Assembly (NCBI RefSeq): GCF_001570605.1
Contig: NZ_BBXG01000022.1
Span: 62,001-126,000, forward strand
Direction of reading: 5' to 3'
DNA: 64,000 nt
From: Herbidospora cretacea
GTDB lineage: Bacteria > Actinomycetota > Actinomycetes > Streptosporangiales > Streptosporangiaceae
Shown: positions 1 through 64,000 of the stretch, piece after piece
How positions within the stretch are numbered: position 1 is the stretch's first letter
Layout: every line of letters begins with the position of its first letter
Made by a program: the position numbers and the translations under genes
The notes under the pieces: generated by a model
The model's input: only the letters and a program-made list of their open reading frames with translations
What the model was told of the DNA's origin: nothing
Databases searched by the model: none

Positions 1-397
1 GGACCGCCAATGGAACGCATCGGAAGAGCCACCGCCACCGCAGCCGTCCCGCGACCGACGACAGGGTTCCGGGCGGGCGCCGCTGCACCAGCCACGCCGC
101 CCCCAGCACGACGGGGATCAGGATCGCGATGGCCACGAGCTGGAACGCGAGGTCGAGAACCGGATCCTCGAACAGCACCCGGCCGGGCGAGAGCGTCGTC
201 GGCTCGCCCAGGCCCACGGCCAGGATCACCCCGAGCAGGCCCAGCGCCGCCGACAGCGCCACGTAGACGACCACGATCAGCACCGTGCCGAGCAGGGGCC
301 GCCACCACCGGTTCGCCGGGGTGCGGGCGAGCTGGTCGTACCGCGAACCGGGTGGTGGCGGGACGATCCACGGCGAAACTGATGGCTGCTGGATCAC
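1..397 (-). CDS. CPBP-family intramembrane protease, N-terminal part (partial)
   Basis: Reading leftward from a GTG at 395-397, an open frame runs off the window start, giving 132 visible residues. An N-terminal Pro-rich cytoplasmic stretch is followed by two hydrophobic segments (about residues 38-60 and 88-104). Then comes the block PPGTLSSVAGRLRWRW, which I recognise from actinobacterial CPBP (CAAX protease and bacteriocin-processing) membrane proteases. The glutamate/histidine catalytic motifs would lie further downstream, outside the window, so activity cannot be judged. ATG codons just upstream (403-405, 409-411) hit a stop within four codons, which fixes the GTG start. It is divergent from the secreted-protein gene at 499. 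Family assignment rests on the N-terminal block only. Confidence 0.65.
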   Translation of the reverse strand, partial: MIQQPSVSPWIVPPPPGSRYDQLARTPANRWWRPLLGTVLIVVVYVALSAALGLLGVILAVGLGEPTTLSPGRVLFEDPVLDLAFQLVAIAILIPVVLGAAWLVQRRPPGTLSSVAGRLRWRWLFRCVPLAV

Positions 398-498
398 GCC
401 CCCATTCTCATCCCTGACGAGTGCGCATTAGTCCACAGACAGACGCGGCTCGCCGCGTTTCACTCTGGGGCAGGAACCAATCCCAGGAGATACGGAAA

Positions 499-1212
499 AT
501 GAGCCGGCTAGGACCCATATACACATTGGCCGTCGGAGCCGTGATGACCGCCGGACTGACGGTGGCCAGCGCGACGGCCTCGCCCGCCATCCAGGAGACC
601 GCCGCGATCCCGGCGGCCGCCCCCCAGGCCAACACCGAGGCCACACCCGAGGCCACCCCCGAGCCCACCGCCGACACCGCCGACGCCACCCAGGAGCCCG
701 AGGAGGTGGCCGCCCCCGAGCAGCAGGAGGACCCCACCCCGAAGAAGGCCGACTACGCGGGCGTCGTCGACCAGAACGGCGGCCTGATCGCCATCTCGAT
801 CCGCAACGGCAAGGTGGTCGGCTACTTCTGCGACGGCCAGATCGAGGCGTGGCTGCGCGGCACCGCCGCCGACAACACCGTCACCCTCGAAGGCAAGGAC
901 ACCCTGGTCACCGCCGCCCTCCGCGGCGGCAAGGCGCAGGGCCGCATCGAGTTCAAGAACAAGTCGTGGCGCTTCTCGGCCGCGACCGTCAAGAAGCCCT
1001 CAGGCCTCTACCGGGCCACCGCCCAGGTCCGCGGCGCGCGCGTCGTCGGCGGCTGGATCAAGCTCCCCAACGGCCAGTCGGTCGGCCGCCTGATGATCGG
1101 CGAGAACGCCGGCGAGGCCGCCCCGGCCTTCGACGGCGGCGTCCAGGAGTGGTACGGCATCCCGCTGACCCCCCAGGACCCCGACCAGTTCATCGACGCC
1201 TTCCTGTCCTAG
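499..1212 (+). CDS. secreted protein of unknown function, Ala/Pro/Glu-rich N-terminal linker
   Basis: 237 residues. The ATG at 499 has a good ribosome site (AGGAGA, 485-490), and the product begins with MSRLGPIYTLAVGAV, a Sec signal peptide ending near ASPA (about residue 27). An in-frame start at 421 would put 26 polar residues in front and is rejected. Residues about 30-85 are a low-complexity acidic linker rich in TPEAT/PEPT. The remaining ~150 residues form a compact beta-rich domain of unknown family (KADYAGVVDQNGG, then GQIEAWLRG). It is probably exported; I do not recognise the domain. A small hairpin at 443-458 (ACGCGG/CCGCGT) lies in the leader. Next comes the DUF6529 gene, 64 bases downstream on the same strand. 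Confidence 0.75.
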   Translation: MSRLGPIYTLAVGAVMTAGLTVASATASPAIQETAAIPAAAPQANTEATPEATPEPTADTADATQEPEEVAAPEQQEDPTPKKADYAGVVDQNGGLIAISIRNGKVVGYFCDGQIEAWLRGTAADNTVTLEGKDTLVTAALRGGKAQGRIEFKNKSWRFSAATVKKPSGLYRATAQVRGARVVGGWIKLPNGQSVGRLMIGENAGEAAPAFDGGVQEWYGIPLTPQDPDQFIDAFLS

Positions 1213-1276
1213 ATCCGCCGGGCCTGCCTGGGCCCCGACTCCTTGACGACCTCCTTGAGAAGCCTGAGAGCCTGAG

Positions 1277-1834
1277 ATGTCCCACACTCAAGTCGCCCCC
1301 CAGCACCGTGGCGCCGTCGCCCTCCTCGTCATCCCCGTGCTCGCCGGCGGCCTGGTCGCCGCCGCGCTCGGGGTGTACGGCGAGCTTCACCCCCCGACCG
1401 GTTTCGCCGTCGGCATCGCCGGGTTCTCCGGCCCGCTGGCGATGAAGGTCTGGCTGACCACGATCGCGGCCGTGCTCGCGCTCGTGCAGGTGTTCACTGC
1501 CTTCGCCATCTGGGGCCGGATCCCCGTCCAGGGTTCGTGGCCCGGTCCGGTGCACCGCTGGTCGGGGCGGCTGGCCTTCCTGGCCACCGTGCCGGTCGCC
1601 TTCCACTGCCTCTACTCGGTGGGCGCGCGCTACGACGACCCGCGCGTCATGTTCCACTCGATCCTCGGCTGCCTCTTCTACGGCGTGTTCGTCACGAAGA
1701 TGCTGTCGCTGCCCAAGCGCGGCCTGCCCGGCTGGAGCCTGCCGGTCCTCGGCGGCCTGCTGTTCACCCTGCTCATCGGCCTCTGGCTGACCTCGTCGTT
1801 CTGGTTCTTCACCACGATCGGCATCCAATTCTGA
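1277..1834 (+). CDS. DUF6529 family membrane protein
   Basis: 185 residues with about five hydrophobic segments (residues 12-32, 55-75, 90-110, 125-145, 157-180). It contains conserved-looking histidines in GPVHRWSGR and FHSILG, the pattern of small haem-binding or redox-linked membrane proteins annotated as DUF6529 in actinomycetes. The role is unknown. The ATG at 1277 is preceded by a GAGA-rich stretch that may be a weak ribosome site. The gene may share a transcript with the secreted protein 64 bases upstream. Its TGA at 1832-1834 is followed immediately by a palindromic element (1835-1899) that fills the whole gap to the convergent lyase gene. Confidence 0.7.
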   Translation: MSHTQVAPQHRGAVALLVIPVLAGGLVAAALGVYGELHPPTGFAVGIAGFSGPLAMKVWLTTIAAVLALVQVFTAFAIWGRIPVQGSWPGPVHRWSGRLAFLATVPVAFHCLYSVGARYDDPRVMFHSILGCLFYGVFVTKMLSLPKRGLPGWSLPVLGGLLFTLLIGLWLTSSFWFFTTIGIQF

Positions 1835-1899
1835 GCCTGTCTCCTGGGCAGGTTCACCGCGCGTGCCACGCCCGGCCTTCGGCCGTCCGCGTCCCGCTT
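1835..1899 (-). repeat. palindromic gene-end element, copy 1 (long form)
   Basis: The 41-bp core (1859-1899) is an imperfect palindrome centred on GGCCTTCGGCC, with an extra arm (GCCTGTCT...GGGCAG) at 1835-1855. The element occupies the entire space between the TGA of the DUF6529 gene and the TGA of the convergent CitE-like gene, overlapping the latter by one base. The same unit recurs at 8387, 17589, 36377 and, inverted, at 48587. It probably acts as a bidirectional transcription terminator. Whether it spreads as a mobile repeat is open. Confidence 0.8.
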
Positions 1900-2834
1900 C
1901 AGGGCCGCTCGAACCCCTTCGTCCGGGCGAGCCCTGCGGCGCGGCCCTTGGCCGCCACCACCAGCGCCATCTTCCGGGACGCCTCATCGATCATCTCGTC
2001 GCCGAGCATGACCGCGCCGCGCTTCTCGACCGTCGTGTAGTAGTCGTAGGCGTCGAGGATGAGCTCGGCGTGGTCGTAGTCGTCCTGCTCGGGCGAGAAC
2101 ACCGCGTTGCCCGCGTCGATCTGGCCGGGGTGCAGGACCCACTTCCCGTCGAACCCGAGCGCCGCCGCCCGCGCCGCGACCCGCCGGAACCCCTCGACGT
2201 CCTTGATCTGCAGGTAGGGCCCGTCGATCGCCTGCAGCCCGTGGGCCCTGGCGGCCATGAGGATGCGCATCAGGATGTAGTGGTAGGCGTCGCCCTCGCC
2301 GTAGCCCGGCGGCTGCTCCCCCACCACGAGCGTGCGCATCCCGATCGAGGCCATGAAGTCGGCCGGCCCGAACACCAGCGTCTCGACCCGGGGGGAGGAC
2401 GCCGCGATCTCGTCGACGTTCACCAGCCCCCGGGCGCTCTCGATCTGCGCCTCGATCCCGATCGCGCCGACGGGCAGCCCTGCGGCCTTCTCGACCTGCG
2501 TCAGCAGCAGGTCGAGCCAGCGCACGTGGGACGCGTCCTCGACCTTGGGCAGCATCAGGCAGTGGAGCCGGTCCCCGGCCCCCTCGACCACCTCGATGAC
2601 GTCGCGGTAGGTCCACTGGGTCGACAGGTCGTTGACCCGCACGACCACGGTCTTGCCGCCCCAGTCGCCCGTCTTCAGCGCCGAGACGATGTTCCCCCGG
2701 GCCTGCTCCTTGGCCAGCGGGGCCACCGAGTCCTCCAGGTCGAGGAAGACCTCGTCGGCGGGCAACCCCTGGGCCTTCTCCAGAAACCTCGGGTTGCTCC
2801 CCGGAACCGCCAGACACGTACGACGCGCGCGCAT
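1899..2834 (-). CDS. HpcH/HpaI aldolase / citrate lyase beta-like (CitE-like) protein
   Basis: 311 residues, full length for CitE-like TIM-barrel enzymes that cleave or hydrolyse CoA thioesters such as malyl-CoA or citramalyl-CoA. Visible motifs are the N-terminal RRTCLAVPGSN, the Mg-binding strand VFLDLEDSV, the basic VVVRVNDLST, and IEAQIESARGL carrying the second metal glutamate. The C-terminal KWVLHPGQI is the usual CoA-side motif. No citrate-lyase alpha or gamma partner is nearby, so it is a stand-alone enzyme, most like (S)-malyl-CoA or citramalyl-CoA lyase/thioesterase. The exact substrate cannot be told from sequence. It starts with ATG at 2834, divergent from bioY, and ends against the palindromic element shared with the DUF6529 gene. 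Confidence 0.85.
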   Translation of the reverse strand: MRARRTCLAVPGSNPRFLEKAQGLPADEVFLDLEDSVAPLAKEQARGNIVSALKTGDWGGKTVVVRVNDLSTQWTYRDVIEVVEGAGDRLHCLMLPKVEDASHVRWLDLLLTQVEKAAGLPVGAIGIEAQIESARGLVNVDEIAASSPRVETLVFGPADFMASIGMRTLVVGEQPPGYGEGDAYHYILMRILMAARAHGLQAIDGPYLQIKDVEGFRRVAARAAALGFDGKWVLHPGQIDAGNAVFSPEQDDYDHAELILDAYDYYTTVEKRGAVMLGDEMIDEASRKMALVVAAKGRAAGLARTKGFERP

Positions 2835-2889
2835 GGGCCAACCCTACAAACCCAGGCGGTGGACGTTGTGCCCGGCGTCATAGGGGGTG

Positions 2890-2904
2890 CATAGGTGATC
2901 TATG
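2890..2904. promoter_or_regulatory. inverted repeat upstream of bioY, possible operator
   Basis: CATAG-N5-CTATG, perfect 5-bp arms, lies 44 bases before the bioY ATG in the divergent bioY/CitE-like gap, in an otherwise AT-rich stretch where a promoter is expected. It does not match the BioQ or BirA operators I know. The operator role is inferred from position and symmetry. Confidence 0.35.
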
Positions 2905-2947
2905 TGATTAATAGTGAGGTAAGTCCGCCTCCCATAGGAGCCAGCAG

Positions 2948-3508
2948 ATGTCCCGAGCCGTCGCCGCGAGCCGTCCCGCGGTCCTGTCCGACCTCATCCC
3001 CGGCACGATCGTTCGTGACGTCGTCCTCGTCGTCGCGGCCGCCGCGCTGACCGGCGCGGCCGCCCAGGTGGCGTTCCCGGTCCCCGGCAGCCCCGTGCCG
3101 GTCACCCTCCAGACCTTCGCCGTGCTGCTGTCGGGCGCCACGCTCGGCCTGTGGCGGGCCGCCGCCGGCATGGCCCTCTACCTGCTCGCGGGCCTGGCGG
3201 GGGTGCCGTGGTTCACCGCCGCGGGCGACGCCACGCTCGGCTACGTCGTCGGCTTCTTCCTGGCCGCCGCCGTCGTCGGCGCCCTGGCCGGACGCGGCGG
3301 CGACCGCACCGTCGGCAGGGCCGTGGTCACGATGGTCCTCGGCACCGTCCTGATCTACCTGGTGGGCGTGCCGTGGCTGGCCCTCGCCGCCGACATGAGC
3401 CTGGCGACCGCGATCGAGAAGGGCGTCGTGCCGTTCCTGATCGGCGACGGGATCAAGGTCCTGCTCGCGGCCGGACTCCTCCCCGCGGCCTGGAAAATCG
3501 CCTCCTGA
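2948..3508 (+). CDS. bioY: biotin transporter BioY
   Basis: 186 residues with six hydrophobic segments, the expected size of the BioY substrate-binding (S) component of energy-coupling-factor vitamin transporters, which brings biotin across the membrane. Family motifs are PGSPVPVTLQTFAVLLSGA (residues about 47-65), the helix LYLLAGLAGVPWF with the typical GxPxF turn, and the C-terminal FLIGDGIKVLLAAGL. No EcfA/EcfT genes are adjacent, so it either works alone or uses a shared ECF module encoded elsewhere. AGGAG at 2936-2940 sits 7 bases before the ATG. A symmetric site lies just upstream. No biotin-synthesis gene is present in the window. Confidence 0.95.
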   Translation: MSRAVAASRPAVLSDLIPGTIVRDVVLVVAAAALTGAAAQVAFPVPGSPVPVTLQTFAVLLSGATLGLWRAAAGMALYLLAGLAGVPWFTAAGDATLGYVVGFFLAAAVVGALAGRGGDRTVGRAVVTMVLGTVLIYLVGVPWLALAADMSLATAIEKGVVPFLIGDGIKVLLAAGLLPAAWKIAS

Positions 3509-3540
3509 CAGTCGTCTTGACCTGTGGAAAACTGACCGTC

Positions 3541-3906
3541 ATGAGCCCCGCGTTGATCGAAGACGCCGCGAAGCGGTCGAGCGTGCTCTGGGTGGTGCTG
3601 CCCGAAGGCACCCGCCTGGCCTGGCACGTCTGGCATGACGACGCCATCTACCTGGTGGTCGGGGGCGGGGAGCAGAACCTCCCCGGCCTCACCGCCCAAC
3701 ACGAGATCGAGGTCGTGCTCCGCAGCAAGGACAACGGCGCCCAGCTCGTCCGCTTCCCCGCGGCGGTCGAGGTCGTCGACCAGAAATCGAGCCCCGACGT
3801 GGTGGCCGCCCTCGCCAAGGAGCGACTGAACGCCCCCGACGCCACCGGCCTGCAGGCGCGCTGGGCCAAGCGCTCGGCGGTGGTCCGCCTCAGGCCGACG
3901 GGTTGA
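3541..3906 (+). CDS. conserved hypothetical protein (121 aa)
   Basis: 121 residues from the ATG at 3541, 32 bases after bioY. The protein is cytosolic, with no signal or membrane segment. Its alternating strands (VLWVVLPEGTRLAWHVWHD, AIYLVVGGGEQNLPG, EIEVVLRSKDNGAQLVRF) suggest a small beta-barrel, possibly of the split-barrel FMN-binding type, but no flavin motif is clear. The 3' end overlaps the convergent EamA gene by 17 bases, so the two mRNAs are complementary there. No ribosome site is obvious, and translation may depend on the bioY message. Function unknown. Confidence 0.65.
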   Translation: MSPALIEDAAKRSSVLWVVLPEGTRLAWHVWHDDAIYLVVGGGEQNLPGLTAQHEIEVVLRSKDNGAQLVRFPAAVEVVDQKSSPDVVAALAKERLNAPDATGLQARWAKRSAVVRLRPTG

Positions 3907-4840
3907 GAACCGGCTCACGCACGGCGGGCGCCACCTCTTCGGGGGCCCGCCGCGCGGTGGCCGTCTGGGCCAGCAGCGCCCCGAGCAGCACGACCGCGCC
4001 ACCGACGATCTGGTAGGCGCCCAGCGCCTCACCCAGCAGGACCCACGCGATCAGCGCGCCGGTGATGACCTCCAGCGAGGCCACCGTCGCCCCCACCGCC
4101 GCCGACAGCCGCCGCACCGCCGTCACCCCCGCGATGTACGCCACCACGGTCGCCACCAGGATCAGCCACCCGGCCGCCCCGGCCACCGGAAGCGTGTTGC
4201 CCGCCACGGTCACGACGTCGCCGAACACCGACCAGTCGATCCCCCACGGCTGCGCGAACGGCACCAGAACCACCGCCGCGCCGATCATGCCCCAGGCCAC
4301 CAGCCCGAGCGGATCGACGTGGAGGTTGTCGCTCATCAGGAAATATCCGGCGCAGCACGCCGCCGCCAGCAGGGCCAGCACCAGCCCCAGGGCGTCGAGC
4401 CGCAGCCCGTCCCAGACCTCGACGACGACCGCCAGCCCGGCCACCGCGATCACCGCGCCGACATAGGCCGCGCGAGGCAGCCTGATCCGCCGGACGAACC
4501 GCACCCAGAGCACGACCAGGACCGGCGAGGTGTACTCGATCAGCAGCGTCACGCCGACGGGCAGCCGCTGGATGGCCAGGAAGTACAGAGCCTGCACCCC
4601 GGCGACGGCGACCAGGGCGTACACCCCGAAGAAGAGCCACTGGGAACGGGGGATGCGCAGCGCGGCGGGGCGCAGCAGCGCGAGCGCGACCAGGAGCAGC
4701 AGCCCGGCGCCGGCCATCCGCACCCACACCGACTCAAGCGGGGCGAGCCCTGCGGCGTTCAGATATTTCGCCATCGGCCCGGAGAATCCGAAGCAAACAG
4801 CGGACACGGCCGCGATTCCAAGGCTGACTGACCGGATCAT
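3890..4840 (-). CDS. EamA/DMT-family metabolite exporter
   Basis: 316 residues with ten hydrophobic segments in two EamA repeats (about residues 5-135 and 150-285), the standard drug/metabolite transporter layout. The first helix has the family-typical CFGFSGPMAKYL. The second repeat ends with VASLEVITGALIAWVLLGE, the EamA signature in the loop before the last helices. A polar tail of about 30 residues follows. Such proteins export amino acids, purines or other small metabolites; the substrate cannot be read from sequence. It starts with ATG at 4840, divergent from the MgtE-like gene, and overlaps the 3' end of the 121-residue gene on the other strand. Confidence 0.88.
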   Translation of the reverse strand: MIRSVSLGIAAVSAVCFGFSGPMAKYLNAAGLAPLESVWVRMAGAGLLLLVALALLRPAALRIPRSQWLFFGVYALVAVAGVQALYFLAIQRLPVGVTLLIEYTSPVLVVLWVRFVRRIRLPRAAYVGAVIAVAGLAVVVEVWDGLRLDALGLVLALLAAACCAGYFLMSDNLHVDPLGLVAWGMIGAAVVLVPFAQPWGIDWSVFGDVVTVAGNTLPVAGAAGWLILVATVVAYIAGVTAVRRLSAAVGATVASLEVITGALIAWVLLGEALGAYQIVGGAVVLLGALLAQTATARRAPEEVAPAVREPVLNPSA

Positions 4841-4921
4841 GACTCTTCCCTGTAACTACCGTTGACCTACTTTGATCCTGTCATATCCGAGCGGACCGGG
4901 GCATCCCCATAACCTGCCAGC

Positions 4922-6130
4922 GTGGAGCGGATCTTCGTGGCCCGGCTGGCCGGGCTCGCGGTGTTCGATCCCGCCGGTGACAAGATCGGCCGGATCCGGG
5001 ACGTGGTCGTCGGGCTGCGCGGCCCGCTGCCCCCGCGCGTCCACGGCTACGTGGTGGAGGTCCAGCCGCGCCGCCGGGTGTTCCTGCCGATCACCCGGGT
5101 GATCTCGGTGGAGGCGGGCGCGGTGATCTTCACCGGCCGCCTCAACCTGCGCCGCTTCGAGCAGCGCGAGTCGGAGACCCTCGCGATCGGCGAGCTGCTC
5201 GACCTGAAGATCACCGCGGACGGCGAACCCGGCACCGTCCTCGACCTGGCCATGGAGCAGCCCAGCCCGCCCGACTGGCTGATCACCAAGGTCGCCGTCC
5301 GGCGCGGCACCCGCCGCAGGGGCGAGACGACCGTCGTCGACTGGGGCCACGTCACCGGCTTCGAGGCCGCCCAGAAGGACCAGGGCGCGCTGAGCCTGCT
5401 GGCCGCCTTCGACGCCATGCGCCCCGCCGACCTGGCCGGGGTGCTCCAGGAACTCCCCGGCAAGCGGATGGCCGAGGTCGCCGCCGCGCTCAACGACGAC
5501 CGGCTGGCCGACGTGCTGGAGGAGCTGCCCGAACGCGACCAGGTCGCCGTGCTGGGCAACCTCGACGCGGAGCGGGCCGCCGACGTGCTGGAGCACATGG
5601 GCCCCGACGACGCCGCCGACCTCCTTCAGGAGCTCCCCGCCGAGCAGGCCGAGGCGCTGCTGGCCCTGATGATCCCCGAAGAGGCCGATCCGGTCCGCCG
5701 CCTGCTCGGCTACGCCGAGGACACCGCCGGCGGCATGATGACCACCGAGCCCGTCATCCTGCCCCCCAACGCCACCGTCGCCGAGGCGCTGGCCCGCCTC
5801 CGCACCCGCGAACAGCCGCCCTCGATCGCCGCCCAGGTCTTCGTGGCCCGCCCGCCCACCGAGACCCCCACCGGCCGCTATCTCGGCATCGCGCACATCC
5901 AGCGGCTGCTCCGCGAGCCCAGCTTCGCCCTGATCGGCTCCCTGGTCGACGACAGCGTCGACCCGATCAGGCCCGAGTTCTCCCTCCCCGAGGTGGCCTC
6001 CTACCTGGCCATCTACAACCTGGTGGCGGCCCCGGTGATCGACGAGGACGGCCGCCTGATCGGCGCGGTGACCGTCGACGACGTGCTCGACCACCTGCTG
6101 CCCGAAGACTGGCGGGAGCGTCATGACTGA
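4922..6130 (+). CDS. soluble MgtE N-domain/CBS protein with N-terminal PRC-barrel-like domain
   Basis: 402 residues from GTG 4922. Residues about 1-80 resemble a PRC barrel (DKIGRIRDVVV), and a second such unit is near 100-160. Residues about 165-265 repeat the MgtE N-terminal superhelix pattern (DLAGVLQELPGKRMAEV, DVLEELPERDQVAVL). Residues about 285-400 are two CBS motifs, including the AGGMMTTEPV entry and EDGRLIGAVTVDDVLD. The MgtE transmembrane pore domain is entirely missing, so this is not a channel by itself; it looks like a Mg/nucleotide-sensing module. It overlaps the next gene (DUF1003) by 8 bases, implying a joint role, possibly regulating that membrane protein. The same pair occurs in mycobacteria (Rv1232c/Rv1234 region, from memory). 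Confidence 0.85.
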   Translation: MERIFVARLAGLAVFDPAGDKIGRIRDVVVGLRGPLPPRVHGYVVEVQPRRRVFLPITRVISVEAGAVIFTGRLNLRRFEQRESETLAIGELLDLKITADGEPGTVLDLAMEQPSPPDWLITKVAVRRGTRRRGETTVVDWGHVTGFEAAQKDQGALSLLAAFDAMRPADLAGVLQELPGKRMAEVAAALNDDRLADVLEELPERDQVAVLGNLDAERAADVLEHMGPDDAADLLQELPAEQAEALLALMIPEEADPVRRLLGYAEDTAGGMMTTEPVILPPNATVAEALARLRTREQPPSIAAQVFVARPPTETPTGRYLGIAHIQRLLREPSFALIGSLVDDSVDPIRPEFSLPEVASYLAIYNLVAAPVIDEDGRLIGAVTVDDVLDHLLPEDWRERHD

Positions 6131-6596
6131 AGGCCGGCTCGACCAGCCCCGCGAACTGCGCAGGCGGCTGCCCATCCGCTACGACGCCGAGGCGTTCGGC
6201 AAGTGGTCGGAGAAGTTCGCCCGCTTCCTGGGCACCGCGCGCTTCCTCGTCTACATGACCGCCTTCGTGATCATCTGGATCGCCTGGAACGCGCTGACCC
6301 CGGACAGGTTCGACCCCTATCCGTTCATCTTCCTGACCCTGATGCTGTCGCTCCAGGCGTCGTACGCCGCCCCGCTGATCCTGCTCGCGCAGAACCGCCA
6401 GGACGACCGCGACCGGGTTCAGGGCGAGCAGGACCGCCGCGCGGCGGAGCAGAACCGGGCCGAGCTCGAATATCTGACCCGGGAGATCGCCGCGCTCCGC
6501 ATCGCCCTGGGAGAGGTCGCCACCCGCGACTTCATCAAGGCCGAGGCCGACTGGCTAGTCGACCAGCTTGACGGCAAGCGCCGCACACTGCCGTAG
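6123..6596 (+). CDS. DUF1003 family membrane protein
   Basis: 157 residues starting at ATG 6123 inside the end of the MgtE-like gene. After a basic N-terminus there are two transmembrane helices (about residues 40-60 and 70-92). These carry the DUF1003 hallmark of aromatic-rich sequence (FVIIWIAWNAL, DRFDPYPFIFLTLMLS) and the polar SYAAPLILLAQNRQDDRDR. A long C-terminal amphipathic helix (about 95-145) is probably coiled-coil. The biochemical role of the family is unknown. Overlap with the upstream gene suggests translational coupling and a complex with the soluble MgtE/CBS protein. The 3' end overlaps the convergent MarR gene by 42 bases. Confidence 0.88.
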   Translation: MTEGRLDQPRELRRRLPIRYDAEAFGKWSEKFARFLGTARFLVYMTAFVIIWIAWNALTPDRFDPYPFIFLTLMLSLQASYAAPLILLAQNRQDDRDRVQGEQDRRAAEQNRAELEYLTREIAALRIALGEVATRDFIKAEADWLVDQLDGKRRTLP

Positions 6597-7013
6597 CTCG
6601 GCCTCCTCCAGCCGGTCGACGAACTGGGCCCGCACACCGCGCAGGTAGGTGGGGGTGGCCTCGTCGAGCAAGGCGGTGCCCTTGTCGGTGAGCACGGCGT
6701 AGAGACCGCGCGCGTCGCTCGGGCAGGCCTGCCGTTCGACCAGGCCGTCGCGTTGCAGCCGGTCGATGAGCCGGGTCAGCCCGCTGCGCGACAGCAGCAC
6801 CCGGTCGGCGAGGTCGTTCATCCGCAGCCGCTTGTAGGGCGACTCGGACAGTTGGAGCAGCACGTCGTACGAGGCCATCGCCAGATCGTGGGACTCCAGG
6901 AGGTCGGATTCGATGCTCCGGGTGATCCGCATCTGGGCACGCTGCATGGTGCGCCAGACCTCGATTTGTTCCGCCGACAGGACAGGCGGACTTGTCGGAC
7001 TCACCCGCGTCAT
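6555..7013 (-). CDS. MarR-family transcriptional regulator
   Basis: 152 residues, normal for MarR. The winged helix-turn-helix spans residues about 50-120. The recognition region is LADRVLLSRSGLTRLIDRLQRDG, split here as LADRVLLSRSGLTRL and IDRLQRDGLVER, and the wing is DARGLYAVLTDKG. Flanking helices (1-45, 125-152) should form the dimer interface. It is divergent from mrp with a 55-base gap, so it may control itself and mrp. TTCGTA occurs twice, 20 bases apart, in that gap (7033-7038, 7053-7058). Ligand unknown. The 42-base tail overlap with DUF1003 on the other strand is unusually long for this window. Confidence 0.88.
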   Translation of the reverse strand: MTRVSPTSPPVLSAEQIEVWRTMQRAQMRITRSIESDLLESHDLAMASYDVLLQLSESPYKRLRMNDLADRVLLSRSGLTRLIDRLQRDGLVERQACPSDARGLYAVLTDKGTALLDEATPTYLRGVRAQFVDRLEEAELRQCAALAVKLVD

Positions 7014-7056
7014 CCTAGAGGCGCGACCTCGATTCGTATGACAGGTCGCCAGTTCG

Positions 7057-7062
7057 TAGCAT
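7057..7062 (+). promoter_or_regulatory. -10 box for a probably leaderless mrp transcript
   Basis: TAGCAT is followed after 6 bases by the mrp ATG at 7069, exactly the spacing expected if transcription starts at the A of the start codon. No ribosome site is present upstream of mrp, which agrees with a leaderless message, common in actinomycetes. The -35 region (around TTCGTA, 7033-7038) is weak. Confidence 0.5.
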
Positions 7063-7068
7063 GACTAC

Positions 7069-8205
7069 ATGGCACCGACCCCAGAAGTGGTGACGGCGGC
7101 CCTGGCGACGGTCAACGACCCTGAGATCCGCCGGCCGATCACCGAGCTCGACATGGTCAAGAGCATCGACATCGCCCCTGACGGGCTGGTGCGCGTAGGC
7201 GTCTACCTCACGGTCTCCGGGTGTCCGATGAAAGACACCATCACCCGCGACATCACCGCAGCGGTCTCCAAGATCGACGGCGTCACGCGCGTCTCCGTCG
7301 AGATGGACGTGATGAGCGCCGAGCAACGTAAAACTCTGCAAACGAAACTGCGCGGCAACCGGGGCCCCGAGAAGGAGATCCCGTTCGCCCAGCCCGGCTC
7401 GCTGACCCGCGTCTTCGCGGTCGCCAGCGGCAAGGGCGGCGTCGGCAAGTCGTCGGTGACGGTCAACCTGGCCGCCGCGATGGCCTCCTCGGGCCTCAAG
7501 GTGGGCGTCGTCGACGCCGACATCTACGGCCACAGCATCCCGCGCATGCTGGGCGTCGGCGAGAAGCCGACCAAGGTCGAAGACATGATCATGCCGCCGG
7601 TGGCCCACGACATCAAGGTCATCTCCGTCGGCATGTTCAAGCCCGAGGGCAACCACGCGGTGGTGTGGCGCGGCCCGATGCTCGACCGGGCGCTCCACCA
7701 GTTCCTCGCCGACGTGTTCTGGGGCGACCTCGACGTCCTGCTGATGGACCTGCCGCCTGGCACCGGCGACATCGCGATCTCGGTCGCCCAGCGCATGCCG
7801 TCGGCCGAGATCCTCGTGGTCACCACGCCCCAGCAGGCCGCCGCCGAGGTGGCCGAGCGGGCCGGCTCGATCGCCGCCCAGACCCACCAGCAGATCGCCG
7901 GCGTCATCGAGAACATGTCCTGGCTGCCCTGCCCCCACTGCGACGAGCGCATTTCGGTCTTCGGCGAGGGCGGCGGCCAGACCGTCGCCGACGCCCTGAC
8001 CCGCACGCTCGGCTCCCGGGTGCCGCTGCTGGGCCAGATCCCGATCGACACCCGCCTCCGCGAGGGCGGCGACGAGGGCAAGCCGCTGGTCCTCACCGAC
8101 CCTGACGCCCCCGCCGCGGCCGAACTCCGCCGCATCGCCGCGGGCCTCAGCAAGAAGAAGGGCGGCCTCAAGGGCATGAAGCTCGACATCAGCCCCGCCC
8201 GCTAG
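7069..8205 (+). CDS. mrp: Mrp/NBP35-family iron-sulfur carrier ATPase
   Basis: 378 residues. The N-terminal ~95 residues are a MIP18/DUF59 domain (ATVNDPEIRRPITELDMV). A P-loop ATPase domain of the ParA/MinD class follows, with deviant Walker A SGKGGVGKSS at about residues 121-130 and the strand VDADIYGHSIPRM. The CPHC pair near residues 287-291 is the Fe-S-binding CxxC of Mrp/ApbC proteins. The family carries and transfers Fe-S clusters to apoproteins in the cytosol. No ribosome site is visible; a -10 box six bases upstream suggests a leaderless mRNA. It converges on tatB, with a strong hairpin and a palindromic element between them. Confidence 0.95.
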   Translation: MAPTPEVVTAALATVNDPEIRRPITELDMVKSIDIAPDGLVRVGVYLTVSGCPMKDTITRDITAAVSKIDGVTRVSVEMDVMSAEQRKTLQTKLRGNRGPEKEIPFAQPGSLTRVFAVASGKGGVGKSSVTVNLAAAMASSGLKVGVVDADIYGHSIPRMLGVGEKPTKVEDMIMPPVAHDIKVISVGMFKPEGNHAVVWRGPMLDRALHQFLADVFWGDLDVLLMDLPPGTGDIAISVAQRMPSAEILVVTTPQQAAAEVAERAGSIAAQTHQQIAGVIENMSWLPCPHCDERISVFGEGGGQTVADALTRTLGSRVPLLGQIPIDTRLREGGDEGKPLVLTDPDAPAAAELRRIAAGLSKKKGGLKGMKLDISPAR

Positions 8206-8331
8206 AAAACCCTCTTTCTCCGTTACGGCTCCGCCCACCCTGGCGCCGCCCCGCGCCCCGGTTCGCGCCGTTTCCGGCGCCAACCGGCCGTAGTGGTTCC
8301 GCACCAGACGGACCAGGCACGACGTGGAAAA

Positions 8332-8363
8332 CGAAAGGCCCGCTCCGAGGAGCGGGCCTTTCG
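8332..8363. terminator. bidirectional hairpin terminator between mrp and tatB
   Basis: Perfect 14-15 bp stem CGAAAGGCCCGCTC / GAGCGGGCCTTTCG with a 2-4 base loop. On the minus strand the stem is followed by TTTTCC, and on the plus strand it ends in TTTCG. It sits between convergent mrp and tatB and can terminate both. Confidence 0.85.
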
Positions 8364-8386
8364 CGTGTCATTCAGGCGGATCCCCA

Positions 8387-8427
8387 GCGCGAGCCACGGC
8401 CGGCCCGGGGCCGTCCGCGTCTCGCTT
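8387..8427 (-). repeat. palindromic gene-end element, copy 2
   Basis: 41-bp core, GCGCGAGCCACGG on the left and CCGTCCGCGTCTCGCTT on the right, around a CCCGGGG centre instead of CCTTCGG. It ends two bases from the tatB stop codon (8430). The left extension found in copies 1, 3 and 4 is only partly kept (ATTCAGG at 8370-8376). Confidence 0.8.
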
Positions 8428-8429
8428 GC

Positions 8430-8786
8430 TCAGGTGGCCTCGTTGTCATAAGGCGGGATCTCGCCCGCCGTCAGCTCGACCGCCACCGCGGCGGGCGGCG
8501 GGTCGGCGACGGCGGTCTCGCCCGGCGTGGCGTTCCAGTCCTTCTCGACGTCGTCGAGCAGGTGCTTGCGCACGAAGTTCTTGGGGTTGAGGTCGGCCGG
8601 GTCGAAGTTCTTGAACTCCGGCCCCAGATTGGCCTCGAGGTCGGTGCGCGCGTTGTTGGCCATCTCCCGCAGCTGGCGCAGCGTCCGGCCCGCCTGAGAG
8701 GCGACACCGGGCAGCTTCTCCGGCCCGAAGACGAGCAGCGCGATGACTATCAGCGCCAGGATCTCCGCCCAGCCGAGTCCGAACAC
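8430..8786 (-). CDS. tatB: Sec-independent protein translocase subunit TatB
   Basis: 118 residues from GTG 8786. A single N-terminal membrane helix (residues 3-22, WAEILALIVIALLVFGPEKLP) ends in the TatA/B hallmark FGPEKLP hinge. An amphipathic helix (23-50) and an acidic, unstructured tail follow. TatB binds twin-arginine signal peptides together with TatC. The order sigE, anti-sigma, htrA, tatB matches the mycobacterial block (Rv1221-Rv1224), which supports TatB over TatA. TatC is not in the window. The gene follows htrA after 74 bases, probably in the same transcript, and stops next to palindromic element copy 2. Confidence 0.92.
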   Translation of the reverse strand: MFGLGWAEILALIVIALLVFGPEKLPGVASQAGRTLRQLREMANNARTDLEANLGPEFKNFDPADLNPKNFVRKHLLDDVEKDWNATPGETAVADPPPAAVAVELTAGEIPPYDNEAT

Positions 8787-8860
8787 CGTAGATCTCCCTT
8801 GCCCTGCCCGAACCGTCGTGAATCAGACGTCGCCATCACACTACTGCCCGGGCAGGCGTG

Positions 8861-10237
8861 CTACGAGGGCTGGGCCGAGGGAGCGGGGGCCGCCCCGATC
8901 ACCACGTCGACCGTGCGCTCGGCGCCCGCCCGCGTGTAGGTGAACGGAACCCGATCGCCAGGTGTCTTGCTGCGGATCGTCACGATCAGCTCGCGGCTGT
9001 CGCTGATCGGCTGCCCGTCGACCTCCAGGATCACGTCACCGGCCCGCAGCCCGGCCTTGTCGGCGGGCCCCTGGGGCGTGATCGGCGGAACCCCACGGTC
9101 AGGCGTGTCGGCGATCCGGACGCCCTCGCCCTGGTAGTTCTGGTCGATCGTGATCCCGATCCGGGAGGTGCGCGCCGAGCCGGTCGAGATGAGCTCCTCG
9201 GCGATCCGGCGGACCTGGTTGACCGGGATGGCGAAGCCGAGGCCGATGCTGCCCGACTGCTGGCCGCCGAGCTGCTGGCCCGCCCCTATGGTGGCGATGG
9301 CGGAGTTGACCCCGATCACCTCGCCCCGGCCGTTGACCAGCGGGCCGCCCGAGTTGCCGGGGTTGATCGCGGCGTCGGTCTGGATGGCGTTGATGAGCGC
9401 CGAGTCGCGACCGCTCTCGCCGCCCGCCTCGACGGGCCGGTTGAGCGAGCTGACGATGCCGGTGGTGACCGTGCCGGACAGGCCCAGCGGCGAGCCGATC
9501 GCGATGACCGGGTCGCCGACCACCATCGAGTCGGAGTTGCCCAGCGTCGCCTCGGGCGCGCCGAACGTCTCGTCGGGCTTCACCACGGCGATGTCGGAGT
9601 TGGGGTCGCGCCCCACGATCTGGGCGGTGGTCGACTCGCGGTTGGCGAACCGGATGCGGATCGCCCCGCCCGACCGCGCGGCGGCGGCCACGACGTGGTT
9701 GTTGGTGACGATGTAGCCGCCCCGGATCAGGAACCCGGAACCGGTGCCGGCCTGCCCGCTGCCCTGCACCTCAAGTGAGACCACGCTCGGCAGCACCTTG
9801 GCGGCCACCCCGGCGATCGACTCGGGCGCCCGCCCGGTCGGCGCGGCGGCCGGCGTCGGGATGGCGTAACCGGGGTCGAGACCCGCGCTCGGCCGCGTCA
9901 GCAGATAGGTGCCGCACGACGCGGCCCCACCGGCCACCAGCGCCACGACCAGCCCGAGAGCGGCCAGAGTGCTCGTGCGGGGACCGGAGCGGCGCTCCCG
10001 CCGGGGCAGCTCGGACGTCACGCCGGGCGGTGGCGCCCACCCCTCACCCATGCCGTAGGCGGCGGGTGGCGGTGGCGGGAAATAGCTCTGGGTCGGCTCC
10101 CCGCCGGGGAGTGGGGGCGGCGGGTGGGCCGCGCCCGGCTGCTGAGGCTGGCGGGGGGCGTATTCCTCGTCCCACTCGCCCGCCGGATAGAACACAGGCC
10201 GCCCGTACGCGTCGTCGTCACGCGTGTCGTCGGTCAT
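8861..10237 (-). CDS. htrA: HtrA/DegP-type membrane-anchored serine protease with PDZ domain
   Basis: 458 residues from ATG 10237. An in-frame start 22 codons upstream has no support. Residues 1-105 are a cytosolic Pro/Gly-rich tail, 110-135 a transmembrane helix, and about 150-350 the trypsin-like protease with H181 (TNNHVV), D215 (NSDIAVV) and S296 (GNSGGP). Residues 360-445 form a PDZ domain (GPADKAGLRAGDVILEVDG). The triad is intact, so it should be active outside the membrane, degrading misfolded envelope proteins. It lies downstream of the sigE/anti-sigma pair, as in mycobacteria where it is an envelope-stress protease, and upstream of tatB. A long inverted repeat lies in the gap before it. 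Confidence 0.95.
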   Translation of the reverse strand: MTDDTRDDDAYGRPVFYPAGEWDEEYAPRQPQQPGAAHPPPPLPGGEPTQSYFPPPPPAAYGMGEGWAPPPGVTSELPRRERRSGPRTSTLAALGLVVALVAGGAASCGTYLLTRPSAGLDPGYAIPTPAAAPTGRAPESIAGVAAKVLPSVVSLEVQGSGQAGTGSGFLIRGGYIVTNNHVVAAAARSGGAIRIRFANRESTTAQIVGRDPNSDIAVVKPDETFGAPEATLGNSDSMVVGDPVIAIGSPLGLSGTVTTGIVSSLNRPVEAGGESGRDSALINAIQTDAAINPGNSGGPLVNGRGEVIGVNSAIATIGAGQQLGGQQSGSIGLGFAIPVNQVRRIAEELISTGSARTSRIGITIDQNYQGEGVRIADTPDRGVPPITPQGPADKAGLRAGDVILEVDGQPISDSRELIVTIRSKTPGDRVPFTYTRAGAERTVDVVIGAAPAPSAQPS

Positions 10238-10284
10238 CGGTGCAGTCACTCCCAGCGATTGTGGCGGGGCCGCCACCCAGTCTC

Positions 10285-10318
10285 GGCATACGACCCGTGT
10301 CAAGCCAGATCGTATGCC
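10285..10318. promoter_or_regulatory. 9-bp inverted repeat between anti-sigma gene and htrA
   Basis: GGCATACGA and TCGTATGCC are exact complements separated by 16 bases, in the 116-base gap upstream of htrA. The loop is long for a terminator and no U-run follows. It could be an operator, a leader RNA hairpin controlling htrA, or an attenuator between the sigma/anti-sigma genes and htrA. Confidence 0.45.
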
Positions 10319-10353
10319 GTCTCACTGCCCAGACGTGGTGACGGTTAGTCGCG

Positions 10354-10887
10354 TCAAGGAACAAGCTTGGGCGAGGGACCGGGAGTCGGCGAGCCCGGCA
10401 GCCTGCCGTGAGGCGACGCGGTGACCTGCGGGGGGAACATCATCTCGGGCGCGGGGGCAGGGCGAGGCTCGCCGTTGACCAGGAACAGCGACCCGAGGGC
10501 GACCGCCGCCGAGGCGACTCCGACCGCGACGTAACCGGCCGCGCGGCGCCGGGGGCTACGGCCGGGGCCGGTCGCACCAAAAGGACGGCGCGCCGGACGG
10601 GTGTCGGCGGGGGCGATGCTGTAGGGGCCGGGCAGCTGACGGGGCGACTGGCTCGGTAGGGAGCGGGCCGGGGGGCCCATGTCCCCCATCCGCAGCAGCG
10701 TCATCGTCAGGTCGACCGGCATGGCGGGCGGGTCGAGCGAACGCAGGCGGCTCTTCAGCGCCCGCATCCCGTCGACCTCGGCACGGCAGTCGGCGCAGAA
10801 CGTCAGATGGGCGAGGGCTCGCTCGCGCTCGTTGTGCGCGAGCTCGCCGTCGATCAGCGCGGAAACGCGCTCACCAAGATGCGTCAT
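10354..10887 (-). CDS. rseA: zinc-finger anti-sigma factor for the adjacent ECF sigma factor
   Basis: 177 residues. The N-terminal anti-sigma domain has the ZAS motif H27-x3-C31-x2-C34 (HLTFCADC), known to bind zinc and hold ECF sigma factors. A linker (residues 60-112) is rich in Pro/Ser/Arg, then one membrane helix (about 116-137, [18 protein letters not shown]) and a short Pro-rich extracytoplasmic tail follow. Its ATG overlaps the sigma-factor stop in ATGA, so the two are translationally coupled, as expected for a sigma/anti-sigma pair. M. tuberculosis RseA, at the same place, inhibits SigE. The membrane helix suggests control by proteolysis from outside. Confidence 0.9.
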
Positions 10888-11513
10888 GCTCCCTCCCGGG
10901 TGAAAGATGAAGGGGGAAGCTGGTCACCGCGCGGCGCACGGTGATCGAGCGCGTCACGCAGTTGCGCGCGCGCCCGGTGGATGCGGCTGCGGACGGTGCC
11001 GAGCTTGACGCCCAGCGTCGCCGCGATCTCCTCGTAGGAGAGGCCCTCGATGTCGCAGAGCACCACGGCGGCCCGGAACTCAGGAGCCAGCGCGTCGAGC
11101 GCGGCCTGGATGTCGGCGTCGAGGTGGTTGTCGTCGTAGGCCCGCTCGGGGGACGGCTCCCGGCCGTGCATGCGCTCGGCGGCGTCGTCGGCCAGACCCT
11201 CGAACCTGATGCGCTGCTTGCGGCGCGCGCCGTCGAGGAACAGGTTGGTCGTGATGCGGTGCAGCCAGCCCTCGAACGTGCCCGGCTGGTAGCTGGACAG
11301 CGACCGGAACACCCGGACGAAGACCTCTTGGGTCAGGTCTTCGGCGTCGTGGATGTTGCCCGTCAGCCGGTAGGCGAGCCGATAGACCCGTGCCGAGTGG
11401 TTTCTGACGACCTCCTCCCAGGTGGGAGGTGTCCAGGTGGACGCCTCTGCACCCGCCTGGTGGTCGTGATCGTCCACCGGCAATCCCTTCTCCAGGACCG
11501 TTGCTACAGCCAT
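10884..11513 (-). CDS. sigE: ECF RNA polymerase sigma factor, SigE type
   Basis: 209 residues from ATG 11513. Region 2 is at about residues 40-105 ([49 protein letters not shown]), and region 4 at about 130-190 ([38 protein letters not shown]). Region 3 is missing, as in all ECF factors. It overlaps the anti-sigma gene by 4 bases. Synteny with methyltransferase, anti-sigma, htrA, tatB and mrp points to the SigE envelope-stress group. A GGAAC-N18-GTT promoter, the type used by SigE/SigR-like factors, lies about 70-95 bases upstream, so it probably activates its own gene. Confidence 0.93.
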
Positions 11514-11581
11514 AGTGCCTGGTTTCGCCCCTTCCTGCGTACCAGCGGCGAACGGACAGAACAAAGACCGTTCAAAGCTGC

Positions 11582-11607
11582 AACGTCCCCGTTGCGGCGT
11601 GAGTTCC
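11582..11607 (-). promoter_or_regulatory. ECF-type promoter upstream of sigE (GGAAC-N18-GTT)
   Basis: On the minus strand GGAAC (11607-11603) is followed by exactly 18 bases and GTT (11584-11582). This matches the GGAAC-N18/19-GTT form recognised by SigE/SigH/SigR-class factors. The predicted start is around 11575, leaving a leader of about 60 bases to the sigE ATG. It implies self-activation. Confidence 0.6.
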
Positions 11608-11640
11608 CGATCGGGGCGTACTCCCCTACGCTTGCCAACC

Positions 11641-12270
11641 ATGAACACGGCGAGCCTGGCCCATGCGGAGGACTTCGTCCCGGAGGACGACGTCCTGCGC
11701 AACGCGCGACAGCGCGGCGAGGAGGTGGGCGCCACGCCCATCCTCCCCGGCGGGGGCGCCGCGCTCTGCTTCCTGGCGACCGCTGTCAACGCGCGGTCGG
11801 TGGTCGAGATCGGAACCGGCTGTGGCGTCTCGGGTCTGTGGCTGCTCCGGGGAATGCGCTCTGACGGCACGCTGACCAGCGTCGACGTCGAGCCGGAACA
11901 CCAGCGGCTGGCCCGCCAGGCGTTCGCCGAGGCGGGGTTCGCCAGCGGGCGCACCCGCCTCATCGTGGGGCGCGCGCTCGACGTGCTGCCGCGCCTGGCC
12001 GACGGCGGCTACGACCTGGTCTTCTGCGACGCCGCCAAGCAGGAATACGGCGACTACCTCGCCGAGTCGCTGCGGCTGCTGCGTCCCGGCGGGATCGTGG
12101 CCTTCGACAACGCCCTGTGGCAGGACCGGGTGGCCGACCCCACGCAGCGCGACCCCGAATCGGTCGCCGTCCGCGAGGTCGGCCGTCTGGTCAAGGGCGA
12201 CGAGCGGCTGCGCCCGCTGATGCTGCCGCTGGGCGACGGCCTGCTCGCCGCCGTCAAGCTGACGAACTGA
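11641..12270 (+). CDS. O-methyltransferase (class I, catechol OMT-like)
   Basis: 209 residues. A Rossmann methyltransferase with the SAM-binding strand [17 protein letters not shown] (residues about 52-68), the acidic SVDVEPEH and the metal/substrate motif [17 protein letters not shown]. The order and length fit the O-methyltransferase family 3 (caffeoyl-CoA OMT-like, Rv1220c type). It lies divergently from sigE at the same place as Rv1220c in M. tuberculosis. The acceptor is unknown. No strong ribosome site precedes ATG 11641. The 3' end overlaps the convergent pepA by 17 bases. Expression may be linked with sigE through the shared 127-base intergenic region. Confidence 0.88.
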
Positions 12271-13633
12271 GCCAGTCGAGCAGCAACCTCACGCCGAAGC
12301 CGGTGGAGCCCTTCTCGTTGCGGGCCGGGCCGGCGATGTCGAGATGGGCCCAGCGGCGCTCGCCCGCGAACTCCTTGAGGAACAGGGCCGCCTGCACCGA
12401 ACCCGCCCCGCCGCCGCCCTTCTTGTCGACGTTGGCCAGGTCGGCGACGTCGGAGTCGAGGGCCTCCCGCGAGTCGGCCAGCAGCGGCATCCGCCACAGC
12501 CGGTCGCCGCTGCGCGCCGAGGCCTTCAGCAGGCTGTCGGCCAGGGCGTCGTCGGTGGCGTAGAGAGCGCCGAAGCCGGTGCCGAGGGCGACCTTGGCGG
12601 CGCCGGTCAGCGTCGCGATGTCGATCAGGACGTCGGGGTCGAGGTGGCGGTCGGCGTAGGCCATCGCGTCGGCCATCACCAGGCGGCCCTCGGCGTCGGT
12701 GTTCAGCACCTCGACGGTCCGGCCGCCGTATTGGGTGATGACGTCGCTGGGGCGCTGGGCGTTGCCGCCGAAGGAGTTCTCGGCGCAGGCGATCAGGCCG
12801 GTGACCCGGACGGGCACCTCGAAGGCCTTCAGCGCCGAGATGACGGCGATCACGGCGGCGCCGCCGGCCATGTCGGTCTTCATGTCCTTCATCGAGGCCG
12901 AGGGCTTGAGCGACAGGCCGCCGGTGTCGAAGGTGATGCCCTTGCCGACCAGCACGACGTGGCGGGTGGCCCCGGCGGGGGCGTACTCCATCGTGATGAG
13001 GCAGGGCGGGTTGACCGAGCCCTGGCCGACCGCGCGGATGCCGCCGAAGCCGGTCAGCTCGGTGTCGACGGTGACCTTGACGCCCTCGCCGGCCAGCGCG
13101 GCCGCCTGTTCGGCCAGCCACGCCGGTGACTTGATCGAGCTGGGCGTGTTGGTCAGGTCGCGGGCGTCGCTGGTCGCCTTCGCCAGCGCCTCGCCCCGGG
13201 CGACCGCCGCGGCGTCGGCGCCGGAGACGACGATCTCGTGGACCGGGGTGGTTTTCGGTTCGCCCAGTTTGTAGCTGTAGGTGCCCAGGAGTGCTCCTGC
13301 GACGAGCTCGGCCACGTCGCCCTCGGGCGGGGCGACGATGGTCAGGCGGTCGCGGCCGTGGACGCGGCCGGCCAGCGCGGCCCCCGCCTTGCGGAGGTCG
13401 GCCGGGGCGGGGCCGGTGCCGTACAGAAGGACTCTGCGCACGCCCTCGGTGGCGGCGACGGGGATCTCGACGACCTCGCCGGGCTCTCCCTTGGCCTCGT
13501 AGTGGGCCAGCAGGGCCGGGGCGGGCACCGGCAGCTCCACGTCGGGGGCCAGGTCAGGGCCGAACGGGACGGCGAGGAATTCGGCGTCGCCGTCCACATC
13601 GGCCACGGTGGTCACGGTGGTCACTATGGGCAC
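12254..13633 (-). CDS. pepA: leucyl (cytosol) aminopeptidase
   Basis: 459 residues from GTG 13633 with GGAGAGA upstream. The N-terminal macro-like domain covers residues 1-150 and the M17 catalytic domain about 160-455. The metal and active-site motifs are intact: VGKGITFDTGGLSLKP (Lys/Asp ligands), MKTDMAGGA and the family signature NTDAEGRLVMADA. The enzyme removes N-terminal amino acids from peptides in the cytosol using two metal ions, normally as a hexamer. Its tail overlaps the methyltransferase gene on the other strand. A collapsed copy of the palindromic element (13657-13675) lies just upstream of the start. Confidence 0.95.
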   Translation of the reverse strand: MPIVTTVTTVADVDGDAEFLAVPFGPDLAPDVELPVPAPALLAHYEAKGEPGEVVEIPVAATEGVRRVLLYGTGPAPADLRKAGAALAGRVHGRDRLTIVAPPEGDVAELVAGALLGTYSYKLGEPKTTPVHEIVVSGADAAAVARGEALAKATSDARDLTNTPSSIKSPAWLAEQAAALAGEGVKVTVDTELTGFGGIRAVGQGSVNPPCLITMEYAPAGATRHVVLVGKGITFDTGGLSLKPSASMKDMKTDMAGGAAVIAVISALKAFEVPVRVTGLIACAENSFGGNAQRPSDVITQYGGRTVEVLNTDAEGRLVMADAMAYADRHLDPDVLIDIATLTGAAKVALGTGFGALYATDDALADSLLKASARSGDRLWRMPLLADSREALDSDVADLANVDKKGGGGAGSVQAALFLKEFAGERRWAHLDIAGPARNEKGSTGFGVRLLLDWLSSSA

Positions 13634-13656
13634 GGTCTCTCCACGTCGGGAAATAG

Positions 13657-13675
13657 GCGCGAGCCGTGGCTCGCG
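13657..13675. repeat. short palindrome, possible degenerate copy of the gene-end element
   Basis: GCGCGAGCC directly joined to GTGGCTCGCG forms a 19-base palindrome from the outer arms of the element seen at 1859, 8387, 17589 and 36377, without the GGCCTTCGGCC centre. It lies between pepA and DUF3117, here upstream of a start rather than next to a stop. It may be a deletion derivative. Confidence 0.45.
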
Positions 13676-13698
13676 TTGGGTCTCTGCCCCAAATGATG

Positions 13699-13730
13699 CG
13701 GCCCCGGCGCGGAAGTCCGCGGCGGGGCCG
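13699..13730 (-). terminator. hairpin terminator after the DUF3117 gene
   Basis: CGGCCCCG and CGGGGCCG pair, with a second inner stem CGCGG/CCGCG around AAGT. It lies 25 bases past the stop of the DUF3117 gene on the minus strand. The stem is strong and has no clear U-run, as is usual for actinomycete terminators. Confidence 0.6.
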
Positions 13731-13754
13731 ACGTCGCTCGATATCCGGCTGTAG

Positions 13755-13922
13755 TCAGCCGACCACGTTCTTCAGCGCGTCGCCGAGGGCGCCGGCCTCA
13801 TCCGCCGATAGCTCGACGACAAGCCGCCCGCCACCTTCGAGCGGGACCCGCATGACGATGCCCCGGCCTTCCTTGGTGACTTCCAGCGGACCGTCACCAG
13901 TCCGCGGCTTCATCGCCGCCAT
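13755..13922 (-). CDS. DUF3117 domain protein (55 aa)
   Basis: 55 residues from ATG 13922, with a clear ribosome site (GGGAAGGGAT) 6-16 bases upstream. The product, MAAMKPRTGDGPLEVTKEGR at the start and ALGDALKNVVG at the end, is an almost invariant actinobacterial small protein (DUF3117, Rv1211 in M. tuberculosis). Strands in the middle (GIVMRVPLEGGGRLVVELS) suggest a compact beta-beta-alpha fold. Function is unknown in any organism as far as I know, but conservation and position next to tag and the LOG/dapE genes are general. A longer in-frame start at 13979 would add 19 non-conserved residues and is rejected. Confidence 0.92.
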   Translation of the reverse strand: MAAMKPRTGDGPLEVTKEGRGIVMRVPLEGGGRLVVELSADEAGALGDALKNVVG

Positions 13923-14105
13923 GCGTGTATCCCTTCCCGCGTTGTCGGCCGTCCAATGAAGGGTGGCCGGCGCATTCACGTCTTCTGTGATGTCCTATTA
14001 TCCCGCCTCCGGGTTCAAAAAGGTAACGGGAGAGGACTCGGTTGAGGATCAAAGCGGTTCGCCTATGGATTGTCGGAGACAGTTCCTGACTCCACACTGG
14101 GTGGG

Positions 14106-14876
14106 GTGAACGCCCGAGCAGCGCTTTTCGACCTCTACGGGGACCATCTGCGCAGCCGGGGAGGGCAGGCCTCGGTGGCCGCCCTGGTCCGGCTTCTGGC
14201 GCCCCTGGAGATCGCCGCGCCCGCCGTCCGGACCGCGATCTCCCGGATGGTCCGGCAGGGCTGGCTCGACCCGGTCCGGCTGCCGCAGGGCGCCGGTTAC
14301 GCGGCCACACCGAAATGTGTCCGACGCCTCGACGAGGCCGCCGCCCGGGTCTACCGGGGCGGCACGATCACCTGGCCGGGCCGCTGGCACCTGCTGGTGA
14401 TCGAACCCGTCCGCGACCGGAGCCGGCGGGAGCGCGTGCGGGCCCATCTGTCCTTCCTCGGGTACGCACCGCTGTCGGAGACCACCTGGATCGGGCCCCG
14501 GGCCTCGGCCGAACTCGACCAGCTCGACCTGCGCGCCGACCGGTTCGAAGCCGTTCTGGACGGCGATCCGGTGGACCTGCTGGCCCGCGCCTGGGACCTC
14601 GACGCGATCGGCCGCGCCTACGAGGAGTGGCTGGCGGGGGCCCGGCCGCTGATCGACGGGCTGCCCGGCGATGCCCCCGACGACCGGGTCTTCGCGGTCA
14701 GGTCGCGGCTGGTGCACACCTGGCGCAACTTCCTGTTCCGCGATCCGGGGTTACCCTCGGCGCTGCTGCCGTCGGGCTGGCCCGGCGACAAGGCGCGGGC
14801 CTATTTCGAGCAGGAGGCGTCGCGGCTGATGCCGAGGGCGGCGGCGTTCGTGGAGCGGACGCTCACGACGACCTAG
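14106..14876 (+). CDS. PaaX-family transcriptional regulator
   Basis: 256 residues from GTG 14106. This start gives the family-typical NARAALFDLYGDHLRSRGG. A TTG at 14070 is the only alternative and neither has a clear ribosome site. Residues about 1-80 form a winged helix (VRTAISRMVRQGWLDPVRL), followed by the PaaX central and C-terminal domains (RWHLLVIEPVRDRSRRERV, LVHTWRNFLFRDPGLPSAL). The founding PaaX represses phenylacetate degradation in response to phenylacetyl-CoA, but no paa genes are present here, so the target is unknown. The 3' end overlaps tag on the opposite strand by 14 bases. Confidence 0.87.
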   Translation: MNARAALFDLYGDHLRSRGGQASVAALVRLLAPLEIAAPAVRTAISRMVRQGWLDPVRLPQGAGYAATPKCVRRLDEAAARVYRGGTITWPGRWHLLVIEPVRDRSRRERVRAHLSFLGYAPLSETTWIGPRASAELDQLDLRADRFEAVLDGDPVDLLARAWDLDAIGRAYEEWLAGARPLIDGLPGDAPDDRVFAVRSRLVHTWRNFLFRDPGLPSALLPSGWPGDKARAYFEQEASRLMPRAAAFVERTLTTT

Positions 14877-15405
14877 CCACGCAGCCTTCGATGTGGTCGT
14901 CGACCAGGCCGATCGCCTGCATCAGCGCGTAGGCCGTGGTGGGGCCGACGAACCGGAAGCCATTCTTCTTGAGATCCTTGGCCAGCGCCTTCGACGCCTC
15001 GGTGGAGGCGGGGATCTCGGCCATCGACGCGCGGACGGGGGCGTCGGGCTGTGCGTACTTCCAGACCAGGGCGTCGAGCCCCTCGGGGAGCTCCAGGGCT
15101 GCGCGGGCGTTGGCGATCGCGGCGTCGATCTTGGCCCGGTTGCGGACGATCCCGGCGTCGGCCATCAGGCGCTCGACGTCCTTCTCGGTGTAGGCCGCCA
15201 CCTTCTCGATCACGAAGCCGTCGAAGGCCTGGCGGAAGTTCTCCCGTTTGCGCAGGATCGTGATCCAGGCCAGGCCCGACTGGAAGGCCTCCAGGGTCAC
15301 GCGTTCGTAGATCTTGTCGTCGCCGTGGACCGGGCGGCCCCACTCGTGGTCGTGGTAGTCGAGGTAGAGCGGGTCGCTGGTGGCCCAGGCGCAGCGGATC
15401 ACCAT
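14863..15405 (-). CDS. tag: DNA-3-methyladenine glycosylase I
   Basis: 180 residues. Family features are the zinc snap: C5 and H18 at the N-terminus (IRCAWATSDP, YHDHEWGRP) with H171 and C175 at the C-terminus (DDHIEGC). Also visible are the catalytic helix LEAFQSGLAWITILRKRENF and the TTAYALMQAIG segment. It removes 3-methyladenine from alkylated DNA. The ATG at 15405 overlaps the end of the DivIVA-like gene by 7 bases, so the two are cotranscribed and probably coupled. The same order with DUF3117 occurs in M. tuberculosis (tagA, Rv1211). The tail overlaps PaaX on the other strand by 14 bases. Confidence 0.95.
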   Translation of the reverse strand: MVIRCAWATSDPLYLDYHDHEWGRPVHGDDKIYERVTLEAFQSGLAWITILRKRENFRQAFDGFVIEKVAAYTEKDVERLMADAGIVRNRAKIDAAIANARAALELPEGLDALVWKYAQPDAPVRASMAEIPASTEASKALAKDLKKNGFRFVGPTTAYALMQAIGLVDDHIEGCVARSS

Positions 15406-15788
15406 GACTCTTCCGCCTCGACCGCCTCGGCCGGTCCGGCCGGCGGGGCGTAGATCTCGTGACGGGCCTGGAGGCGGCCCGCCATCAGCTCGGCCACCTT
15501 CTGTTCGAGCACGGCGATGCGGGTGTCGCGGTCGCGGATGGCGGTCGCGGCCCGCTGGAGGGTCTCGTCGACCGAACCGGTGTGGTAGCCGACCAGGCCG
15601 ACCGGGAACTGCACGGTCACCAGGTCGACGGCGGTCACCTGAGCGGCCTCGGGCAGCTCCAGGGGCGGCACGTCGGGGGGGAACTCCGCCATCGCCCCGC
15701 CCTGGCCCATGGACACCCAGACCACGCAGGCCACGACCGCGAGCGCGGCGAGAACGAGTACGACCAGCACATACGAATCGTGCCACAT
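15399..15788 (-). CDS. DivIVA-domain membrane protein
   Basis: 129 residues from ATG 15788. A start 11 codons earlier is possible but adds a polar stretch before the helix. One N-terminal transmembrane helix (residues 4-26, SYVLVVLVLAALAVVACVVW) is followed by a short linker. A DivIVA-like motif comes next (VQFPVGLVGYHTGSVDETL, matching the usual F.....GY....VD..L), then a coiled-coil helix (IRDRDTRIAVLEQKVAELM). Proteins of this type are thought to sense membrane curvature or organise the pole or septum; this one is single-pass. It is coupled to tag by a 7-base overlap, as with Rv1209/tagA. It is divergent from a 76-residue plus-strand gene. Confidence 0.78.
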   Translation of the reverse strand: MWHDSYVLVVLVLAALAVVACVVWVSMGQGGAMAEFPPDVPPLELPEAAQVTAVDLVTVQFPVGLVGYHTGSVDETLQRAATAIRDRDTRIAVLEQKVAELMAGRLQARHEIYAPPAGPAEAVEAEESW

Positions 15789-15814
15789 GTGGTGAGCGTG
15801 AGAGCATCGACGAC

Positions 15815-16045
15815 GTGCCACTTGACATCCTCCGGCCGGGCGAGGCCGCCTCCGGGCCCGTCGTGGAGCTGCCCGCCGACCTCGACGAGGCCGTCGCCGT
15901 GGCCGCCGTCATGGCCTGGCGCGGCTCGACCGCGTTCCGGGTCGCCGATCCGGCCCACGCCGACTCGATCGCCCAGGCGCTGGCGATGACCGAGGCGATC
16001 GCCGGGCGCAGGCCACCGGCCCTGGCCCGGCGAGGGCTCGCCTAA
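15815..16045 (+). CDS. 76-aa protein resembling the last barrel unit of dihydropteroate synthase
   Basis: Starts GTG 15815, stops TAA 16045. Codon third positions are almost all G or C, and this frame fits better than the opposite strand, so I take it as coding. Residues about 24-60 (AVAVAAVMAWRGSTAFRV, then ADPAHADSIAQALAM) follow the pattern of the C-terminal strand-helix of dihydropteroate synthase, where RVHDV binds the pterin-pyrophosphate side. Here the motif reads RVADP. No catalytic remainder exists, so it cannot be an enzyme alone. In mycobacteria folP2 lies between the LOG gene and the DivIVA-like gene, which makes the position suggestive. Gene status is fairly sure; the relationship is tentative. 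Confidence 0.5.
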   Translation: MPLDILRPGEAASGPVVELPADLDEAVAVAAVMAWRGSTAFRVADPAHADSIAQALAMTEAIAGRRPPALARRGLA

Positions 16046-16610
16046 GCCTCGTCGACTCCGGGGGTGATCCGGGGAACGGGCTGCTCCAGCAGGTCGAAGG
16101 CCTCGTCGACGCTCGTGGCCCACGAGATGCCGTCGAAGACGTCGGGGCGGGTGAAGCCCTGGTCGTACATGTCGCTGACCAGGTCTTTCAGGGGGGCGTA
16201 GAGGCCCCAGGGGTCGAGCAGGACCAGGGGCCGGCGGTGGATGCCGAGGACCCGGGCGGTCCAGATCTCGAAGAGCTCCTCCATCGTGCCGATGCCGCCC
16301 GGCAGGACCAGGAAGGCGTCGGAGCGGGCGTCCATGACGCTCTTGCGCTCGCGCATGCCGGTCGTGACGATCAGCTCGGTCGACTCGGTGTCGGCGATCT
16401 CGATGTCCACCAGGACCTGCGGGATCACGCCGATCGTCTGGGCGCCGCCGGCCCGCGCGGCGCGCGCGACCTCGCCCATGCACGACACGATCGCGCCGCC
16501 GCTGACCAGGTGGTGGCCCCGCCGCGCGAGCTCGGCCCCCGCGTCGGCGGCCAGCTGGAAGTACTTCGGGTCGATCTTCTGGGAGGAGGCGCAGAAAACG
16601 CAGACGTACA

Positions 16611-16611
<1 letters not shown>
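16042..16611 (-). CDS. LOG-family protein (TIGR00730 type), second copy
   Basis: 189 residues. A Rossmann-like lysine-decarboxylase-fold protein of the LOG family, with the nucleotide-binding/catalytic motif PGGIGTMEELFE and the preceding MRERKSVMDARSDAF containing the conserved Arg. The N-terminus (MYVCVFCASSQKIDPKYFQ) has the usual CVFCGSS-like start. Family members release the free base from cytokinin-type or purine nucleoside monophosphates. Its ATG shares one base with the stop of the upstream LOG gene (TAATG), so both are translated together. The two paralogues may form a heteromer. Converges with the 76-residue gene, overlapping by 4 bases. Confidence 0.88.
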
Positions 16612-17381
<770 letters not shown>

Positions 17382-17498
17382 GGGACGCCACGCTAGCCCC
17401 TCCGGATGGCCGTCGAAAAAATCTTGAGAATCCATCCGGAACCGTGGAACCGGATTTCGCTCAGGCCGCGTCTAACAGTCGAGGGTGCTGCTCGGGAC

Positions 17499-17545
17499 GG
17501 AAAGTGGCTTTCCCCGCCAAATGGCCGGCGAGGAAAGCCACTTTC
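17499..17545. other. 14-bp perfect inverted repeat upstream of the LOG genes
   Basis: GAAAGTGGCTTTCC and GGAAAGCCACTTTC are exact complements around a 19-base spacer. The plus strand continues with TTCTTC, but no plus-strand gene precedes it. On the minus strand it lies between the dapE stop and the LOG start, with no U-run. It may be an operator or leader hairpin for the LOG pair, or a remnant of a small mobile repeat. Confidence 0.5.
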
Positions 17546-17564
17546 TTCTTTCTCCAGCCAGAAG

Positions 17565-17629
17565 CCCTGTCTACGGGGCAGATTCAGAGCGCGAGCCACG
17601 GTCGGCCTTCGGCCGCCCGCGTCACGCTT
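17565..17629 (-). repeat. palindromic gene-end element, copy 3 (long form)
   Basis: Core 17589-17629 with GGCCTTCGGCC centre plus the left extension CCCTGTCTACGGGGCAGATT (17565-17584). The dapE stop codon (17622-17624) lies inside the core, so the last codons of dapE (Lys-Ala-stop) come from the element. Compared with copy 4 the long form differs at only a handful of positions. Confidence 0.82.
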
Positions 17630-18671
17630 TCAACCAGCCCGTCATGACCCGCTCGGCCTCGACGATCTTGTCGAGTTCGACGTATTCGTCGACTTTGTGG
17701 GCCATCGCGGGATCGCCCGGTCCATAGTTCACCGCCGGAACTCCGAGCGCGGAGAAACGGGCCACATCGGTCCATGCCACCTTCGCCCGGGGTTCGCCTC
17801 CCACCGCGCGCGCGAACGCCGCCGCCACCGGGTTTTCCAGACCGGGGCGGGCGCCGGGGGCCGAGTCGGTGATCGTCACCTGGAAGCCGTCGAAGACCTC
17901 GCGGATGTGGTTCTGGGCCTGCTCCTCGGTGAGGTCGGGGGCGAAGCGGTAGTTCACCGTCACCACGCACTCGTCGGGGATCACGTTGCCCGCGTGGCCG
18001 CCGCGGATCAGCACCGCGTTGAGGCCCTCGTGGTATTTCAGGCCGTCGACGACCGGCTCACGCGGTGTGTAATCGGCCAGCCGGTTCATGATCTGCCCGG
18101 CGCCGTGGATGGCGTTGACGCCGAGCCAGCCGCGGGCGCTGTGGGCGCGTACACCGGTGGAGAGGATCTCGGCCCGGACGGTGCCCTGGCAGCCGCCCTC
18201 GATCACGCCGTCGGTGGGCTCCATCAGCACCGCGAAGTCGCCGCGCACCCAGTCGGGGTGTTCGCGCACCAGCAGGCCGAGGCCGTTGCGGGCCGCCTCG
18301 ACCTCCTCCTGGTCGTAGAAGACGAGGGTCAGGTCGCGGTTGGGGTCGCCGAGGAGGGCCAGTTTGAGCTGGACGGCCACGCCGGCCTTCATGTCGGTGC
18401 CGCCGCAGCCGATCAGGCGGCCGCCCTCGACCCGGCTCGGCACGTTGCCCGCGATGGGCACGGTGTCGAGGTGGCCCGCCACGACGACCCGCTCGGCCCG
18501 GCCGAGGAAGGTGCGCGCCACGACGTTGTTGCCGTGGCGGTCGACGGTCAGGTGGGGCAGCCGCCGCAGCGCCTCCTCGATCTCGTCGGCCAGGGCCTTC
18601 TCTTCCCCGCTTTCCGATGCGATGTCCACCAGATCGGCGGTCAGCGCCTTCACGTCCTGATCAAGTCGCAT
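17622..18671 (-). CDS. dapE: succinyl-diaminopimelate desuccinylase
   Basis: 349 residues, M20 metallopeptidase family. It converts N-succinyl-LL-diaminopimelate to LL-diaminopimelate in lysine/peptidoglycan synthesis. Motifs are the metal histidine and aspartate VVAGHLDTVP, the bridging aspartate GCGGTDMKAG, the catalytic glutamate pair YDQEEVEA and the lid-domain GRGWL-type segment SARGWLGVNAIHG. The C-terminal metal histidine falls in DPAMAHKVDEYVE. Position matches M. tuberculosis dapE (Rv1202), and dapC lies 1.5 kb further on. The 3' end is unusual because the stop codon lies inside a dispersed palindromic element. ATG 18671 is divergent from the plus-strand gene at 18719 with a 47-base gap. 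Confidence 0.94.
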   Translation of the reverse strand: MRLDQDVKALTADLVDIASESGEEKALADEIEEALRRLPHLTVDRHGNNVVARTFLGRAERVVVAGHLDTVPIAGNVPSRVEGGRLIGCGGTDMKAGVAVQLKLALLGDPNRDLTLVFYDQEEVEAARNGLGLLVREHPDWVRGDFAVLMEPTDGVIEGGCQGTVRAEILSTGVRAHSARGWLGVNAIHGAGQIMNRLADYTPREPVVDGLKYHEGLNAVLIRGGHAGNVIPDECVVTVNYRFAPDLTEEQAQNHIREVFDGFQVTITDSAPGARPGLENPVAAAFARAVGGEPRAKVAWTDVARFSALGVPAVNYGPGDPAMAHKVDEYVELDKIVEAERVMTGWLKA

Positions 18672-18718
18672 GTCAGCCGAGCCTACGGCAGGCCTGCGAG
18701 AAGGTAGGTTCTTGGGCT

Positions 18719-19489
18719 GTGACCCGGCGCCCCTCCAGAACAGCCCTGACCATCGTGGCCATCGTGGTCGTCCTGGCGGGAGCGATCTTCTTCGCGGGAT
18801 ACCAGCTCCTGAAGAAGACCGAGCCGTTCGCGTTCGGCGAGGGCTGCACGATCGACGTCCCGGGCGGGACGCTCGACCTCGACCTGGAGCAGTCGCAGAT
18901 CGCCTCGACGATCGCCGCCGTGGCCGCCCGCCGCAAGCTGCCCAAGCGGGCGCTGGAGATCGCCTACATCACGGCGATCCAGGAGTCGAAGCTGACCAAC
19001 ATCTCCTTCGGCGACCGCGACTCGGTCGGCATCTTCCAGCAGCGGCCCTCGCAGGGCTGGGGCACGGTCAAGCAGATCATGGACCCGGTCTACTCCACCC
19101 GCCGTTTCTTCGCCGCCCTGGAGAAGGTCGACGGCTACCTCGACATGAGCCTCCACGACGCCGCCCAGGCGGTGCAGCGCTCGGCCGACGGCGGGGCCTA
19201 CGCCGACCACCGGCGCGACGCCGAGATCCTGGCCACCGCCTTCCGCGGCGACCAGCCCCGGGCGGTGCACTGCTGGTATCCGCCGAAGGAGACGCCGCCC
19301 CCGCCGCAGCAGGCCGCCGCGGCCAAGGAGTTCACCCGGGCCAGGGGCGCGTCCAGGGAGGACTGGCTGAAGGCGACCTGGTTCGTCACCCACGCGCCGG
19401 TCTACGGGCTGCGCGAGGTCGTCCTCGACGGCTACGTGTGGGCCGCCGCCACCGGGCACGACGGGTGGAAGACGGTCGAGCAGGGCTGA
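18719..19489 (+). CDS. membrane-anchored protein with transglycosylase-like region
   Basis: 256 residues from GTG 18719. Earlier in-frame starts would run back through the dapE start and give no hydrophobic N-terminus. One signal-anchor helix (residues 7-30, ALTIVAIVVVLAGAIFFAGY) precedes an extracytoplasmic part. Within it, ALEIAYITAIQESKLTNI and GDRDSVGIFQQRPSQGWG resemble the glutamate and glycine-rich loop of soluble lytic transglycosylase folds (ExSxLxN...D..GIFQ). Databases often label such proteins heavy-metal transporters, which the sequence does not support. It may process peptidoglycan or bind it. It converges with the DUF4178 gene, only 4 bases apart. Confidence 0.7.
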   Translation: MTRRPSRTALTIVAIVVVLAGAIFFAGYQLLKKTEPFAFGEGCTIDVPGGTLDLDLEQSQIASTIAAVAARRKLPKRALEIAYITAIQESKLTNISFGDRDSVGIFQQRPSQGWGTVKQIMDPVYSTRRFFAALEKVDGYLDMSLHDAAQAVQRSADGGAYADHRRDAEILATAFRGDQPRAVHCWYPPKETPPPPQQAAAAKEFTRARGASREDWLKATWFVTHAPVYGLREVVLDGYVWAAATGHDGWKTVEQG

Positions 19490-19493
19490 GCCC

Positions 19494-20105
19494 TCAGGCC
19501 CTGCGGTCGACCTGGATCGAGCCGGGGGTGAGCGGCGAGGCGTAGGAGGCGACCCACTGGCCGCCCTGCACCCGCTGGAACGACAGCAGCCGCCCGTCGT
19601 GGGCGCGGTAGTCGGCGAAGTCGAGCAGGCCGCGCTCGGGCAGGCCGGTCATGCCCTCGGCCCGGTAGGCGACCGTGCCGCGCTCGCCGGGGAAGAACTC
19701 GACGCCTTCCATGATCAGCATGCTCTTGGCCGGGACCATGCCCTGGGCCTGGACCGGCGTCCACAGCATGACCTCGAGACCTTCGGGGCGCTCCTGGACC
19801 GAGAGCCAGTGGACCCGGCGGCTGCCGTCGTCGAGCAGGTGCTCGGTCCACTCGTCGCCCTGCCGCATCAGGTGGAGGGCGCCGATGGCCTTGAAGCGGG
19901 TGCCCTCCACGGTGGCGGTGTCGCCGACCTGGAGGGTGCGGGGGTCGAAGTAGTCGGGGTCGGCGAAGTCGTCGAAGAAATCGGCATCGGTCCCGACGTC
20001 GGCGCCGGCCCGGTCACGCCCGTCGCGGCGGGCGGACGCGACGTAGACGACCACCGCGACGACCACCGCCGCGAGGCACAGACCGAGCACCACCGCTGTC
20101 GTCAT
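19494..20105 (-). CDS. DUF4178 domain membrane protein
   Basis: 203 residues from ATG 20105, with AGGATCG a few bases upstream. A start 7 codons earlier is less likely. One N-terminal transmembrane helix (residues 2-24, AVVLGLCLAAVVVAVVVYVA) precedes an acidic linker (DFFDDFADPDYFDP) and a beta-rich cytosolic or external domain typical of DUF4178: TLQVGDTATVEGTRFKAIG, WTEHLLDDGSRRVHWLSVQ and FPGERGTVAYRAEG. The family's role is not established; in other bacteria it occurs near phage-shock or membrane-stress genes. Here it lies between the transglycosylase-like gene and dapC without overlap. The function is left open. Confidence 0.82.
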   Translation of the reverse strand: MTTAVVLGLCLAAVVVAVVVYVASARRDGRDRAGADVGTDADFFDDFADPDYFDPRTLQVGDTATVEGTRFKAIGALHLMRQGDEWTEHLLDDGSRRVHWLSVQERPEGLEVMLWTPVQAQGMVPAKSMLIMEGVEFFPGERGTVAYRAEGMTGLPERGLLDFADYRAHDGRLLSFQRVQGGQWVASYASPLTPGSIQVDRRA

Positions 20106-20162
20106 GGCGCGCGATCCTATCAACACAATCGCGCCATATCAGCCCATATGAGGGCGGCTCAC

Positions 20163-21248
20163 CTATGCGGTAGTGAGGCGTGCGACGGCTGCGCCGATTC
20201 TTTCGTCTGTGGCGGTGATCGCTACACGGATGTGGCCTTCACCGGCAGTGCCGTAGAAGCTGCCGGGGGCCACGAGGACGCCCAGTTTGGCCAGCCGGGC
20301 GACCTGGTCCCAGCAGCCGGTCCCGTCGGTGGCCCACAGGTAGAGGCCGGCCTCGGAGTGGTCGACCCGCCAGCCGGCGGCCTCCAGGGCGGCCCGCAGG
20401 GCGGTGCGCCGGGCGGAGTAGCGGGCGCGCTGCTCGTCGGCGTGGGCGTCGTCGCCGAGGGCGGCCGTCATGGCGGCCTGGACCGGCTCGGGCACGATCA
20501 TCCCGGCGTGCTTGCGGATCTCCAGCAGCCGCTTCACCAGCGCCGGGTCGCCCGCGACGAAGGCGGCGCGGTAACCGGCCAGGTTGGAGCGCTTGGAGAG
20601 CGAGTGGACGGCCAGCAGGCCCTCGTGGGAGCCGCCGGACACGTCGGGGTGGAGGATCGAGACCGGGCGCTTCTCCCAGCCCAGTTCGATGTAGCACTCG
20701 TCGGAGGCGACGACCGCGCCGCGCTCGCGGGCCCAGGCGACCACCTTGGCGAGGTGTTCGGCCGGGAGCACCCGGCCGGTGGGGTTGCTCGGCGAGTTGA
20801 CCCAGACGAGGGGCACCCGCTCCGGGCCGAGCGAGAGCAGGCCGTCGGTCGGGAAGGGCTCGGCCCCGGCCAGCCGGGCGCCCACGTCGTAGGTCGGGTA
20901 GGCGAGCTCGGGGAAGATCACCTTGTCGCCGGGGCCGACGCCGAGCAGGGTCGGCAGCCAGGCGACGAGTTCCTTGGAGCCGATCGTCGGCAGCACGCCC
21001 GCCGGGTCGGCCGTCACGCCGTGGCGGCGGGACAGCCAGCCCGCTGCCGCCTCGCGCAACCGGGCCGTGCCGTAGGTCAGCGGATAGCCGGGACTGTCGG
21101 CGGCCTCGATGAGCGCCCTGCGCACGACCTCGGGGACAGGGTCGACGGGGGTGCCGACCGACAGGTCGGCGATCCCGCCGGGATGGGCCTCGGCGATGGT
21201 CTTGTACGAGGCCAGGCTGTCCCACGGGAAGTCGGGCAGGGCGATCAC
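20163..21248 (-). CDS. dapC: succinyldiaminopimelate transaminase (DapC)
   Basis: 361 residues, fold-type I PLP aminotransferase. The PLP lysine sits in VHSLSKRSNLAGYRAAFVA. Other family marks are SPGYPLTYGTARLREAAAG, WVNSPSNPTGRVLPAEHL and the C-terminal arginine in EGHIRVAITATDERI. It supplies N-succinyl-LL-diaminopimelate from the keto precursor, one step before DapE in lysine and cell-wall synthesis. It directly follows fdxA on the same strand (24 bases), the pairing seen in mycobacteria (fdxC and Rv1178) and streptomycetes, so one transcript is likely. GTG start at 21248. Confidence 0.93.
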   Translation of the reverse strand: MIALPDFPWDSLASYKTIAEAHPGGIADLSVGTPVDPVPEVVRRALIEAADSPGYPLTYGTARLREAAAGWLSRRHGVTADPAGVLPTIGSKELVAWLPTLLGVGPGDKVIFPELAYPTYDVGARLAGAEPFPTDGLLSLGPERVPLVWVNSPSNPTGRVLPAEHLAKVVAWARERGAVVASDECYIELGWEKRPVSILHPDVSGGSHEGLLAVHSLSKRSNLAGYRAAFVAGDPALVKRLLEIRKHAGMIVPEPVQAAMTAALGDDAHADEQRARYSARRTALRAALEAAGWRVDHSEAGLYLWATDGTGCWDQVARLAKLGVLVAPGSFYGTAGEGHIRVAITATDERIGAAVARLTTA

Positions 21249-21272
21249 GAAGGGCTCCCGTCGAACGTCAGG

Positions 21273-21599
21273 TCAGTGGTCTTCGGCCTGCGGCGGCAGG
21301 GCGGCCACGACCGGGTGGTCAGCGTTGATCTTCCCCACCTTGGACGCGCCGCCGGGCGAGCCAAGGTCCTGGAAGAAGTCAACATTGGCCTTGTAGAAGT
21401 CCTTCCACTGCTCGGGCAGGTCGTCTTCGTAGAAGATGGCCTCCACCGGGCAGACCGGCTCGCACGCCCCACAGTCGACGCACTCGTCGGGGTGGATGTA
21501 GAGCATGCGCTCGCCCTCGTAGATGCAGTCGACAGGGCACTCTTCGATGCACGCCTTGTCCAGGACATCCACGCAAGGCTGCGCGATGACGTAGGTCAC
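21273..21599 (-). CDS. fdxA: seven-iron ferredoxin (3Fe-4S/4Fe-4S)
   Basis: 108 residues from GTG 21599 with a strong ribosome site (AAGGAGCTAGAG). The cysteine layout C9, C17, C21, C25, C40, C43, C46, C50 equals the Azotobacter-type 7Fe ferredoxin. C9, C17 and C50 hold the 3Fe-4S cluster; C21, C40, C43 and C46 hold the 4Fe-4S cluster; C25 is the extra free cysteine. The ~50-residue tail ([19 protein letters not shown]) is normal for the actinobacterial FdxA/FdxC group. It is a cytosolic electron carrier, with partners not shown here. Probably cotranscribed with dapC. Confidence 0.95.
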
Positions 21600-21696
21600 C
21601 TCTAGCTCCTTCTTTCCGGCACGACATGGGCCGCAGGTTGCTCCGTCCTAGTATTGCGGTGACTGTCAGGTGGCCGGAACAGGGAGGGGGCATGTC

Positions 21697-21903
21697 GTGG
21701 CCTTCCATCTCAAGGTGACCATCTCTCCGGCCGACGTCGGGCGCCGCGTCACGGTGCGGCGGGCGCTGCCCGAGGGGTTCCGCGACGTCGTCGGCGTGCT
21801 CGAGACGTGGGAGAACGGCATGCTGTCGGTACGCAGGAGGGACGGCACGCTGGTCGAGTTCCCGGAAAAGGTCATGGCCGCGGCAAAGGTCGTCCCCGGC
21901 TGA
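21697..21903 (+). CDS. small SH3-like domain protein (Rv0428c-type SH3 fold)
   Basis: 68 residues from GTG 21697, with AGGGAGGGGG 6-16 bases upstream. The sequence (VGRRVTVRRALPEGFRDVVG, VLETWENGMLSVRRRDGTL, then KVMAAAKVVPG) corresponds to the SH3-like domain that normally precedes a GNAT acetyltransferase domain in Rv0428c-type proteins. Here no acetyltransferase follows, since the next gene is a binding protein, so it is either a free-standing domain or a split relic. It probably binds a peptide or nucleic acid, but this is unknown. It is divergent from fdxA with about 97 bases between, and 26 bases precede the next gene. Confidence 0.7.
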   Translation: MAFHLKVTISPADVGRRVTVRRALPEGFRDVVGVLETWENGMLSVRRRDGTLVEFPEKVMAAAKVVPG

Positions 21904-21929
21904 GGCGTGCCGCCTCGACGCGGCGCGAC

Positions 21930-23030
21930 ATGGCCCCAAGCATTCGAATCGTGACCAGACTCGTGACCACTCCCGCGCTGGCGGCCCTCCTGGCCCTCGC
22001 GGCATGTTCGTCCCAGGGCGGCGAGACCAAGGCCCTGCCGCCGGTCAACGTCAAGGGCGCCAGCCTCCAGGCGGGCTTCGGCACCATGGACCGGCTGGTC
22101 GAGGCCGCCCAGAAGGAGGGCAGGCTGACGGTCGTCGGCATGCCCCGCGAATGGGTCAACCACGGCGAGCTGATGGACGTCTTCACCGACAAGTACGGCG
22201 TCCAGATCGAGTCGCTCAATCCGGCGGCCAACAGCCAGCAGCAGATCGACGCCGCCGCCTCGGCCGCCAAGCCCGACGTCTTCGACCTCAGCGTCGACGT
22301 GGCCCTCGCCAACGCCGCCAAGTTCGCCCCCTACCAGGTGACCGGCTGGACCGACATCCCCGACGAGGTCAAGGCCGCCAACGGCGCCTGGTACGCCGGG
22401 TACGGCGGCTACATGTCGATCGGCTACGACCCGCGCAGGATGAAGGCGCCGGTGTCGTACACGGAACTCCTCGCGCCGACGGCCCGCCCGGCGGGCACGA
22501 CGGTCGCGCTCGCGGGCGACCCGCTGAAGAACGCGAGCGGCTTCAACGGCGTGATGGCGGCCTCCATGCAGGGCGACCGGTTCGACGCCAAGAGGGGCGT
22601 GAAGACCTTCGCGGCCCTGAAGAAGGCCGGGGCCCTGGCCGCCGCGCCCGAGCAGGCCGCCGCGGTGATCGACTGGGACTACCTGAACGCGGCCCGGTCG
22701 GCCGCCAACGCGGCCAACTGGCAGGTGACGATCCCGGCGGGCTCGGTCCTGGCCTCGCCCTACGTCCACGCCATCAGCGCGAGCGCGCCCCACCCGGCCG
22801 CCGCCCGCCTGTGGACCGAGTTCGTGTTCTCGGACGAGGGCCAGAACATCCTGCTCAGGGGCTACGCGCGGCCCTCGCGGATGGAGGCCATGCAGATGCG
22901 CGCCACCCTCGACAACGAGGCGGCCGGGAAGCTGCCCAAGGTCAACGGGAGCCCGGTCTTCCTGACCATCCCGCAGCAGGACGCCGCCAAGACGTATCTC
23001 CAGCAACACTGGTCTCAGCAAATGAGCTGA
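21930..23030 (+). CDS. lipoprotein solute-binding protein (ABC-type, no permease nearby)
   Basis: 366 residues from ATG 21930. A lipoprotein signal peptide, RLVTTPALAALLALAAC with the lipidated C26, is followed by a periplasmic-binding-protein fold of the family 1/iron-thiamine type (LTVVGMPREWVNHGELMDVF, DVFDLSVDVALANAAKF). Late motifs match spermidine/Fe3+ binders (AARLWTEFVFSDEGQNILL, GYARPSR). No ABC permease or ATPase gene is in the window, so its partner is elsewhere or it acts as a sensor. Ligand unknown. It is spaced only 26 bases from the SH3-like gene and 85 from the methyltransferase, so these may form one unit. Confidence 0.85.
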   Translation: MAPSIRIVTRLVTTPALAALLALAACSSQGGETKALPPVNVKGASLQAGFGTMDRLVEAAQKEGRLTVVGMPREWVNHGELMDVFTDKYGVQIESLNPAANSQQQIDAAASAAKPDVFDLSVDVALANAAKFAPYQVTGWTDIPDEVKAANGAWYAGYGGYMSIGYDPRRMKAPVSYTELLAPTARPAGTTVALAGDPLKNASGFNGVMAASMQGDRFDAKRGVKTFAALKKAGALAAAPEQAAAVIDWDYLNAARSAANAANWQVTIPAGSVLASPYVHAISASAPHPAAARLWTEFVFSDEGQNILLRGYARPSRMEAMQMRATLDNEAAGKLPKVNGSPVFLTIPQQDAAKTYLQQHWSQQMS

Positions 23031-23115
23031 AAAACACTGATTCCACGGCTGGCGTACAGTGATGCCGGACAACCGTGGAAGTGAGCCCATCTTGCGATAT
23101 GACACACCTCCGCTC

Positions 23116-23868
23116 ATGAGGTGGAACGCTCGCGCCTACGACAGCTCGTTCGGCTACGTCTCGGCGCAGGGCGCTCCCCTCGTGGAGCTGCTCGACCCGC
23201 AGCCGGGTGAGCGCGTGCTCGACCTCGGCTGCGGCACCGGCGTGCTGAGCGGTGAGATCGCCCTGCGCGGGGCGTACGTCCTGGGGATCGACGGGTCCCA
23301 CGCGATGATCGAGACGGCCATCGCCCAGTTCCCCGGGCTCGACTTCACGGTGGGCGACGGCCACGACTTCGGCGTCGCCCAGCCGTTCGACGCGGTGTTC
23401 TCCAACGCCGCCCTCCACTGGATGCACCGCGACCCCGACGCGGTCATCGACAACGTCCGCAACGCGCTGCGGCCGGGCGGCCGGTTCGTGGCCGAGCTCG
23501 GCGGGGCCGGCAACTGCGCCGCCCTGACCTCCGCCATGCTGACCGCCTGGCGTGAACACGGTCTTCGCGAGCCCGAACTGCCCTGGTATTTCCCCAGCCC
23601 GGCGGAGTACGCCGTCCGGTTGGAACGCGCCGGTTTCACGCTGCGCATCCTGGAGCACTTCGACCGGCCGACCCCCCTCGACGAGTGCCCCAACGGCGCC
23701 GCCGACTGGGTGAGGATGTTCGCCGCCTCGCTGCTCGACGGGCTCTCCCCCGCGACGGTCGACTCGCTGCTCCGGCGGGTCAACGAACTCGCCGCCCCCG
23801 CCCTGCGCCACGACTCCGGCTGGATGGCCGACTACGTGAGACTCCGTTTCGCAGCGGTGCGCCACTGA
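23116..23868 (+). CDS. class I SAM-dependent methyltransferase
   Basis: 250 residues from ATG 23116 (MRWNARAYDSSFGYVSAQG), the usual beginning of trans-aconitate-methyltransferase-like proteins. GTG 23059 and ATG 23062 in the same frame would add 18-19 residues, and no ribosome site decides between them. Motif I is VLDLGCGTGVLSGEI (about residues 35-49), followed by the acidic GIDGSHAMI, the motif PFDAVFSNAALHWM and LRPGGRFVAELGG. The C-terminal half binds the acceptor, which is unknown. The family includes enzymes for small carboxylic acids. It ends 105 bases before the sigma-like cassette, with no clear terminator between. Confidence 0.8.
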   Translation: MRWNARAYDSSFGYVSAQGAPLVELLDPQPGERVLDLGCGTGVLSGEIALRGAYVLGIDGSHAMIETAIAQFPGLDFTVGDGHDFGVAQPFDAVFSNAALHWMHRDPDAVIDNVRNALRPGGRFVAELGGAGNCAALTSAMLTAWREHGLREPELPWYFPSPAEYAVRLERAGFTLRILEHFDRPTPLDECPNGAADWVRMFAASLLDGLSPATVDSLLRRVNELAAPALRHDSGWMADYVRLRFAAVRH

Positions 23869-23932
23869 AGGGTGACACCATCGTTTGTGGCTGTTCGTCA
23901 CGGATGAAACTCCCGCCACGGCAGGGGATTTG

Positions 23933-23948
23933 CCAGACTATGGTCTGG
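23933..23948. promoter_or_regulatory. inverted repeat before the sigma-like/helicase cassette, possible operator
   Basis: CCAGAC-TATG-GTCTGG is a perfect 6-bp inverted repeat with a 4-base spacer, 25 bases before the first gene's ATG at 23974. The spacer contains TATG and could overlap a -10 box. Position and symmetry suggest a repressor site controlling the three-gene cassette. Confidence 0.5.
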
Positions 23949-23973
23949 TCTTACGGAAGTGATGGGGATAGCG

Positions 23974-25788
23974 ATGAACTTCTGCCTGAGTGACCTCGTG
24001 CCACCGCTGCGCTGGAGTGACGCTGCCGCCATCCTGGCCGGTCGGGCCGGACTGCCCGACGCCTGGTGGCGGTCCCTGCCGATGAGCCGGGTGCTGGCGG
24101 CCTTGGGTCCCGACGCGCTCGCCGAACTCCTCACCGACCTGACGCTCGACCACTGGCCCGCGGCGTCCGTGGGCGACGTGCTGCCCGCCCTTCACGTGCT
24201 CGACGCCGACGACGCCGACGACCCCCAGGTGGGGATCGCGCTCGACCGGGCCGGATCGTGGGCGGGGCTGCTGGCGCTGACCGGGCGGGAGCTGACCGAG
24301 CAGCCGTTCGTGAAGGCCCGGCCGCTGATCACCGCGCTCTACGCGGCCGTGCTGACCAAGCTCGCCGGGGGCGAGACGCCGGCGAAGCCGTCCTTCCCCG
24401 CCGAGGTCGCCGCCAAGATCCCCGTCGCGGTCCCCGCCGAAGAGCCCTATGAGACCAAGGCCGCGCTGAAGACGCCCTTCGTGCCCAAGGTCGAGACGAA
24501 GGCGCGGCTGAACGGCAGCGCGCGGGCGCCTTTCGAACCCAAGGCGGCGCCCGAGAGGCCCGTGGCCGAGGACGCCGCCGCCGACGGGCCGGCCACCTCC
24601 CCGCCCGCCGTGTCATCCGCCGTGTCATCCGCCGTGTCATCCGCTGTGTCATCCGCCGTGCCGCAGCCGCGTGAGGACGACGACCTCGACCTGCCCGACG
24701 TGATCGACCGGGTGTTCGCCTCGCTCGACGACCAGAGCTGGATGGTCGCGCAGAACCGGGTCTTCACCGACTCGCCGACCTCTCCCGAGTCCCTCTCCAA
24801 GCTGCTCGGCGTGCCCGCCGCCCAGGTCGAGGCGACCGAGCACGCCCTGCGCTCGCGCCTGCGGGAATGGGTCGCCTCGCCGGTGGCCGCCCGCTACCGC
24901 GCCTACCTGCTCAACCTGACCGACCTGCTGGGCGTGGCCGCGCCCAAGTCGCGCCTGGTGAACGCCGCCGAGTGGCACACCCGGGAGCTGCCCTCCCTCG
25001 ACGTGCTGGCGTGGCAGTTCGTGCTGGCCACGCTGCCCGGCTATCAGGTCTCGGGCGACTGGATCGTCCAGGGCGACCTGGCCGAGCTGCACGAACGGAC
25101 CCGCGCCCTGATCGTGAACGCCGACCGCCCGCCGACCGTGTCGCGGGCCCTCGAACTCGTCTCCACGCTCGGCATCCACCCCGAGGTCGCCAAGGAGTGG
25201 CTGGAGAACGTGCCGCAGCTGCGGATACAGAGTCCGAACGGCGCGGCCCCACCACCTGCTCCGGCCCCCCCGTCCTTCGGGCCCGCCGACGTCTCCCAGA
25301 CGCAGCGCTGCTTCCGCCAGCCCGACGGGCGCTGGTGGCTGCGGGTCGACGTCGACGGGGGCCACCTGGCCGGGACCGCCGTCGCGCTGCCCGAGGGCTT
25401 CGCCCTTTATCTGGGGTTGTCGCCAGGTGGCGAAAGAACGGTGCGCAGCGCCGCCGGAGACGTCACGATGACCTGGCGGGAGTCTCCCGCCATAGACTCA
25501 CTCGGCCGCATCCTCACCGAGGTCGCGGCCAAGGAGGGCAGCCACATCTTTCTCACCCTCTCCGACGAGGGCATGCTCAGGGTCCGCCATCTCCCCGCCG
25601 CCACCACCGGCGACACGATCGCGCGGGCGCTGCGCCTGGTCGGTTACACGGCCCCCGGCGGAACCTCTGACCAGGCCGACCGGGTGATCGCGACCCGGAT
25701 CGGCCTCACCGGGCCGACCACGCCCGACGAGCTGCGCGCCCACCTCCGAGAACGTGGGGACAGAGACCTGCTGTCCCTGCTGGGATAG
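23974..25788 (+). CDS. sigma-region-4-like protein A (paralogue of the gene at 27899)
   Basis: 604 residues from ATG 23974, chosen to match the paralogue's start (LSDLVPPLRW against LSDIVPPLRW) and because GGGGAT precedes it. The N-terminal domain (about 1-130) is helical. Residues about 130-235 are an Ala/Pro/Lys-rich linker containing four SSAV units encoded by a 12-bp tandem repeat. About 236-430 is the sigma-region-4-like helical core, here without a clear recognition helix (LSKLLGVPAAQVEATEHAL). The C-terminal domain (about 435-604) contains RCFRQPDGRWWLRVDV, HIFLTLSDEGMLRVRHLP and LRERGDRDLL, all shared with protein B. It lacks the two winged-helix-like units of protein B. It probably acts with the helicase 7 bases downstream. 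Biochemistry unknown. Confidence 0.75.
   Translation: MNFCLSDLVPPLRWSDAAAILAGRAGLPDAWWRSLPMSRVLAALGPDALAELLTDLTLDHWPAASVGDVLPALHVLDADDADDPQVGIALDRAGSWAGLLALTGRELTEQPFVKARPLITALYAAVLTKLAGGETPAKPSFPAEVAAKIPVAVPAEEPYETKAALKTPFVPKVETKARLNGSARAPFEPKAAPERPVAEDAAADGPATSPPAVSSAVSSAVSSAVSSAVPQPREDDDLDLPDVIDRVFASLDDQSWMVAQNRVFTDSPTSPESLSKLLGVPAAQVEATEHALRSRLREWVASPVAARYRAYLLNLTDLLGVAAPKSRLVNAAEWHTRELPSLDVLAWQFVLATLPGYQVSGDWIVQGDLAELHERTRALIVNADRPPTVSRALELVSTLGIHPEVAKEWLENVPQLRIQSPNGAAPPPAPAPPSFGPADVSQTQRCFRQPDGRWWLRVDVDGGHLAGTAVALPEGFALYLGLSPGGERTVRSAAGDVTMTWRESPAIDSLGRILTEVAAKEGSHIFLTLSDEGMLRVRHLPAATTGDTIARALRLVGYTAPGGTSDQADRVIATRIGLTGPTTPDELRAHLRERGDRDLLSLLG
24610..24657 (+). repeat. 12-bp tandem repeat inside sigma-like gene A
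   Basis: Four direct copies of GTGTCATCCGCC, the third with a single C-to-T change (GCT). Each encodes Val-Ser-Ser-Ala, so the repeat extends a flexible linker in frame. Near-identical copies suggest recent slippage, and copy number may differ between strains. Confidence 0.9.
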
Positions 25789-25795
25789 GCCCCCC

Positions 25796-27850
25796 ATGCC
25801 CCGCCTCGCCGTCTCCCTGGACTTCACGCAGGACCTCGCCGCACTGGCCCGGCCGGTGCGACGGGACGCCGTGGTCTCCGTCAGGCGGTTCCTGCACAAC
25901 TCGCCCGCCGGGCCGGTGCCCGAGCGCGTGCGCAACGCGCGCGACCCCCGGGTGACGACGTTACGCCTGGCCGACCGGCACCGCGCGGTGGCCGTGCGCC
26001 AGCGGGACGTCTACTGGCTGGTCACCGTCCTGCCCGACGCCGAGGCGTACACCTACGCCCAGCGGCACCGCTTCACCGTGAACTCCGCCATCGGCGTGAT
26101 CGAGGTCTGGGACGCCGAGGCGCTGGCCCGCGTCGAGCCCGCGCTCCGCCGGTCGGCCGCCGGGTCGGCTAAGCGCCTCTACGGCCACATCTGCGAGACC
26201 GACCTCATCGACATCGGCATCGACCAGGAACTCCTGCTCCCGATGGTCCGGATGATGGCCACCGACGCCCACCTGGCCGCCGTGGAACCGCTGCTGCCGG
26301 AGAGCCAGTACGCCCCCCTCGCCGTCCTGGCCCGCGGCGGGTCGCTGACCGACGCCTGGCGCGAGCTCGACGGCTGCCGGGTGACCTCGGTCGAGAACGT
26401 CGACGTCGACGACCTGGAAGGGGCGCTCCAGCGCTCCCCCGGCAAGGCCGCCTTCGCCGCCGACCGGGTCGAGCTCGACCGGGTGCTGACCAAGCCCCAC
26501 TGGTGCACGTTCCTCTATCCGCCGCAGCACACCTACGCCAACTGGCCGGTCTACGACCGCCCGGTCCTGGTCACCGGCGGCGCGGGCACCGGCAAGACGG
26601 TGATCTCCCTCCACCGGGCCGCCTTCCTGGCCAAGGAGAACACCGGGCCGATCCTGCTGACCACCTTCTCCCAGGTGCTGGCCAACGAGCTGTCGGCCAA
26701 GCTCGACCTGATCATCGACGACGAGATCGTGCGCAAGCGGGTCGAGGTCACCAACGTCGACCGGCTGGCCCACCGCATCGTCTCGGCCCACGAGGGCAAG
26801 GCCCCCACGCTGGTCGGCGACGTGACGAACCTGTGGGCCGAGGCGGCCGGCAGCCGCTTCGGCGCGGCGTTCCTGCTGCGCGAGTGGGAGCAGGTGATCC
26901 TCTCCCAGAACCTGCGGACGCTGGAGGAGTACCTGTCGGCCGAACGCCCCGGCCGGGGCGCGGAGCTGTCCCGGGAGATCCGCACCAACGTGTGGCGGGC
27001 GGTGGAACACGTCGAGGGCCGCCTGCGGGAGCAGGGCCGCCGGACCCTCCTCCAGCTCGCCTCGGAAGGCGCGGAGTTACTGGGACGCACGACCGACGTG
27101 CTCGAGAGCGACGCGCCGGGGCGGGAGCCGTACAAACACGTGGTGATCGACGAGGCGCAGGACCTGCACCCGGCGCAGTGGCGGCTGCTGAGGGCGGCGG
27201 TGCCGCCCGGCCCCAACGACATGTTCATCGTGGGCGACCCCCACCAGCGCATGTTCGACACCCGCGCGGCCCTGGCGGGCATGGGCATCCCGGTCCGCCG
27301 GTTCCACCTCAAGATCTCCTACCGGCTGCCGCACGAGATCCTCTCCTTCGGCGTCCGGCTGCGCGGCGGCGGCCCGGTCGACGGCCTGGTCGAGGGCGCG
27401 GCGGAGATGTACGGCTACCGCTCCACCGTCCACGGCCCGCGCCCGCTGGTGCGCGAGTACGTCTCCCAGGACGCCGAGATCAGCGGCCTGGTCGCCCACG
27501 TGAGCGACTGGCTGGCCGACGGCGTGGCCCCCGAGGAGATCGCGGTCTCGGCCCGCACGGTGGAGATCGTGCGGATGGCCAGAGCCGCCCTGCGTGACGC
27601 GGGCATCGAGGTGAAAGTCACGATGCTGCACGGCATGAAGGGGCTGGAGTTCCGGCGGGTGGCCGTGATAGGTGTCGCAGAGGGGATCATCCCGGCGCCC
27701 GACGCGCTCACTCCCGCCACCGAGGATCCGACGGCCCGAGCGCACGACCTGCAGCGAGAACGGGGGTTGCTCTATGTCGCGTGCACACGGGCGAACGAGC
27801 TGCTCTACGTGTCCTACTCGGGTCGGGCCAGTCCCTTCCTTCCCGCCTGA
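25796..27850 (+). CDS. UvrD/Rep-like helicase with N-terminal RelE/ParE-like domain
   Basis: 684 residues from ATG 25796. Residues 1-105 read like a RelE/ParE toxin fold (DFTQDLAALARPVRRDAV, RVTTLRLADRHRAVAVRQ, YWLVTVLPDAEAYTYAQRH). About 110-235 is an all-helical linker. The SF1 helicase core follows: Walker A GGAGTGKT (about 261-268), motif II VVIDEAQDLHPAQ (about 448-460), motif III FIVGDPHQRMF, motif IV SYRLPHEIL, motif V MLHGMKGLEF (about 609-618) and motif VI LLYVACTRANELL. All ATPase motifs are intact. It is too small for the full UvrD 1B/2B insertions. No RecB-type nuclease domain is seen. Flanked by two sigma-like paralogues on the same strand, it is the centre of a probable three-gene system acting on DNA or transcription complexes. 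Confidence 0.88.
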   Translation: MPRLAVSLDFTQDLAALARPVRRDAVVSVRRFLHNSPAGPVPERVRNARDPRVTTLRLADRHRAVAVRQRDVYWLVTVLPDAEAYTYAQRHRFTVNSAIGVIEVWDAEALARVEPALRRSAAGSAKRLYGHICETDLIDIGIDQELLLPMVRMMATDAHLAAVEPLLPESQYAPLAVLARGGSLTDAWRELDGCRVTSVENVDVDDLEGALQRSPGKAAFAADRVELDRVLTKPHWCTFLYPPQHTYANWPVYDRPVLVTGGAGTGKTVISLHRAAFLAKENTGPILLTTFSQVLANELSAKLDLIIDDEIVRKRVEVTNVDRLAHRIVSAHEGKAPTLVGDVTNLWAEAAGSRFGAAFLLREWEQVILSQNLRTLEEYLSAERPGRGAELSREIRTNVWRAVEHVEGRLREQGRRTLLQLASEGAELLGRTTDVLESDAPGREPYKHVVIDEAQDLHPAQWRLLRAAVPPGPNDMFIVGDPHQRMFDTRAALAGMGIPVRRFHLKISYRLPHEILSFGVRLRGGGPVDGLVEGAAEMYGYRSTVHGPRPLVREYVSQDAEISGLVAHVSDWLADGVAPEEIAVSARTVEIVRMARAALRDAGIEVKVTMLHGMKGLEFRRVAVIGVAEGIIPAPDALTPATEDPTARAHDLQRERGLLYVACTRANELLYVSYSGRASPFLPA

Positions 27851-27898
27851 TCCCCTAATCTGAACTGCGGATAAATTCCCCTTGCCGGTTGGACCTGC

Positions 27899-29728
27899 AT
27901 GAATTTGAGCCTGAGCGACATCGTGCCCCCCCTGCGCTGGACCGCGCCCAGCCAGGTGGAGCCGATCGCCAGCGATCCCGGCCTCCCGAACTCGTGGTGG
28001 CAGGCGCTCCCGATCGACCGCGCCTGCGCCACGGTCGGGCCGGCCCAGATCGCGGCCAAACTGGCCGATCTCACGTCCGCCTGCTGGGGTCACCTGATCC
28101 TCGGCGACATCATGCCGCTGCTGCGGTTCACCGCTCCGGCCGAGAGCCAGCGCACGCCGGGGAGCCGCGACAGCGTCCGCCTGCTGTTCGCCGGGGTGCT
28201 CGACCGGCTCATGGACACCGAGCCGCTCAACCCGCTGGCCAGCGTTCCCCCGGCCGTCCCCGAACGGCCCCTCCCGGAGATCATCGACGAGCTGTTCCAG
28301 CGGCTCGACGACCGCCAGCGCGCCATCGCCCGCGACCGGCTCTACGCCGAGCACCGCGCCACCCTCGACGAACTGGCGCAGCGGTTCTCCGTCACCCGCG
28401 AGCGCATCCGGCAGATCGAGCGCGACCTGCGCGACCACGTCGACAACTGGCTGCGCGGCCAGGAGGCCACCCCGCTCACCGCCCACCTGACCTGGCTGCG
28501 CACCCGGCTGGGCTCGGCCGTCCCGGCCGACGACCTGGCCGCCGCGGTGCCCTGGCACCGCACCGAACTGGGCACGCTCGGCATCCCGGCCTGGCGTTTC
28601 GTCCGCACGTTACTGACCGGCTACGACCAGGTCGACGGATGGCTCGTGGCCGGGGGCGCCGACGAGCTGCGGGAGAAGACGCGGCAGCTGTTCACCGACG
28701 GGCCCGTGCCGCTGGCCGAGGCGGTCGGCATGGTGGCGCAACTGGGCGTCCGTGAGGACGTCGGGGAGCGCTGGCTCGGGGCGGTGCCCCAGCTGCGGCT
28801 GCTCGAAGGCCATGTCGTGCCGTGGCCGAGGAGCGTCAACGACAAGGCCGAGGCGGTGCTGGCGGTGGCGGGCACGCCGCTGACGCCCGAGGAGATCCAG
28901 ACCCGGATCGGCGAGGACTACAGCCTCGTCGGCATCCGCAACCAGCTCACCGCCGACGAGCGGTTCCTCCGGCTCGACCGGAACAAATACGGCCTGGCCC
29001 GCTGGGGCGGCGAGGAGTACCTGGGCATCCGCGAGATGATCGCCCGCGAGATCGTGAAGGCCGGGGGCGAGGCGTCGGTCAACACGATCGTGGCCTCCCT
29101 CACCTCCCGCTACGAGGTGAGCGAGAGTTCCGTTCGCGCCTACGCGGGCGGCCCGGGTTTCGAGCGCACCCAGCGCGGCTGGATCCGCGTCGCGGGTGCC
29201 GAACCGGCCGACTACCAGCCGCGCCGCGACGTGTCGATGACCCGCCGCTGCTTCCGCAGCCGCGACGGCCGCTGGTGGCACCGGGTCGACGTGAACCCCG
29301 AGCACCTGCGCGGCTCGGGCTCCCCGCTGCCGACCGGGTTCGCGGCCCATCTCGGCATGGCGCCCGGCGGCCAGCTCACCGCGTCGACCCCGCAGGGGGA
29401 GGTGGTGATCTCGTGGCACAACCAGCCGACGATGGGCTCGATCCGCCCGATCCTGGCCGAGTACAACGCAGGGGAGGGCGACCACGTCTTCCTGACCGTC
29501 TCCGACGGCGGCGAGCTGCTCACCCGGTTCCTGCCGCAGGGCGCGGCCGGGCTGCCGCCGCTCAACAAGGCGCTCCACCTGATCGGCTACACCGCGCCGG
29601 TCGCCTCCGAGGCCGAGGGCCTGCGGCTGATCGGGGCCCGCATCGGGCTGCCCGACGGCGCGGGCAAGGACGATGTGCTCGGAAGGCTGAGAGAACGTGG
29701 AGATCGCGACATTCTTCTCTATCTGTAA
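27899..29728 (+). CDS. sigma-region-4-like protein B with winged-helix-like units
   Basis: 609 residues. Residues about 1-115 match protein A's N-terminus (LSDIVPPLRWTAPSQ). About 120-190 contain a near-perfect sigma-70 region 4 helix-turn-helix (LDELAQRFSVTRERIRQIER), used by primary sigma factors to bind -35 boxes. About 190-305 is a helical part shared with protein A. About 310-430 hold two winged-helix-like units (VAGTPLTPEEIQTRIGEDYS; GGEASVNTIVASLTSRYEV, each followed by R-x-x-GW/YG). The C-terminal domain (about 440-609) is shared with protein A. Region 2 of sigma factors is absent, so it is not a complete sigma factor. It starts 48 bases after the helicase and is probably the DNA-binding part of the cassette. 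Confidence 0.78.
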   Translation: MNLSLSDIVPPLRWTAPSQVEPIASDPGLPNSWWQALPIDRACATVGPAQIAAKLADLTSACWGHLILGDIMPLLRFTAPAESQRTPGSRDSVRLLFAGVLDRLMDTEPLNPLASVPPAVPERPLPEIIDELFQRLDDRQRAIARDRLYAEHRATLDELAQRFSVTRERIRQIERDLRDHVDNWLRGQEATPLTAHLTWLRTRLGSAVPADDLAAAVPWHRTELGTLGIPAWRFVRTLLTGYDQVDGWLVAGGADELREKTRQLFTDGPVPLAEAVGMVAQLGVREDVGERWLGAVPQLRLLEGHVVPWPRSVNDKAEAVLAVAGTPLTPEEIQTRIGEDYSLVGIRNQLTADERFLRLDRNKYGLARWGGEEYLGIREMIAREIVKAGGEASVNTIVASLTSRYEVSESSVRAYAGGPGFERTQRGWIRVAGAEPADYQPRRDVSMTRRCFRSRDGRWWHRVDVNPEHLRGSGSPLPTGFAAHLGMAPGGQLTASTPQGEVVISWHNQPTMGSIRPILAEYNAGEGDHVFLTVSDGGELLTRFLPQGAAGLPPLNKALHLIGYTAPVASEAEGLRLIGARIGLPDGAGKDDVLGRLRERGDRDILLYL

Positions 29729-29775
29729 AGAAGGTTTGTGGGACGATCGTTCCTCCGCACGGGGAAGGATCATGA

Positions 29776-30738
29776 ATGTACGCCGCTTTGTTACTGGTCG
29801 CGACGACGACCGTGATGGGGGCCGACGTCAGCAACTGGACCGGTGACGTCGACTGGACCGACGTGAAGGGCAAGGGCGCGGAATTCGTGTTCGTGCACGC
29901 CACGGAGGGTCCCAACTACAAGAGCCCGAGATTCGGCACGCAGTTCGCGGGGGCCCAGACCGAGGGCCTCTACCGGGGGGCCTACCACTTCGCCCAGCCA
30001 CACGAGTCGGGCGGCCGGGAGCAGGCCGACTTCTTCGTCCGCAACGGGGGCAACTGGACCGCCGACGGACGGACGCTGCCCGGGGTGCTGGACGTCGAGG
30101 ACAACCCCTACAACAACCGCAACGGCCTCAACAGCTGCTACGGCCTCGACCAGGCCGAGATGGTCACCTGGATCGGCGACTGGCTGTCCCGCTACAAGGC
30201 GTGGACCAAGCGCGACGCGATCATCTACACCACCACCTCCTGGTGGAAGACCTGCACCGGCGACACGAAGAAGTTCGCCAAGAACCCGCTCTGGATCGCC
30301 CGCTGGGGCAGCGACCCGGGCGAGCTGCCGGCCGCGTGGAAGAACTGGACGTTCTGGCAGAAGGACGAGAAGGCCGGCCACGCCGGCGGTTCCGACGCGT
30401 TCAACGGCTCGCTGTCGCAGCTCCACGCGTTGGCCGACCCGCCGGTCCGCATCCTGATCTCGGGGGGCGCCAAGAGCCGGTCGCAGTACGTCCTGAAGAT
30501 CTCCAACACCGGCGCGAAGCTCGCCACGAAGATCGACATCTCGGGCAAGACCTTCGGCAACAACCGCCTCACCTACGCGCCGAGGGCCTGCAAGCGGACC
30601 GCCACCACGGTCAAGTGCACGATCAACAGCCTGGCCCCCGGCAAGAGCGCCACCTTCAAGTTCTCCACCAGGCCCAGGGGCACCAAGCCGGTCGGGATCA
30701 ACTTCCTGGTCGGCCGGACCAAGGTCACCCTCAAGTAA
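29776..30738 (+). CDS. GH25-family lysozyme (muramidase)
   Basis: 320 residues from ATG 29776, with AAGGA at 29765-29769 placed correctly for it. Residues about 1-16 (MYAALLLVATTTVMGA) serve as a short signal peptide lacking the usual positive N-terminus. The GH25 barrel spans about 16-205, with the conserved start GADVSNWTGDVDW, the acidic pair LDVEDN (catalytic Asp/Glu) and WIARWGSDPG. The enzyme cuts beta-1,4 bonds between MurNAc and GlcNAc. The C-terminal ~105 residues are beta-sandwich-like (VLKISNTGAKLATKIDISG), a possible wall-binding or structural domain with two Cys. It lies 47 bases after the sigma-like cassette on the same strand; a functional link is uncertain. Confidence 0.85.
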   Translation: MYAALLLVATTTVMGADVSNWTGDVDWTDVKGKGAEFVFVHATEGPNYKSPRFGTQFAGAQTEGLYRGAYHFAQPHESGGREQADFFVRNGGNWTADGRTLPGVLDVEDNPYNNRNGLNSCYGLDQAEMVTWIGDWLSRYKAWTKRDAIIYTTTSWWKTCTGDTKKFAKNPLWIARWGSDPGELPAAWKNWTFWQKDEKAGHAGGSDAFNGSLSQLHALADPPVRILISGGAKSRSQYVLKISNTGAKLATKIDISGKTFGNNRLTYAPRACKRTATTVKCTINSLAPGKSATFKFSTRPRGTKPVGINFLVGRTKVTLK

Positions 30739-30748
30739 CCTCGGAAGC

Positions 30749-31447
30749 ATGCTGCGGCTCTATGACACCCGTCACCGGCTCGTAGAGCCGCTCCTTCCGT
30801 CCGGCTCGCGCTCGCTGCGCCTGTACGTCAACCAGCCCGACCTGCGCGCCTCCCTGCTGGCCGACCTGGTCCGCCGGGTGCTGGAACGGTCGAGCGTCCG
30901 GGTCGCCGCCCAGCAGAGCCCCGTCGACGACGAGGCGTCGCTGCGCGCCGACACCCTGGCCCTCGGCATCCGGCCGGTCGACCACCAGCCGCTCCCGTCC
31001 CGCCCGATCGACCTGCTGATCGGCCCGGCCGCCGAGGTCACCGCGGCCCGCTGGGCCGTGGGCGAGCCGCTCCTGTTCGACCGCCCGCTCGGCGACGTGG
31101 CCGCGGCGGGCCTGGACCCCCTGTCGGTACGGCTCGCGCTGATGGAGCGCCACTACCGCGACCCGCTGACCCTCACCTGGGACACCCTCCGCGAGGCCGA
31201 CCAGACCATCCGCGGCTGGCGCGGCGAGGTGGCGGCCTGGGCCGAGTCCCTCAGCGCCCCCATCGCCACGCCCTACTCCGCCGCCCTGACCGAGGCCTTC
31301 GAAGACGACCTCGACACCCCGAAGGCCCTGAAGGTCCTCCGCGACCTGGCCGAAGACCCCGACGTGCCCCCGGGCGCCAAGTTCGAGACCGCCATGCACG
31401 CCGACCACATCCTGGCCCTCGACCTGGCCATCGAGATCGGCAGATAG
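30749..31447 (+). CDS. cysteinyl-tRNA-synthetase-like protein without catalytic motifs
   Basis: 232 residues. The start, MLRLYDTRHRLVEPL followed by SLRLYVNQPD, mirrors the beginning of CysRS/MshC proteins (LRLYDT...V..YVCGPTVYD). The C-terminal third (EAFEDDLDTPKALKVLRDLA) mirrors the CysRS helical FNTP.AL region. The HIGH and KMSKS nucleotide-binding motifs and the zinc Cys/His ligands are all missing, and the length is half of CysRS, so aminoacylation is not possible. The middle may be a collapsed Rossmann remnant. It may be a regulatory or binding subunit, or simply a decaying paralogue, yet codon use and frame are intact. Genes for mycothiol synthesis (mshB) lie 2 kb away. Confidence 0.7.
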   Translation: MLRLYDTRHRLVEPLLPSGSRSLRLYVNQPDLRASLLADLVRRVLERSSVRVAAQQSPVDDEASLRADTLALGIRPVDHQPLPSRPIDLLIGPAAEVTAARWAVGEPLLFDRPLGDVAAAGLDPLSVRLALMERHYRDPLTLTWDTLREADQTIRGWRGEVAAWAESLSAPIATPYSAALTEAFEDDLDTPKALKVLRDLAEDPDVPPGAKFETAMHADHILALDLAIEIGR

Positions 31448-31448
31448 C

Positions 31449-31466
31449 TGCTAGCGGATTGCTAGC
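31449..31466. promoter_or_regulatory. TGCTAGC direct repeats, probable VapBC operator
   Basis: TGCTAGC occurs twice, starting 11 bases apart (31449-31455, 31460-31466), i.e. one helical turn. Each contains the palindrome GCTAGC. The pair lies 8 bases before the antitoxin ATG. Tandem palindromes of this kind are typical binding sites for ribbon-helix-helix antitoxins that repress their own operon. Confidence 0.6.
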
Positions 31467-31474
31467 ATGATTCC

Positions 31475-31741
31475 ATGTCGGGAGTCATCTACATCCGGGA
31501 CGTCGACGACGACGTCATCGAGAAACTGAAGCAACTGGCGGCCGAGGCGCACATGTCGTTGTCCGCCTACGCGGCCCAGCAACTCGCGATCGTGGCCCGG
31601 CGGCCCAGCAACACCGATGTGATGCGGAAGGCCGGGGAACTCGCCGCCGCCCGGCGCGCGCGGGGAGAGGTCTCCCCCACGACCGAAGAGATCGTGGCGG
31701 CCGTCCGCGCCGACCGTGACCGGCACGAGGGGCCCGCGTGA
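31475..31741 (+). CDS. vapB: ribbon-helix-helix antitoxin (FitA/VapB type)
   Basis: 88 residues. The N-terminus (VIYIRDVDDDVIEKLKQLA, then HMSLSAYAAQQL) is a ribbon-helix-helix DNA-binding unit of the FitA class. The C-terminal half is charged (ARRARGEVSPTTEEIVAAV) and should wrap around the toxin. It overlaps the following PIN toxin gene by 4 bases (GTGA), the standard antitoxin-first arrangement. Two TGCTAGC palindromes in the promoter are the likely operator. Starts at ATG 31475; an ATG at 31467 is out of frame. Confidence 0.9.
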   Translation: MSGVIYIRDVDDDVIEKLKQLAAEAHMSLSAYAAQQLAIVARRPSNTDVMRKAGELAAARRARGEVSPTTEEIVAAVRADRDRHEGPA

Positions 31742-32124
31742 TCGTCGACTCATCGGCGCTGGTCGAGGCGTTCGTCTCGACCGACCCGGACGGTGATCTG
31801 CTCAAGGCGCTGTCGGGAGAGCTGTACGCGCCCCATCTGCTCGAACTCGAGTTCTGCTCGGTCCTGCGGGGGCTCGTGCTCGGCGGCAAGCTCGACGAGA
31901 CGCGGGCCGAGGCGGCTCGGCGGCTCTACGCCGAGACGTGGATCCAGCTCCAGCCGGTGACCGGCCTGATGGACCGGATATGGGAGCTCCGGCACAACTT
32001 CACCCCCTATGACGCCGCCTACATCGTGCTGGCCGAGGCGCTGGATCTGCCTCTGGTCACCTGCGACGCCAAGCTCGCCCAGAAGGGCGGCAACCACGGC
32101 GCCCAGGTGCTGCTGTTCAGTTGA
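31738..32124 (+). CDS. vapC: PIN-domain ribonuclease toxin (VapC)
   Basis: 128 residues from GTG 31738. The PIN acidic residues are visible: D4 in MIVDSSALVEAF, the glutamate in LLELEFCSVLRG, and the aspartates in TPYDAAYIVLAEAL and LVTCDAKLA. VapC toxins cut specific RNAs, often initiator tRNA or 23S rRNA, when freed from VapB. All catalytic residues seem present, so it should be active. Coupled to the antitoxin by a GTGA overlap. The tail overlaps the convergent membrane-protein gene by 8 bases. Confidence 0.92.
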   Translation: MIVDSSALVEAFVSTDPDGDLLKALSGELYAPHLLELEFCSVLRGLVLGGKLDETRAEAARRLYAETWIQLQPVTGLMDRIWELRHNFTPYDAAYIVLAEALDLPLVTCDAKLAQKGGNHGAQVLLFS

Positions 32125-32545
32125 GATTCCGGCGGCGGCGCCACCATGGGGGGATTCTGGCGTAGCCGCCGTCGTCGAGGTTGGCGAGGCGTTCGAAGAG
32201 GTTGTAGGTGCCCGGGTTGCCGCAGACCAGGACCGAGACCAGGACCGACAGGACGTAGAACGGCAGCATCGGGAGGCCGATGAGGGCGGCGTACTGGCTG
32301 GCGTGGCGGGATTCGTGCAGGAGGAGGGGGCCCTGCAGGAGGCCCTCCTGGTGTTTGGTCAGCACGACGTTGCCGACGGTGAAGGCGCGGGCGATCGGGA
32401 AGTTGTAGCGGTAGCCGTGGGCGTAGATCAGGCCCAGTTCCCCCGGGCTCGTGGTCGCGCCGCCGACGCGGGCGATCAGCAGGCCCAGCGGGGTCGACAG
32501 GTTGATCCAGTTGACGACGCGCCTGAAGCGGAAATACGGCCGCAT
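32117..32545 (-). CDS. hypothetical membrane protein with HExxH motif
   Basis: 142 residues. Two or three hydrophobic segments are visible (about residues 10-28, 50-62, 88-112, the last LPMLPFYVLSVLVSVLVCG). Between them is LLHESRHASQYAALIG, which contains HExxH followed by Q-Y, the zinc-ligand motif of many metallopeptidases and of DUF4157-like proteins. A Gly/Tyr-rich strand (LGLIYAHGYRYNFPIARA) precedes it. It may be a small membrane-associated metalloprotease or only a metal-binding protein; no third ligand can be assigned with confidence. ATG 32545. It converges with vapC, overlapping by 8 bases, and follows the flavin reductase gene by 15 bases. Confidence 0.65.
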   Translation of the reverse strand: MRPYFRFRRVVNWINLSTPLGLLIARVGGATTSPGELGLIYAHGYRYNFPIARAFTVGNVVLTKHQEGLLQGPLLLHESRHASQYAALIGLPMLPFYVLSVLVSVLVCGNPGTYNLFERLANLDDGGYARIPPWWRRRRNLN

Positions 32546-32560
32546 CAGATCATCATGCGC

Positions 32561-33049
32561 TCATTGGGCCAGGAACGAGTAGTGGCCCTGGTGGTAGATC
32601 AGCGGCGCGGCGTCGCGGGGGGTCGCGACGGTCTCCACGCCGCCCACCACGATCGAGTGGTCGCCCGCGTCGTGGACGGCCACCGTGCGGCACTCCAGGG
32701 TCGCGATGGCGCGGTCGAGCAGGGCGACGCCCAGGGCGCCCCGGTGGTGCGGGAAGCCGGTGAGCTGGCCCTCCAGCGGGCGGCCACGTTTGGCCAGGTA
32801 GCGGGAGACCTCCTCGTCGTCCTCTCCCAGGACGGAGACGCCCCAGACGCCCGCGCTCAGGACCGTGTCGTGGAAGCGGGCGATCTTCTCGGCGCAGAAC
32901 AGGGCCAGCAGCGGGTCGAGGGACACCGACGCGAACGAGTTGACCGTCATCGCGTGGTCGGCTCCCGTCGGGTCGACGGTCGTGACGATGACGATCCCGG
33001 TCGCGAAGCGCCCGGCCACCTTCCGGTAGAGATCCCTGTCAGCCAGCAC
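32561..33049 (-). CDS. flavin reductase-like (split-barrel) protein
   Basis: 162 residues from GTG 33049 with AAGGTAGCGAG directly upstream. The flavin reductase domain is complete: FATGIVIVTTVDPTGADHAM (FMN phosphate side), TVNSFASVSLDPLLALF and the C-terminal HDAGDHSIVVGGVETV with the conserved HxxGDH-like motif. Such proteins use NAD(P)H to reduce FMN/FAD for a partner monooxygenase. No monooxygenase gene is adjacent. It shares orientation with the DUF6113 and mshB genes upstream and may be in one transcript. Confidence 0.9.
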   Translation of the reverse strand: MLADRDLYRKVAGRFATGIVIVTTVDPTGADHAMTVNSFASVSLDPLLALFCAEKIARFHDTVLSAGVWGVSVLGEDDEEVSRYLAKRGRPLEGQLTGFPHHRGALGVALLDRAIATLECRTVAVHDAGDHSIVVGGVETVATPRDAAPLIYHQGHYSFLAQ

Positions 33050-33084
33050 GCTCGCTACCTTATGCGGCGGTCTGTCCGTGGGAT

Positions 33085-33516
33085 TCAGGTGCCCCGCAAC
33101 AGCCAGGAGGGCCCGCGCGACGGCACCAGGGCGACGGCCAGCGCGGCGGCCAGCAGGCCGCCGTAGAGGTAGATGTAGCCGCCGAGGGTCGCGGCGATGG
33201 CCAGATCGCCCTCGGGACGGGGCCCGGCCAGGATCATCGACGGGATCACCCAGGCCACGGCGACCACGCCGGCGGCCAGGCGCGCGCCCATCAGGCGGCC
33301 CATGGCGTAGGGGACGCCGAAGACGACCAGGACCGCCAGGACGCCCCCGACGGGGATCGTGCCGAGCAGGTACCACCCGTGTTCGAAGGCGCCGACCACG
33401 CCCAGGACCAGGCCCAGCATGAACAGCGCGCCGTAGGCGGCGCCCGTGACGGCCGGTTCGGCGCCGCCGGGACCCTGGTCGGGTTCGGCGGTCTCCGGAG
33501 CGGCGTTCACCATCAT
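33085..33516 (-). CDS. DUF6113-type membrane protein next to mshB
   Basis: 143 residues with four hydrophobic segments (about residues 24-46, 52-72, 80-98, 108-130) after an acidic N-terminus (APETAEPDQGPGGAEPAV). The motif GAFEHGWYLLGTIPVG and the end YIYLYGGLLAAALAVALVP fit the membrane protein always found after mshB in actinomycetes (Rv1171 position; DUF6113). Role unknown; the fixed location suggests a link to mycothiol metabolism or mere co-inheritance. Ends 35 bases before the flavin reductase start and begins 9 bases after mshB. Two adjacent ATGs (33516, 33513) are possible starts. Confidence 0.78.
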   Translation of the reverse strand: MMVNAAPETAEPDQGPGGAEPAVTGAAYGALFMLGLVLGVVGAFEHGWYLLGTIPVGGVLAVLVVFGVPYAMGRLMGARLAAGVVAVAWVIPSMILAGPRPEGDLAIAATLGGYIYLYGGLLAAALAVALVPSRGPSWLLRGT

Positions 33517-33525
33517 GGGCCGAGG

Positions 33526-34314
33526 CTAGCCGATGCCGGCGAACAGGTCGTCCTCGTGGCCGGCCACGGAGGGTCCCGCTTTGCGTACGAAGTGTTCCAC
33601 TCCCCTGGCCTCCTGGCCGACGCCGTTGGACAGGGCGAAGCGGGGGGCGTCGACGGTGATCTGGGTGGCGTGGGCGCGCAGGGCGGTCAGTTTCGCGTCG
33701 AGATAGGGGCGGGCGTCGATCGAGGTGGTGACCGTCTCGCGGCCGTAGCCGAGGGCGTCGACGTCCTCGGGCTGGAAGATCTCCATACGGGCGGCGGCCT
33801 CCAGCATCTCGGAGCGCAGCTGGGCGGTCTGGTAGAACTTCCGCACCCCGTCGGCCTGGGAGAAGGCCCGCCAGGCCACCCGGTGGGCCTGGATGTGGTC
33901 GGGATGGCCGTAGAGGCCGTTGTCGTCGTAGGTGACGATCACCTGGGGGCGTACGGACTCGATGATCTTCAGCAGCCGCTCGGCGGCCTCGTCGACGGAC
34001 GCCTGCCAGAAGCTGCGCGGATCCTCGTTGGACGGCGCGCCCATCATGCCGCTGTCGCGGTAGCCCAGGAAGCGGTGGTCGTCGACGCCGAGCGCGCGGC
34101 AGGCGGCGGCCAGCTCACGGGTCCGGTAGGCGCCCAGCTCGTCGGGGCCGAGATGGGCCAGGGTCGAGGGGATGATCTCGCCCTCCTCGCCGCGGGTGCA
34201 CGTCACCAGCGTCACGTGGACGCCCTCGGCGGCGTAGCGGGCCATCGTGGCGCCGGTGCCGATGGACTCGTCGTCGGGATGGGCGTGGACGAGGAGGAGG
34301 CGGCGGTCGGGCAT
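33526..34314 (-). CDS. mshB: mycothiol deacetylase MshB (GlcNAc-Ins deacetylase)
   Basis: 262 residues from ATG 34314. A PIG-L/LmbE-family zinc deacetylase: [19 protein letters not shown] with zinc ligands H12 and D15, [14 protein letters not shown] with the third histidine, and [16 protein letters not shown] as in known MshB. It removes acetate from GlcNAc-inositol in the second step of mycothiol synthesis, the main low-molecular-weight thiol of actinobacteria. Length and motifs favour MshB over Mca. It overlaps no gene and is divergent from the S9 peptidase with only 19 bases between start codons, so the two promoters must overlap. Confidence 0.93.
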
Positions 34315-34333
34315 GCTGGCACTATAAGGGGCT

Positions 34334-36364
34334 ATGACTGAGAGCTTTCCTCGCCTGCATGCCCGGACCCGCCGGTTCACGCTCGGGGTGCCGCGCGGCT
34401 TCACCCTCACCCCCTCGGGCGACCGCGTGATCTTCCAGCGCACCAAATCGGGCACCGACCCCGTGACCTGCCTGTGGGAACTCGACGTCGCCTCGGGCGA
34501 GGAGCGCCTGCTCGTCGACCCGCTGATCCTGGGCGCGGCCGAGGAGGAGCTGCCCCCGGAGGAGCGGGCCCGGCGTGAGCGCGCCCGCGAGTCGGCCGGT
34601 GGCGTGGTCGCCTACTCCTACGCCGGCGGCCGGATCGTCTTCAACCTCTCCGGCGCCCTGTACGTGTGGGAGTCCGGCGAGATCCGCTGGCTGAAGACCC
34701 CCGGCGGGGTGATCGACCCGCGCCTGTCCCCCGACGGCGGCAAGGTCGCCTACGTCAGCGGCGGGCGGCTGCGGGTGCAGGACCTGGAGACCGGCTCCGA
34801 CTTCGAGGTGGCCGGGGAGGACGGCGCGACCTGGGGCCTGGCCGAGTTCATCGCCTCCGAGGAGCTCGACCGGATGCGCGGCTACTGGTGGTCGCCCGAC
34901 GCGTCGGCGCTGCTGGTCGCGCGGGTCGACGAGTCGCCGGTGCAGGTCTGGCACATCGCCGACCCGGCCAACCCCGGCAGCGACCCGGTCGCGATCTCCT
35001 ACCCGGCGGCCGGCACGAACAACGCGCGGGTCAACCTCTACATCGTGGGCCTCGACGGCATCCGCACCCAGGTGCCGTTCGAGCACGAATACCTGGTCAA
35101 CGCCTCCTGGGACTCCTTCGGGCCGGTCATCGTGACGCTGGCCCGCGACCAGAGGTCGCTGCGGCTGCTCTCGGTCGACCCGACCACCGGCGGCACCACC
35201 CTGATCCGCGAGGACACCGACGACAAGTGGGTCGAGGCGGCGCAGGGCGTCCCCGCCCACACCTCCGACGGCGCGGTGGTCTGGGTGGCCGACGCCGAGG
35301 GCGGGCGGCGGCTGTTCGTCGGCTCGGCCGCGGTCACCCCGCCGTCGCTGCAGGTCCGCAGCGTCGTCGACGTCGACGCGAACGTGGTGCTCTTCACGGC
35401 CAGCGGGGGCGACCCGGCGCAGGTCCAGCTCTGGTCGTACGCGCAGGGCACCCTCAGCCCCCTCTCGACCGACGCGGGCGTGTTCACCGGGCGGCGCAGC
35501 GGCGGCGTGACCGTCGTGGTGGCGCAGTCGCTCGACCACGAGGGCGTGTCGGTGCGGGTGATCCGGCTCGACGGCAGCTCGGCGCCGATCGCGAGCGTGG
35601 CCGAGCGGCCCGGCCTCGACCTGCGGGTCTCGCTGTCGCGGGCGGGCTCGCGTGAGCTCTCCACGGCGGTGCTGCTGCCGTCGTGGCACGTCGAGGGGTC
35701 GGCCAAGCTGCCCGTCCTGATGGACCCCTACGGCGGCCCGCACGCCCAGCGGGTGCTCCACTCCCACCGGATGTTCCTGGAGGCCCAGTGGTGGGCCGAG
35801 CAGGGCTTCGCGGTGGTCGTCTCCGACGGGCGCGGCACGCCCGGACGCGGCCCGGCCTTCGAGCGCGAGGTCTACCACGACTTCACGATCACCCTCGACG
35901 ACCAGGTCGACGTGCTCCAGTCGATGCCCCACCCCGACCTCGACCTGAGCAGGGTCGCGATCCGGGGCTGGTCGTTCGGCGGCTACCTGGCGGCGCTGGC
36001 GGTGCTGCGGCGGCCCGACGTCTTCCACGCCGCCATCGCGGGCGCGCCGGTCACCGACTGGCGGCTCTACGACACGGCGTACACCGAGCGGTATCTGGGC
36101 CACCCCTCGGAGGGCCACTACGAGCACTCCTCGCTCCTCGCGGACGCCGAGAAGCTGACCCGCCCGCTCATGCTGATCCACGGCCTGGCCGACGACAACG
36201 TGGTGGCCGCCCACACGCTGCGGTTGTCGTCGGCGCTGCTGGCCGCGGGGAGGCCGCACACCGTGCTGCCCCTGTCGGGCGTCACCCACATGACGCCGCA
36301 GGAGGTCGTGGCCGAGAACCTCCTGCTGCTCCAGGTCGAGTTCCTCAAGAACGCCCTGTCTTGA
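34334..36364 (+). CDS. S9 family (dipeptidyl-peptidase IV/prolyl oligopeptidase-like) serine peptidase
   Basis: 676 residues. An N-terminal beta-propeller domain covers about 30-430 ([36 protein letters not shown]). The alpha/beta-hydrolase peptidase domain (about 440-676) has S547 in GWSFGG, D620 in HGLADDNV and H652 in GVTHMT. The triad is complete. [18 protein letters not shown] carries the glutamate pair (EE) typical of dipeptidyl-peptidase IV, which binds the free N-terminus, so it probably releases dipeptides from peptides. No signal peptide, so cytosolic. Its last codons and stop lie inside the long palindromic element copy 4. Confidence 0.93.
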
Positions 36365-36417
36365 GGCAGATTCAGGGCGCGAGCCACAGCCGGCCTTCGG
36401 CCGTCCGCGTCTCGCTT
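36354..36417 (-). repeat. palindromic gene-end element, copy 4 (long form)
   Basis: Left extension CCCTGTCTTGAGGCAGATT at 36354-36372, core 36377-36417 with GGCCTTCGGCC centre. The stop codon of the S9 peptidase (36362-36364) is inside the extension, and the ABC-transporter stop (36420) is two bases beyond the core. The element thus fills the whole space between two convergent genes, as copy 1 does. Confidence 0.83.
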
Positions 36418-36419
36418 GG

Positions 36420-38156
36420 CTAGCGGCGCCAGCTCTCCCACAGGGCGGCGTAGGGGCCACCGGCCTCGACCAGTTCCTCGTGGGAGCCGAGTTCGCTGAT
36501 CCGGCCGTCCTCGACGACGGCCACCCGGTCGGCGTCGTGGGCCGTGTAGAGGCGGTGCGCGATGGCGATCACGGTGCGCCCGTCGAGGACCGCCGCCAGC
36601 GAGCGTTCCAGGTGGCGGGCCTGGCGGGGGTCGATCAGCGAGGTCGCCTCGTCGAGCACCAGCGTGTGAGGGTCGGCCAGCACCAGGCGGGCCAGCGCGA
36701 GCTGCTGCGCCTGCGCGGGCGAGACGGTGACCCCGCCCGAGCCCACCTCGGCGTCCAGGCCGAGCCGCTCGGCCCAATCCCAGGCGTCGACCGCCTCCAG
36801 CGCCCGCCTGACCGCGTCGTCATCGGCCTCGGGACGGCCGATGAGGACGTTGTCGCGCAGCGTCCCCTTGAACACGTGGTGCTCCTGGGTGACCAGGGCG
36901 ACCTGGCCGCGCAGCTCGGCCAGCGGCAGCTCGACCAGCGGCGCGCCGCCGACGGTGACCGTGCCGGTCCGCGGGCCGTGGATGCCCGCGAGCAGCCGCC
37001 CGAGGGTCGACTTCCCGGCCCCCGACGGTCCGACCATGGCCAGGCGTTCGCCCGGCTGGACGGCCAGGTCGATGCCGTGCAGGACGTCGTGTCCCTCCCG
37101 GTAGGCGTACCGGACGTCGTCGGCCCTCAGCTCGTCGCCGTCCGGCGTCACCTCGGAGGGGACCCGGTCGTCGGGCACGTTGGCGACGCCCAAGAGGCGG
37201 GCCATCGAGGCGCTGCCGACCTGGAGCTCGTCGATCCACGACAGCAGCCGGTCGAGCGGGTCGACGAGCTGCTGGATGTAGAGCGTGCCCGCCGTGACCT
37301 GGGCGATGGTCACCCAGCCCTGCGTGTAGAACAGGCCGCCGATGAACAGCGTGGCGACGACCGGGATGACGTAGCCCATCTCGACCGCCGGGAACCAGAC
37401 GGTCCGCAGGCTCAGCGAGTAGCGCTCGGCGGCGTAGGAGCCCCGGATGTCCTCGTCGGTACGGTCGCGGCGGCGGTCCGCCAGTCCCAGCGCCTCGACC
37501 GTGCGGGCGCCCTCGACGGTCTGCGCGAGGCCCTCGGTGAGGGTCGCGTACGCGGCGCCCTCGCGCAGGTAGGCGGGGCCCGACCGGTTCAGGTACCACC
37601 GGGTGGAGATCCAGATCAGCGGCACCGCCACCAGCGACGGCAGCGCCATGAGCGGACCGCCGACCACGAACAGCGCGCCCACCATGAACACGCCGGTGAC
37701 CAGCGCGATCAGGATCTCCGGCACGGCGTGGCGGACCGTCCGCGACAGCGCGTCGACGTCGCGGGAGGTCCGGGTGATCAGGTCGCCGGAACCGGCCCGC
37801 TCGACCGTCGACAGGGGCAGCGCGAGGACCCGGTCGACGAACTCCTCGCGCAGCTCGGCGAGCACCTTCTCGCCCAGCCGCGACGAGGCGAAGACCGCGA
37901 ACCGGGTCAGCGCCGCCTGGGCGGCCACGAAACCGGCGATGGCCAGCGCGATCACGCTGACGTCGACGTCCGTGACGCCTTCGGCGACGTCCTGGACGAG
38001 GCCGCCCAGCAGCGCCGGGCCGGCCAGGCCGGAGAGCGCGGCCAGCCCGTGGAGGGCCAGCGCGATCGACAGCTGCTTCGGATACTTGACCATCAGGCGC
38101 CGGGCGTAGGCGCGTACCTGCGCCTTGTCGGCGACCGGCAGGATCTGGCGGCTCAT
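36420..38156 (-). CDS. ABC exporter half-transporter, ATPase-competent subunit
   Basis: 578 residues. Six transmembrane helices (about 25-320) are followed by an ATPase domain (about 345-575). Walker A is intact (MVGPSGAGKSTLGRLLAG) and so is Walker B with catalytic glutamate (TLVLDEATSLID), plus the Q-loop VTQEHH and the H-loop IAHRL. The signature motif, normally LSGGQ, reads VSPAQ. Its ATG overlaps the stop of the partner gene (ATGA). Together they should form a heterodimeric exporter with one competent ATP site, built from this Walker A/B and the partner's signature FSGGQ. Substrate unknown. Ends two bases from palindromic element copy 4. Confidence 0.93.
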   Translation of the reverse strand: MSRQILPVADKAQVRAYARRLMVKYPKQLSIALALHGLAALSGLAGPALLGGLVQDVAEGVTDVDVSVIALAIAGFVAAQAALTRFAVFASSRLGEKVLAELREEFVDRVLALPLSTVERAGSGDLITRTSRDVDALSRTVRHAVPEILIALVTGVFMVGALFVVGGPLMALPSLVAVPLIWISTRWYLNRSGPAYLREGAAYATLTEGLAQTVEGARTVEALGLADRRRDRTDEDIRGSYAAERYSLSLRTVWFPAVEMGYVIPVVATLFIGGLFYTQGWVTIAQVTAGTLYIQQLVDPLDRLLSWIDELQVGSASMARLLGVANVPDDRVPSEVTPDGDELRADDVRYAYREGHDVLHGIDLAVQPGERLAMVGPSGAGKSTLGRLLAGIHGPRTGTVTVGGAPLVELPLAELRGQVALVTQEHHVFKGTLRDNVLIGRPEADDDAVRRALEAVDAWDWAERLGLDAEVGSGGVTVSPAQAQQLALARLVLADPHTLVLDEATSLIDPRQARHLERSLAAVLDGRTVIAIAHRLYTAHDADRVAVVEDGRISELGSHEELVEAGGPYAALWESWRR

Positions 38157-39835
38157 CGGTCCTCCCCTCGGGTGACGGTGGAACGGTAGGCGGTGACGGT
38201 GGTCAGCAGTTCGCGGTGGGTGCCCTCGGCCACCGCGCGCTCGTTCTCCACGTAGAAGACGTGGTCGGCCCGGTCGAGCACGAGCGGGCTCGTGGTGACG
38301 ACCAGGGTGGCCCGCCCGGCGCGGGCCTTGGCGAGGCGTTCGGCGATCCGGGCCTCGGTGTGGGCGTCGACCGCGCTGGTCGGCTCGACCAGGATGAGGA
38401 TCTCCGGGTCGGCGGTCAGCGCGCGGGCCAGCCGGAGGCGCTGCTGCTGGCCGCCGGAGAACTCCCGCCCGGCCTCGGCCACGTGGGTGTCCAGGCCGTC
38501 GGGCAGCGCGTCGACGATGTCCTCGGCGCAGGCCGCGTACACGGCCGCCTCGACGTCGCCGCCGCCCCTGACGTCGAGTTCGGCGCGCAGCGTCCCGGCG
38601 AACAGCGCGGCGGCGTTGTCGGCGACCAGGATGTGCGCCCTGACCGCGTCGATGGGCAGTTCCTCCGTCGGCACGCCGCCGAGCGTCACCCGGCCGCCGG
38701 AGTAGCGGCCCAGCCGGTCGGCGATGGCGGTGGCCTCCTCCGGGGTGGCCGCGGCGAGCGCGGTGACCACGCCCTCGCGGACGACGACGCCCGACTCCTC
38801 GTCGCGCAGGTCGCCGTGGCGCAACTGGGCGCCGCCCCCGGTGATCTCGGGCTCCAGCGACAGGATGCGGACCACCCGCCTCGCCGCCACCGCGCCCTTG
38901 GTCAGCCGGTCGGCCGCCTCGGTCAGCGTGCGCAGCGGGGCGATCAGGAAGACCGCGTAGCCGTAGAAGGAGACCAGCTGGCCAGCCGACAGCTCGCCCG
39001 CCAGCGCGAACCGCGCGCCGAGCCACGTCACCGCCGCGATCAGCAGACCGGGCAGCAGCACCTGGGCGCCTTCGAGCAGCGACTCGACCGACGCGACCCG
39101 CACACCGGCGCCCCTGGTGCGCTGCGACTCACGGCGGTAGCGGTCGGCGAAGACCTGCTCGCCGCCGATGCCGCGCAGCACCCGCAGGCCCGCGACGATG
39201 TCGCCGGCCCGGGTGGCGAGGTCGCCCTGGAGGTCCCGCTGGGCGTGCTGGCGGCGGTGCAGCGGCTTGAGCAGCGGGGTGATCGCCAGCGCCATCACCG
39301 GCACCCCGACCAGCACGAGCAGGCCGAGCGGCAGCGAGGCCGACAGCATGATGACGGTGACCACGGCCACCGCGACGAGCGCGCCGGACCCGCGCAGGAT
39401 GATGTCCATCGCGTTGCCGATGTGGGCGATGTCGGAGTTGCCGACGCTCACCACCTCACCGGTCGACAGGCGCTTGGGCAGGGTCGCGCCGAGGCGGGTG
39501 GCCTGGCGGCTGGTGAGCTGGACGGTCTTGTAGGCGGCGTTGAGCCAGGTGTAGACGGCGCAGCGGTGGCGCAGGATGCCGGTGACGGCCTGCACCACAC
39601 CGAGCGCGAAGACCACCGCCGACCACTTCGCGAGCTCGCGGGTGTCCTGGGCGATGAGGGCGTTGACGCCGCTGCCGAGGGCGGCCGGGATGAGCGCCTG
39701 GGCGACCCACCAGGCGAGGGCATAGGTGATGCCCAGCCAGAGGGGCCGGCCCTGTTCGCGAGCCATCCACCAGAGGTATCTGCCGGGCCCGCGCGTGTCT
39801 GGTTCGCCGGGATCGCCGGCCGGAAGAGCGCGCAT
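38153..39835 (-). CDS. ABC exporter half-transporter with degenerate ATPase domain
   Basis: 560 residues from ATG 39835 (MRALPAGDPGEPDTRGPGR). An upstream in-frame start is rejected because it would read through the promoter of the divergent gene. Six membrane helices (about 30-310) and a nucleotide-binding domain (about 330-555). The signature FSGGQQQRLRLARAL is intact, but where Walker A should be the sequence reads VVTALAAATPEEATAIAD, with no GxxGxGKS/T. Walker B is ILILVEPTSAVD (Asp replaced by Val), and the H-loop histidine is missing (VVTTSPLVLDRADH). It cannot bind ATP in the usual way but provides the signature for the partner's site. Coupled by ATGA overlap to the partner gene. Confidence 0.92.
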   Translation of the reverse strand: MRALPAGDPGEPDTRGPGRYLWWMAREQGRPLWLGITYALAWWVAQALIPAALGSGVNALIAQDTRELAKWSAVVFALGVVQAVTGILRHRCAVYTWLNAAYKTVQLTSRQATRLGATLPKRLSTGEVVSVGNSDIAHIGNAMDIILRGSGALVAVAVVTVIMLSASLPLGLLVLVGVPVMALAITPLLKPLHRRQHAQRDLQGDLATRAGDIVAGLRVLRGIGGEQVFADRYRRESQRTRGAGVRVASVESLLEGAQVLLPGLLIAAVTWLGARFALAGELSAGQLVSFYGYAVFLIAPLRTLTEAADRLTKGAVAARRVVRILSLEPEITGGGAQLRHGDLRDEESGVVVREGVVTALAAATPEEATAIADRLGRYSGGRVTLGGVPTEELPIDAVRAHILVADNAAALFAGTLRAELDVRGGGDVEAAVYAACAEDIVDALPDGLDTHVAEAGREFSGGQQQRLRLARALTADPEILILVEPTSAVDAHTEARIAERLAKARAGRATLVVTTSPLVLDRADHVFYVENERAVAEGTHRELLTTVTAYRSTVTRGEDR

Positions 39836-39880
39836 CCTGCAAGCGTGGCAATCTCGCTGAACAGCCGTCCAGCCATTTAC

Positions 39881-39927
39881 GTCAACGCGGGTTGACACGC
39901 GCGACGTTGTCAACCTACATTGACGGC
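39881..39927 (+). promoter_or_regulatory. leaderless promoter with repeated GTCAA half-sites
   Basis: -35 TTGACA (39892-39897), 18 bases, -10 TACATT (39916-39921), with the expected start at the A of ATG 39928, i.e. a leaderless mRNA. Half-sites GTCAAC (39881-39886), GTTGAC (39891-39896), the palindrome GTTGTCAAC (39906-39914) and TTGAC (39920-39924) cover the promoter. They probably bind the encoded HTH protein, giving self-repression and perhaps control of the divergent ABC operon. Confidence 0.7.
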
Positions 39928-40161
39928 ATGAACGAGACAGCGCAGCTCGCCTCCGACGCGAGCAGCCGTGACCCCTCGATCGGCCTGCGCGCCGTGAGGG
40001 CGCTGCGGATCCTCGTCGACCGCCTGGAGGCGCTCCAGGTGGAGAACGCCCGTGAGCAAGGCTGGTCGTGGCAGGACATCGCCGTCCACCTCGACGTCAC
40101 CAGACAGGCCGTCCACAAGAAGTACGCGGGCGGGCGCGGCCTGCTCAGACGGGGAGACTGA
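39928..40161 (+). CDS. small HTH DNA-binding protein, partner of Clp-N protein
   Basis: 77 residues from ATG 39928. An N-terminal helix (IGLRAVRALRILVDRLEALQ) is followed by a helix-turn-helix: REQGWSWQDIAVHLDVTRQA and VHKKYAGGRG, with the usual pattern WSWQDIA..L.VTRQAVHKKY. This compact form is known from actinomycetes next to Clp N-terminal-domain proteins. The predicted transcript has no leader. The promoter carries multiple GTCAA/TTGAC half-sites, which suggests that it represses itself. Only 2 bases separate it from the Clp-N gene. It is divergent from the ABC exporter operon, so it may control that as well. Confidence 0.85.
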   Translation: MNETAQLASDASSRDPSIGLRAVRALRILVDRLEALQVENAREQGWSWQDIAVHLDVTRQAVHKKYAGGRGLLRRGD

Positions 40162-40163
40162 CG

Positions 40164-40748
40164 ATGTTCGAACGATTCACCGACGACGCCCGCCGGGTCG
40201 TGACCGCCGCCCAGGTGGAGGCCCGCCGCCTCAACCACCCCCGCATCGGCACCGAGCACCTGCTGCTCGGCATGCTCCAGGACCCCGAGTCCCTGGCCGC
40301 CAGAGTGCTGACAGGTCTCGACCACCGGGGCGCCGAGACCCGCCTGCGCGACATCCTCAACCAGCCCGGCGGGCGGCGCGGGCACGAGCTCGACGCCGAA
40401 CTGCTCAGCACCATCGGCATCGACCTCGACGCCATCAGGGAGAAGGTCGAGGAGGCCTTCGGGCCGGGGGCCCTCGACCGCGAACCGGTCCGCGACCACA
40501 AGGGCCACCTGCGCAGCGGCCGGCACATCCCGTTCGGGCCGCGCGCGAAGAAGACGCTGGAGCTGTCGCTCCGGGAGGCGATCGCGCTCAAGCACAAGTC
40601 CATCAGCGACGGCCACGTCCTGCTGGGAGTCATCCGCGAGGGCGGCGGACTGGCCATGCAGATCGTCGTCGAGGCGGGCATCTCCCCGGAGCGGGTCCGC
40701 GAGGCGCTCGTACGAGAACTGGGAAGCCCTGCCAGCGGCCGGCGCTGA
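40164..40748 (+). CDS. Clp N-terminal-domain protein without ATPase domains
   Basis: 194 residues. It opens like ClpC (MFERFTDDARRVVTAAQVEA, then RLNHPRIGTEHLLLGMLQD) and has a second Clp-N repeat near residues 120-190 (AKKTLELSLREAIALKHKSI, SDGHVLLGVIREGGGLAM). The AAA+ ATPase modules of ClpC are absent, so it is an isolated substrate/adaptor-binding domain. It might compete with ClpC for adaptors or present substrates, but this is inference. Cotranscribed with the small HTH protein 2 bases upstream. A hairpin terminator follows (40818-40857). Confidence 0.92.
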   Translation: MFERFTDDARRVVTAAQVEARRLNHPRIGTEHLLLGMLQDPESLAARVLTGLDHRGAETRLRDILNQPGGRRGHELDAELLSTIGIDLDAIREKVEEAFGPGALDREPVRDHKGHLRSGRHIPFGPRAKKTLELSLREAIALKHKSISDGHVLLGVIREGGGLAMQIVVEAGISPERVREALVRELGSPASGRR

Positions 40749-40817
40749 GAACCGCCAGGACGGGCCGGCCGGTTCTGACGTGGAGGGACCGGCACCGAGC
40801 GCGCCCGAACAGAGCAC

Positions 40818-40857
40818 GGCCCCCGCCGCAACCGGCCATTTGGTCGTGGCGGGGGCC
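40818..40857. terminator. bidirectional hairpin between Clp-N gene and sdhB-1
   Basis: GGCCCCCGCC pairs with GGCGGGGGCC across a 20-base loop that itself contains a weak stem. It sits between the convergent Clp-N gene (ends 40748) and the first sdhB (ends 40871). Confidence 0.7.
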
Positions 40858-40870
40858 GAGCGCCCCATTC

Positions 40871-41613
40871 TTACCCAGACTTGCGCGAGGCTTTCAGGTA
40901 GTCGGCGTTCATCCGGGCGATGGTGTCGAGCGGGATGCCCTTCGGGCAGACCGCGGTGCACTCGCCGGTGTTGGTGCAGCCGCCGAAGCCCTCCTCGTCC
41001 ATCTGCTCGACCATCGCGCGGGCGCGGGAGCCGCGCTCGGGCTGGCCCTGCGGGAGCAGGCCTAGGTGGGTGATCTTCGCGGCCGTGAACAGGGAGGCCG
41101 AGCCGTTGGGGCAGGCCGCCACGCACGCGCCGCAGCCGATGCAGGTCGCCGCGTCGAAGGCGTCGTCGGCGTCGAGCTTGGGGACCGGGGTCGCGTGGGC
41201 GTCGGGGGCCGAGCCGGCCGGGACGGAGATGAAGCCGCCCGCCTGGATGATGCGGTCGAACGCCGAGCGGTCGACGACCAGGTCCTTCACCACCGGGAAC
41301 GGGCGGGCCCGCCACGGCTCGATGACGATCGTGTCGCCGTCCTTGTAGTGGCGCATGTGGAGCTGGCAGGTCGTGGTGTTCTTCTGGGGGCCGTGGGCCA
41401 CGCCGTCGATCATCATCGAGCACATGCCGCAGATGCCCTCGCGGCAGTCGTGGTCGAAGGCGACCGGGTCGTCGCCGGCCAGGATGAGCCGCTCGTTGAG
41501 CACGTCGAGCATCTCCAGGAACGACATGTCCGGGGAGACGTCCTCGATCTCGTAGCGCACCAGCCGCCCGTCGTCGTCCGGGCCGCTCTGCCGCCAGACC
41601 TTCAGGGTGAGGT

Positions 41614-41617
<4 letters not shown>
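40871..41617 (-). CDS. sdhB: succinate dehydrogenase/fumarate reductase iron-sulfur subunit (operon 1)
   Basis: 248 residues from GTG 41617, overlapping sdhA by 4 bases (GTGA). The N-terminal plant-type ferredoxin domain carries the 2Fe-2S cysteines ([16 protein letters not shown], with the fourth further on in TTTCQLHM). The C-terminal domain has [12 protein letters not shown] and [12 protein letters not shown] for the 4Fe-4S and 3Fe-4S clusters. It passes electrons from the flavoprotein to the membrane quinone site. The order C-A-B and the single membrane subunit fit the Bacillus-like type B complex. A second, different set is at 48806-52239. Confidence 0.95.
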
Positions 41618-43535
<1,918 letters not shown>

Positions 43536-43539
<4 letters not shown>

Positions 43540-44273
43540 TTCACCACTCCGAACGCGATCGCCAGCGGGACGACCAGGAAGCCGATCGTCAGCAGGGCGC
43601 TGACACCGGCGGCCGACGCCTTCAGCACGGGGTAGCGCCGGGCCAGGCCGAGGGTCTGCAGCGCGCTCCACAGGCCGTGCCGCAGGTGCAGGCCCACCAT
43701 GACCACCGAGATCACGTAGAACACCGTGATGTACCAGCGGGCCGGCTCGAACCCGGCGACCATCCGCGCGAACGGGGTGGCGTCGTGGCCCTCGGGGTTG
43801 GTGACGCCGAAGGTCATGTCGAGCAGGTGGTAGATCACGAAGAAGAAGATGATCACGCCGCCCCAGCGCATGGTGCGGGTGGCGTAGCCGTCGGCCCTGG
43901 ACTTGACGCGGGCGGCGTACTTGACCGGGCGGGCGTGCGCCGCCCGGCGGGCCAGCACGATCGCCGAGTACATGTGGGCCGCGATCGCGACGACGAGGCC
44001 CACCTCAAGGAGGGTCAGCACGCCCCGGTGCGGCAGCAGCGGGTAGCCGACCTCGCGGAGCCAGGCGGCGTAGCCGTTGAACGACTCGGCGCCGGCGAAG
44101 ATCTTCAGGTTCCCGGCCATGTGGGCGACCAGGAAGAACACCAGCACCGCGCCCGACACGGCCATGACGGCCTTGAGCGAGTTCGACGAGACCCGGCGCC
44201 GGGATCGCCGGGGCCGGGAGGGGACCTGGGTGACCGGTTCGGTGGCCTTGCCCCGGTCGATAGTGGCTGTCAC
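43536..44273 (-). CDS. sdhC: succinate dehydrogenase cytochrome b subunit (operon 1)
   Basis: 245 residues from GTG 44273; a TTG nine codons upstream is less likely. Five membrane helices with haem-type histidines: [40 protein letters not shown] and [17 protein letters not shown]. This is the single-subunit di-haem cytochrome b of type B succinate:quinone reductases. Promoter elements TTGGAC-N18-TAGCGT end 8 bases before the GTG, so the mRNA is leaderless or nearly so, which also supports this start. A LysR-type T-N11-A site lies at about -66. Divergent from the LysR gene. Confidence 0.93.
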
Positions 44274-44281
44274 GTACAGGA

Positions 44282-44311
44282 ACGCTAGGTACCTGCGCAA
44301 TCGCCGTCCAA
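44282..44311 (-). promoter_or_regulatory. sdhCAB-1 promoter
   Basis: On the minus strand TTGGAC (44311-44306), an 18-base spacer and TAGCGT (44287-44282) form a good actinomycete housekeeping promoter. The -10 end is 8 bases from the sdhC GTG (44273), so transcription starts at or next to the start codon. Confidence 0.6.
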
Positions 44312-44332
44312 GTCATCGCGGTTCTCGTTTCG

Positions 44333-44347
44333 ATAGCCCCTGGCTAT
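44333..44347. promoter_or_regulatory. LysR-type binding box between sdhC-1 and the LysR gene
   Basis: ATAGCC-CCT-GGCTAT is a perfect inverted repeat containing T-N11-A, the LysR-family consensus. Its centre (44340) is about 66 bases upstream of the predicted sdhC start, the classic activation site for LysR regulators, and about 87 bases before the LysR GTG. Confidence 0.6.
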
Positions 44348-44426
44348 GTGCTCTGGCCTGGCGCGGGAGCCCTTCCGGCCAGGGTGATCGCATGCGACGA
44401 AAGTCACAGCCGTAAGGTGATGAACT

Positions 44427-45371
44427 GTGCAGTTGCAGCAGCTCGCCTACTTCGTGGCGGTGGCGGAGACGCGCCACTTCACCCACGCGGCGGAGCGGAT
44501 GCGGGTGGCCCAGCCGTCGCTGAGCAAGCAGATCAAGACCCTGGAGACCGACCTCGGCGCGCCCCTGTTCAGCCGGGCGCGCGGCAACGTCACGCTCACC
44601 GCCGCCGGGGAGGCGCTGCTGCCGCTGGCGCGGCGGATGCTGGCCGACGCCGACACCGCCCGGCGCGAGGTCGCCGAGCTGGCCGGGCTGCGGCGCGGCC
44701 GGGTGCGGCTCGGCGCGACGCCGTCGCTGTGCGCGGGGCTGCTGGCCGACGCCCTGGCCAGGTTCCACCACGACTATCCGGGGGTGGAGATCCAGGTCGA
44801 GGAGGGCGGCTCACGCGATCTCGTGCGGGCGCTGGCCCGGGGGCAGCTCGACCTGTCGCTGATCATCCTGCCGCTGCAGGGCGACGACCCGTCGCTGGTC
44901 ACCGAGGAGATCCTGCGCGAGCACCTGGTCGTGGCGGCCCCGGCCCATCTGACCGCCGGCCTGGCCGCCGGGCGCCGTCCCCACGTCCGCATCGACGAGC
45001 TGCGGCGCCGTCCGCTGGTGATGTTCCGGCGCGGGTACGACCTGCGCGAGGCCACCCTCAACGCGTGCAGGCAGGCCGGGTTCGAACCCAGGTTCGCCGT
45101 CGAGGGCGGCGAGATGGACGCGGTCCTGCGGTTCGTCGAGGCCGGGCTCGGGGTGGCCGTGGTGCCCTCGATGGTGCTCGACGGACGGCCCGGCCTGGTC
45201 GGCGCGCCCCTGCTGCCGGGGCTGCGCAGAACCGTTGCGCTGGCGCACCGCAAGGATGTTGAGCCGACCCGTGCGGCCCAGGCGTTCAGGGCGGTTCTGC
45301 TGGGTTTCCTCGACGAGGCGACCCGCGAGGGCACGCTCCCAGAAGGCGTCGAAGCACTCCCCCAGCACTAG
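44427..45371 (+). CDS. LysR-family transcriptional regulator, probably of sdhCAB-1
   Basis: 314 residues from GTG 44427. The N-terminal winged helix (LQQLAYFVAVAETRHFTHA, AERMRVAQPSLSKQIKTLE) is followed by the two-lobed effector domain (about 90-300; RLGATPSLCAGLLADALARF, FVEAGLGVAVVPSMVL). Divergent from the sdhCAB-1 operon with a 153-base gap that holds a T-N11-A LysR box. This arrangement is the normal one for a LysR protein that controls the neighbouring operon; the effector may be a C4-dicarboxylate or a redox signal, which cannot be told. The next gene (receiver-phosphatase) follows by 48 bases. Confidence 0.92.
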   Translation: MQLQQLAYFVAVAETRHFTHAAERMRVAQPSLSKQIKTLETDLGAPLFSRARGNVTLTAAGEALLPLARRMLADADTARREVAELAGLRRGRVRLGATPSLCAGLLADALARFHHDYPGVEIQVEEGGSRDLVRALARGQLDLSLIILPLQGDDPSLVTEEILREHLVVAAPAHLTAGLAAGRRPHVRIDELRRRPLVMFRRGYDLREATLNACRQAGFEPRFAVEGGEMDAVLRFVEAGLGVAVVPSMVLDGRPGLVGAPLLPGLRRTVALAHRKDVEPTRAAQAFRAVLLGFLDEATREGTLPEGVEALPQH

Positions 45372-45419
45372 GTGGCTGTCGCTACTATTTGGGGTGCCCT
45401 CCACTCGAAAGAGGCCTTC

Positions 45420-46574
45420 GTGCCCGCTCTCTCCCATGGTCTGCCCGACCTCGTCACGCTCCTCCTGATAGAGGACGACGCCGAGGACGCTTTCCTTGTC
45501 GAGGAGCTGCTGGCCGACGCGCAGAAGCCGCCGAAGATCATCTGGGCCCGCACCCTCGCCGAGGGACGTGACCGGTTCACCGCCGAGGTGACCTGCGTCC
45601 TGGTCGACCTGTCGCTGCCCGACGCGATGGGCCTCGACGCCGTCCGTCAGGTCACCGCGATGGCTCCCGACACGGCCGTCATCGTGCTGACCGGCCTCAA
45701 CGACGTGCAGATCGCCATCGACGCGGTCGCCGCCGGCGCCGAGGACTACCTGATCAAGCAGGACGTCGACGGCAAGCTGCTGAGCCGCGCCATCCGCTAC
45801 GCCATCGAGCGCAAGCGCGGCGACATGGCCGAACGCGAACTGGTCGAGCAGCGCATGCTCCGCGAGGAGGCGGCCCGGCTCGAACACGGCCTGCTGCCGA
45901 CCCCGGTCCTGCACACCGACGCGCTGGTCCACCAGTCGACCTACCTGCCCGGCCGCCAGGCGGGGCTGCTGGCCGGCGACTTCTGGGACACCCTCCAGAC
46001 CGCCGACGGCGCGGTCCACGTGCTGGTCGGTGACGTCTGCGGGCACGGCCCCGACGAGGCCGCGCTGGGGGCGGCGCTGCGCATCGCGTGGCGGACCCTC
46101 ACCCTGGCCGGTCTCCACGGCAACAGCGTGCTGCGGACGATGGACGCGGTGCTGCGGCTGGAGCGCGGCTCACCCGAGATCTTCACCACGCTCGTCACCG
46201 CGACGATCAGTCCGGGCCTCGACTCGGCCCGGCTCTACGTGGTCGGGCACCCGCCACCTGTGGTTATCCTCGGTGGCGACGTCGACGTGGTCACCGAGAT
46301 CCCGTCGGGGCCGCCCATCGGGATCTTCCCCGAGATGGACTGGACCCCGGTCGACATCACGCTCGACGGGCCCTGGACGCTCCTCTTCTTCACCGACGGG
46401 CTGATCGAGGCCACCGTGGGCGACGGCCGCGACCTGCTGGGCACCGACGGGCTGATCCGGCTGGTGCGCGAACAGGGCGGCGTCCACCTCGACCAGCTGA
46501 TCGAACGGGTCAAGACCATGCACGCCGACGCGCTGACCGATGACCTCGCAGCCGTCGCGCTCTCCCGGAGGTGA
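45420..46574 (+). CDS. response-regulator receiver fused to PP2C/SpoIIE-type phosphatase
   Basis: 384 residues from GTG 45420, with AAAGAGG upstream; an in-frame GTG at 45372 directly after lysR lacks a ribosome site. Residues about 10-130 form a receiver (LLLIEDDAEDAFLVEELL, phospho-acceptor Asp in CVLVDLSLPDAMG, Lys in EDYLIKQDVDG). A short coiled-coil (RKRGDMAERELVEQRMLREE) links to a SpoIIE/PP2C phosphatase domain with metal aspartates (GLLAGDFWDTLQ, VLVGDVCGHGPDEA, LLFFTDGLIEA). Such RsbP/RssB-like proteins dephosphorylate anti-anti-sigma factors in general-stress pathways. A histidine kinase starts 1 base downstream, so it is the likely phosphate donor. Confidence 0.93.
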   Translation: MPALSHGLPDLVTLLLIEDDAEDAFLVEELLADAQKPPKIIWARTLAEGRDRFTAEVTCVLVDLSLPDAMGLDAVRQVTAMAPDTAVIVLTGLNDVQIAIDAVAAGAEDYLIKQDVDGKLLSRAIRYAIERKRGDMAERELVEQRMLREEAARLEHGLLPTPVLHTDALVHQSTYLPGRQAGLLAGDFWDTLQTADGAVHVLVGDVCGHGPDEAALGAALRIAWRTLTLAGLHGNSVLRTMDAVLRLERGSPEIFTTLVTATISPGLDSARLYVVGHPPPVVILGGDVDVVTEIPSGPPIGIFPEMDWTPVDITLDGPWTLLFFTDGLIEATVGDGRDLLGTDGLIRLVREQGGVHLDQLIERVKTMHADALTDDLAAVALSRR

Positions 46575-46575
46575 C

Positions 46576-48138
46576 ATGAGCAGGACCCCCAGCCCGCTCG
46601 CCCCGCTCAAACCGGCCGGCGACCTGGGCCGGCTCCCGGCGGGCCGCTGGTTCCTGCTGGTCGGCGCCATCGTGACGCTGCTGTTCGCCGGGTCGATCGC
46701 CTTCACGCTGAAGACGATGACCGACACCCGCGAGGCCAGGGCGACCCTGATCGAGGTGATCGACCCGCTCGTCCTGCACACCCTGGAGCTGTCGACGTCG
46801 GTCTCCAACGAAGAGGCCACGATGCGCGGCTACGGCCGTACCAACGAGTCGTTCTACCTCGACGACTTCGCCAAGGCCCAGCGCGAGTCGGCGACCGCCC
46901 GGGGCAAGATCGAGGCCCTGCTGCCGCGCGTGCCGGGGCTGCGGGGCGACAGCGACGCCCTGTTCGCCGCGATCGAGAACTGGCGCAGGGTCTACGCCGA
47001 CGAGATCGTCCGGCGGGTGCCGGAGCTCGGCAAGGACACCGCCTCCACCCTGGCCCCGGTCAACACCGAGGCGTTCAACCAGGTCCGCACCACGCTGGCG
47101 GCCCAGCAGTCGCGCCTGACCCAGCTCCACGGCACCGCCACCACCCGCCTGGAGCGCGGCTGGGACACGTTCTACTACGCCCTGGGCACCCTCGCCATCG
47201 TGCTGCTGCTGGCCGCGATCGCCTTCACGCTCCTGGTCCGCCACATCGTCCTGCGGCCGGTGGCGGCCCTCCAGGAGCAGGTGCGCAAGGTCGCCGCCGG
47301 CGACTTCGACACCGAGCTCAACGTGACCCGCCCGGCCGAGATGGCCGAGCTGGCGGGCCACGTCGACGCGATGCGCCGCAGGGTCCTGCGCGAGTGGCGG
47401 GAGACCCAGCGGGCCGAGCAGGCCCTGGCCGACCAGGCCGCCGAGCTGAAGCGGTCGAACAGCGAGCTGGAGCAGTTCGCGTACGTCGCCAGCCACGACC
47501 TCCAGGAGCCGCTCCGCAAGGTCTCCAGCTTCAGCCAGATGCTGGAGCAGCGCTACGGCGACCAGCTCGACGACCGGGCCAAGCAGTACATCAAGTTCGC
47601 CGTCGACGGCGCCAAGCGCATGCAGCTGCTGATCAACGACCTGCTCGACTTCAGCCGGGTCGGCCGGGTCACCGGCGACCGGGTGCCCGTCTCCACGGGC
47701 GAGGCCCTCCAGACGGCGCTCGACAACCTGGCCGTCCGCATCGAGGACACCGGCGCGACGGTCGTCCACGCCGACCTGCCGGTCGTCAGCGGCAACAAGC
47801 TGCTGCTCACCCAGCTCTTCCAGAACCTGGTCGGCAACGCGATCAAGTTCCGCTCCGACGAGCTCCCCCGGATCACCGTCACCGCCGAGCGCAGGGACGA
47901 CGGCATGTGGGAGTTCGCCTGTTCCGACAACGGCATCGGCGTCGACGCGAAGTACGGCGACCGCATCTTCCTGATCTTCCAGCGCCTGCACCCCCGGGAC
48001 GTCTATCCCGGCACCGGGATCGGGCTGGCGCTCTGCCGCAAGATCGTCGAATATCACGGTGGCCGGATCTGGCTGGAGGAGAACCCAGACCACAAGGGCA
48101 CCACGTTCCGCTGGACTTTGGAGGCCACCGATGAATGA
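46576..48138 (+). CDS. CHASE3-type membrane histidine kinase
   Basis: 520 residues from ATG 46576 with GGAGG in front. Membrane helix 1 (about 26-48), an extracytoplasmic CHASE3-like helical sensor (about 50-197, [19 protein letters not shown]), helix 2 (about 199-222) and a HAMP domain (about 222-278). HisKA then has the phospho-histidine in [15 protein letters not shown] (about 310), and the ATP-binding domain carries the N box [19 protein letters not shown] and [14 protein letters not shown]. The HisKA and ATPase parts resemble bacteriophytochrome-type kinases. It overlaps the response-regulator gene by 8 bases. The three genes form a compact signalling unit with the phosphatase. Confidence 0.93.
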
Positions 48139-48583
48139 CCTGCGCTGGATCGACGTGCTGCTGGTCGAGGACGACCCGGGTGACGTGCTGCTCACGCAGG
48201 AGGCCTTCGAGCTGAACAAGGTCCGCAACAAGCTGCACATCGTCAACGACGGCGAGCAGGCGCTGCGGTTCCTCCGCCACGAGGGTGAATACGACGGCTC
48301 CCCCCGCCCCGACCTGATCCTGCTCGACCTCAACCTGCCCCGGAAGGACGGCAGGGAGGTGCTGGAGGAGATAAAGGCCGACCCTGAGCTGCGGTCGATC
48401 CCGGTCGTCGTGCTGACCACGTCGGAGGCCGAGGAGGACATCGTCCGGAGCTACAAGCTGCACGCCAACGCGTATGTTTCGAAGCCGGTGGATTTCGACC
48501 AGTTCATCAGGGTAGTGAGGCAGATCGACGATTTCTTCGTCACCGTCGTGAAGCTGCCGGGGAACAACCATCGAGGGTCATGA
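48131..48583 (+). CDS. single-domain response regulator (Rcp1-like)
   Basis: 150 residues. A receiver domain only: [18 protein letters not shown] with the acidic pocket, the phospho-acceptor in [33 protein letters not shown], and [15 protein letters not shown] with the conserved Lys. The loop [11 protein letters not shown] is typical of Rcp1-type regulators that work with phytochrome-like kinases. No output domain, so it relays phosphate or regulates by contact; the receiver-phosphatase could be downstream or parallel. Starts inside the kinase gene (8-base overlap). Its TGA is followed 3 bases later by palindromic element copy 5 and a T-run. Confidence 0.93.
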
Positions 48584-48586
48584 TCG

Positions 48587-48628
48587 AAGCGAGGCGCGGC
48601 CGGTCGATCGGCCGGCCGTGGCTCGTGC
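48587..48628 (+). repeat. palindromic gene-end element, copy 5 (inverted orientation)
   Basis: AAGCGAGGCGCGGCCGG on the left and CCGGCCGTGGCTCGTGC on the right around TCGATC. It starts 3 bases after the response-regulator stop and is followed by a run of five T (48637-48641), so here it looks like a working terminator. Orientation relative to the gene is the same as for the other copies (stop, then AAGCG arm), which means it is inverted in the window. Confidence 0.82.
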
Positions 48629-48647
48629 CGTGACCCTTTTTAGACAA

Positions 48648-48690
48648 CGTGACAGGAATCACAGGCCAGAAGTCAGTGACCCTCCTCACA
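48648..48690. promoter_or_regulatory. two CRP-like operators upstream of sdhCAB-2
   Basis: CGTGA-N6-TCACA (48648-48663) and AGTGA-N6-TCACA (48675-48690) each match 9 of 10 fixed positions of the CRP/GlxR consensus TGTGA-N6-TCACA. Centres are 27 bases apart. With a -10 at TAACGT (48710-48715) and a start near 48722, the second site is centred around -40, the class II activator position. CRP-type proteins control sdh operons in related actinobacteria. Confidence 0.7.
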
Positions 48691-48805
48691 CACATCTATG
48701 ACATGGTCGTAACGTAGCCCCCACCAATACGGCGTGGCGTCGCGGCGGTTCGGCGCGAGCCGCCCAACACGGCGTCACGCGGTCAGTTCCGGTGGAAGGT
48801 CTCCG

Positions 48806-49591
48806 ATGACCCAGCAGACGGCCGAGAGCGCGGCCAGAAAACAACGCGCTCAGCTCAAGGTGCGCACTCTCCGCACCGATCGATGGTGGCTCGCCCCGGC
48901 GCTCACGTTCGCCGGTTTGACGTTCTTTCTGATTTACGGCTTCTGGGCGATCTTCGACAAGAGTTACTTCGTCGAGCCCTATATCGCGCCCTTCTCCTCG
49001 CCGTGCCTGACGACGGCCTGCCCCGAGGGCGCGCGGCTGTTCGGCTGGGCCCCGATCGGCGACTGGTTCACGCTGCCGCCCGGTTTGATCATCCTCGGCC
49101 TGCCGGCCGGCTTCCGGTTCACGTGCTACTACTATCGGAAGTCGTACTACCGGTCGTTCTGGCTGAGCCCGCCCGCCTGCGCCGTCGGCGAGCCGCACAA
49201 GAAGTACACCGGCGAGACCCGCCTGCCGCTGGTCATCCAGAACGTCCACCGCTACTTCTTCTACGGTGCGATCCTGATCGGCGCCATCCTGTCCTATGAC
49301 GCCGTCCTCGCGCTGATCCACAAGCCGGCGGGGCTGGGCACCTGGATCCTGCTGGTCAACGCGGCCCTGATCGTGCTGTACACGCTGTCGTGCCACTCGT
49401 GCCGGCACATCACCGCCGGGCGGCTCAACCACTTCTCCAAGCACCCGCTGCGCTACCGGGCCTGGACCTTCGTCTCCAAGCTCAACGCCAAGCACATGCA
49501 ACTGGCGTGGGCGTCGCTGTTCTCGGTGATGATCGCCGACTTCTACGTCCGCATGGTGGCCAAGGGCGTCATCACCTTCCCGTTCGCGTAA
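48806..49591 (+). CDS. succinate dehydrogenase membrane subunit (operon 2)
   Basis: 261 residues from ATG 48806 with GGAAGG upstream. Five hydrophobic segments (about residues 31-50, 85-105, 143-163, 172-192, 222-242). Histidines suited for quinone/haem binding are in LPLVIQNVHRYFFYGA, LSCHSCRHITAGRL and NHFSKHP. Unlike SdhC of operon 1 it shows little sequence likeness to it. It resembles the membrane subunit of the mycobacterial Sdh1 set (Rv0249c type). Several cysteines (CHSCRH, SSPCLTTAC) are unusual. Followed by sdhA after 12 bases. Two CRP-like sites and a long leader of about 85 bases precede it. Confidence 0.85.
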   Translation: MTQQTAESAARKQRAQLKVRTLRTDRWWLAPALTFAGLTFFLIYGFWAIFDKSYFVEPYIAPFSSPCLTTACPEGARLFGWAPIGDWFTLPPGLIILGLPAGFRFTCYYYRKSYYRSFWLSPPACAVGEPHKKYTGETRLPLVIQNVHRYFFYGAILIGAILSYDAVLALIHKPAGLGTWILLVNAALIVLYTLSCHSCRHITAGRLNHFSKHPLRYRAWTFVSKLNAKHMQLAWASLFSVMIADFYVRMVAKGVITFPFA

Positions 49592-49603
49592 GGACTGTTC
49601 ACC

Positions 49604-51496
49604 GTGGAACGTCACGAATACGACGTCATCGTCATCGGGGCCGGCGGAGCCGGGCTCCGGGCGGCGATCGAGGCACGTCAGCAGGGCAAGCGCACCGCGA
49701 TCATCTGCAAGTCGCTGTTCGGCAAGGCCCACACCGTCATGGCCGAGGGCGGCGCCGCCGCCGCGATGGGCAACGTCAACTCCGACGACAACTGGATGGT
49801 CCACTTCCGCGACACCATGCGGGGCGGCAAGTTCCTGAACAACTGGCGGATGGCCGAGCTCCACGCCAAGGAGGCCCCCGACCGGGTCTGGGAGCTGGAG
49901 GCCTGGGGCGCGCTGTTCGACCGCACCAAGGACGGGAAGATCAGCCAGCGCAACTTCGGCGGGCACGAATACCCGCGCCTGGCCCACGTCGGCGACCGCA
50001 CCGGCCTGGAGATGATCCGCACCCTCCAGCAGCGCGTGGTGGCCCTCCAGCAGGAGGACTTCGAGGTCCACGGCGACTACGAGGCCTACATCAAGGTCTT
50101 CGCCGAGTGCACCGTCACCCGCCTGCTCAAGGACGGCGACGCGATCTCCGGCGCCTTCGCCTACTGGCGCGAGACCGGCAAGTTCATCACCTTCGACGCC
50201 CCGGCCGTGGTCCTGGCCACCGGCGGCATCGGAAAGTCGTTCGTGGTCACCTCGAACTCGTGGGAGTACACGGGCGACGGCCACGCGCTGGCGCTGCTCG
50301 CGGGCGCGAGCCTGATCAACATGGAGTTCATCCAGTTCCACCCGACCGGCATGGTCTGGCCGCCGTCGGTGCGGGGCATCCTGGTGACCGAGTCGGTCCG
50401 CGGCGACGGCGGGGTTCTCACCAACTCCGAGGGCCGCCGGTTCATGTTCGACTACATCCCGGACGTGTTCAAGGACAAGTACGCCACCACCGAGGAGGAG
50501 GGCGACCGCTGGTACACCGACCAGGCCAACAACCGCCGCCCTCCGGAGCTGCTGCCGCGTGACGAGGTCGCCCGCGCGATCAACGCCGAGGTCAAGGCCG
50601 GCCGCGGATCGCCCCAGGGCGGTGTCTTCCTGGACGTCTCCAGCAGGCTCCCGGCCGCCGAGATCATCAAGCGGCTGCCGTCGATGCACCACCAGTTCAA
50701 GGAGCTGGCCGACGTCGACATCACCGCCGAGCCCATGCAGGTCGGCCCGACCTGCCACTACGTGATGGGCGGCGTGGAGGTCGACGCCGACACCGGCGCG
50801 GCCTCGGTGCCGGGCCTGTTCGCGGCCGGCGAGGTCTCCGGCGGCATGCACGGCTCCAACCGCCTGGGCGGCAACTCCCTGTCCGACCTGCTGGTCTTCG
50901 GCCGCCGGGCGGGCGCGGGCGCGGCGGCCTACGTCGACTCGCTGGGCGGCAACCGCCCGCAGGTGACCGGCGTGGAGGAGGCCCTGGCCGAGGCGACGGC
51001 CCCGCTGGAGCGCCAGGGCGGCGAGAACCCCTACGAGGTCCACCACGAGCTCCAGCGCACGATGAACGACCTGGTCGGCATCATCCGCAAGGAGAACGAG
51101 GTCGCCGAGGCCCTGGAGGTCGTCGAGAAGCTCAAGGAGCGGGCGACCAACACGACCGCCCCCGGCGGCAAGATCTACAACCCGGGCTGGCACCTCGCCC
51201 TCGACCTGCGCAACATGCTGCTGGTCAGCGAGTGCGTCGCCAAGGCCGCGCTGCTGCGGCAGGAGAGCCGGGGCGGCCACACCCGCGACGACTATCCGGC
51301 GATGCGCCCCGAATGGCGCCGCAGGCTGCTGGTCTGCTCGGCCAAGCCGGACGGCTCCGAGGTCCAGGTCGTCGAGAAGGCCCAGATCTCCATGCGCGGC
51401 GACCTGATCACCCTGTTCGACCGGGCCGAGCTCTCGAAGTACCTCACCGAGGACGAACTCGCGGAGTACGACGCCGCGGCCAAGGAGTTGTCATGA
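49604..51496 (+). CDS. sdhA: succinate dehydrogenase/fumarate reductase flavoprotein subunit (operon 2)
   Basis: 630 residues from GTG 49604. FAD-binding YDVIVIGAGGAGLRAAIEAR (about residues 6-25), MAEGGAAAAMGNV in place of the usual [10 protein letters not shown], the active-site HPTGMVWPPSVRGILVTE and FAAGEVSGGMHGSNRLGGN with the substrate-binding arginine. The pattern is that of Sdh1/type-F flavoproteins in mycobacteria and differs clearly from the operon 1 SdhA, which belongs to the type B family. Probably oxidises succinate with a low- or high-potential quinone; direction cannot be judged. Overlaps sdhB by 4 bases (ATGA). Confidence 0.93.
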   Translation: MERHEYDVIVIGAGGAGLRAAIEARQQGKRTAIICKSLFGKAHTVMAEGGAAAAMGNVNSDDNWMVHFRDTMRGGKFLNNWRMAELHAKEAPDRVWELEAWGALFDRTKDGKISQRNFGGHEYPRLAHVGDRTGLEMIRTLQQRVVALQQEDFEVHGDYEAYIKVFAECTVTRLLKDGDAISGAFAYWRETGKFITFDAPAVVLATGGIGKSFVVTSNSWEYTGDGHALALLAGASLINMEFIQFHPTGMVWPPSVRGILVTESVRGDGGVLTNSEGRRFMFDYIPDVFKDKYATTEEEGDRWYTDQANNRRPPELLPRDEVARAINAEVKAGRGSPQGGVFLDVSSRLPAAEIIKRLPSMHHQFKELADVDITAEPMQVGPTCHYVMGGVEVDADTGAASVPGLFAAGEVSGGMHGSNRLGGNSLSDLLVFGRRAGAGAAAYVDSLGGNRPQVTGVEEALAEATAPLERQGGENPYEVHHELQRTMNDLVGIIRKENEVAEALEVVEKLKERATNTTAPGGKIYNPGWHLALDLRNMLLVSECVAKAALLRQESRGGHTRDDYPAMRPEWRRRLLVCSAKPDGSEVQVVEKAQISMRGDLITLFDRAELSKYLTEDELAEYDAAAKELS

Positions 51497-52239
51497 GTTA
51501 CAAGGGCAAGTTCCGCGTCTGGCGCGGCGAAGGCGGAGAAGGCCGTCTGGAGGACTTCACGGTCGAGGTCAACGAGGGCGAGGTCGTCCTCGACGTCATC
51601 CACCGGCTCCAGGCCACCCAGGCGCCGGACCTCGCGGTCCGCTGGAACTGCAAGGCCGGCAAGTGCGGCTCGTGCTCGATGGAGATCAACGGCAAGCCGC
51701 GCCTGGGCTGCATGACCCGGATGTCGACCTTCACCGAGGAAGAGACCATCACGGTCACCCCGATGCGCACCTTCCCGGTCATCAAGGACCTGGTCACGGA
51801 CGTGTCGTACAACTACCAGAAGGCACGCGAGATCCCGTCGTTCACGCCGCCCGCCGACGTGAAGCCCGGTGAATACCGGATGCAGCAGATCGACGTGGAG
51901 CGCTCGCAGGAGTTCCGCAAGTGCATCGAGTGCTTCATGTGCAACAACGTCTGCCACGTGATCCGCGACCACGAGGAGAACAAGACCCACTTCGCCGGGC
52001 CGCGTTTCCTCATGCGCATCGCCGAGCTGGACATGCACCCGTATGACGTGGCCGACCGCAAGGACTCCGCGCAGGAGGACCACGGCCTGGGCTACTGCAA
52101 CATCACGAAGTGCTGCACCGAGGTGTGCCCCGAGCACATCAAGATCACCGACAACGCGCTGATCCCGATGAAGGAGCGCGTGGTCGACCGCAAGTACGAC
52201 CCGCTGGTCTGGCTCGGCAACAAGATCTTCCGCCGCTAG
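51493..52239 (+). CDS. sdhB: succinate dehydrogenase/fumarate reductase iron-sulfur subunit (operon 2)
   Basis: 248 residues. The 2Fe-2S domain has RWNCKAGKCGSCSMEING and the fourth cysteine in PRLGCMTRM. The C-terminal domain has CIECFMCNNVCHVIRD and YCNITKCCTEVCPEH for the 4Fe-4S and 3Fe-4S clusters. The first loop lacks the usual CREGICGMC form found in operon 1. It completes the three-gene unit membrane-flavoprotein-FeS. Coupled by ATGA overlap to sdhA. A strong hairpin terminator follows at 52247-52278. Confidence 0.94.
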   Translation: MSYKGKFRVWRGEGGEGRLEDFTVEVNEGEVVLDVIHRLQATQAPDLAVRWNCKAGKCGSCSMEINGKPRLGCMTRMSTFTEEETITVTPMRTFPVIKDLVTDVSYNYQKAREIPSFTPPADVKPGEYRMQQIDVERSQEFRKCIECFMCNNVCHVIRDHEENKTHFAGPRFLMRIAELDMHPYDVADRKDSAQEDHGLGYCNITKCCTEVCPEHIKITDNALIPMKERVVDRKYDPLVWLGNKIFRR

Positions 52240-52246
52240 GCCCGTC

Positions 52247-52278
52247 GAGAGCGCCCCGGTTCCGGCCGGGGCGCTCTC
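52247..52278. terminator. bidirectional hairpin terminator after sdhB-2
   Basis: GAGAGCGCCCCGG and CCGGGGCGCTCTC form a perfect 13-bp stem around a 6-base loop (TTCCGG). It starts 7 bases after the sdhB-2 stop and ends 6 bases before the stop of the convergent gene, so it serves both. Confidence 0.9.
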
Positions 52279-52284
52279 GCGTTC

Positions 52285-52836
52285 TCACAGCAGGTCCCCG
52301 AGCAGCAGCAGGATGTCGGCCGGGTGCAGCGACAGCGCGATCTGGCGGGCCACCGGGCGGATCTGCGGATCCTCGCTCAGCGTCCGCCAGACCCGCTCCA
52401 GCTCCGCCTGGCCGAGCTCTCCGTCCGGGACCAGGCCTTTCTGGAAGCCGTAGGCCACGAGCGGGACGAGCTGCTCCCGCGCCGCCGCCAGCGTCGCGCG
52501 CGCCTCGGCGCACCCCGTTCTGAGGCGGTCGGCGCTGACGGTCAGCGCGTGGAGGGCGATCGTGCGCTCCATCTCACGGCGGCGCTGGGTCACCCGTTCG
52601 AGGGTCAGCGGGTTCACGCCGGAGCGCGCGGAGGTGAACTGCGCCTTCAGGGACAGGGTCTCGTTCTCCGCCTCGGGGGCGCCGATGGCGGCGTACACGG
52701 CGCCCGCCTCGTCCAGGAAGGCGACGACCACCTGGTCGAGGGCGAGGTCGAGCGTCGTGAAGGCGCGCATGGCCTCGGTGGAGGAGGCCAGCAGCGACTC
52801 CTGGCGGCGGAGCCGGTCGTGCAGGAAGGGACGCAC
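52285..52836 (-). CDS. unknown protein, third gene of the DUF2589 operon
   Basis: 183 residues from GTG 52836, 2 bases after the stop of the preceding gene. It is mainly alpha-helical: TTLDLALDQVVVAFLDEAG, RVTQRRREMERTIALHALT, LRTGCAEARATLAAAREQL. The C-terminus QIALSLHPADILLLLGDLL is hydrophobic but probably a helix packing against the rest, not a membrane segment. I recognise no family. With its two upstream neighbours it forms a tight operon (overlap or 2-base spacing), so it should share a pathway with the DUF2589 protein. No catalytic motif is visible. Confidence 0.6.
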   Translation of the reverse strand: MRPFLHDRLRRQESLLASSTEAMRAFTTLDLALDQVVVAFLDEAGAVYAAIGAPEAENETLSLKAQFTSARSGVNPLTLERVTQRRREMERTIALHALTVSADRLRTGCAEARATLAAAREQLVPLVAYGFQKGLVPDGELGQAELERVWRTLSEDPQIRPVARQIALSLHPADILLLLGDLL

Positions 52837-52838
52837 GG

Positions 52839-53576
52839 TCAGTCGAACTCCACCAGGGTCCGGGTGTGGCCGGTCTCCTCGTCCCGCACCGACCGGAAGT
52901 AGACGCCCTCCTCGACCAGTTCGACGTGGACGGTGAAGACGCTGGCCTCGGTGCTGCCGCCGGCCACGACGGCGGTCTCGGGGTCGACGAGGAGGCTCTC
53001 GATCTCGCTTCGGCCGACCACGGTGTGGCGGCGGACCTCCGCCAGGACCTCCTTGGTGGTCTCGGCCAGCAGGTCGCCGGAGGAGTCGCGCTCGGTGTAG
53101 AAGCCGAGCAGGTCCGCCTCCTCCAGGCAGGTGGCGAAGACGTGTCCCCACCAGTCGACCACGATCGGGTCGGGGTGGGCGGGCTCGCCGTTGGCGGCCA
53201 GGTGCTCGTAGAACTGCCGGATGATCTCCATCAGCCGGTCGGTGCGCGGCGGGCCGGGTGGGGCCCCGGCCTCCAGCCCCTGGGCGAGCCGCACCCGGGC
53301 GCGCACGCCGTGGGCCCGGTTGACGATGAACTCGGTGAACTCCTCGGGCCCGAAGGCGAAGCGCACGGCCTGGTCGAAGCGGGCCCCGGAGACCAGGACG
53401 GGGATGGAGAGCTGGATCTTCGGCACCCTGAACCGCGGGGCCGGGAAGAACCGCATCACCGGATCCCGTGCGTAGCGCTCGGCGACCTTCCTGGAGTAGT
53501 CGTCGGCCATCTCCCTGGCCCGGACCATCTCCAGGAAGATGTGCCCCGCGTAGTCGCTCAGCCGGACGTCGGCCAT
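52839..53576 (-). CDS. unknown protein, second gene of the DUF2589 operon
   Basis: 245 residues. Mixed alpha/beta composition; the middle has a DUF2589-like beta-strand pattern (VPKIQLSIPVLVSGARFD), recalling the LAMLPIPSLRIEEVVIDF segment of the next gene. The rest is helical with a conserved-looking WWGHVFATCLEEADLLGFY. It ends with strands VFTVHVELVEEGVYFRSV. No signal peptide or membrane helix. Its start overlaps the DUF2589 stop (TGATG) and the third gene begins 2 bases after its stop. Function unknown; the shared strand motif suggests it binds the same type of partner as the DUF2589 protein. Confidence 0.6.
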   Translation of the reverse strand: MADVRLSDYAGHIFLEMVRAREMADDYSRKVAERYARDPVMRFFPAPRFRVPKIQLSIPVLVSGARFDQAVRFAFGPEEFTEFIVNRAHGVRARVRLAQGLEAGAPPGPPRTDRLMEIIRQFYEHLAANGEPAHPDPIVVDWWGHVFATCLEEADLLGFYTERDSSGDLLAETTKEVLAEVRRHTVVGRSEIESLLVDPETAVVAGGSTEASVFTVHVELVEEGVYFRSVRDEETGHTRTLVEFD

Positions 53577-54256
53577 CAGGTCAGCATGCCGAGAATGCGC
53601 TCCAGCCCGGCCGGCATCTCGTCCTGGACGGCCTTCACGTTCACGTTGAGGGAGTACTCCTTCTTCACCTCGACGTTGGTGGCGGTCTTGCGCTGGTAGG
53701 ACGCCGACACCTTGAAGCTGACCGGGCCCCAGCCGCCCTGGAGGTCGGCGTTGACGTTGAGGTCGTCGGAGGTGGAGGCGCTCTCGACCGAGTTGAGCTT
53801 GACGTTGAAGTCGATCACCACCTCCTCGATGCGCAGCGACGGGATGGGCAGCATCGCCAGCAGCGGCACCTTGACGTGCACGTCCGTGGGGGTCTGGTCG
53901 CCCTTGGCGTCGACGTCCTTGCGGGTGTGGGAGAAGTCGACCATCACCAGTTCGCGCAGGCCCTGGGTGCCGTCGGCGGCCGGGGGCGGGGTGGTGAACC
54001 CGACCTTGGTGATGAAGTCGACGGTGGCCAGGGCGGAGGCGACCTGGGCGTCGACGGCGGCCTGGAGGGGGCCGCCGATCATCTTGCGGAAGTCGATGTT
54101 GTTGAGCTCGTTGGAGAAGTCGGTCGTCGGCGCGGCCAGGGCGACCGACTCGCCCGCCTTGGTGAGGACCGTGTCGACGGTGGCCTGGGCGGCCTGGGCG
54201 GCGGCCCGCCCCTCGTCGTTGGTACGTTCCATTTCGCCTTCGGGTGGGGTCGTCAT
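53576..54256 (-). CDS. DUF2589 domain protein
   Basis: 226 residues from ATG 54256. The DUF2589 pattern is clear: IDFRKMIGGPLQAAVDAQVA, SALATVDFITKVGF, then VPLLAMLPIPSLRIEEVVID followed by a VNADLQGGWGPVSFKVSAS strand region. The family is found in many bacteria with no established biochemistry; members occur beside small uncharacterised proteins. Cytosolic, no signal. First gene of a tight three-gene operon. A terminator of the next (GH87-like) gene lies just upstream at 54335-54367, so the operon promoter must lie within the ~78 bases between it and the ATG. Confidence 0.85.
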   Translation of the reverse strand: MTTPPEGEMERTNDEGRAAAQAAQATVDTVLTKAGESVALAAPTTDFSNELNNIDFRKMIGGPLQAAVDAQVASALATVDFITKVGFTTPPPAADGTQGLRELVMVDFSHTRKDVDAKGDQTPTDVHVKVPLLAMLPIPSLRIEEVVIDFNVKLNSVESASTSDDLNVNADLQGGWGPVSFKVSASYQRKTATNVEVKKEYSLNVNVKAVQDEMPAGLERILGMLT

Positions 54257-54334
54257 CGGCTCATGATCTGCGGGGCGGCTTTGGAGGACAAGAGGGCCGT
54301 AAAGCCGTCATTTCGTCGTACCGGAGACATGAAA

Positions 54335-54367
54335 AAGGGCCGGCCCGGAGAGCCGGGCCGGCCTTTC
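54335..54367 (-). terminator. terminator of the GH87-like gene
   Basis: On the minus strand the stem AAAGGCCGGCCCGG / CCGGGCCGGCCCTTT (one bulge) is followed by TTTTT, an intrinsic terminator, right after the stop at 54376. Confidence 0.9.
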
Positions 54368-54375
54368 TCAGAGGG

Positions 54376-56385
54376 TCACCAGGGGGACGGCGCCGGGGGC
54401 GCGACGACCGGCGGGCGGTCGTCGCAGGTGATGGTGTTCGGGAGCTGCCAGGCGCCCGCCCACGGGCCGGTGGTGCCGCCGCCGTCGTTGCCGCCGAGGT
54501 CGGTCACGGAGAACTCCGAGCCCGTCGCCGGGAAGCCGAACGAGCCGCAGTTGTTGATGCCGACGGCGCCCACGTTGCGGGCGTCGACGTTCTGGAACGA
54601 GGCGCCGCCCTTGACGCGGGCGCTCAGGACCGAGGTGCCGGTGCCGTCGACGCGGATGTCCTTGAACTTCACGCCGGTGATCGAGTAGAGGTCCTTCACG
54701 CCCCACTCGCTCACCATCATGATCGCGTTGTACGTGCTGTCAAGGTAGTGGTCGCCGGTGACCTGGATGTCGTTCTCGATCGAGCGGTCGAGGGCGTAGA
54801 ACCAGATCGCGCCGAGGCCGATGCGCCAGTTCAGGTCGAACGTGCCGGCCCGGACGGTGGTGTTGTTCGTGAACTTCAGCGTGCCGGTGAAGGGCTCGGC
54901 GCCGAAGCGGGAACCGGCGTGCAGGCCGGAGCCCTCGCGCAGCGGGTCGGCCACCAGGTTGTTGGAGACCACGTTGTCCCGGCCGCCGTAGATCGCGATG
55001 CCGTTGGCCAGCGTCGGGGTCTGGACGGTGTTGCGGTCGAAGACGTTATTGGCGTTGGCGTTCTTCTCCGACCACATGGCCAGGCCGTCGTCACCCGTGT
55101 TGCGGATGAAGTTGTTCGAGACGACCGAGTTGGTCACGCCGCCGTGGAAGTTCAGGGCGTCGGCGATCTGGTCGACGATGACGTTGTCGGTCACCTTGAG
55201 GTTGTTCATCGGGCCGTCGAACCACAGGCCGACCTTGGTGTGGCGGATGTACAGGCCCTTGATCGTCGAGTCGCTCATCGCGCCGCCGATGCCGTTGACC
55301 TGGTCGGTGTCGATTCTCTCGCGTACGTCGCCCTCGATGGTGAAGCCCGACAGGTGCACGTTGCGGCTGCCGCCGTCGGCGGCGTCCTTGCCGTAGAAGC
55401 CGACGCCGGTGTGGACCGAGCCGTCGGGGGCGGGGGTCGGCAGCGCGACCTCCTTGCCCTTGATGATCGTGTACCAGGAGCCGGCGCCCTCGATCGTCAC
55501 GTCGTCGACGATGATGTGCTTGTTCACCTGGTAGACGCCCGGCGGGATGTAGACCTTGAGGTTGCTCCGCTTGGCGAAGGCGATGGCCTTCTCGATCGCC
55601 GGGGCCGAGTCCTTGCGGCCGGTCGGGTCGGCGCCGAACAGCAGCACGTTGGCCGCGACCACGCGCACGAACGGCGCGCCGACGACCTCGGAGTCGAGCA
55701 GGTCGATGACCGTCCAGGCGGCGTTGGTGTTCGCCGGGGCGGTGAGCCGGACCTTGTCACCGGCCTTGTACGTCCTGCCCAGCAGGAGCCGCTGCTCGTC
55801 GTAGAAGTGCATCGGCCGGAACGGCTTGGTGATCTCCGGGGCCGGAGTGGTGGCGGCCGGCACGCACTGGCACTCGGTGATCCACCAGTCGGAGTGCAGC
55901 AGCCCGGCGTTCGGGTCGTTGGTGAACGGATACTGGTTGTACAGCCAGGCGAACTGGCTGGTCAGCGTCAGCGTCTTCTTGTTGCCGCCGTTGACGGTCA
56001 GGTTCAGCGGGGCGGTGATGCCGCCGCCGTTCGGCGCGTCGGGGACGCTGTAGCGCACGGTGACGGCGTTGGCGGCCTTCGGCAGGGTGAACTCCACCCA
56101 CTGGCCGGGGGTCAGCTTGACCGCCTTGCGCCCCGAGGCCTCGGACGGCAGCGTGTACGGATTCCGGTCGGGGCCGATGACGGAGCCGTTGGTGGCCGCG
56201 TTCTCCGCCTCCTGCTCGACGAACGGGACTACGGCGCCGCGGCCCGCCACCAACGACGGGTCGAGCGCCGCCCGCGTGACCGCGGTCGGGGTCGCCGTCT
56301 GATGCGCGGCGGCCGGGCCGGCCACCACCAGGCTCAAGCCCACGGCCGTGGCTGTAACCACCGCCAACGCCACTCTTCGTGACAT
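54376..56385 (-). CDS. secreted beta-helix glycoside hydrolase, GH87-like (alpha-1,3-glucanase/mycodextranase type)
   Basis: 669 residues from ATG 56385. A signal peptide (VALAVVTATAVGLSLVVAG, cut near AAAHQ) is followed by a carbohydrate-binding-like domain (about 50-185; QEAENAATNGSVIGPDRNPY, VEFTLPKAANAVTVRYSV). A right-handed parallel beta-helix with asparagine-rich turns follows (about 225-640), with NVLLFGADPTGRKDSAPAI and repeated units such as NNLKVTDNVIVDQIADALN. The domain order and motifs resemble GH87 alpha-1,3-glucanases and mycodextranases, but catalytic aspartates cannot be assigned. It probably cleaves fungal or bacterial glucans outside the cell. A CGAAA-N3-TTTCG site lies 85 bases upstream, and a good terminator follows. 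Confidence 0.75.
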   Translation of the reverse strand: MSRRVALAVVTATAVGLSLVVAGPAAAHQTATPTAVTRAALDPSLVAGRGAVVPFVEQEAENAATNGSVIGPDRNPYTLPSEASGRKAVKLTPGQWVEFTLPKAANAVTVRYSVPDAPNGGGITAPLNLTVNGGNKKTLTLTSQFAWLYNQYPFTNDPNAGLLHSDWWITECQCVPAATTPAPEITKPFRPMHFYDEQRLLLGRTYKAGDKVRLTAPANTNAAWTVIDLLDSEVVGAPFVRVVAANVLLFGADPTGRKDSAPAIEKAIAFAKRSNLKVYIPPGVYQVNKHIIVDDVTIEGAGSWYTIIKGKEVALPTPAPDGSVHTGVGFYGKDAADGGSRNVHLSGFTIEGDVRERIDTDQVNGIGGAMSDSTIKGLYIRHTKVGLWFDGPMNNLKVTDNVIVDQIADALNFHGGVTNSVVSNNFIRNTGDDGLAMWSEKNANANNVFDRNTVQTPTLANGIAIYGGRDNVVSNNLVADPLREGSGLHAGSRFGAEPFTGTLKFTNNTTVRAGTFDLNWRIGLGAIWFYALDRSIENDIQVTGDHYLDSTYNAIMMVSEWGVKDLYSITGVKFKDIRVDGTGTSVLSARVKGGASFQNVDARNVGAVGINNCGSFGFPATGSEFSVTDLGGNDGGGTTGPWAGAWQLPNTITCDDRPPVVAPPAPSPW

Positions 56386-56468
56386 CTCGTGCTCGTTTCT
56401 GTCGGGGGGTGAACACCTGAGGGTGAGGTGACAGTAGGTCGCCCGTGCCCCGTTCCACAAGAGGGCTG

Positions 56469-56481
56469 CGAAATAGTTTCG
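56469..56481. promoter_or_regulatory. CGAAA-TAG-TTTCG inverted repeat before the GH87-like gene
   Basis: A perfect 5-bp inverted repeat 84-96 bases upstream of the start codon. CGAA...TTCG-type sites are described for regulators of xylanase and other polysaccharide-degrading genes in streptomycetes, so a sugar-responsive repressor site is plausible; no cognate regulator gene is present here. Confidence 0.4.
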
Positions 56482-56546
56482 TAACACTCTCGCTTTCTTG
56501 CGCGCTTTGAACCTGTGTGTTGCAGGTTCGCGCATCCCGCGTACAC

Positions 56547-56577
56547 AAAAAAACAGCCCTCCCGTCGGGAGGGCTGT
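56547..56577 (-). terminator. intrinsic terminator of the proline-rich protein gene
   Basis: Stem ACAGCCCTCCC / GGGAGGGCTGT with a 3-base loop, followed on the minus strand by seven T. It is 13 bases after the stop at 56590. One of the clearest factor-independent terminators in the window. Confidence 0.95.
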
Positions 56578-56589
56578 GGCGTCTTCCGG

Positions 56590-57618
56590 TCAGTAGGGGC
56601 GGCGGCCCGGGGGCGTCTCGTCGTCGTCCGGAGGATGGTTGGAGCTCTCCAGGACGTAGCCCTTGGCGTAGGGCGGCGACGGCGGCGTGGGCGCCGGGGC
56701 CTGTGGCGGCGGCGTCTGCTGCTGGTAGACGAAGGGCTGCGTGTAGTCCTGCGGCGGCGCGGCCTGCGTCGGGAACGGCATCGGATAGGGCACCGGCACG
56801 TAGTTGACGACCTGCTGCGGGGGCGGCTGCTGCGGCGGGTAGGGCTGCGCGAACGGCTGACCCGGGTAGGGCTGGCCGGGGAAGGGCTGTCCCGGGTAGG
56901 GCTGCGCGAACGGCTGGCCGTAGGGCTGCATCGGGTAACCCGGGTAGGGCGCCATCGCCATGTTCGGCGGCAGCTGCGGGCCCGCCTTGCGGACCGCCGC
57001 CGCGTGGGCCAGGCGGCGCAGCCGGCCCTCGAAGATCAGCCAGGCGAGCAGCGCCAGCAGCACCAGCACGGCGGCCGGGACGGCCAGCTTGCGGCTGAGG
57101 GTGACCTCGTCGAAGTAGGGCGTCGCGTTGCGGATCTCGACCTGGGCCGTCTCGGGGACCGGCTGGTTCATGCCCGTGGTCGGCTGGGTCGCGGTGGTCG
57201 GCTGGGCCGGGGCCAGGGTGACGCCGGGATCCTCGGCAGGGGGGTCGGTCTGCTGCTGGTCGGCCGGCGGGTTCGCCGGCGGCGGCTCGACGTCGTTGGT
57301 GGGCACCACCGCGTCCTGCGTGGGGGGCGGCGGCTGCTGCTCCTGGGCCGGCGGCTGCGAGGGCTGCTCTTGCTCCTTGGTCGGCTTCGGCTTCGGCGAC
57401 GGGGTGACCGTCTGGGTGACCGTCACCACCGCCTCGGACGGCGTGGGCGAGGGCGTCGTGGTGATCGTCGTGGTCACCGTGTCGCAGGCCTGGCCCGTGT
57501 CACAGGGGTCGACCGGGTTGGCGGCGCTCGCGCCGGCCGCCACCATCACGGCCACGCCGAGCGAACCCACCACCGCGGCGATCACCGCCGCGGCTCTCCT
57601 TGGTGCTCGACCGACCAC
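56590..57618 (-). CDS. secreted/membrane protein with proline-rich and PGQP-repeat regions
   Basis: 342 residues from GTG 57618, selected because GGAGG precedes it by 6 bases; longer in-frame starts add unlikely residues. The signal sequence AAAVIAAVVGSLGVAVMVAA ends near GASA. Then come a Thr/Pro/Gln-rich extracellular stretch (about 35-160), a membrane helix (about 172-195, AVPAAVLVLLALLAWLIFEG), and a cytosolic tail with repeated QPYPGQPF/QPFAQPYP units encoded at 56800-56900. The tail is very Pro/Tyr/Gln rich. I recognise no domain. It precedes the T4SS-like cluster in the same orientation and might anchor or organise it, but that is speculation. Confidence 0.65.
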   Translation of the reverse strand: MVGRAPRRAAAVIAAVVGSLGVAVMVAAGASAANPVDPCDTGQACDTVTTTITTTPSPTPSEAVVTVTQTVTPSPKPKPTKEQEQPSQPPAQEQQPPPPTQDAVVPTNDVEPPPANPPADQQQTDPPAEDPGVTLAPAQPTTATQPTTGMNQPVPETAQVEIRNATPYFDEVTLSRKLAVPAAVLVLLALLAWLIFEGRLRRLAHAAAVRKAGPQLPPNMAMAPYPGYPMQPYGQPFAQPYPGQPFPGQPYPGQPFAQPYPPQQPPPQQVVNYVPVPYPMPFPTQAAPPQDYTQPFVYQQQTPPPQAPAPTPPSPPYAKGYVLESSNHPPDDDETPPGRRPY

Positions 57619-57690
57619 CGGGTTCCTCCGCCGCTTATGCCTGACTCCGTACGTCAAACAAATACTAGTCCGGCAAAGTAACGGCAAACC

Positions 57691-59142
57691 TCACTTTGGT
57701 TGCGGGTCGGAAACGACCTTGCGCCGTCCGAGCCGCATCTGCAGCGCCAGCACCGCGATCAGGGCCGCGATCGCGGCCACCACGCCAGGCCACCCCTTGA
57801 CGATCTCCAGACCCGAGTCCTCCTGCGCGATCGCCTGCGTGTTGTTCAGCGAACGGGTCAGCGGCGGACCGCTCGGCGTGGGCGTCGCCATCGGCATCAG
57901 CAGCTCCGGCGGGGTCCCGCCCTCGACCATCCCGGGCGGCAGCGGCGGGCCCGGCGGAAGCTGCGGCAGCGGCGGCAGATTCGACAGCGCCCCTGACAAC
58001 GACTCCGGCATCGGCTCCATCGGCGCGGGCGCGGGCGCCGCGTTCGGCACCGGCTGCGGCACCTCCGCCGGTACGCCCTGGGCCGGCGGCGGCGGACCGG
58101 CCGGCGGGCCCGCGTTCTCCGCGATCGGCATCTGACCAGGCGGAACCTGGATCTCGGGCCCTGGCTGCGGCCCGCCGGGAGGAGGCTGCTGCGGGCCGGG
58201 GGCCAGGTCGGCGAGCGGGCTCTGACCGGGGTTGACCATGAGGCCCGCGGGGATCTCGGGCATCGGGAACTGCGGCATGGCCTGCGGCTCGGCGACGGGC
58301 TCGGCCCGCTTGTGGCCCCTCGGGCGATCCGGGCGGCCGGGGCCGCGGCCCTGCGAGCGTCCCGGCCCCTCGGCGTCGCGGACGCGCGGGCGGGCGGGTG
58401 GTTCCGCGTCCCTGCCCTGCGGCTGCATCGGCGCGGTGAGGATCTGCTGGGCGGGACCCTCGTCCACCGGGACCTGGCTGTCGATCGTGTACTGCGGCGG
58501 CCGGACCTGCCTCGGCCGGGTCTCCTGGGCCTCCGCCACGTACACGGGCGGCTGCTGAGCCTGAGTCTCCGGGGCGTACACGGGCGGCTGCTGGGCCTGG
58601 CTCTCGGCGGCGGCGTACACCTGAGGCCCGGTCTGGGTGTCACCCAGGTGCGTCTGCGGGTGGGTCTGGGCGGCCGAGTCCTCGGCGAACTGGCCGGCCA
58701 GCGCTCGGGCCTCGGCCTCGGCCACCGAGGCGGTCTCGGCCGACTGGGTCACGCCGTCGGCGAACTCGCCCGTGGCGGCCAGCGCGCTGAGCTTGCCCGG
58801 CGGCATGACGCTGAGGCGGGCGCAGACGACGGCCACCCGGCGGGCCAGCTCGGCCGTGTCGAGGCTCAGCCGCATCGCCGCCGGAGCCTCCACGAACAGC
58901 CCGGGGCCGACCAGAGTCTGCTCGGCCTGGACAGGGCTCGGCTGAACGGGACAGCGCCACCCCTGGGCGTCCACACCCTCGAGAACCGAGCACACGGCGT
59001 GACCGCACGTCTCCGCCAGGCGGAACCGCCAGACATCGCCCGTTCTCATCCACCGGCCGGGATCCTCAGAGGCCACGGCCGGAGTGGCCGACAGTGCCAG
59101 GATTCCGGCTCCGACCAGGGACACCACACGTCCAGCGACCAC
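57691..59142 (-). CDS. secreted proline-rich protein with C-terminal membrane helix
   Basis: 483 residues from GTG 59142. A signal peptide (VVSLVGAGILALSATPAVA) is followed by a small Cys-containing domain (about 25-130; WMRTGDVWRFRLAETCGHAV, then CSVLEGVDAQGWRCPV with four Cys). A long low-complexity region follows (about 150-450; AQQPPVYAPE repeats and Pro/Gly runs), then a single transmembrane helix (about 450-470, VVAAIAALIAVLALQMRL) and a basic tail. This layout fits a surface protein displayed on a Pro-rich stalk. No sortase LPxTG was seen. The gene lies 53 bases from mutT and the T4SS-like cluster, oriented alike. The role is unknown. Confidence 0.65.
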   Translation of the reverse strand: MVAGRVVSLVGAGILALSATPAVASEDPGRWMRTGDVWRFRLAETCGHAVCSVLEGVDAQGWRCPVQPSPVQAEQTLVGPGLFVEAPAAMRLSLDTAELARRVAVVCARLSVMPPGKLSALAATGEFADGVTQSAETASVAEAEARALAGQFAEDSAAQTHPQTHLGDTQTGPQVYAAAESQAQQPPVYAPETQAQQPPVYVAEAQETRPRQVRPPQYTIDSQVPVDEGPAQQILTAPMQPQGRDAEPPARPRVRDAEGPGRSQGRGPGRPDRPRGHKRAEPVAEPQAMPQFPMPEIPAGLMVNPGQSPLADLAPGPQQPPPGGPQPGPEIQVPPGQMPIAENAGPPAGPPPPAQGVPAEVPQPVPNAAPAPAPMEPMPESLSGALSNLPPLPQLPPGPPLPPGMVEGGTPPELLMPMATPTPSGPPLTRSLNNTQAIAQEDSGLEIVKGWPGVVAAIAALIAVLALQMRLGRRKVVSDPQPK

Positions 59143-59195
59143 AGAACCCTCCCCCGATTACGCTCAGTAATCGTTATCGCACGAAGAGGGGTGAC

Positions 59196-59588
59196 TCAAC
59201 CCTCCTTGAGCAGATCTTGGACCTCCCGGACGATGGGCAGATCCGCGGGCAGCCACGGCACCGTCTCGAACTCGAACGGCTCCAGCCAGCGCAGGGCGAG
59301 GTGCTCCCGCGCCTCCGGCGCGCGCCCGCAGGTGATGGCCGACAGCCAGATCCGCAGCACGTATCCGTTGCTGAGAGGCCAGTCACCGCCTACCCGCTTG
59401 CCCGGCTCGACGGTGACCCCGAGCTCCTCCTCGCACTCGCGCACGAGCGCGTCGAGGTCGCTCTCTCCCGGGTCGACCTTCCCGCCGGGAAACTCCCACC
59501 CGCCCCGCAGTTCCGGCGGCTCGGCCCGCTGAGCGCTCAGCAGACGGCCGTCCATGATGATCGCGGCCCCTACGACGACCTGTGTCAT
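59196..59588 (-). CDS. Nudix hydrolase (MutT/8-oxo-dGTP diphosphatase-like)
   Basis: 130 residues from ATG 59588. The Nudix box is complete: GGKVDPGESDLDALVRECEE followed by ELGV, i.e. G-x5-E-x7-R-E-x2-E-E-x-G. The N-terminus VVVGAAIIMDGRLLSAQRAE and the GWEFPGGK turn are those of MutT-type 8-oxo-dGTP diphosphatases, which remove oxidised nucleotides before they enter DNA. Its residue pattern does not exclude other nucleotide substrates. It follows the NlpC/P60 gene by 6 bases, so it may be cotranscribed with the T4SS-like genes, which would be an odd partnership. Confidence 0.9.
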   Translation of the reverse strand: MTQVVVGAAIIMDGRLLSAQRAEPPELRGGWEFPGGKVDPGESDLDALVRECEEELGVTVEPGKRVGGDWPLSNGYVLRIWLSAITCGRAPEAREHLALRWLEPFEFETVPWLPADLPIVREVQDLLKEG

Positions 59589-59594
59589 GCCTGC

Positions 59595-60671
59595 CTAGGT
59601 TAGGGCCAGACGCTTCAGCTGCTCCAGCACATCGGGATTCTGCAGCGGACGGGTGAAGCCGACGATGGCCCCGCGGTCGCGGTAGGTGGTCACCTTGATG
59701 GGGCCGCAGAGGGTGCAGCGGGCCTCCACCATCTTGCCGGGCGACACGACCATGCCCACGTGGCCGGGGTTGTCCGCCGAGGTCCCGGGGCCGGAGTTGA
59801 AGAACACCAGATCCCCGGCCTGCTCCTCCCCCGCGTCGACGCGCACCCCGAACGGCCACTGGCCGAAGGTGGTGCGGGGGATGTTCAGGCCCGCGTTCCG
59901 GTACGCCATGTAGATGATCCCCGAGCAGTCGTAGCCGGCCGGGCCGGTGCCGCCCCAGATGTAGGGCTTGCCGCGCTGCGCGAGGGCGTAGTCGAGGATC
60001 TTGTCGACCACCGCGCTGGGCGCGTCGTAGGCCACCTCACAGGCCGGGTTGGACTCCGGCGGCACCTCGACCTCGCCCGACTCGGCGTACCGGGCGGCGA
60101 TCTCCAGGACCTGGTCGACGTACCAGTTGGCCCTGTTGTAGACGAACAGGGCCTTGCGCAGGTCGTCGGGGGCGCCGTTGCGCTTGAGCATCTTGGCCGC
60201 GCCGAGGATCGCGTCGGCCGGGTTGTAGACGTCGGCCACGCCGTCGTCGTCGCCGTCGGAGGCGTAGCCGTTGAACTCCGACGGGATCGGGATCCGCGCC
60301 TTGCCGCCCCAGGTGCTGATGAGGAACTGCATCGGTCCGGCGGCGCCGGCGTAGTTGGTGCCGCTCTGCACGCCGGGCAGCTTCGACCGGCCGTGATCGG
60401 TCTCGCGCTTGCCCACGGCGGCCAGCACGTTCCACTGCACGCCGACCGCCTCGCCGTGTTTCTTGTACAGCTCCAGCATCTCCTCGGGGATGTCCTCCTG
60501 CGCCGTCTCCGACAGGTCGGAGGTGTCCACCTCGCAGGCGGAGGCCGCGCCGCCGCTCATGACGGTGGGCAGCGGCGTCATCAGCACGATCGCGCCGAAC
60601 ATGGCCAGCGGCACCACCACGGCCAGCAGCGCGGCCAGCCACTTCCAGTTCGCGCGCCGGGTCGTGGTCAC
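59595..60671 (-). CDS. NlpC/P60 hydrolase with lytic-transglycosylase-like domain (T4SS-associated)
   Basis: 358 residues from GTG 60671. A membrane helix (about residues 9-33, WLAALLAVVVPLAMFGAIVL) precedes a transglycosylase-like domain (about 55-190; VQWNVLAAVGKRETDHGRSK, AGPMQFLISTWGGKARIP). The C-terminal NlpC/P60 domain has catalytic Cys in GPAGYDCSGIIYMAYRNAG and His in NPGHVGMVVSPGKMVEA. It cuts both glycan and peptide bonds of peptidoglycan, the VirB1-like role of opening the wall for a secretion channel. Overlaps the VirB8-like gene by 4 bases (GTGA). A good candidate to work with the VirB6- and VirB4-like genes upstream. Confidence 0.88.
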   Translation of the reverse strand: MTTTRRANWKWLAALLAVVVPLAMFGAIVLMTPLPTVMSGGAASACEVDTSDLSETAQEDIPEEMLELYKKHGEAVGVQWNVLAAVGKRETDHGRSKLPGVQSGTNYAGAAGPMQFLISTWGGKARIPIPSEFNGYASDGDDDGVADVYNPADAILGAAKMLKRNGAPDDLRKALFVYNRANWYVDQVLEIAARYAESGEVEVPPESNPACEVAYDAPSAVVDKILDYALAQRGKPYIWGGTGPAGYDCSGIIYMAYRNAGLNIPRTTFGQWPFGVRVDAGEEQAGDLVFFNSGPGTSADNPGHVGMVVSPGKMVEARCTLCGPIKVTTYRDRGAIVGFTRPLQNPDVLEQLKRLALT

Positions 60672-61300
60672 GGGGTGACGTCGCCGTCCTGGCCGCTGGC
60701 GGCCAGTTGCAGGTCGTAGACGCGCCAGTCGGCGCCGACCTGGACGACGGTGACGGCGTAGTCCTCGATCTGCTCCTTGGGCCCGCTCAGCGCGGTGATC
60801 CGCTGGGTGCTCTCGACGACCACGACGGCCGACGTGGCCGAGATGTCGCGGATCGACTTCAGCCGGGCCGTCCCCTTGGACACGATCTGGTCGGCCGTGT
60901 CGTGCTCGACGGCGGCCGGTGAGGTGACCGTACGGGTGAGGTCGTCGCCGAACTCGACCGTGGTGAACCCCTTCAGCCGGTCGGCCCGGCCCACCGGGTC
61001 GTCGAAGGTGTAGGTGCCGTACTGGGCGGTGAACCGGCGGGCCAGGTCGGCCGCCGCGCCCAGCTGGTCACGCGTCAGCGGCAGGTAGGAGTAGACGTCG
61101 AAGTCGGCCGACGGCGTCGTCGCCACCTGGCTCGGCACGGCCACCGGCGGCGCGGTGACCGTGCGGGTGCCCGCCGGGCCCGCCGGCCCTGCCGTGCCCA
61201 CCTCGCCGCTGCCGTCGCCCAGGGTCGTTAAATAGATCCCGAGCGCGGCCAGCACGACGACGGCGGCGACGAAAAGGCCCTTCCTCCGGCCGTCGTTCAT
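60668..61300 (-). CDS. conjugation-type membrane protein (VirB8/TcpC-like), T4SS-associated
   Basis: 210 residues. A single N-terminal transmembrane helix (about 8-28, GLFVAAVVVLAALGIYL), a Gly/Pro linker and a C-terminal alpha+beta domain (about 70-205; LGAAADLARRFTAQYGTY, VVVVESTQRITALSGPKEQ, EDYAVTVVQVGADWRVYDL). This pattern matches VirB8/TcpC-type subunits of Gram-positive conjugation systems, which form a scaffold outside the membrane. The match is by layout and by neighbours, not by close sequence. Translationally coupled to the NlpC/P60 gene; 2 bases from the VirB6-like gene. Confidence 0.68.
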   Translation of the reverse strand: MNDGRRKGLFVAAVVVLAALGIYLTTLGDGSGEVGTAGPAGPAGTRTVTAPPVAVPSQVATTPSADFDVYSYLPLTRDQLGAAADLARRFTAQYGTYTFDDPVGRADRLKGFTTVEFGDDLTRTVTSPAAVEHDTADQIVSKGTARLKSIRDISATSAVVVVESTQRITALSGPKEQIEDYAVTVVQVGADWRVYDLQLAASGQDGDVTP

Positions 61301-61302
61301 GA

Positions 61303-63528
61303 TCAGTCCTTGTCACGCGGCCGCAGCCAGAACGGCGCACCGCCGTCTCCACCGCCGCTGCCGCCACCACTGCCCCTGCCGCCGCGACCGCTGTCCGACC
61401 GGCCCGGCAGCCACAACGGCGGCGCGTCGGAGGACCGGGCGGGCCGCTCGGCCGGGCGGGGCGTCTCGGCGCGCGGCGCGCGGGTCGGCTCGGGCCGGGG
61501 CCGCGACTGCGACGACCGCCGGGACGACGAACCGCCCGACGACCGGCCGCCGCCGAAGAACCCGCCGCCGAGGATGCCACCGCCACCGGAGGAGCTCCCC
61601 CGGGACGCCGACGGCCGCGAGGCCCAGCCACCGGAACGGCCGCTGAACCACCCGCCGCCACCTCCGCCGCCGGAAGAGGTCCGGGCCGGAGTGGGTGTCG
61701 GGACGCTCGGCCGGGTCGTGGCCGGGGGACGGCTCAGGTTGAGCGGCGGGGCCGCGCCCGTTCTGGGCGGCGGGACGCCGGTCTTGCGCCGGGCCGCCTG
61801 GTCGGGGTTCTCCAGCGGGGCGGGCTGCCCGTTCGCGCGGGCCGCGACCCGCTCCTCGCCGCGGACCTTGCCCTGGGCGACCCCGGCGGCGGTGGTGGCC
61901 GCCGCGCTCGCCCCGCCGGTCGAACCGGCGACGGCGGCGTTGAGCATCGGCTCGGCCTTGCGCAGCCCCCAGCGGCCCACCCGGGCCGCGGCGACCGGCG
62001 GCAGCACGTTGGCGGCCCGCTGGAGCGTCGGCGCGGTGGTGGCGTCGCCGAGCATACGGGTCGCGAGCGTGGAACCGCTGAGCGAGGAGAACAGGTGCTG
62101 GAACGGCCTTCGGTAGAAGAACACGGCCAGGGTGAGCAGCGCCATGAACATGATCTGCATGCCCCACGGCAGCGGCGTGGAGATGATCAGGGCGTAGCCG
62201 TACACGAGAACACCGAGCACGAGCGCGAGCACGGCCTGCCGCAGCAGCGTGCCGACCAGCATCTCCACCCAGCGCATCGCGATGATCCGCCCGGTGCCGG
62301 GATGGACGCCGATCAGCAGGAAGATCGGCCCCATGATCAGCAACAGCAGGAAGCCGACCTTCAGCACCAGCAGCGAGACCGCCACCAGGAAGATCAGCAC
62401 CCCCGCGACCATGGCCGCGATGAACGCCCCGATGGCCACGCCGAGCCTGCTCGTCCAGTCCTTGCCCTGGAGCAGGTAGAACGACGGGCTGGTCCGCAGC
62501 GGGTTGGCGATCTTCTCCTCGTAGGCCCGCTGGTGGGCGTCGCCGGCGGGCGACTGCTGGGCCCGCTGCTCGGTCGCGTCGAGGGCCTGCGTCTTGAGCA
62601 GCTCGGCACCGTAGGCCGCCACGATCGGCGAGGCGGGATCGGCGGTGCCGAAGTTGCCCATCAGCCACGGCTTGCAGACGAGGGTTGACCAGAGCGCGTC
62701 GGCGTTCTGCGCCACCCCGGGCGTACCGGGCTGCCCGTAACCACCGCCGGTCACAGGCGTGCCCTGAGCGGCGTCCTTCGGCGGCAGGCATGACGCGCCG
62801 CCCGCGCCTGGCAGACCGGCGAACGCCGAGTTGACGATCTCGGTGGTCTTGTCGGTGATCGTCTTGCCGACGCCCGTGAGATCCTGTGGACGGCTGAAGA
62901 ACCAGGTCGCGACGGTGACCGCGAGGACCATCCAGACCACCGCCTCGGCGGTCGTGGTGGCGCGCTTGCGCAGCAGGCCGTACCAGGCCAGCCAGATGGC
63001 CGCGATGATCACGATCGGCCGCAGGTACGGCCAGTACATGGCGTCGGCCAGGTTGGTCACGATGTCGTCGACGACGTTCTTGATGGGCAGCAGCGGACCC
63101 TCGGTCGCGGCGGCCTCGTAGGTCGTGATGGTCAGCCGGTCGACCGCCTTGGCCCACGAGAAGATCGCGTTGGCCCAGGCGTTGCCGATGACGGCGGCGA
63201 CGTCGGAGCAGCCGAGCTCGTAGGTGTGCCAGAACTGGCCCGACATGCCGTAGGTCTCGTAGTTGGTCTTGGGGGCCTGGACGGGAGGTTCGACCGACGT
63301 GCCGGCCCCTGCTCCCACTCCGGCACCGGCGGCTGCGCCGGTGTCGCCCACATCGGGCGGCGGGGGTTTGACGAGGCCGTCGACGCCTGAGCCGACCACC
63401 TCCGGCGACAGATCCGACGACATGTCGCAGACGCCGTCGGCGTGTGCCACCGACGACCCGACGATGACCGGCGACACCACGAAGAACGTGACGAACACCA
63501 GCATGAGCAGGGCGACCCTGCGTTTCAC
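61303..63528 (-). CDS. polytopic conjugation/T4SS membrane protein (VirB6/TrbL-like)
   Basis: 741 residues from GTG 63528. A signal-like helix (residues 6-28), then a region with a Gly/Ala/Pro linker, and about six membrane helices between 165 and 465 (PIVIIAAIWLAWYGLL, AVVWMVLAVTVATWFF, GFLLLLIMGPIFLLIGVHP, TLLRQAVLALVLGVLVYGYA, MFMALLTLAVFFYRRPF). The C-terminal ~250 residues are cytosolic and Ser/Gly/Pro/Arg rich (ASRPSASRGSSSGGGG). The arrangement fits the VirB6/TrbL-type channel of Gram-positive secretion systems. Its start overlaps the VirB4 stop by 4 bases. Operons of this kind occur in many actinomycete chromosomes without a known function. Confidence 0.8.
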   Translation of the reverse strand: MKRRVALLMLVFVTFFVVSPVIVGSSVAHADGVCDMSSDLSPEVVGSGVDGLVKPPPPDVGDTGAAAGAGVGAGAGTSVEPPVQAPKTNYETYGMSGQFWHTYELGCSDVAAVIGNAWANAIFSWAKAVDRLTITTYEAAATEGPLLPIKNVVDDIVTNLADAMYWPYLRPIVIIAAIWLAWYGLLRKRATTTAEAVVWMVLAVTVATWFFSRPQDLTGVGKTITDKTTEIVNSAFAGLPGAGGASCLPPKDAAQGTPVTGGGYGQPGTPGVAQNADALWSTLVCKPWLMGNFGTADPASPIVAAYGAELLKTQALDATEQRAQQSPAGDAHQRAYEEKIANPLRTSPSFYLLQGKDWTSRLGVAIGAFIAAMVAGVLIFLVAVSLLVLKVGFLLLLIMGPIFLLIGVHPGTGRIIAMRWVEMLVGTLLRQAVLALVLGVLVYGYALIISTPLPWGMQIMFMALLTLAVFFYRRPFQHLFSSLSGSTLATRMLGDATTAPTLQRAANVLPPVAAARVGRWGLRKAEPMLNAAVAGSTGGASAAATTAAGVAQGKVRGEERVAARANGQPAPLENPDQAARRKTGVPPPRTGAAPPLNLSRPPATTRPSVPTPTPARTSSGGGGGGGWFSGRSGGWASRPSASRGSSSGGGGILGGGFFGGGRSSGGSSSRRSSQSRPRPEPTRAPRAETPRPAERPARSSDAPPLWLPGRSDSGRGGRGSGGGSGGGDGGAPFWLRPRDKD

Positions 63529-64000
63529 GAGCGCACCTCCCGCACGACCCCCGAACGGCCCGAACCCACCTTGTCCTGCTCGACCTCATCCGGCTTGGCG
63601 TGTGTCGGATTGGTGTCGAGCCAGCGCAGCAGCTCCTCGGAGATCAGGTCGACGCCGATCCGGCCCGCCCGTCCGTCGAGGTCGCGGAAGACGCACTCGC
63701 CGTTGCGCAGCGAGCGCAGCACGCCCTTGTGTTCCTCGTTCGGATCGACTCCCAGGAGCTCCAGTACGTGCTCCACCTCGACCCGTTCGGTCGAGCGGAA
63801 GGCGAACACCGAGGAAAGGCAGTTGGTGACCTGCTCGTTCAGCAGGTCACCCGCGTTCTGGGACACCAGCACGAGTGCGGTGTTGCGCGAACGTCCCATA
63901 CGGGACACCTCGGGCACCAGCTTGGCGCCCTCGGGCGTGGAGGTGATGGCCCACGCCTCGTCGAGGAAGATCGCTTTGGGGGTCCGCCGGTCGAGCCCGT
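63525..64000 (-). CDS. VirB4/TraC-type conjugation ATPase, C-terminal end (partial)
   Basis: 158 visible residues; the gene continues past the window end. The Walker B region KAIFLDEAWAITSTPEGAK and the following SRMGRSRNTALVLVSQNAGD are the conserved motif of VirB4/TraC ATPases (the R-N-x-S/T-x3-Q of the sensor is also there). The end, LISEELLRWLDTNP, is typical too. It drives assembly or transport in type IV secretion. Coupled by GTGA overlap with the VirB6-like gene. The N-terminal half is not in the window, so length and Walker A cannot be judged. Confidence 0.9.
   Translation of the reverse strand, partial: GLDRRTPKAIFLDEAWAITSTPEGAKLVPEVSRMGRSRNTALVLVSQNAGDLLNEQVTNCLSSVFAFRSTERVEVEHVLELLGVDPNEEHKGVLRSLRNGECVFRDLDGRAGRIGVDLISEELLRWLDTNPTHAKPDEVEQDKVGSGRSGVVREVRS

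Follow-up and report, generated by a model that had tools for sequence, protein, structure and literature searches.

A conserved three-gene chromosomal cassette of Streptosporangiaceae, best read as assembled from two families that recur in anti-phage loci

The window analysed here is a stretch of 64,000 nucleotides of Herbidospora cretacea DNA (contig NZ_BBXG01000022.1). The first-pass annotation had placed three consecutive open reading frames within it; all three lie where it placed them, with 7 bases between protein A and the helicase and 48 bases between the helicase and protein B. The genes and their features are:

23929..23947, + strand: conserved block upstream of A, TTTGCC-A/G-GACTATGGTCTG, a possible operator or promoter
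23974..25788, + strand: gene for protein A (604 aa), a class II paralogue with an N-terminal domain, a decayed sigma-4 helix, one winged-helix-like segment, low-complexity linkers and a C-terminal domain
25796..27850, + strand: gene for a UvrD-type SF1 helicase (684 aa), by sequence a relative of ArmD of ARMADA II
25796..26155, + strand: predicted N-terminal RelE-like domain of the helicase, the family His replaced by Asp
27860..27895, + strand: blocks in the helicase–B spacer (CTGAACTGCGG...GCCGGTTGGACC), conserved across genera in 52 sequences from 46 genomes
27899..29728, + strand: gene for protein B (609 aa), a class I member with a sigma-4 helix, four winged helices and a beta domain
28271..28456, + strand: sigma-70 region-4 domain of B (residues 125-186)
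28826..29008, + strand: third winged helix of B (residues 310-370), possibly of the HARE/RNA polymerase delta kind
29228..29533, + strand: beta-rich C-terminal domain of B (residues 444-545), modelled with a pLDDT of about 90

The cassette is further flanked in the window by genes for a methyltransferase of 250 aa and a family-25 hydrolase. The gene names dapC, fdxA and mshB are presumed ones; the ferredoxin domain itself was found.

How widely is this arrangement kept? The A–helicase–B cassette is real. Among the matches listed for the 150 genomes searched, 65 genomes of 16 genera contain a B orthologue, 64 of these contain all three genes, and the neighbourhood search proposed in the first-pass annotation recovers the order, by a spacing test, in 63; positions for this tally were copied by hand from the lists of A, helicase and B matches. 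The helicase–B gap in the spacing test was 845-860 in 17 genomes, because the listed helicase match stopped near residue 341, and 51-74 in the rest of the 63. Genome G027 has all three genes with a partial helicase match that starts at residue 201. In G124, A and most of the helicase are gone, and B stands by itself (locus L055) at the cassette's syntenic site. That site is a single chromosomal one, its flanking genes being common to L050-L054, L056 and L089. Genes outside the window were called with our own codon-usage caller, which missed genes in L063, L076, L080, L081, L090 and L162.

The cassette is under strong purifying selection, and B is very strongly constrained. Over 21 pairs, dN/dS was 0.030 for B, 0.097 for the helicase and 0.233 for A; for comparison, the methyltransferase gene upstream had 0.100 and the gene at 30749 had 0.613.

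What kind of protein is B? The model and its fold matches show a sigma-70 region-4 helix, four winged helices and a beta domain. The claim that B has a region 4 and lacks a region 2 is borne out: Pfam Sigma70_r4 matches residues 133-176 (E 1.1e-8), and no region-2 family appears at E up to 1. We reject B as a sigma-70 factor, Pfam and NCBIfam both matching region 4 only. The recognition helix is identical in 23 of 23 genomes. One winged helix resembles RNA polymerase delta in the fold matches, tied with unrelated winged helices, and the Pfam HARE-HTH family scores 19.6 bits in B against a cut-off of 25.9. The C-terminal domain, barely covered by the fold list, found no convincing relative in the PDB profile search (best E 1.1, at chance level); it may resemble a barrel of the B3 or AbrB type. 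At E up to 1e-5, B matched no phage record.

A and B are indeed paralogues, aligned by BLASTP in three segments (E 1e-43 at the C-terminus, 7e-29 in the core and 3e-16 at the N-terminus). The description of A as sigma-region-4-like, on the other hand, needs correcting, A being by sequence no working region-4 protein: Pfam gave no match, NCBIfam gave only a sub-threshold ECF match (E 0.075), and in 23 of 23 A proteins the stretch that would correspond to the recognition helix has degenerated. A retains both end domains and lacks the recognition helix and the middle winged helices. It is not a recent copy of B made within the cassette, since the tree groups it with the standalone paralogues C and D (99/98); B joins the A+C+D group at 94/91, a node not starred. 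This family tree and that of the helicases were midpoint-rooted for drawing only. Standalone members of the B family occupy 17 loci in the sample; B, therefore, need not act with a helicase.

The helicase has the UvrD domains first noticed in its sequence, and SF1 motifs I, Ia, II, III, IV, V and VI are all kept, with small variants in some orthologues of the cassette. A plasmid of E. coli carries, fourth in an ARMADA II-like gene order, a homologue that matches it along its full length (30.8% across residues 2-682). This comparison, made with the plasmid gene in the ArmD position, marks the helicase as related to ArmD, which serves ARMADA II as its RelE-UvrD motor. In a tree of 38 helicases those of the cassette form one clade (support 100/100, stem 0.79); the tree omits five near-identical same-genus members of the 23 cassette helicases and, of the 20 relatives, L145 and L162, where the gene is partial or uncalled. 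The Walker A motif is retained in the cassette helicases. The available text of PMC12458937 reports that the Walker A lysine of ArmD is required for defence.

The N-terminal domain has fared differently. Its His is present in 20 of 20 relatives; 18 of 18 cassette helicases have Asp or Glu there instead, a loss that need not mean lost activity. The RelE label is weak by our searches, coming by analogy from the description of the homologue ArmD in the available text of PMC12458937. The ParE-type Pfam matches seen in a few of 17 sequences (E 0.08-0.19) are at chance level, an unrelated match reaching 0.043; the window's helicase gave no ParE-type Pfam match, and the PDB profile search returned no RelE match.

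Where else do these families occur? The first-pass annotation had tied the idea of a system to the company that the helicase keeps. The objection that it named applies by half. Wider relatives of the helicase keep other company, neither A nor B being found in any of 20 chosen loci; the cassette's own helicase orthologue, on the other hand, occurs with B in 64 of the 65 genomes among the matches listed. Defence-type neighbours were found in 18 of those 20 loci, or in 17 when a locus's own genes are excluded as queries (L155 has only its own); L148 and L157 gave no match to the defence queries. These loci were hand-picked from high-scoring rows, and the ten defence queries were drawn from seven of them. 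The same queries match none of the 22 cassette loci. Distant relatives of B (B-like) open Pbe operons in 13 of 20 loci, and a B-like gene also heads the Pbe operons of L062, L063, L080, L081 and the plasmid L090. The B-like set favours Pbe-type loci, because its query, A7, was built from L062, L064, L065 and L066; within it, L140 and L142 are probably re-finds of L064 and L066, and L134 and L135 share one contig. The suggestion of defence made in the first-pass annotation thus stands in part, in that each half has relatives found repeatedly in loci of defence type. A mobile defence island is not supported: the three genes keep to one syntenic site, selection constrains B very strongly, and none of 22 cassette loci matches the defence queries used.

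Does the cassette belong to a named system? Membership in ARMADA, Pbe or Gabija is rejected because the partners are missing. With ArmD of ARMADA type II the helicase shares the full-length homology to the ArmD-position gene, the kind of N-terminal extension (RelE-like) joined to a UvrD core, and the Walker A motif; the cassette differs in having no ArmA-, ArmB- or ArmC-like neighbour, in the lost N-terminal His and in its fixed chromosomal site. Queries for SNF2, N6-methylase and DEAD-MZB partners, taken from related loci, missed all 22 cassette loci. The protein encoded first in the Pbe (CxC ABC-ATPase/DndE) operons of actinobacteria resembles B in its sigma-4 helix, winged-helix middle and C-terminal domain, at 33-36% identity. 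It differs in the alpha-CTD of L062, in its partners (PbeA, PbeC and, at the PbeD position, a protein of 157 aa) and in often lying near dnd genes; PbeA and PbeC queries matched nothing in the 22 cassette loci. Like GajB of Gabija, the helicase is a UvrD-type SF1 enzyme (PADLOC 89.2 bits), but it has an extra N-terminal domain and its neighbours are not GajA, A having no PADLOC match and B a weak one to MzaA. MZA is rejected as well: MzaA shares with B only the region-4 helix, and residues 119-174 of B alone match it, at 36.7 bits against a cut-off of 800. The literature covered, in partial texts, held no description of the A/B gene pair. The cassette is best read as a module that certain genera of Streptosporangiaceae carry in the chromosome, assembled from two families that otherwise recur in anti-phage loci.

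How might such a module work? From the linkage of the genes we infer that the three proteins may act together. The division of labour first proposed, in which B reads DNA, A modulates and the helicase is the motor, fits the intact recognition helix of B and the decayed one of A, the absence of the middle winged helices from A and the intact helicase motifs, so that as a prediction from sequence it survives. Our preferred reading, tentatively held, is that defence-type parts have been fixed in the core genome, with B reading DNA or polymerase, the helicase as motor and A as adaptor. The cassette would be inherited vertically. B would use its sigma-region-4 helix and its winged helices to dock on DNA, either at promoter-like sites or on RNA polymerase; A, which retains two end domains and not the DNA-reading middle, would pair with B or the helicase as an adaptor or brake; and the helicase would translocate from the bound site and strip away R-loops, polymerase that has stalled or transcription complexes of foreign origin. 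Its RelE-like domain may now be structural or regulatory. Defence-type machinery would thus have been domesticated into genome housekeeping, the direction from defence to housekeeping being the presumed one.

Could the cassette instead be an active innate anti-phage system fixed in the chromosome, in which B senses the DNA of an invader or how that DNA is modified, the ArmD-like motor attacks it and A keeps the system restrained? Patchy occurrence is typical of defence genes, and the fixed synteny, the presence of the trio in 64 of 65 B-positive genomes among the matches listed and the dN/dS of B speak against this, as do the loss of the RelE-like domain's His, the lack of any recognised nuclease domain in A, the helicase or B, and the silence of the defence queries at all 22 cassette loci. 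Conservation and synteny are nevertheless compatible with an active immune role, the helicase motifs are intact, and relatives of both the helicase and B recur in defence-type loci. Protection is reported to need all four ARMADA II genes, ArmD included (PMC12458937, available text), and a HARE-HTH domain has been proposed to tell modified DNA apart (PMC10853773, available text). Phosphorothioation genes are described as frequent, though not universal, in Pbe (PMC6459918, available text); a phosphorothioate link is rejected here, DndC (E up to 1e-40) being found in only 6 of the 65 cassette genomes among the matches listed and absent from this genome. We favour housekeeping over active immunity, and regard the latter as doubtful.

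It is unlikely, though conceivable, that the cassette encodes a factor for RNA polymerase recycling or conflict resolution like the HelD–delta pair, B docking through region 4 and the delta-like winged helix while the SF1 motor clears the polymerase. Common to both would be an SF1 motor plus a winged helix, in the cassette only possibly HARE-like, and HelD and delta are jointly implicated in recycling in B. subtilis (PMC7749165, available text). Sigma region 4 and a possibly delta-like fold are united in B, whose recognition helix is invariant and whose fold matches include a chain, probably delta, of the B. subtilis polymerase–HelD complex (6zca). An RNA polymerase alpha-CTD domain is found in the distant relative L062 above the Pfam cut-off, and in L064 and L091 below it. 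The cassette helicase, on the other hand, scores only 49.7 bits against the HelD family's cut-off of 419.

The conserved DNA blocks bear on a further alternative. That upstream of A is kept in seven of seven aligned sequences (eight were tried; L053 was dropped, its start codon not being located), with one base inserted in L054. In five genomes, at up to three mismatches, it lies upstream of A in four and at four other places, each with three mismatches; the reversed pattern, as a control, gives three matches. The helicase–B spacer blocks, varied in a few of the 52 sequences (four of 56 were dropped because the start codon was not located, and six of the 52 are second copies of one genome), match the genome once when up to three mismatches are allowed. 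The single transcript that the first-pass annotation read from the spacing of the genes is a conjecture. Since the 48-base spacer holds these blocks, control of B may be separate; a scan of 23000-31500 for promoters of the sigma-70 type found none. A genome-wide regulon is rejected for both blocks, no further strong copy having been found in the genomes searched. That A and B are a DNA-binding regulator pair mainly controlling their own locus, with the helicase adjoining by historical accident, would suit this confinement of the blocks and the persistence of B in G124, but is very improbable given the trio's co-occurrence in 64 of 65 genomes among the matches listed and the purifying selection on the helicase.

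Returning to the domestication of defence-type parts, we offer one extension as a conjecture more likely wrong than right. The B family may comprise polymerase-mimic readers, built from the parts by which RNA polymerase contacts promoters (sigma region 4, a delta-like winged helix and, in some, alpha-CTD), that aim helicases and nucleases at transcription complexes. Pbe-type members would mark invaders, and in Streptosporangiaceae the parts, after a change in the toxin-like domain and the loss of one paralogue's reading head, would have become a module for transcription surveillance, essential or nearly so. Should the domestication reading be right, the cassette would plainly exemplify anti-phage machinery that has been fixed as a core function, the retained and the discarded parts both visible in the sequence. 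The comparison also indicates an unnamed family of sigma-4/winged-helix proteins at the head of actinobacterial Pbe operons, which makes the target choice of Pbe systems directly testable.

What is the cassette made of? It comprises three plus-strand genes, encoding A (604 aa), a UvrD-type helicase of 684 aa, and B (609 aa), with intergenic gaps of 7 bases (A–helicase) and 48 bases (helicase–B). A and B can be aligned at their N- and C-terminal ends and in the middle. Pfam places a sigma-70 region 4 in B; in A, none was detected above any curated threshold of Pfam or NCBIfam. Across 23 loci A measures 517 to 1580 aa, against 608 to 625 aa for B. The low-complexity linker of A holds a 12-base tandem repeat (4.7 copies, 24605–24660).

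How widely is this arrangement kept? Of 150 sampled genomes of the order, 65, from 16 genera, carry a B orthologue (full-length, identity at least 76%); the remaining 85 hold more distant B matches or none. A 77% match was found in Nonomuraea gerenzanensis. When the matches listed for the three genes were joined, accepting a helicase–B gap of up to 2000 bases, 63 of the 65 had A, helicase and B in order on one strand. This gap is 51–74 bases in 46 of the 63, and 845–860 in 17, because in these the helicase match, as listed, stops close to residue 341. Shorter cassette helicases (606–610 aa; loci L056, L089 and L177), with some 70–85 residues missing after residue 341, were seen in Nonomuraea and one further genus. 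Genome G027 has all three genes; its helicase match begins only at residue 201 and the gene may therefore be damaged. Genome G124 has B without A or a full helicase, and an adjoining helicase remnant of residues 584–684. Common flanking genes surround the cassette in loci L050–L054, L056 and L089; in L055, from G124, B stands by itself between them. No helicase of the cassette type was found at E 1e-5 in the fetched loci of genomes without a B orthologue.

Helicase homologues at 38–47% identity are common within the same bacterial family. In 20 loci of such relatives, chosen by hand and not at random, at least one defence-type neighbour (DrmB, DrmA-like helicase, kinase-FtsK of the PD-T4-6 type, GmrSD, PLD, SNF2 or N6-methylase) was present in 18, or in 17 when each locus's own genes were excluded as queries; A or B was found in none. 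The same queries matched 0 of 22 cassette loci and, weakly, 1 of 17 standalone A/B-type loci. The cassette helicases form a single clade (support 100/100), and in their RelE-like domain the family His, kept in 20/20 relatives, is replaced in all 18 cassette proteins, by Asp in 15 and by Glu in 3. We conclude that the parts of the cassette are of the defence type and that its genomic setting is not. Four loci (L155, L156, L163, L164) place a RelE-UvrD-type helicase beside a DrmA-like helicase, DrmB, a kinase-FtsK protein and another UvrD gene. This defence-type arrangement recurs within the same family of bacteria.

The homologue on an E. coli plasmid, itself an ATP-dependent helicase, is the final gene after a helicase, a methyltransferase and a 2114-aa helicase, an order resembling that described for ARMADA II (PMC12458937). 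In that description the N-terminus of ArmD is RelE-like, and protection is lost in its Walker A mutant and only partly lost in its Walker B mutant.

In what company are relatives of B found? Sigma70_r4 is above the Pfam cut-off in 7 of 10 B relatives or neighbours, just below it in 1 and absent from 2; an alpha-CTD passes its cut-off in L062 and falls short of it in L064 and L091. In L062 and L081 the B-like gene is followed by genes that PADLOC scores as PbeA (839 bits in L062, 817 in L081) and PbeC (886 and 602 bits, respectively), with DndC, DndD and DndE upstream in L062. Among 20 B-like loci from a collection of named genomes, the arrangement B-like, PbeA, PbeC, 157-aa-type protein is found in 13 (Geodermatophilus, Mycolicibacter, Tessaracoccus, Mycobacterium, Amycolatopsis, Nocardioides, Saccharothrix, Actinophytocola, Arthrobacter). 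Of those ordered differently, dnd genes lie downstream in L135, a GmrSD-type gene is present in L140, and L141 and L142 have a small gene in common; L139, L143 and L144 matched no queried gene. An unnamed sigma-4/winged-helix gene, immediately 5' of pbeA, heads actinobacterial Pbe operons:

L125–L134, L136–L138, L062, L063, L080, L081, L090: Pbe operons headed by the sigma-4/winged-helix gene

The portions available of PMC6459918 and PMC10853773 do not mention a first gene of B type. The window's genome holds a third, class II family member, standalone and away from the cassette (L049:11453–13204; G000:C3), and L068:7132–9264 encodes an RNase_T-type exonuclease, BRCT and sigma-region-4 fusion adjoining a B-like fragment.

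In 21 pairwise comparisons of 7 genomes of the window's genus, B has a dN/dS of 0.030, the helicase one of 0.097 and A one of 0.233; the corresponding values for other genes are 0.100 (upstream methyltransferase), 0.303 (solute-binding protein gene) and 0.613 (gene at 30749). Mean identity between genera is 0.820 for the methyltransferase, 0.795 for B, 0.675 for the helicase and 0.561 for A. From sequence, we tentatively favour the reading that the cassette may be a domesticated housekeeping module directed at DNA or polymerase. Active immunity seems unlikely; a HelD-like role in recycling, a reading that overlaps with the housekeeping one, seems slightly less likely again. That the cassette is a mere regulator we consider improbable.

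The helicase–B spacer contains the blocks TGAACTGCGG and GCCGGTTGGA, retained in somewhat variable form in 52 sequences that represent 46 genomes, with altered spacing between the two in one genus. Upstream of A, 7 sequences retain a block, which in one of them has a single-base insertion. No further strong copy of either was found in the genomes searched. We would guess that B autoregulates through the conserved blocks.

In the window and in L050, a family-25 glycosyl hydrolase gene (29776–30738) separates B from the next conserved gene; it was not seen in the six other cassette neighbourhoods compared. Beyond it lie:

30749–31447: gene 3' of the cassette in most genera examined, fast-evolving (dN/dS 0.61)
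31475–32124: small gene pair, the first a FitA-like antitoxin

The former matched no Pfam family at E 0.01; its start resembles, we presume, a cysteinyl-ligase. The latter is probably a toxin–antitoxin locus.
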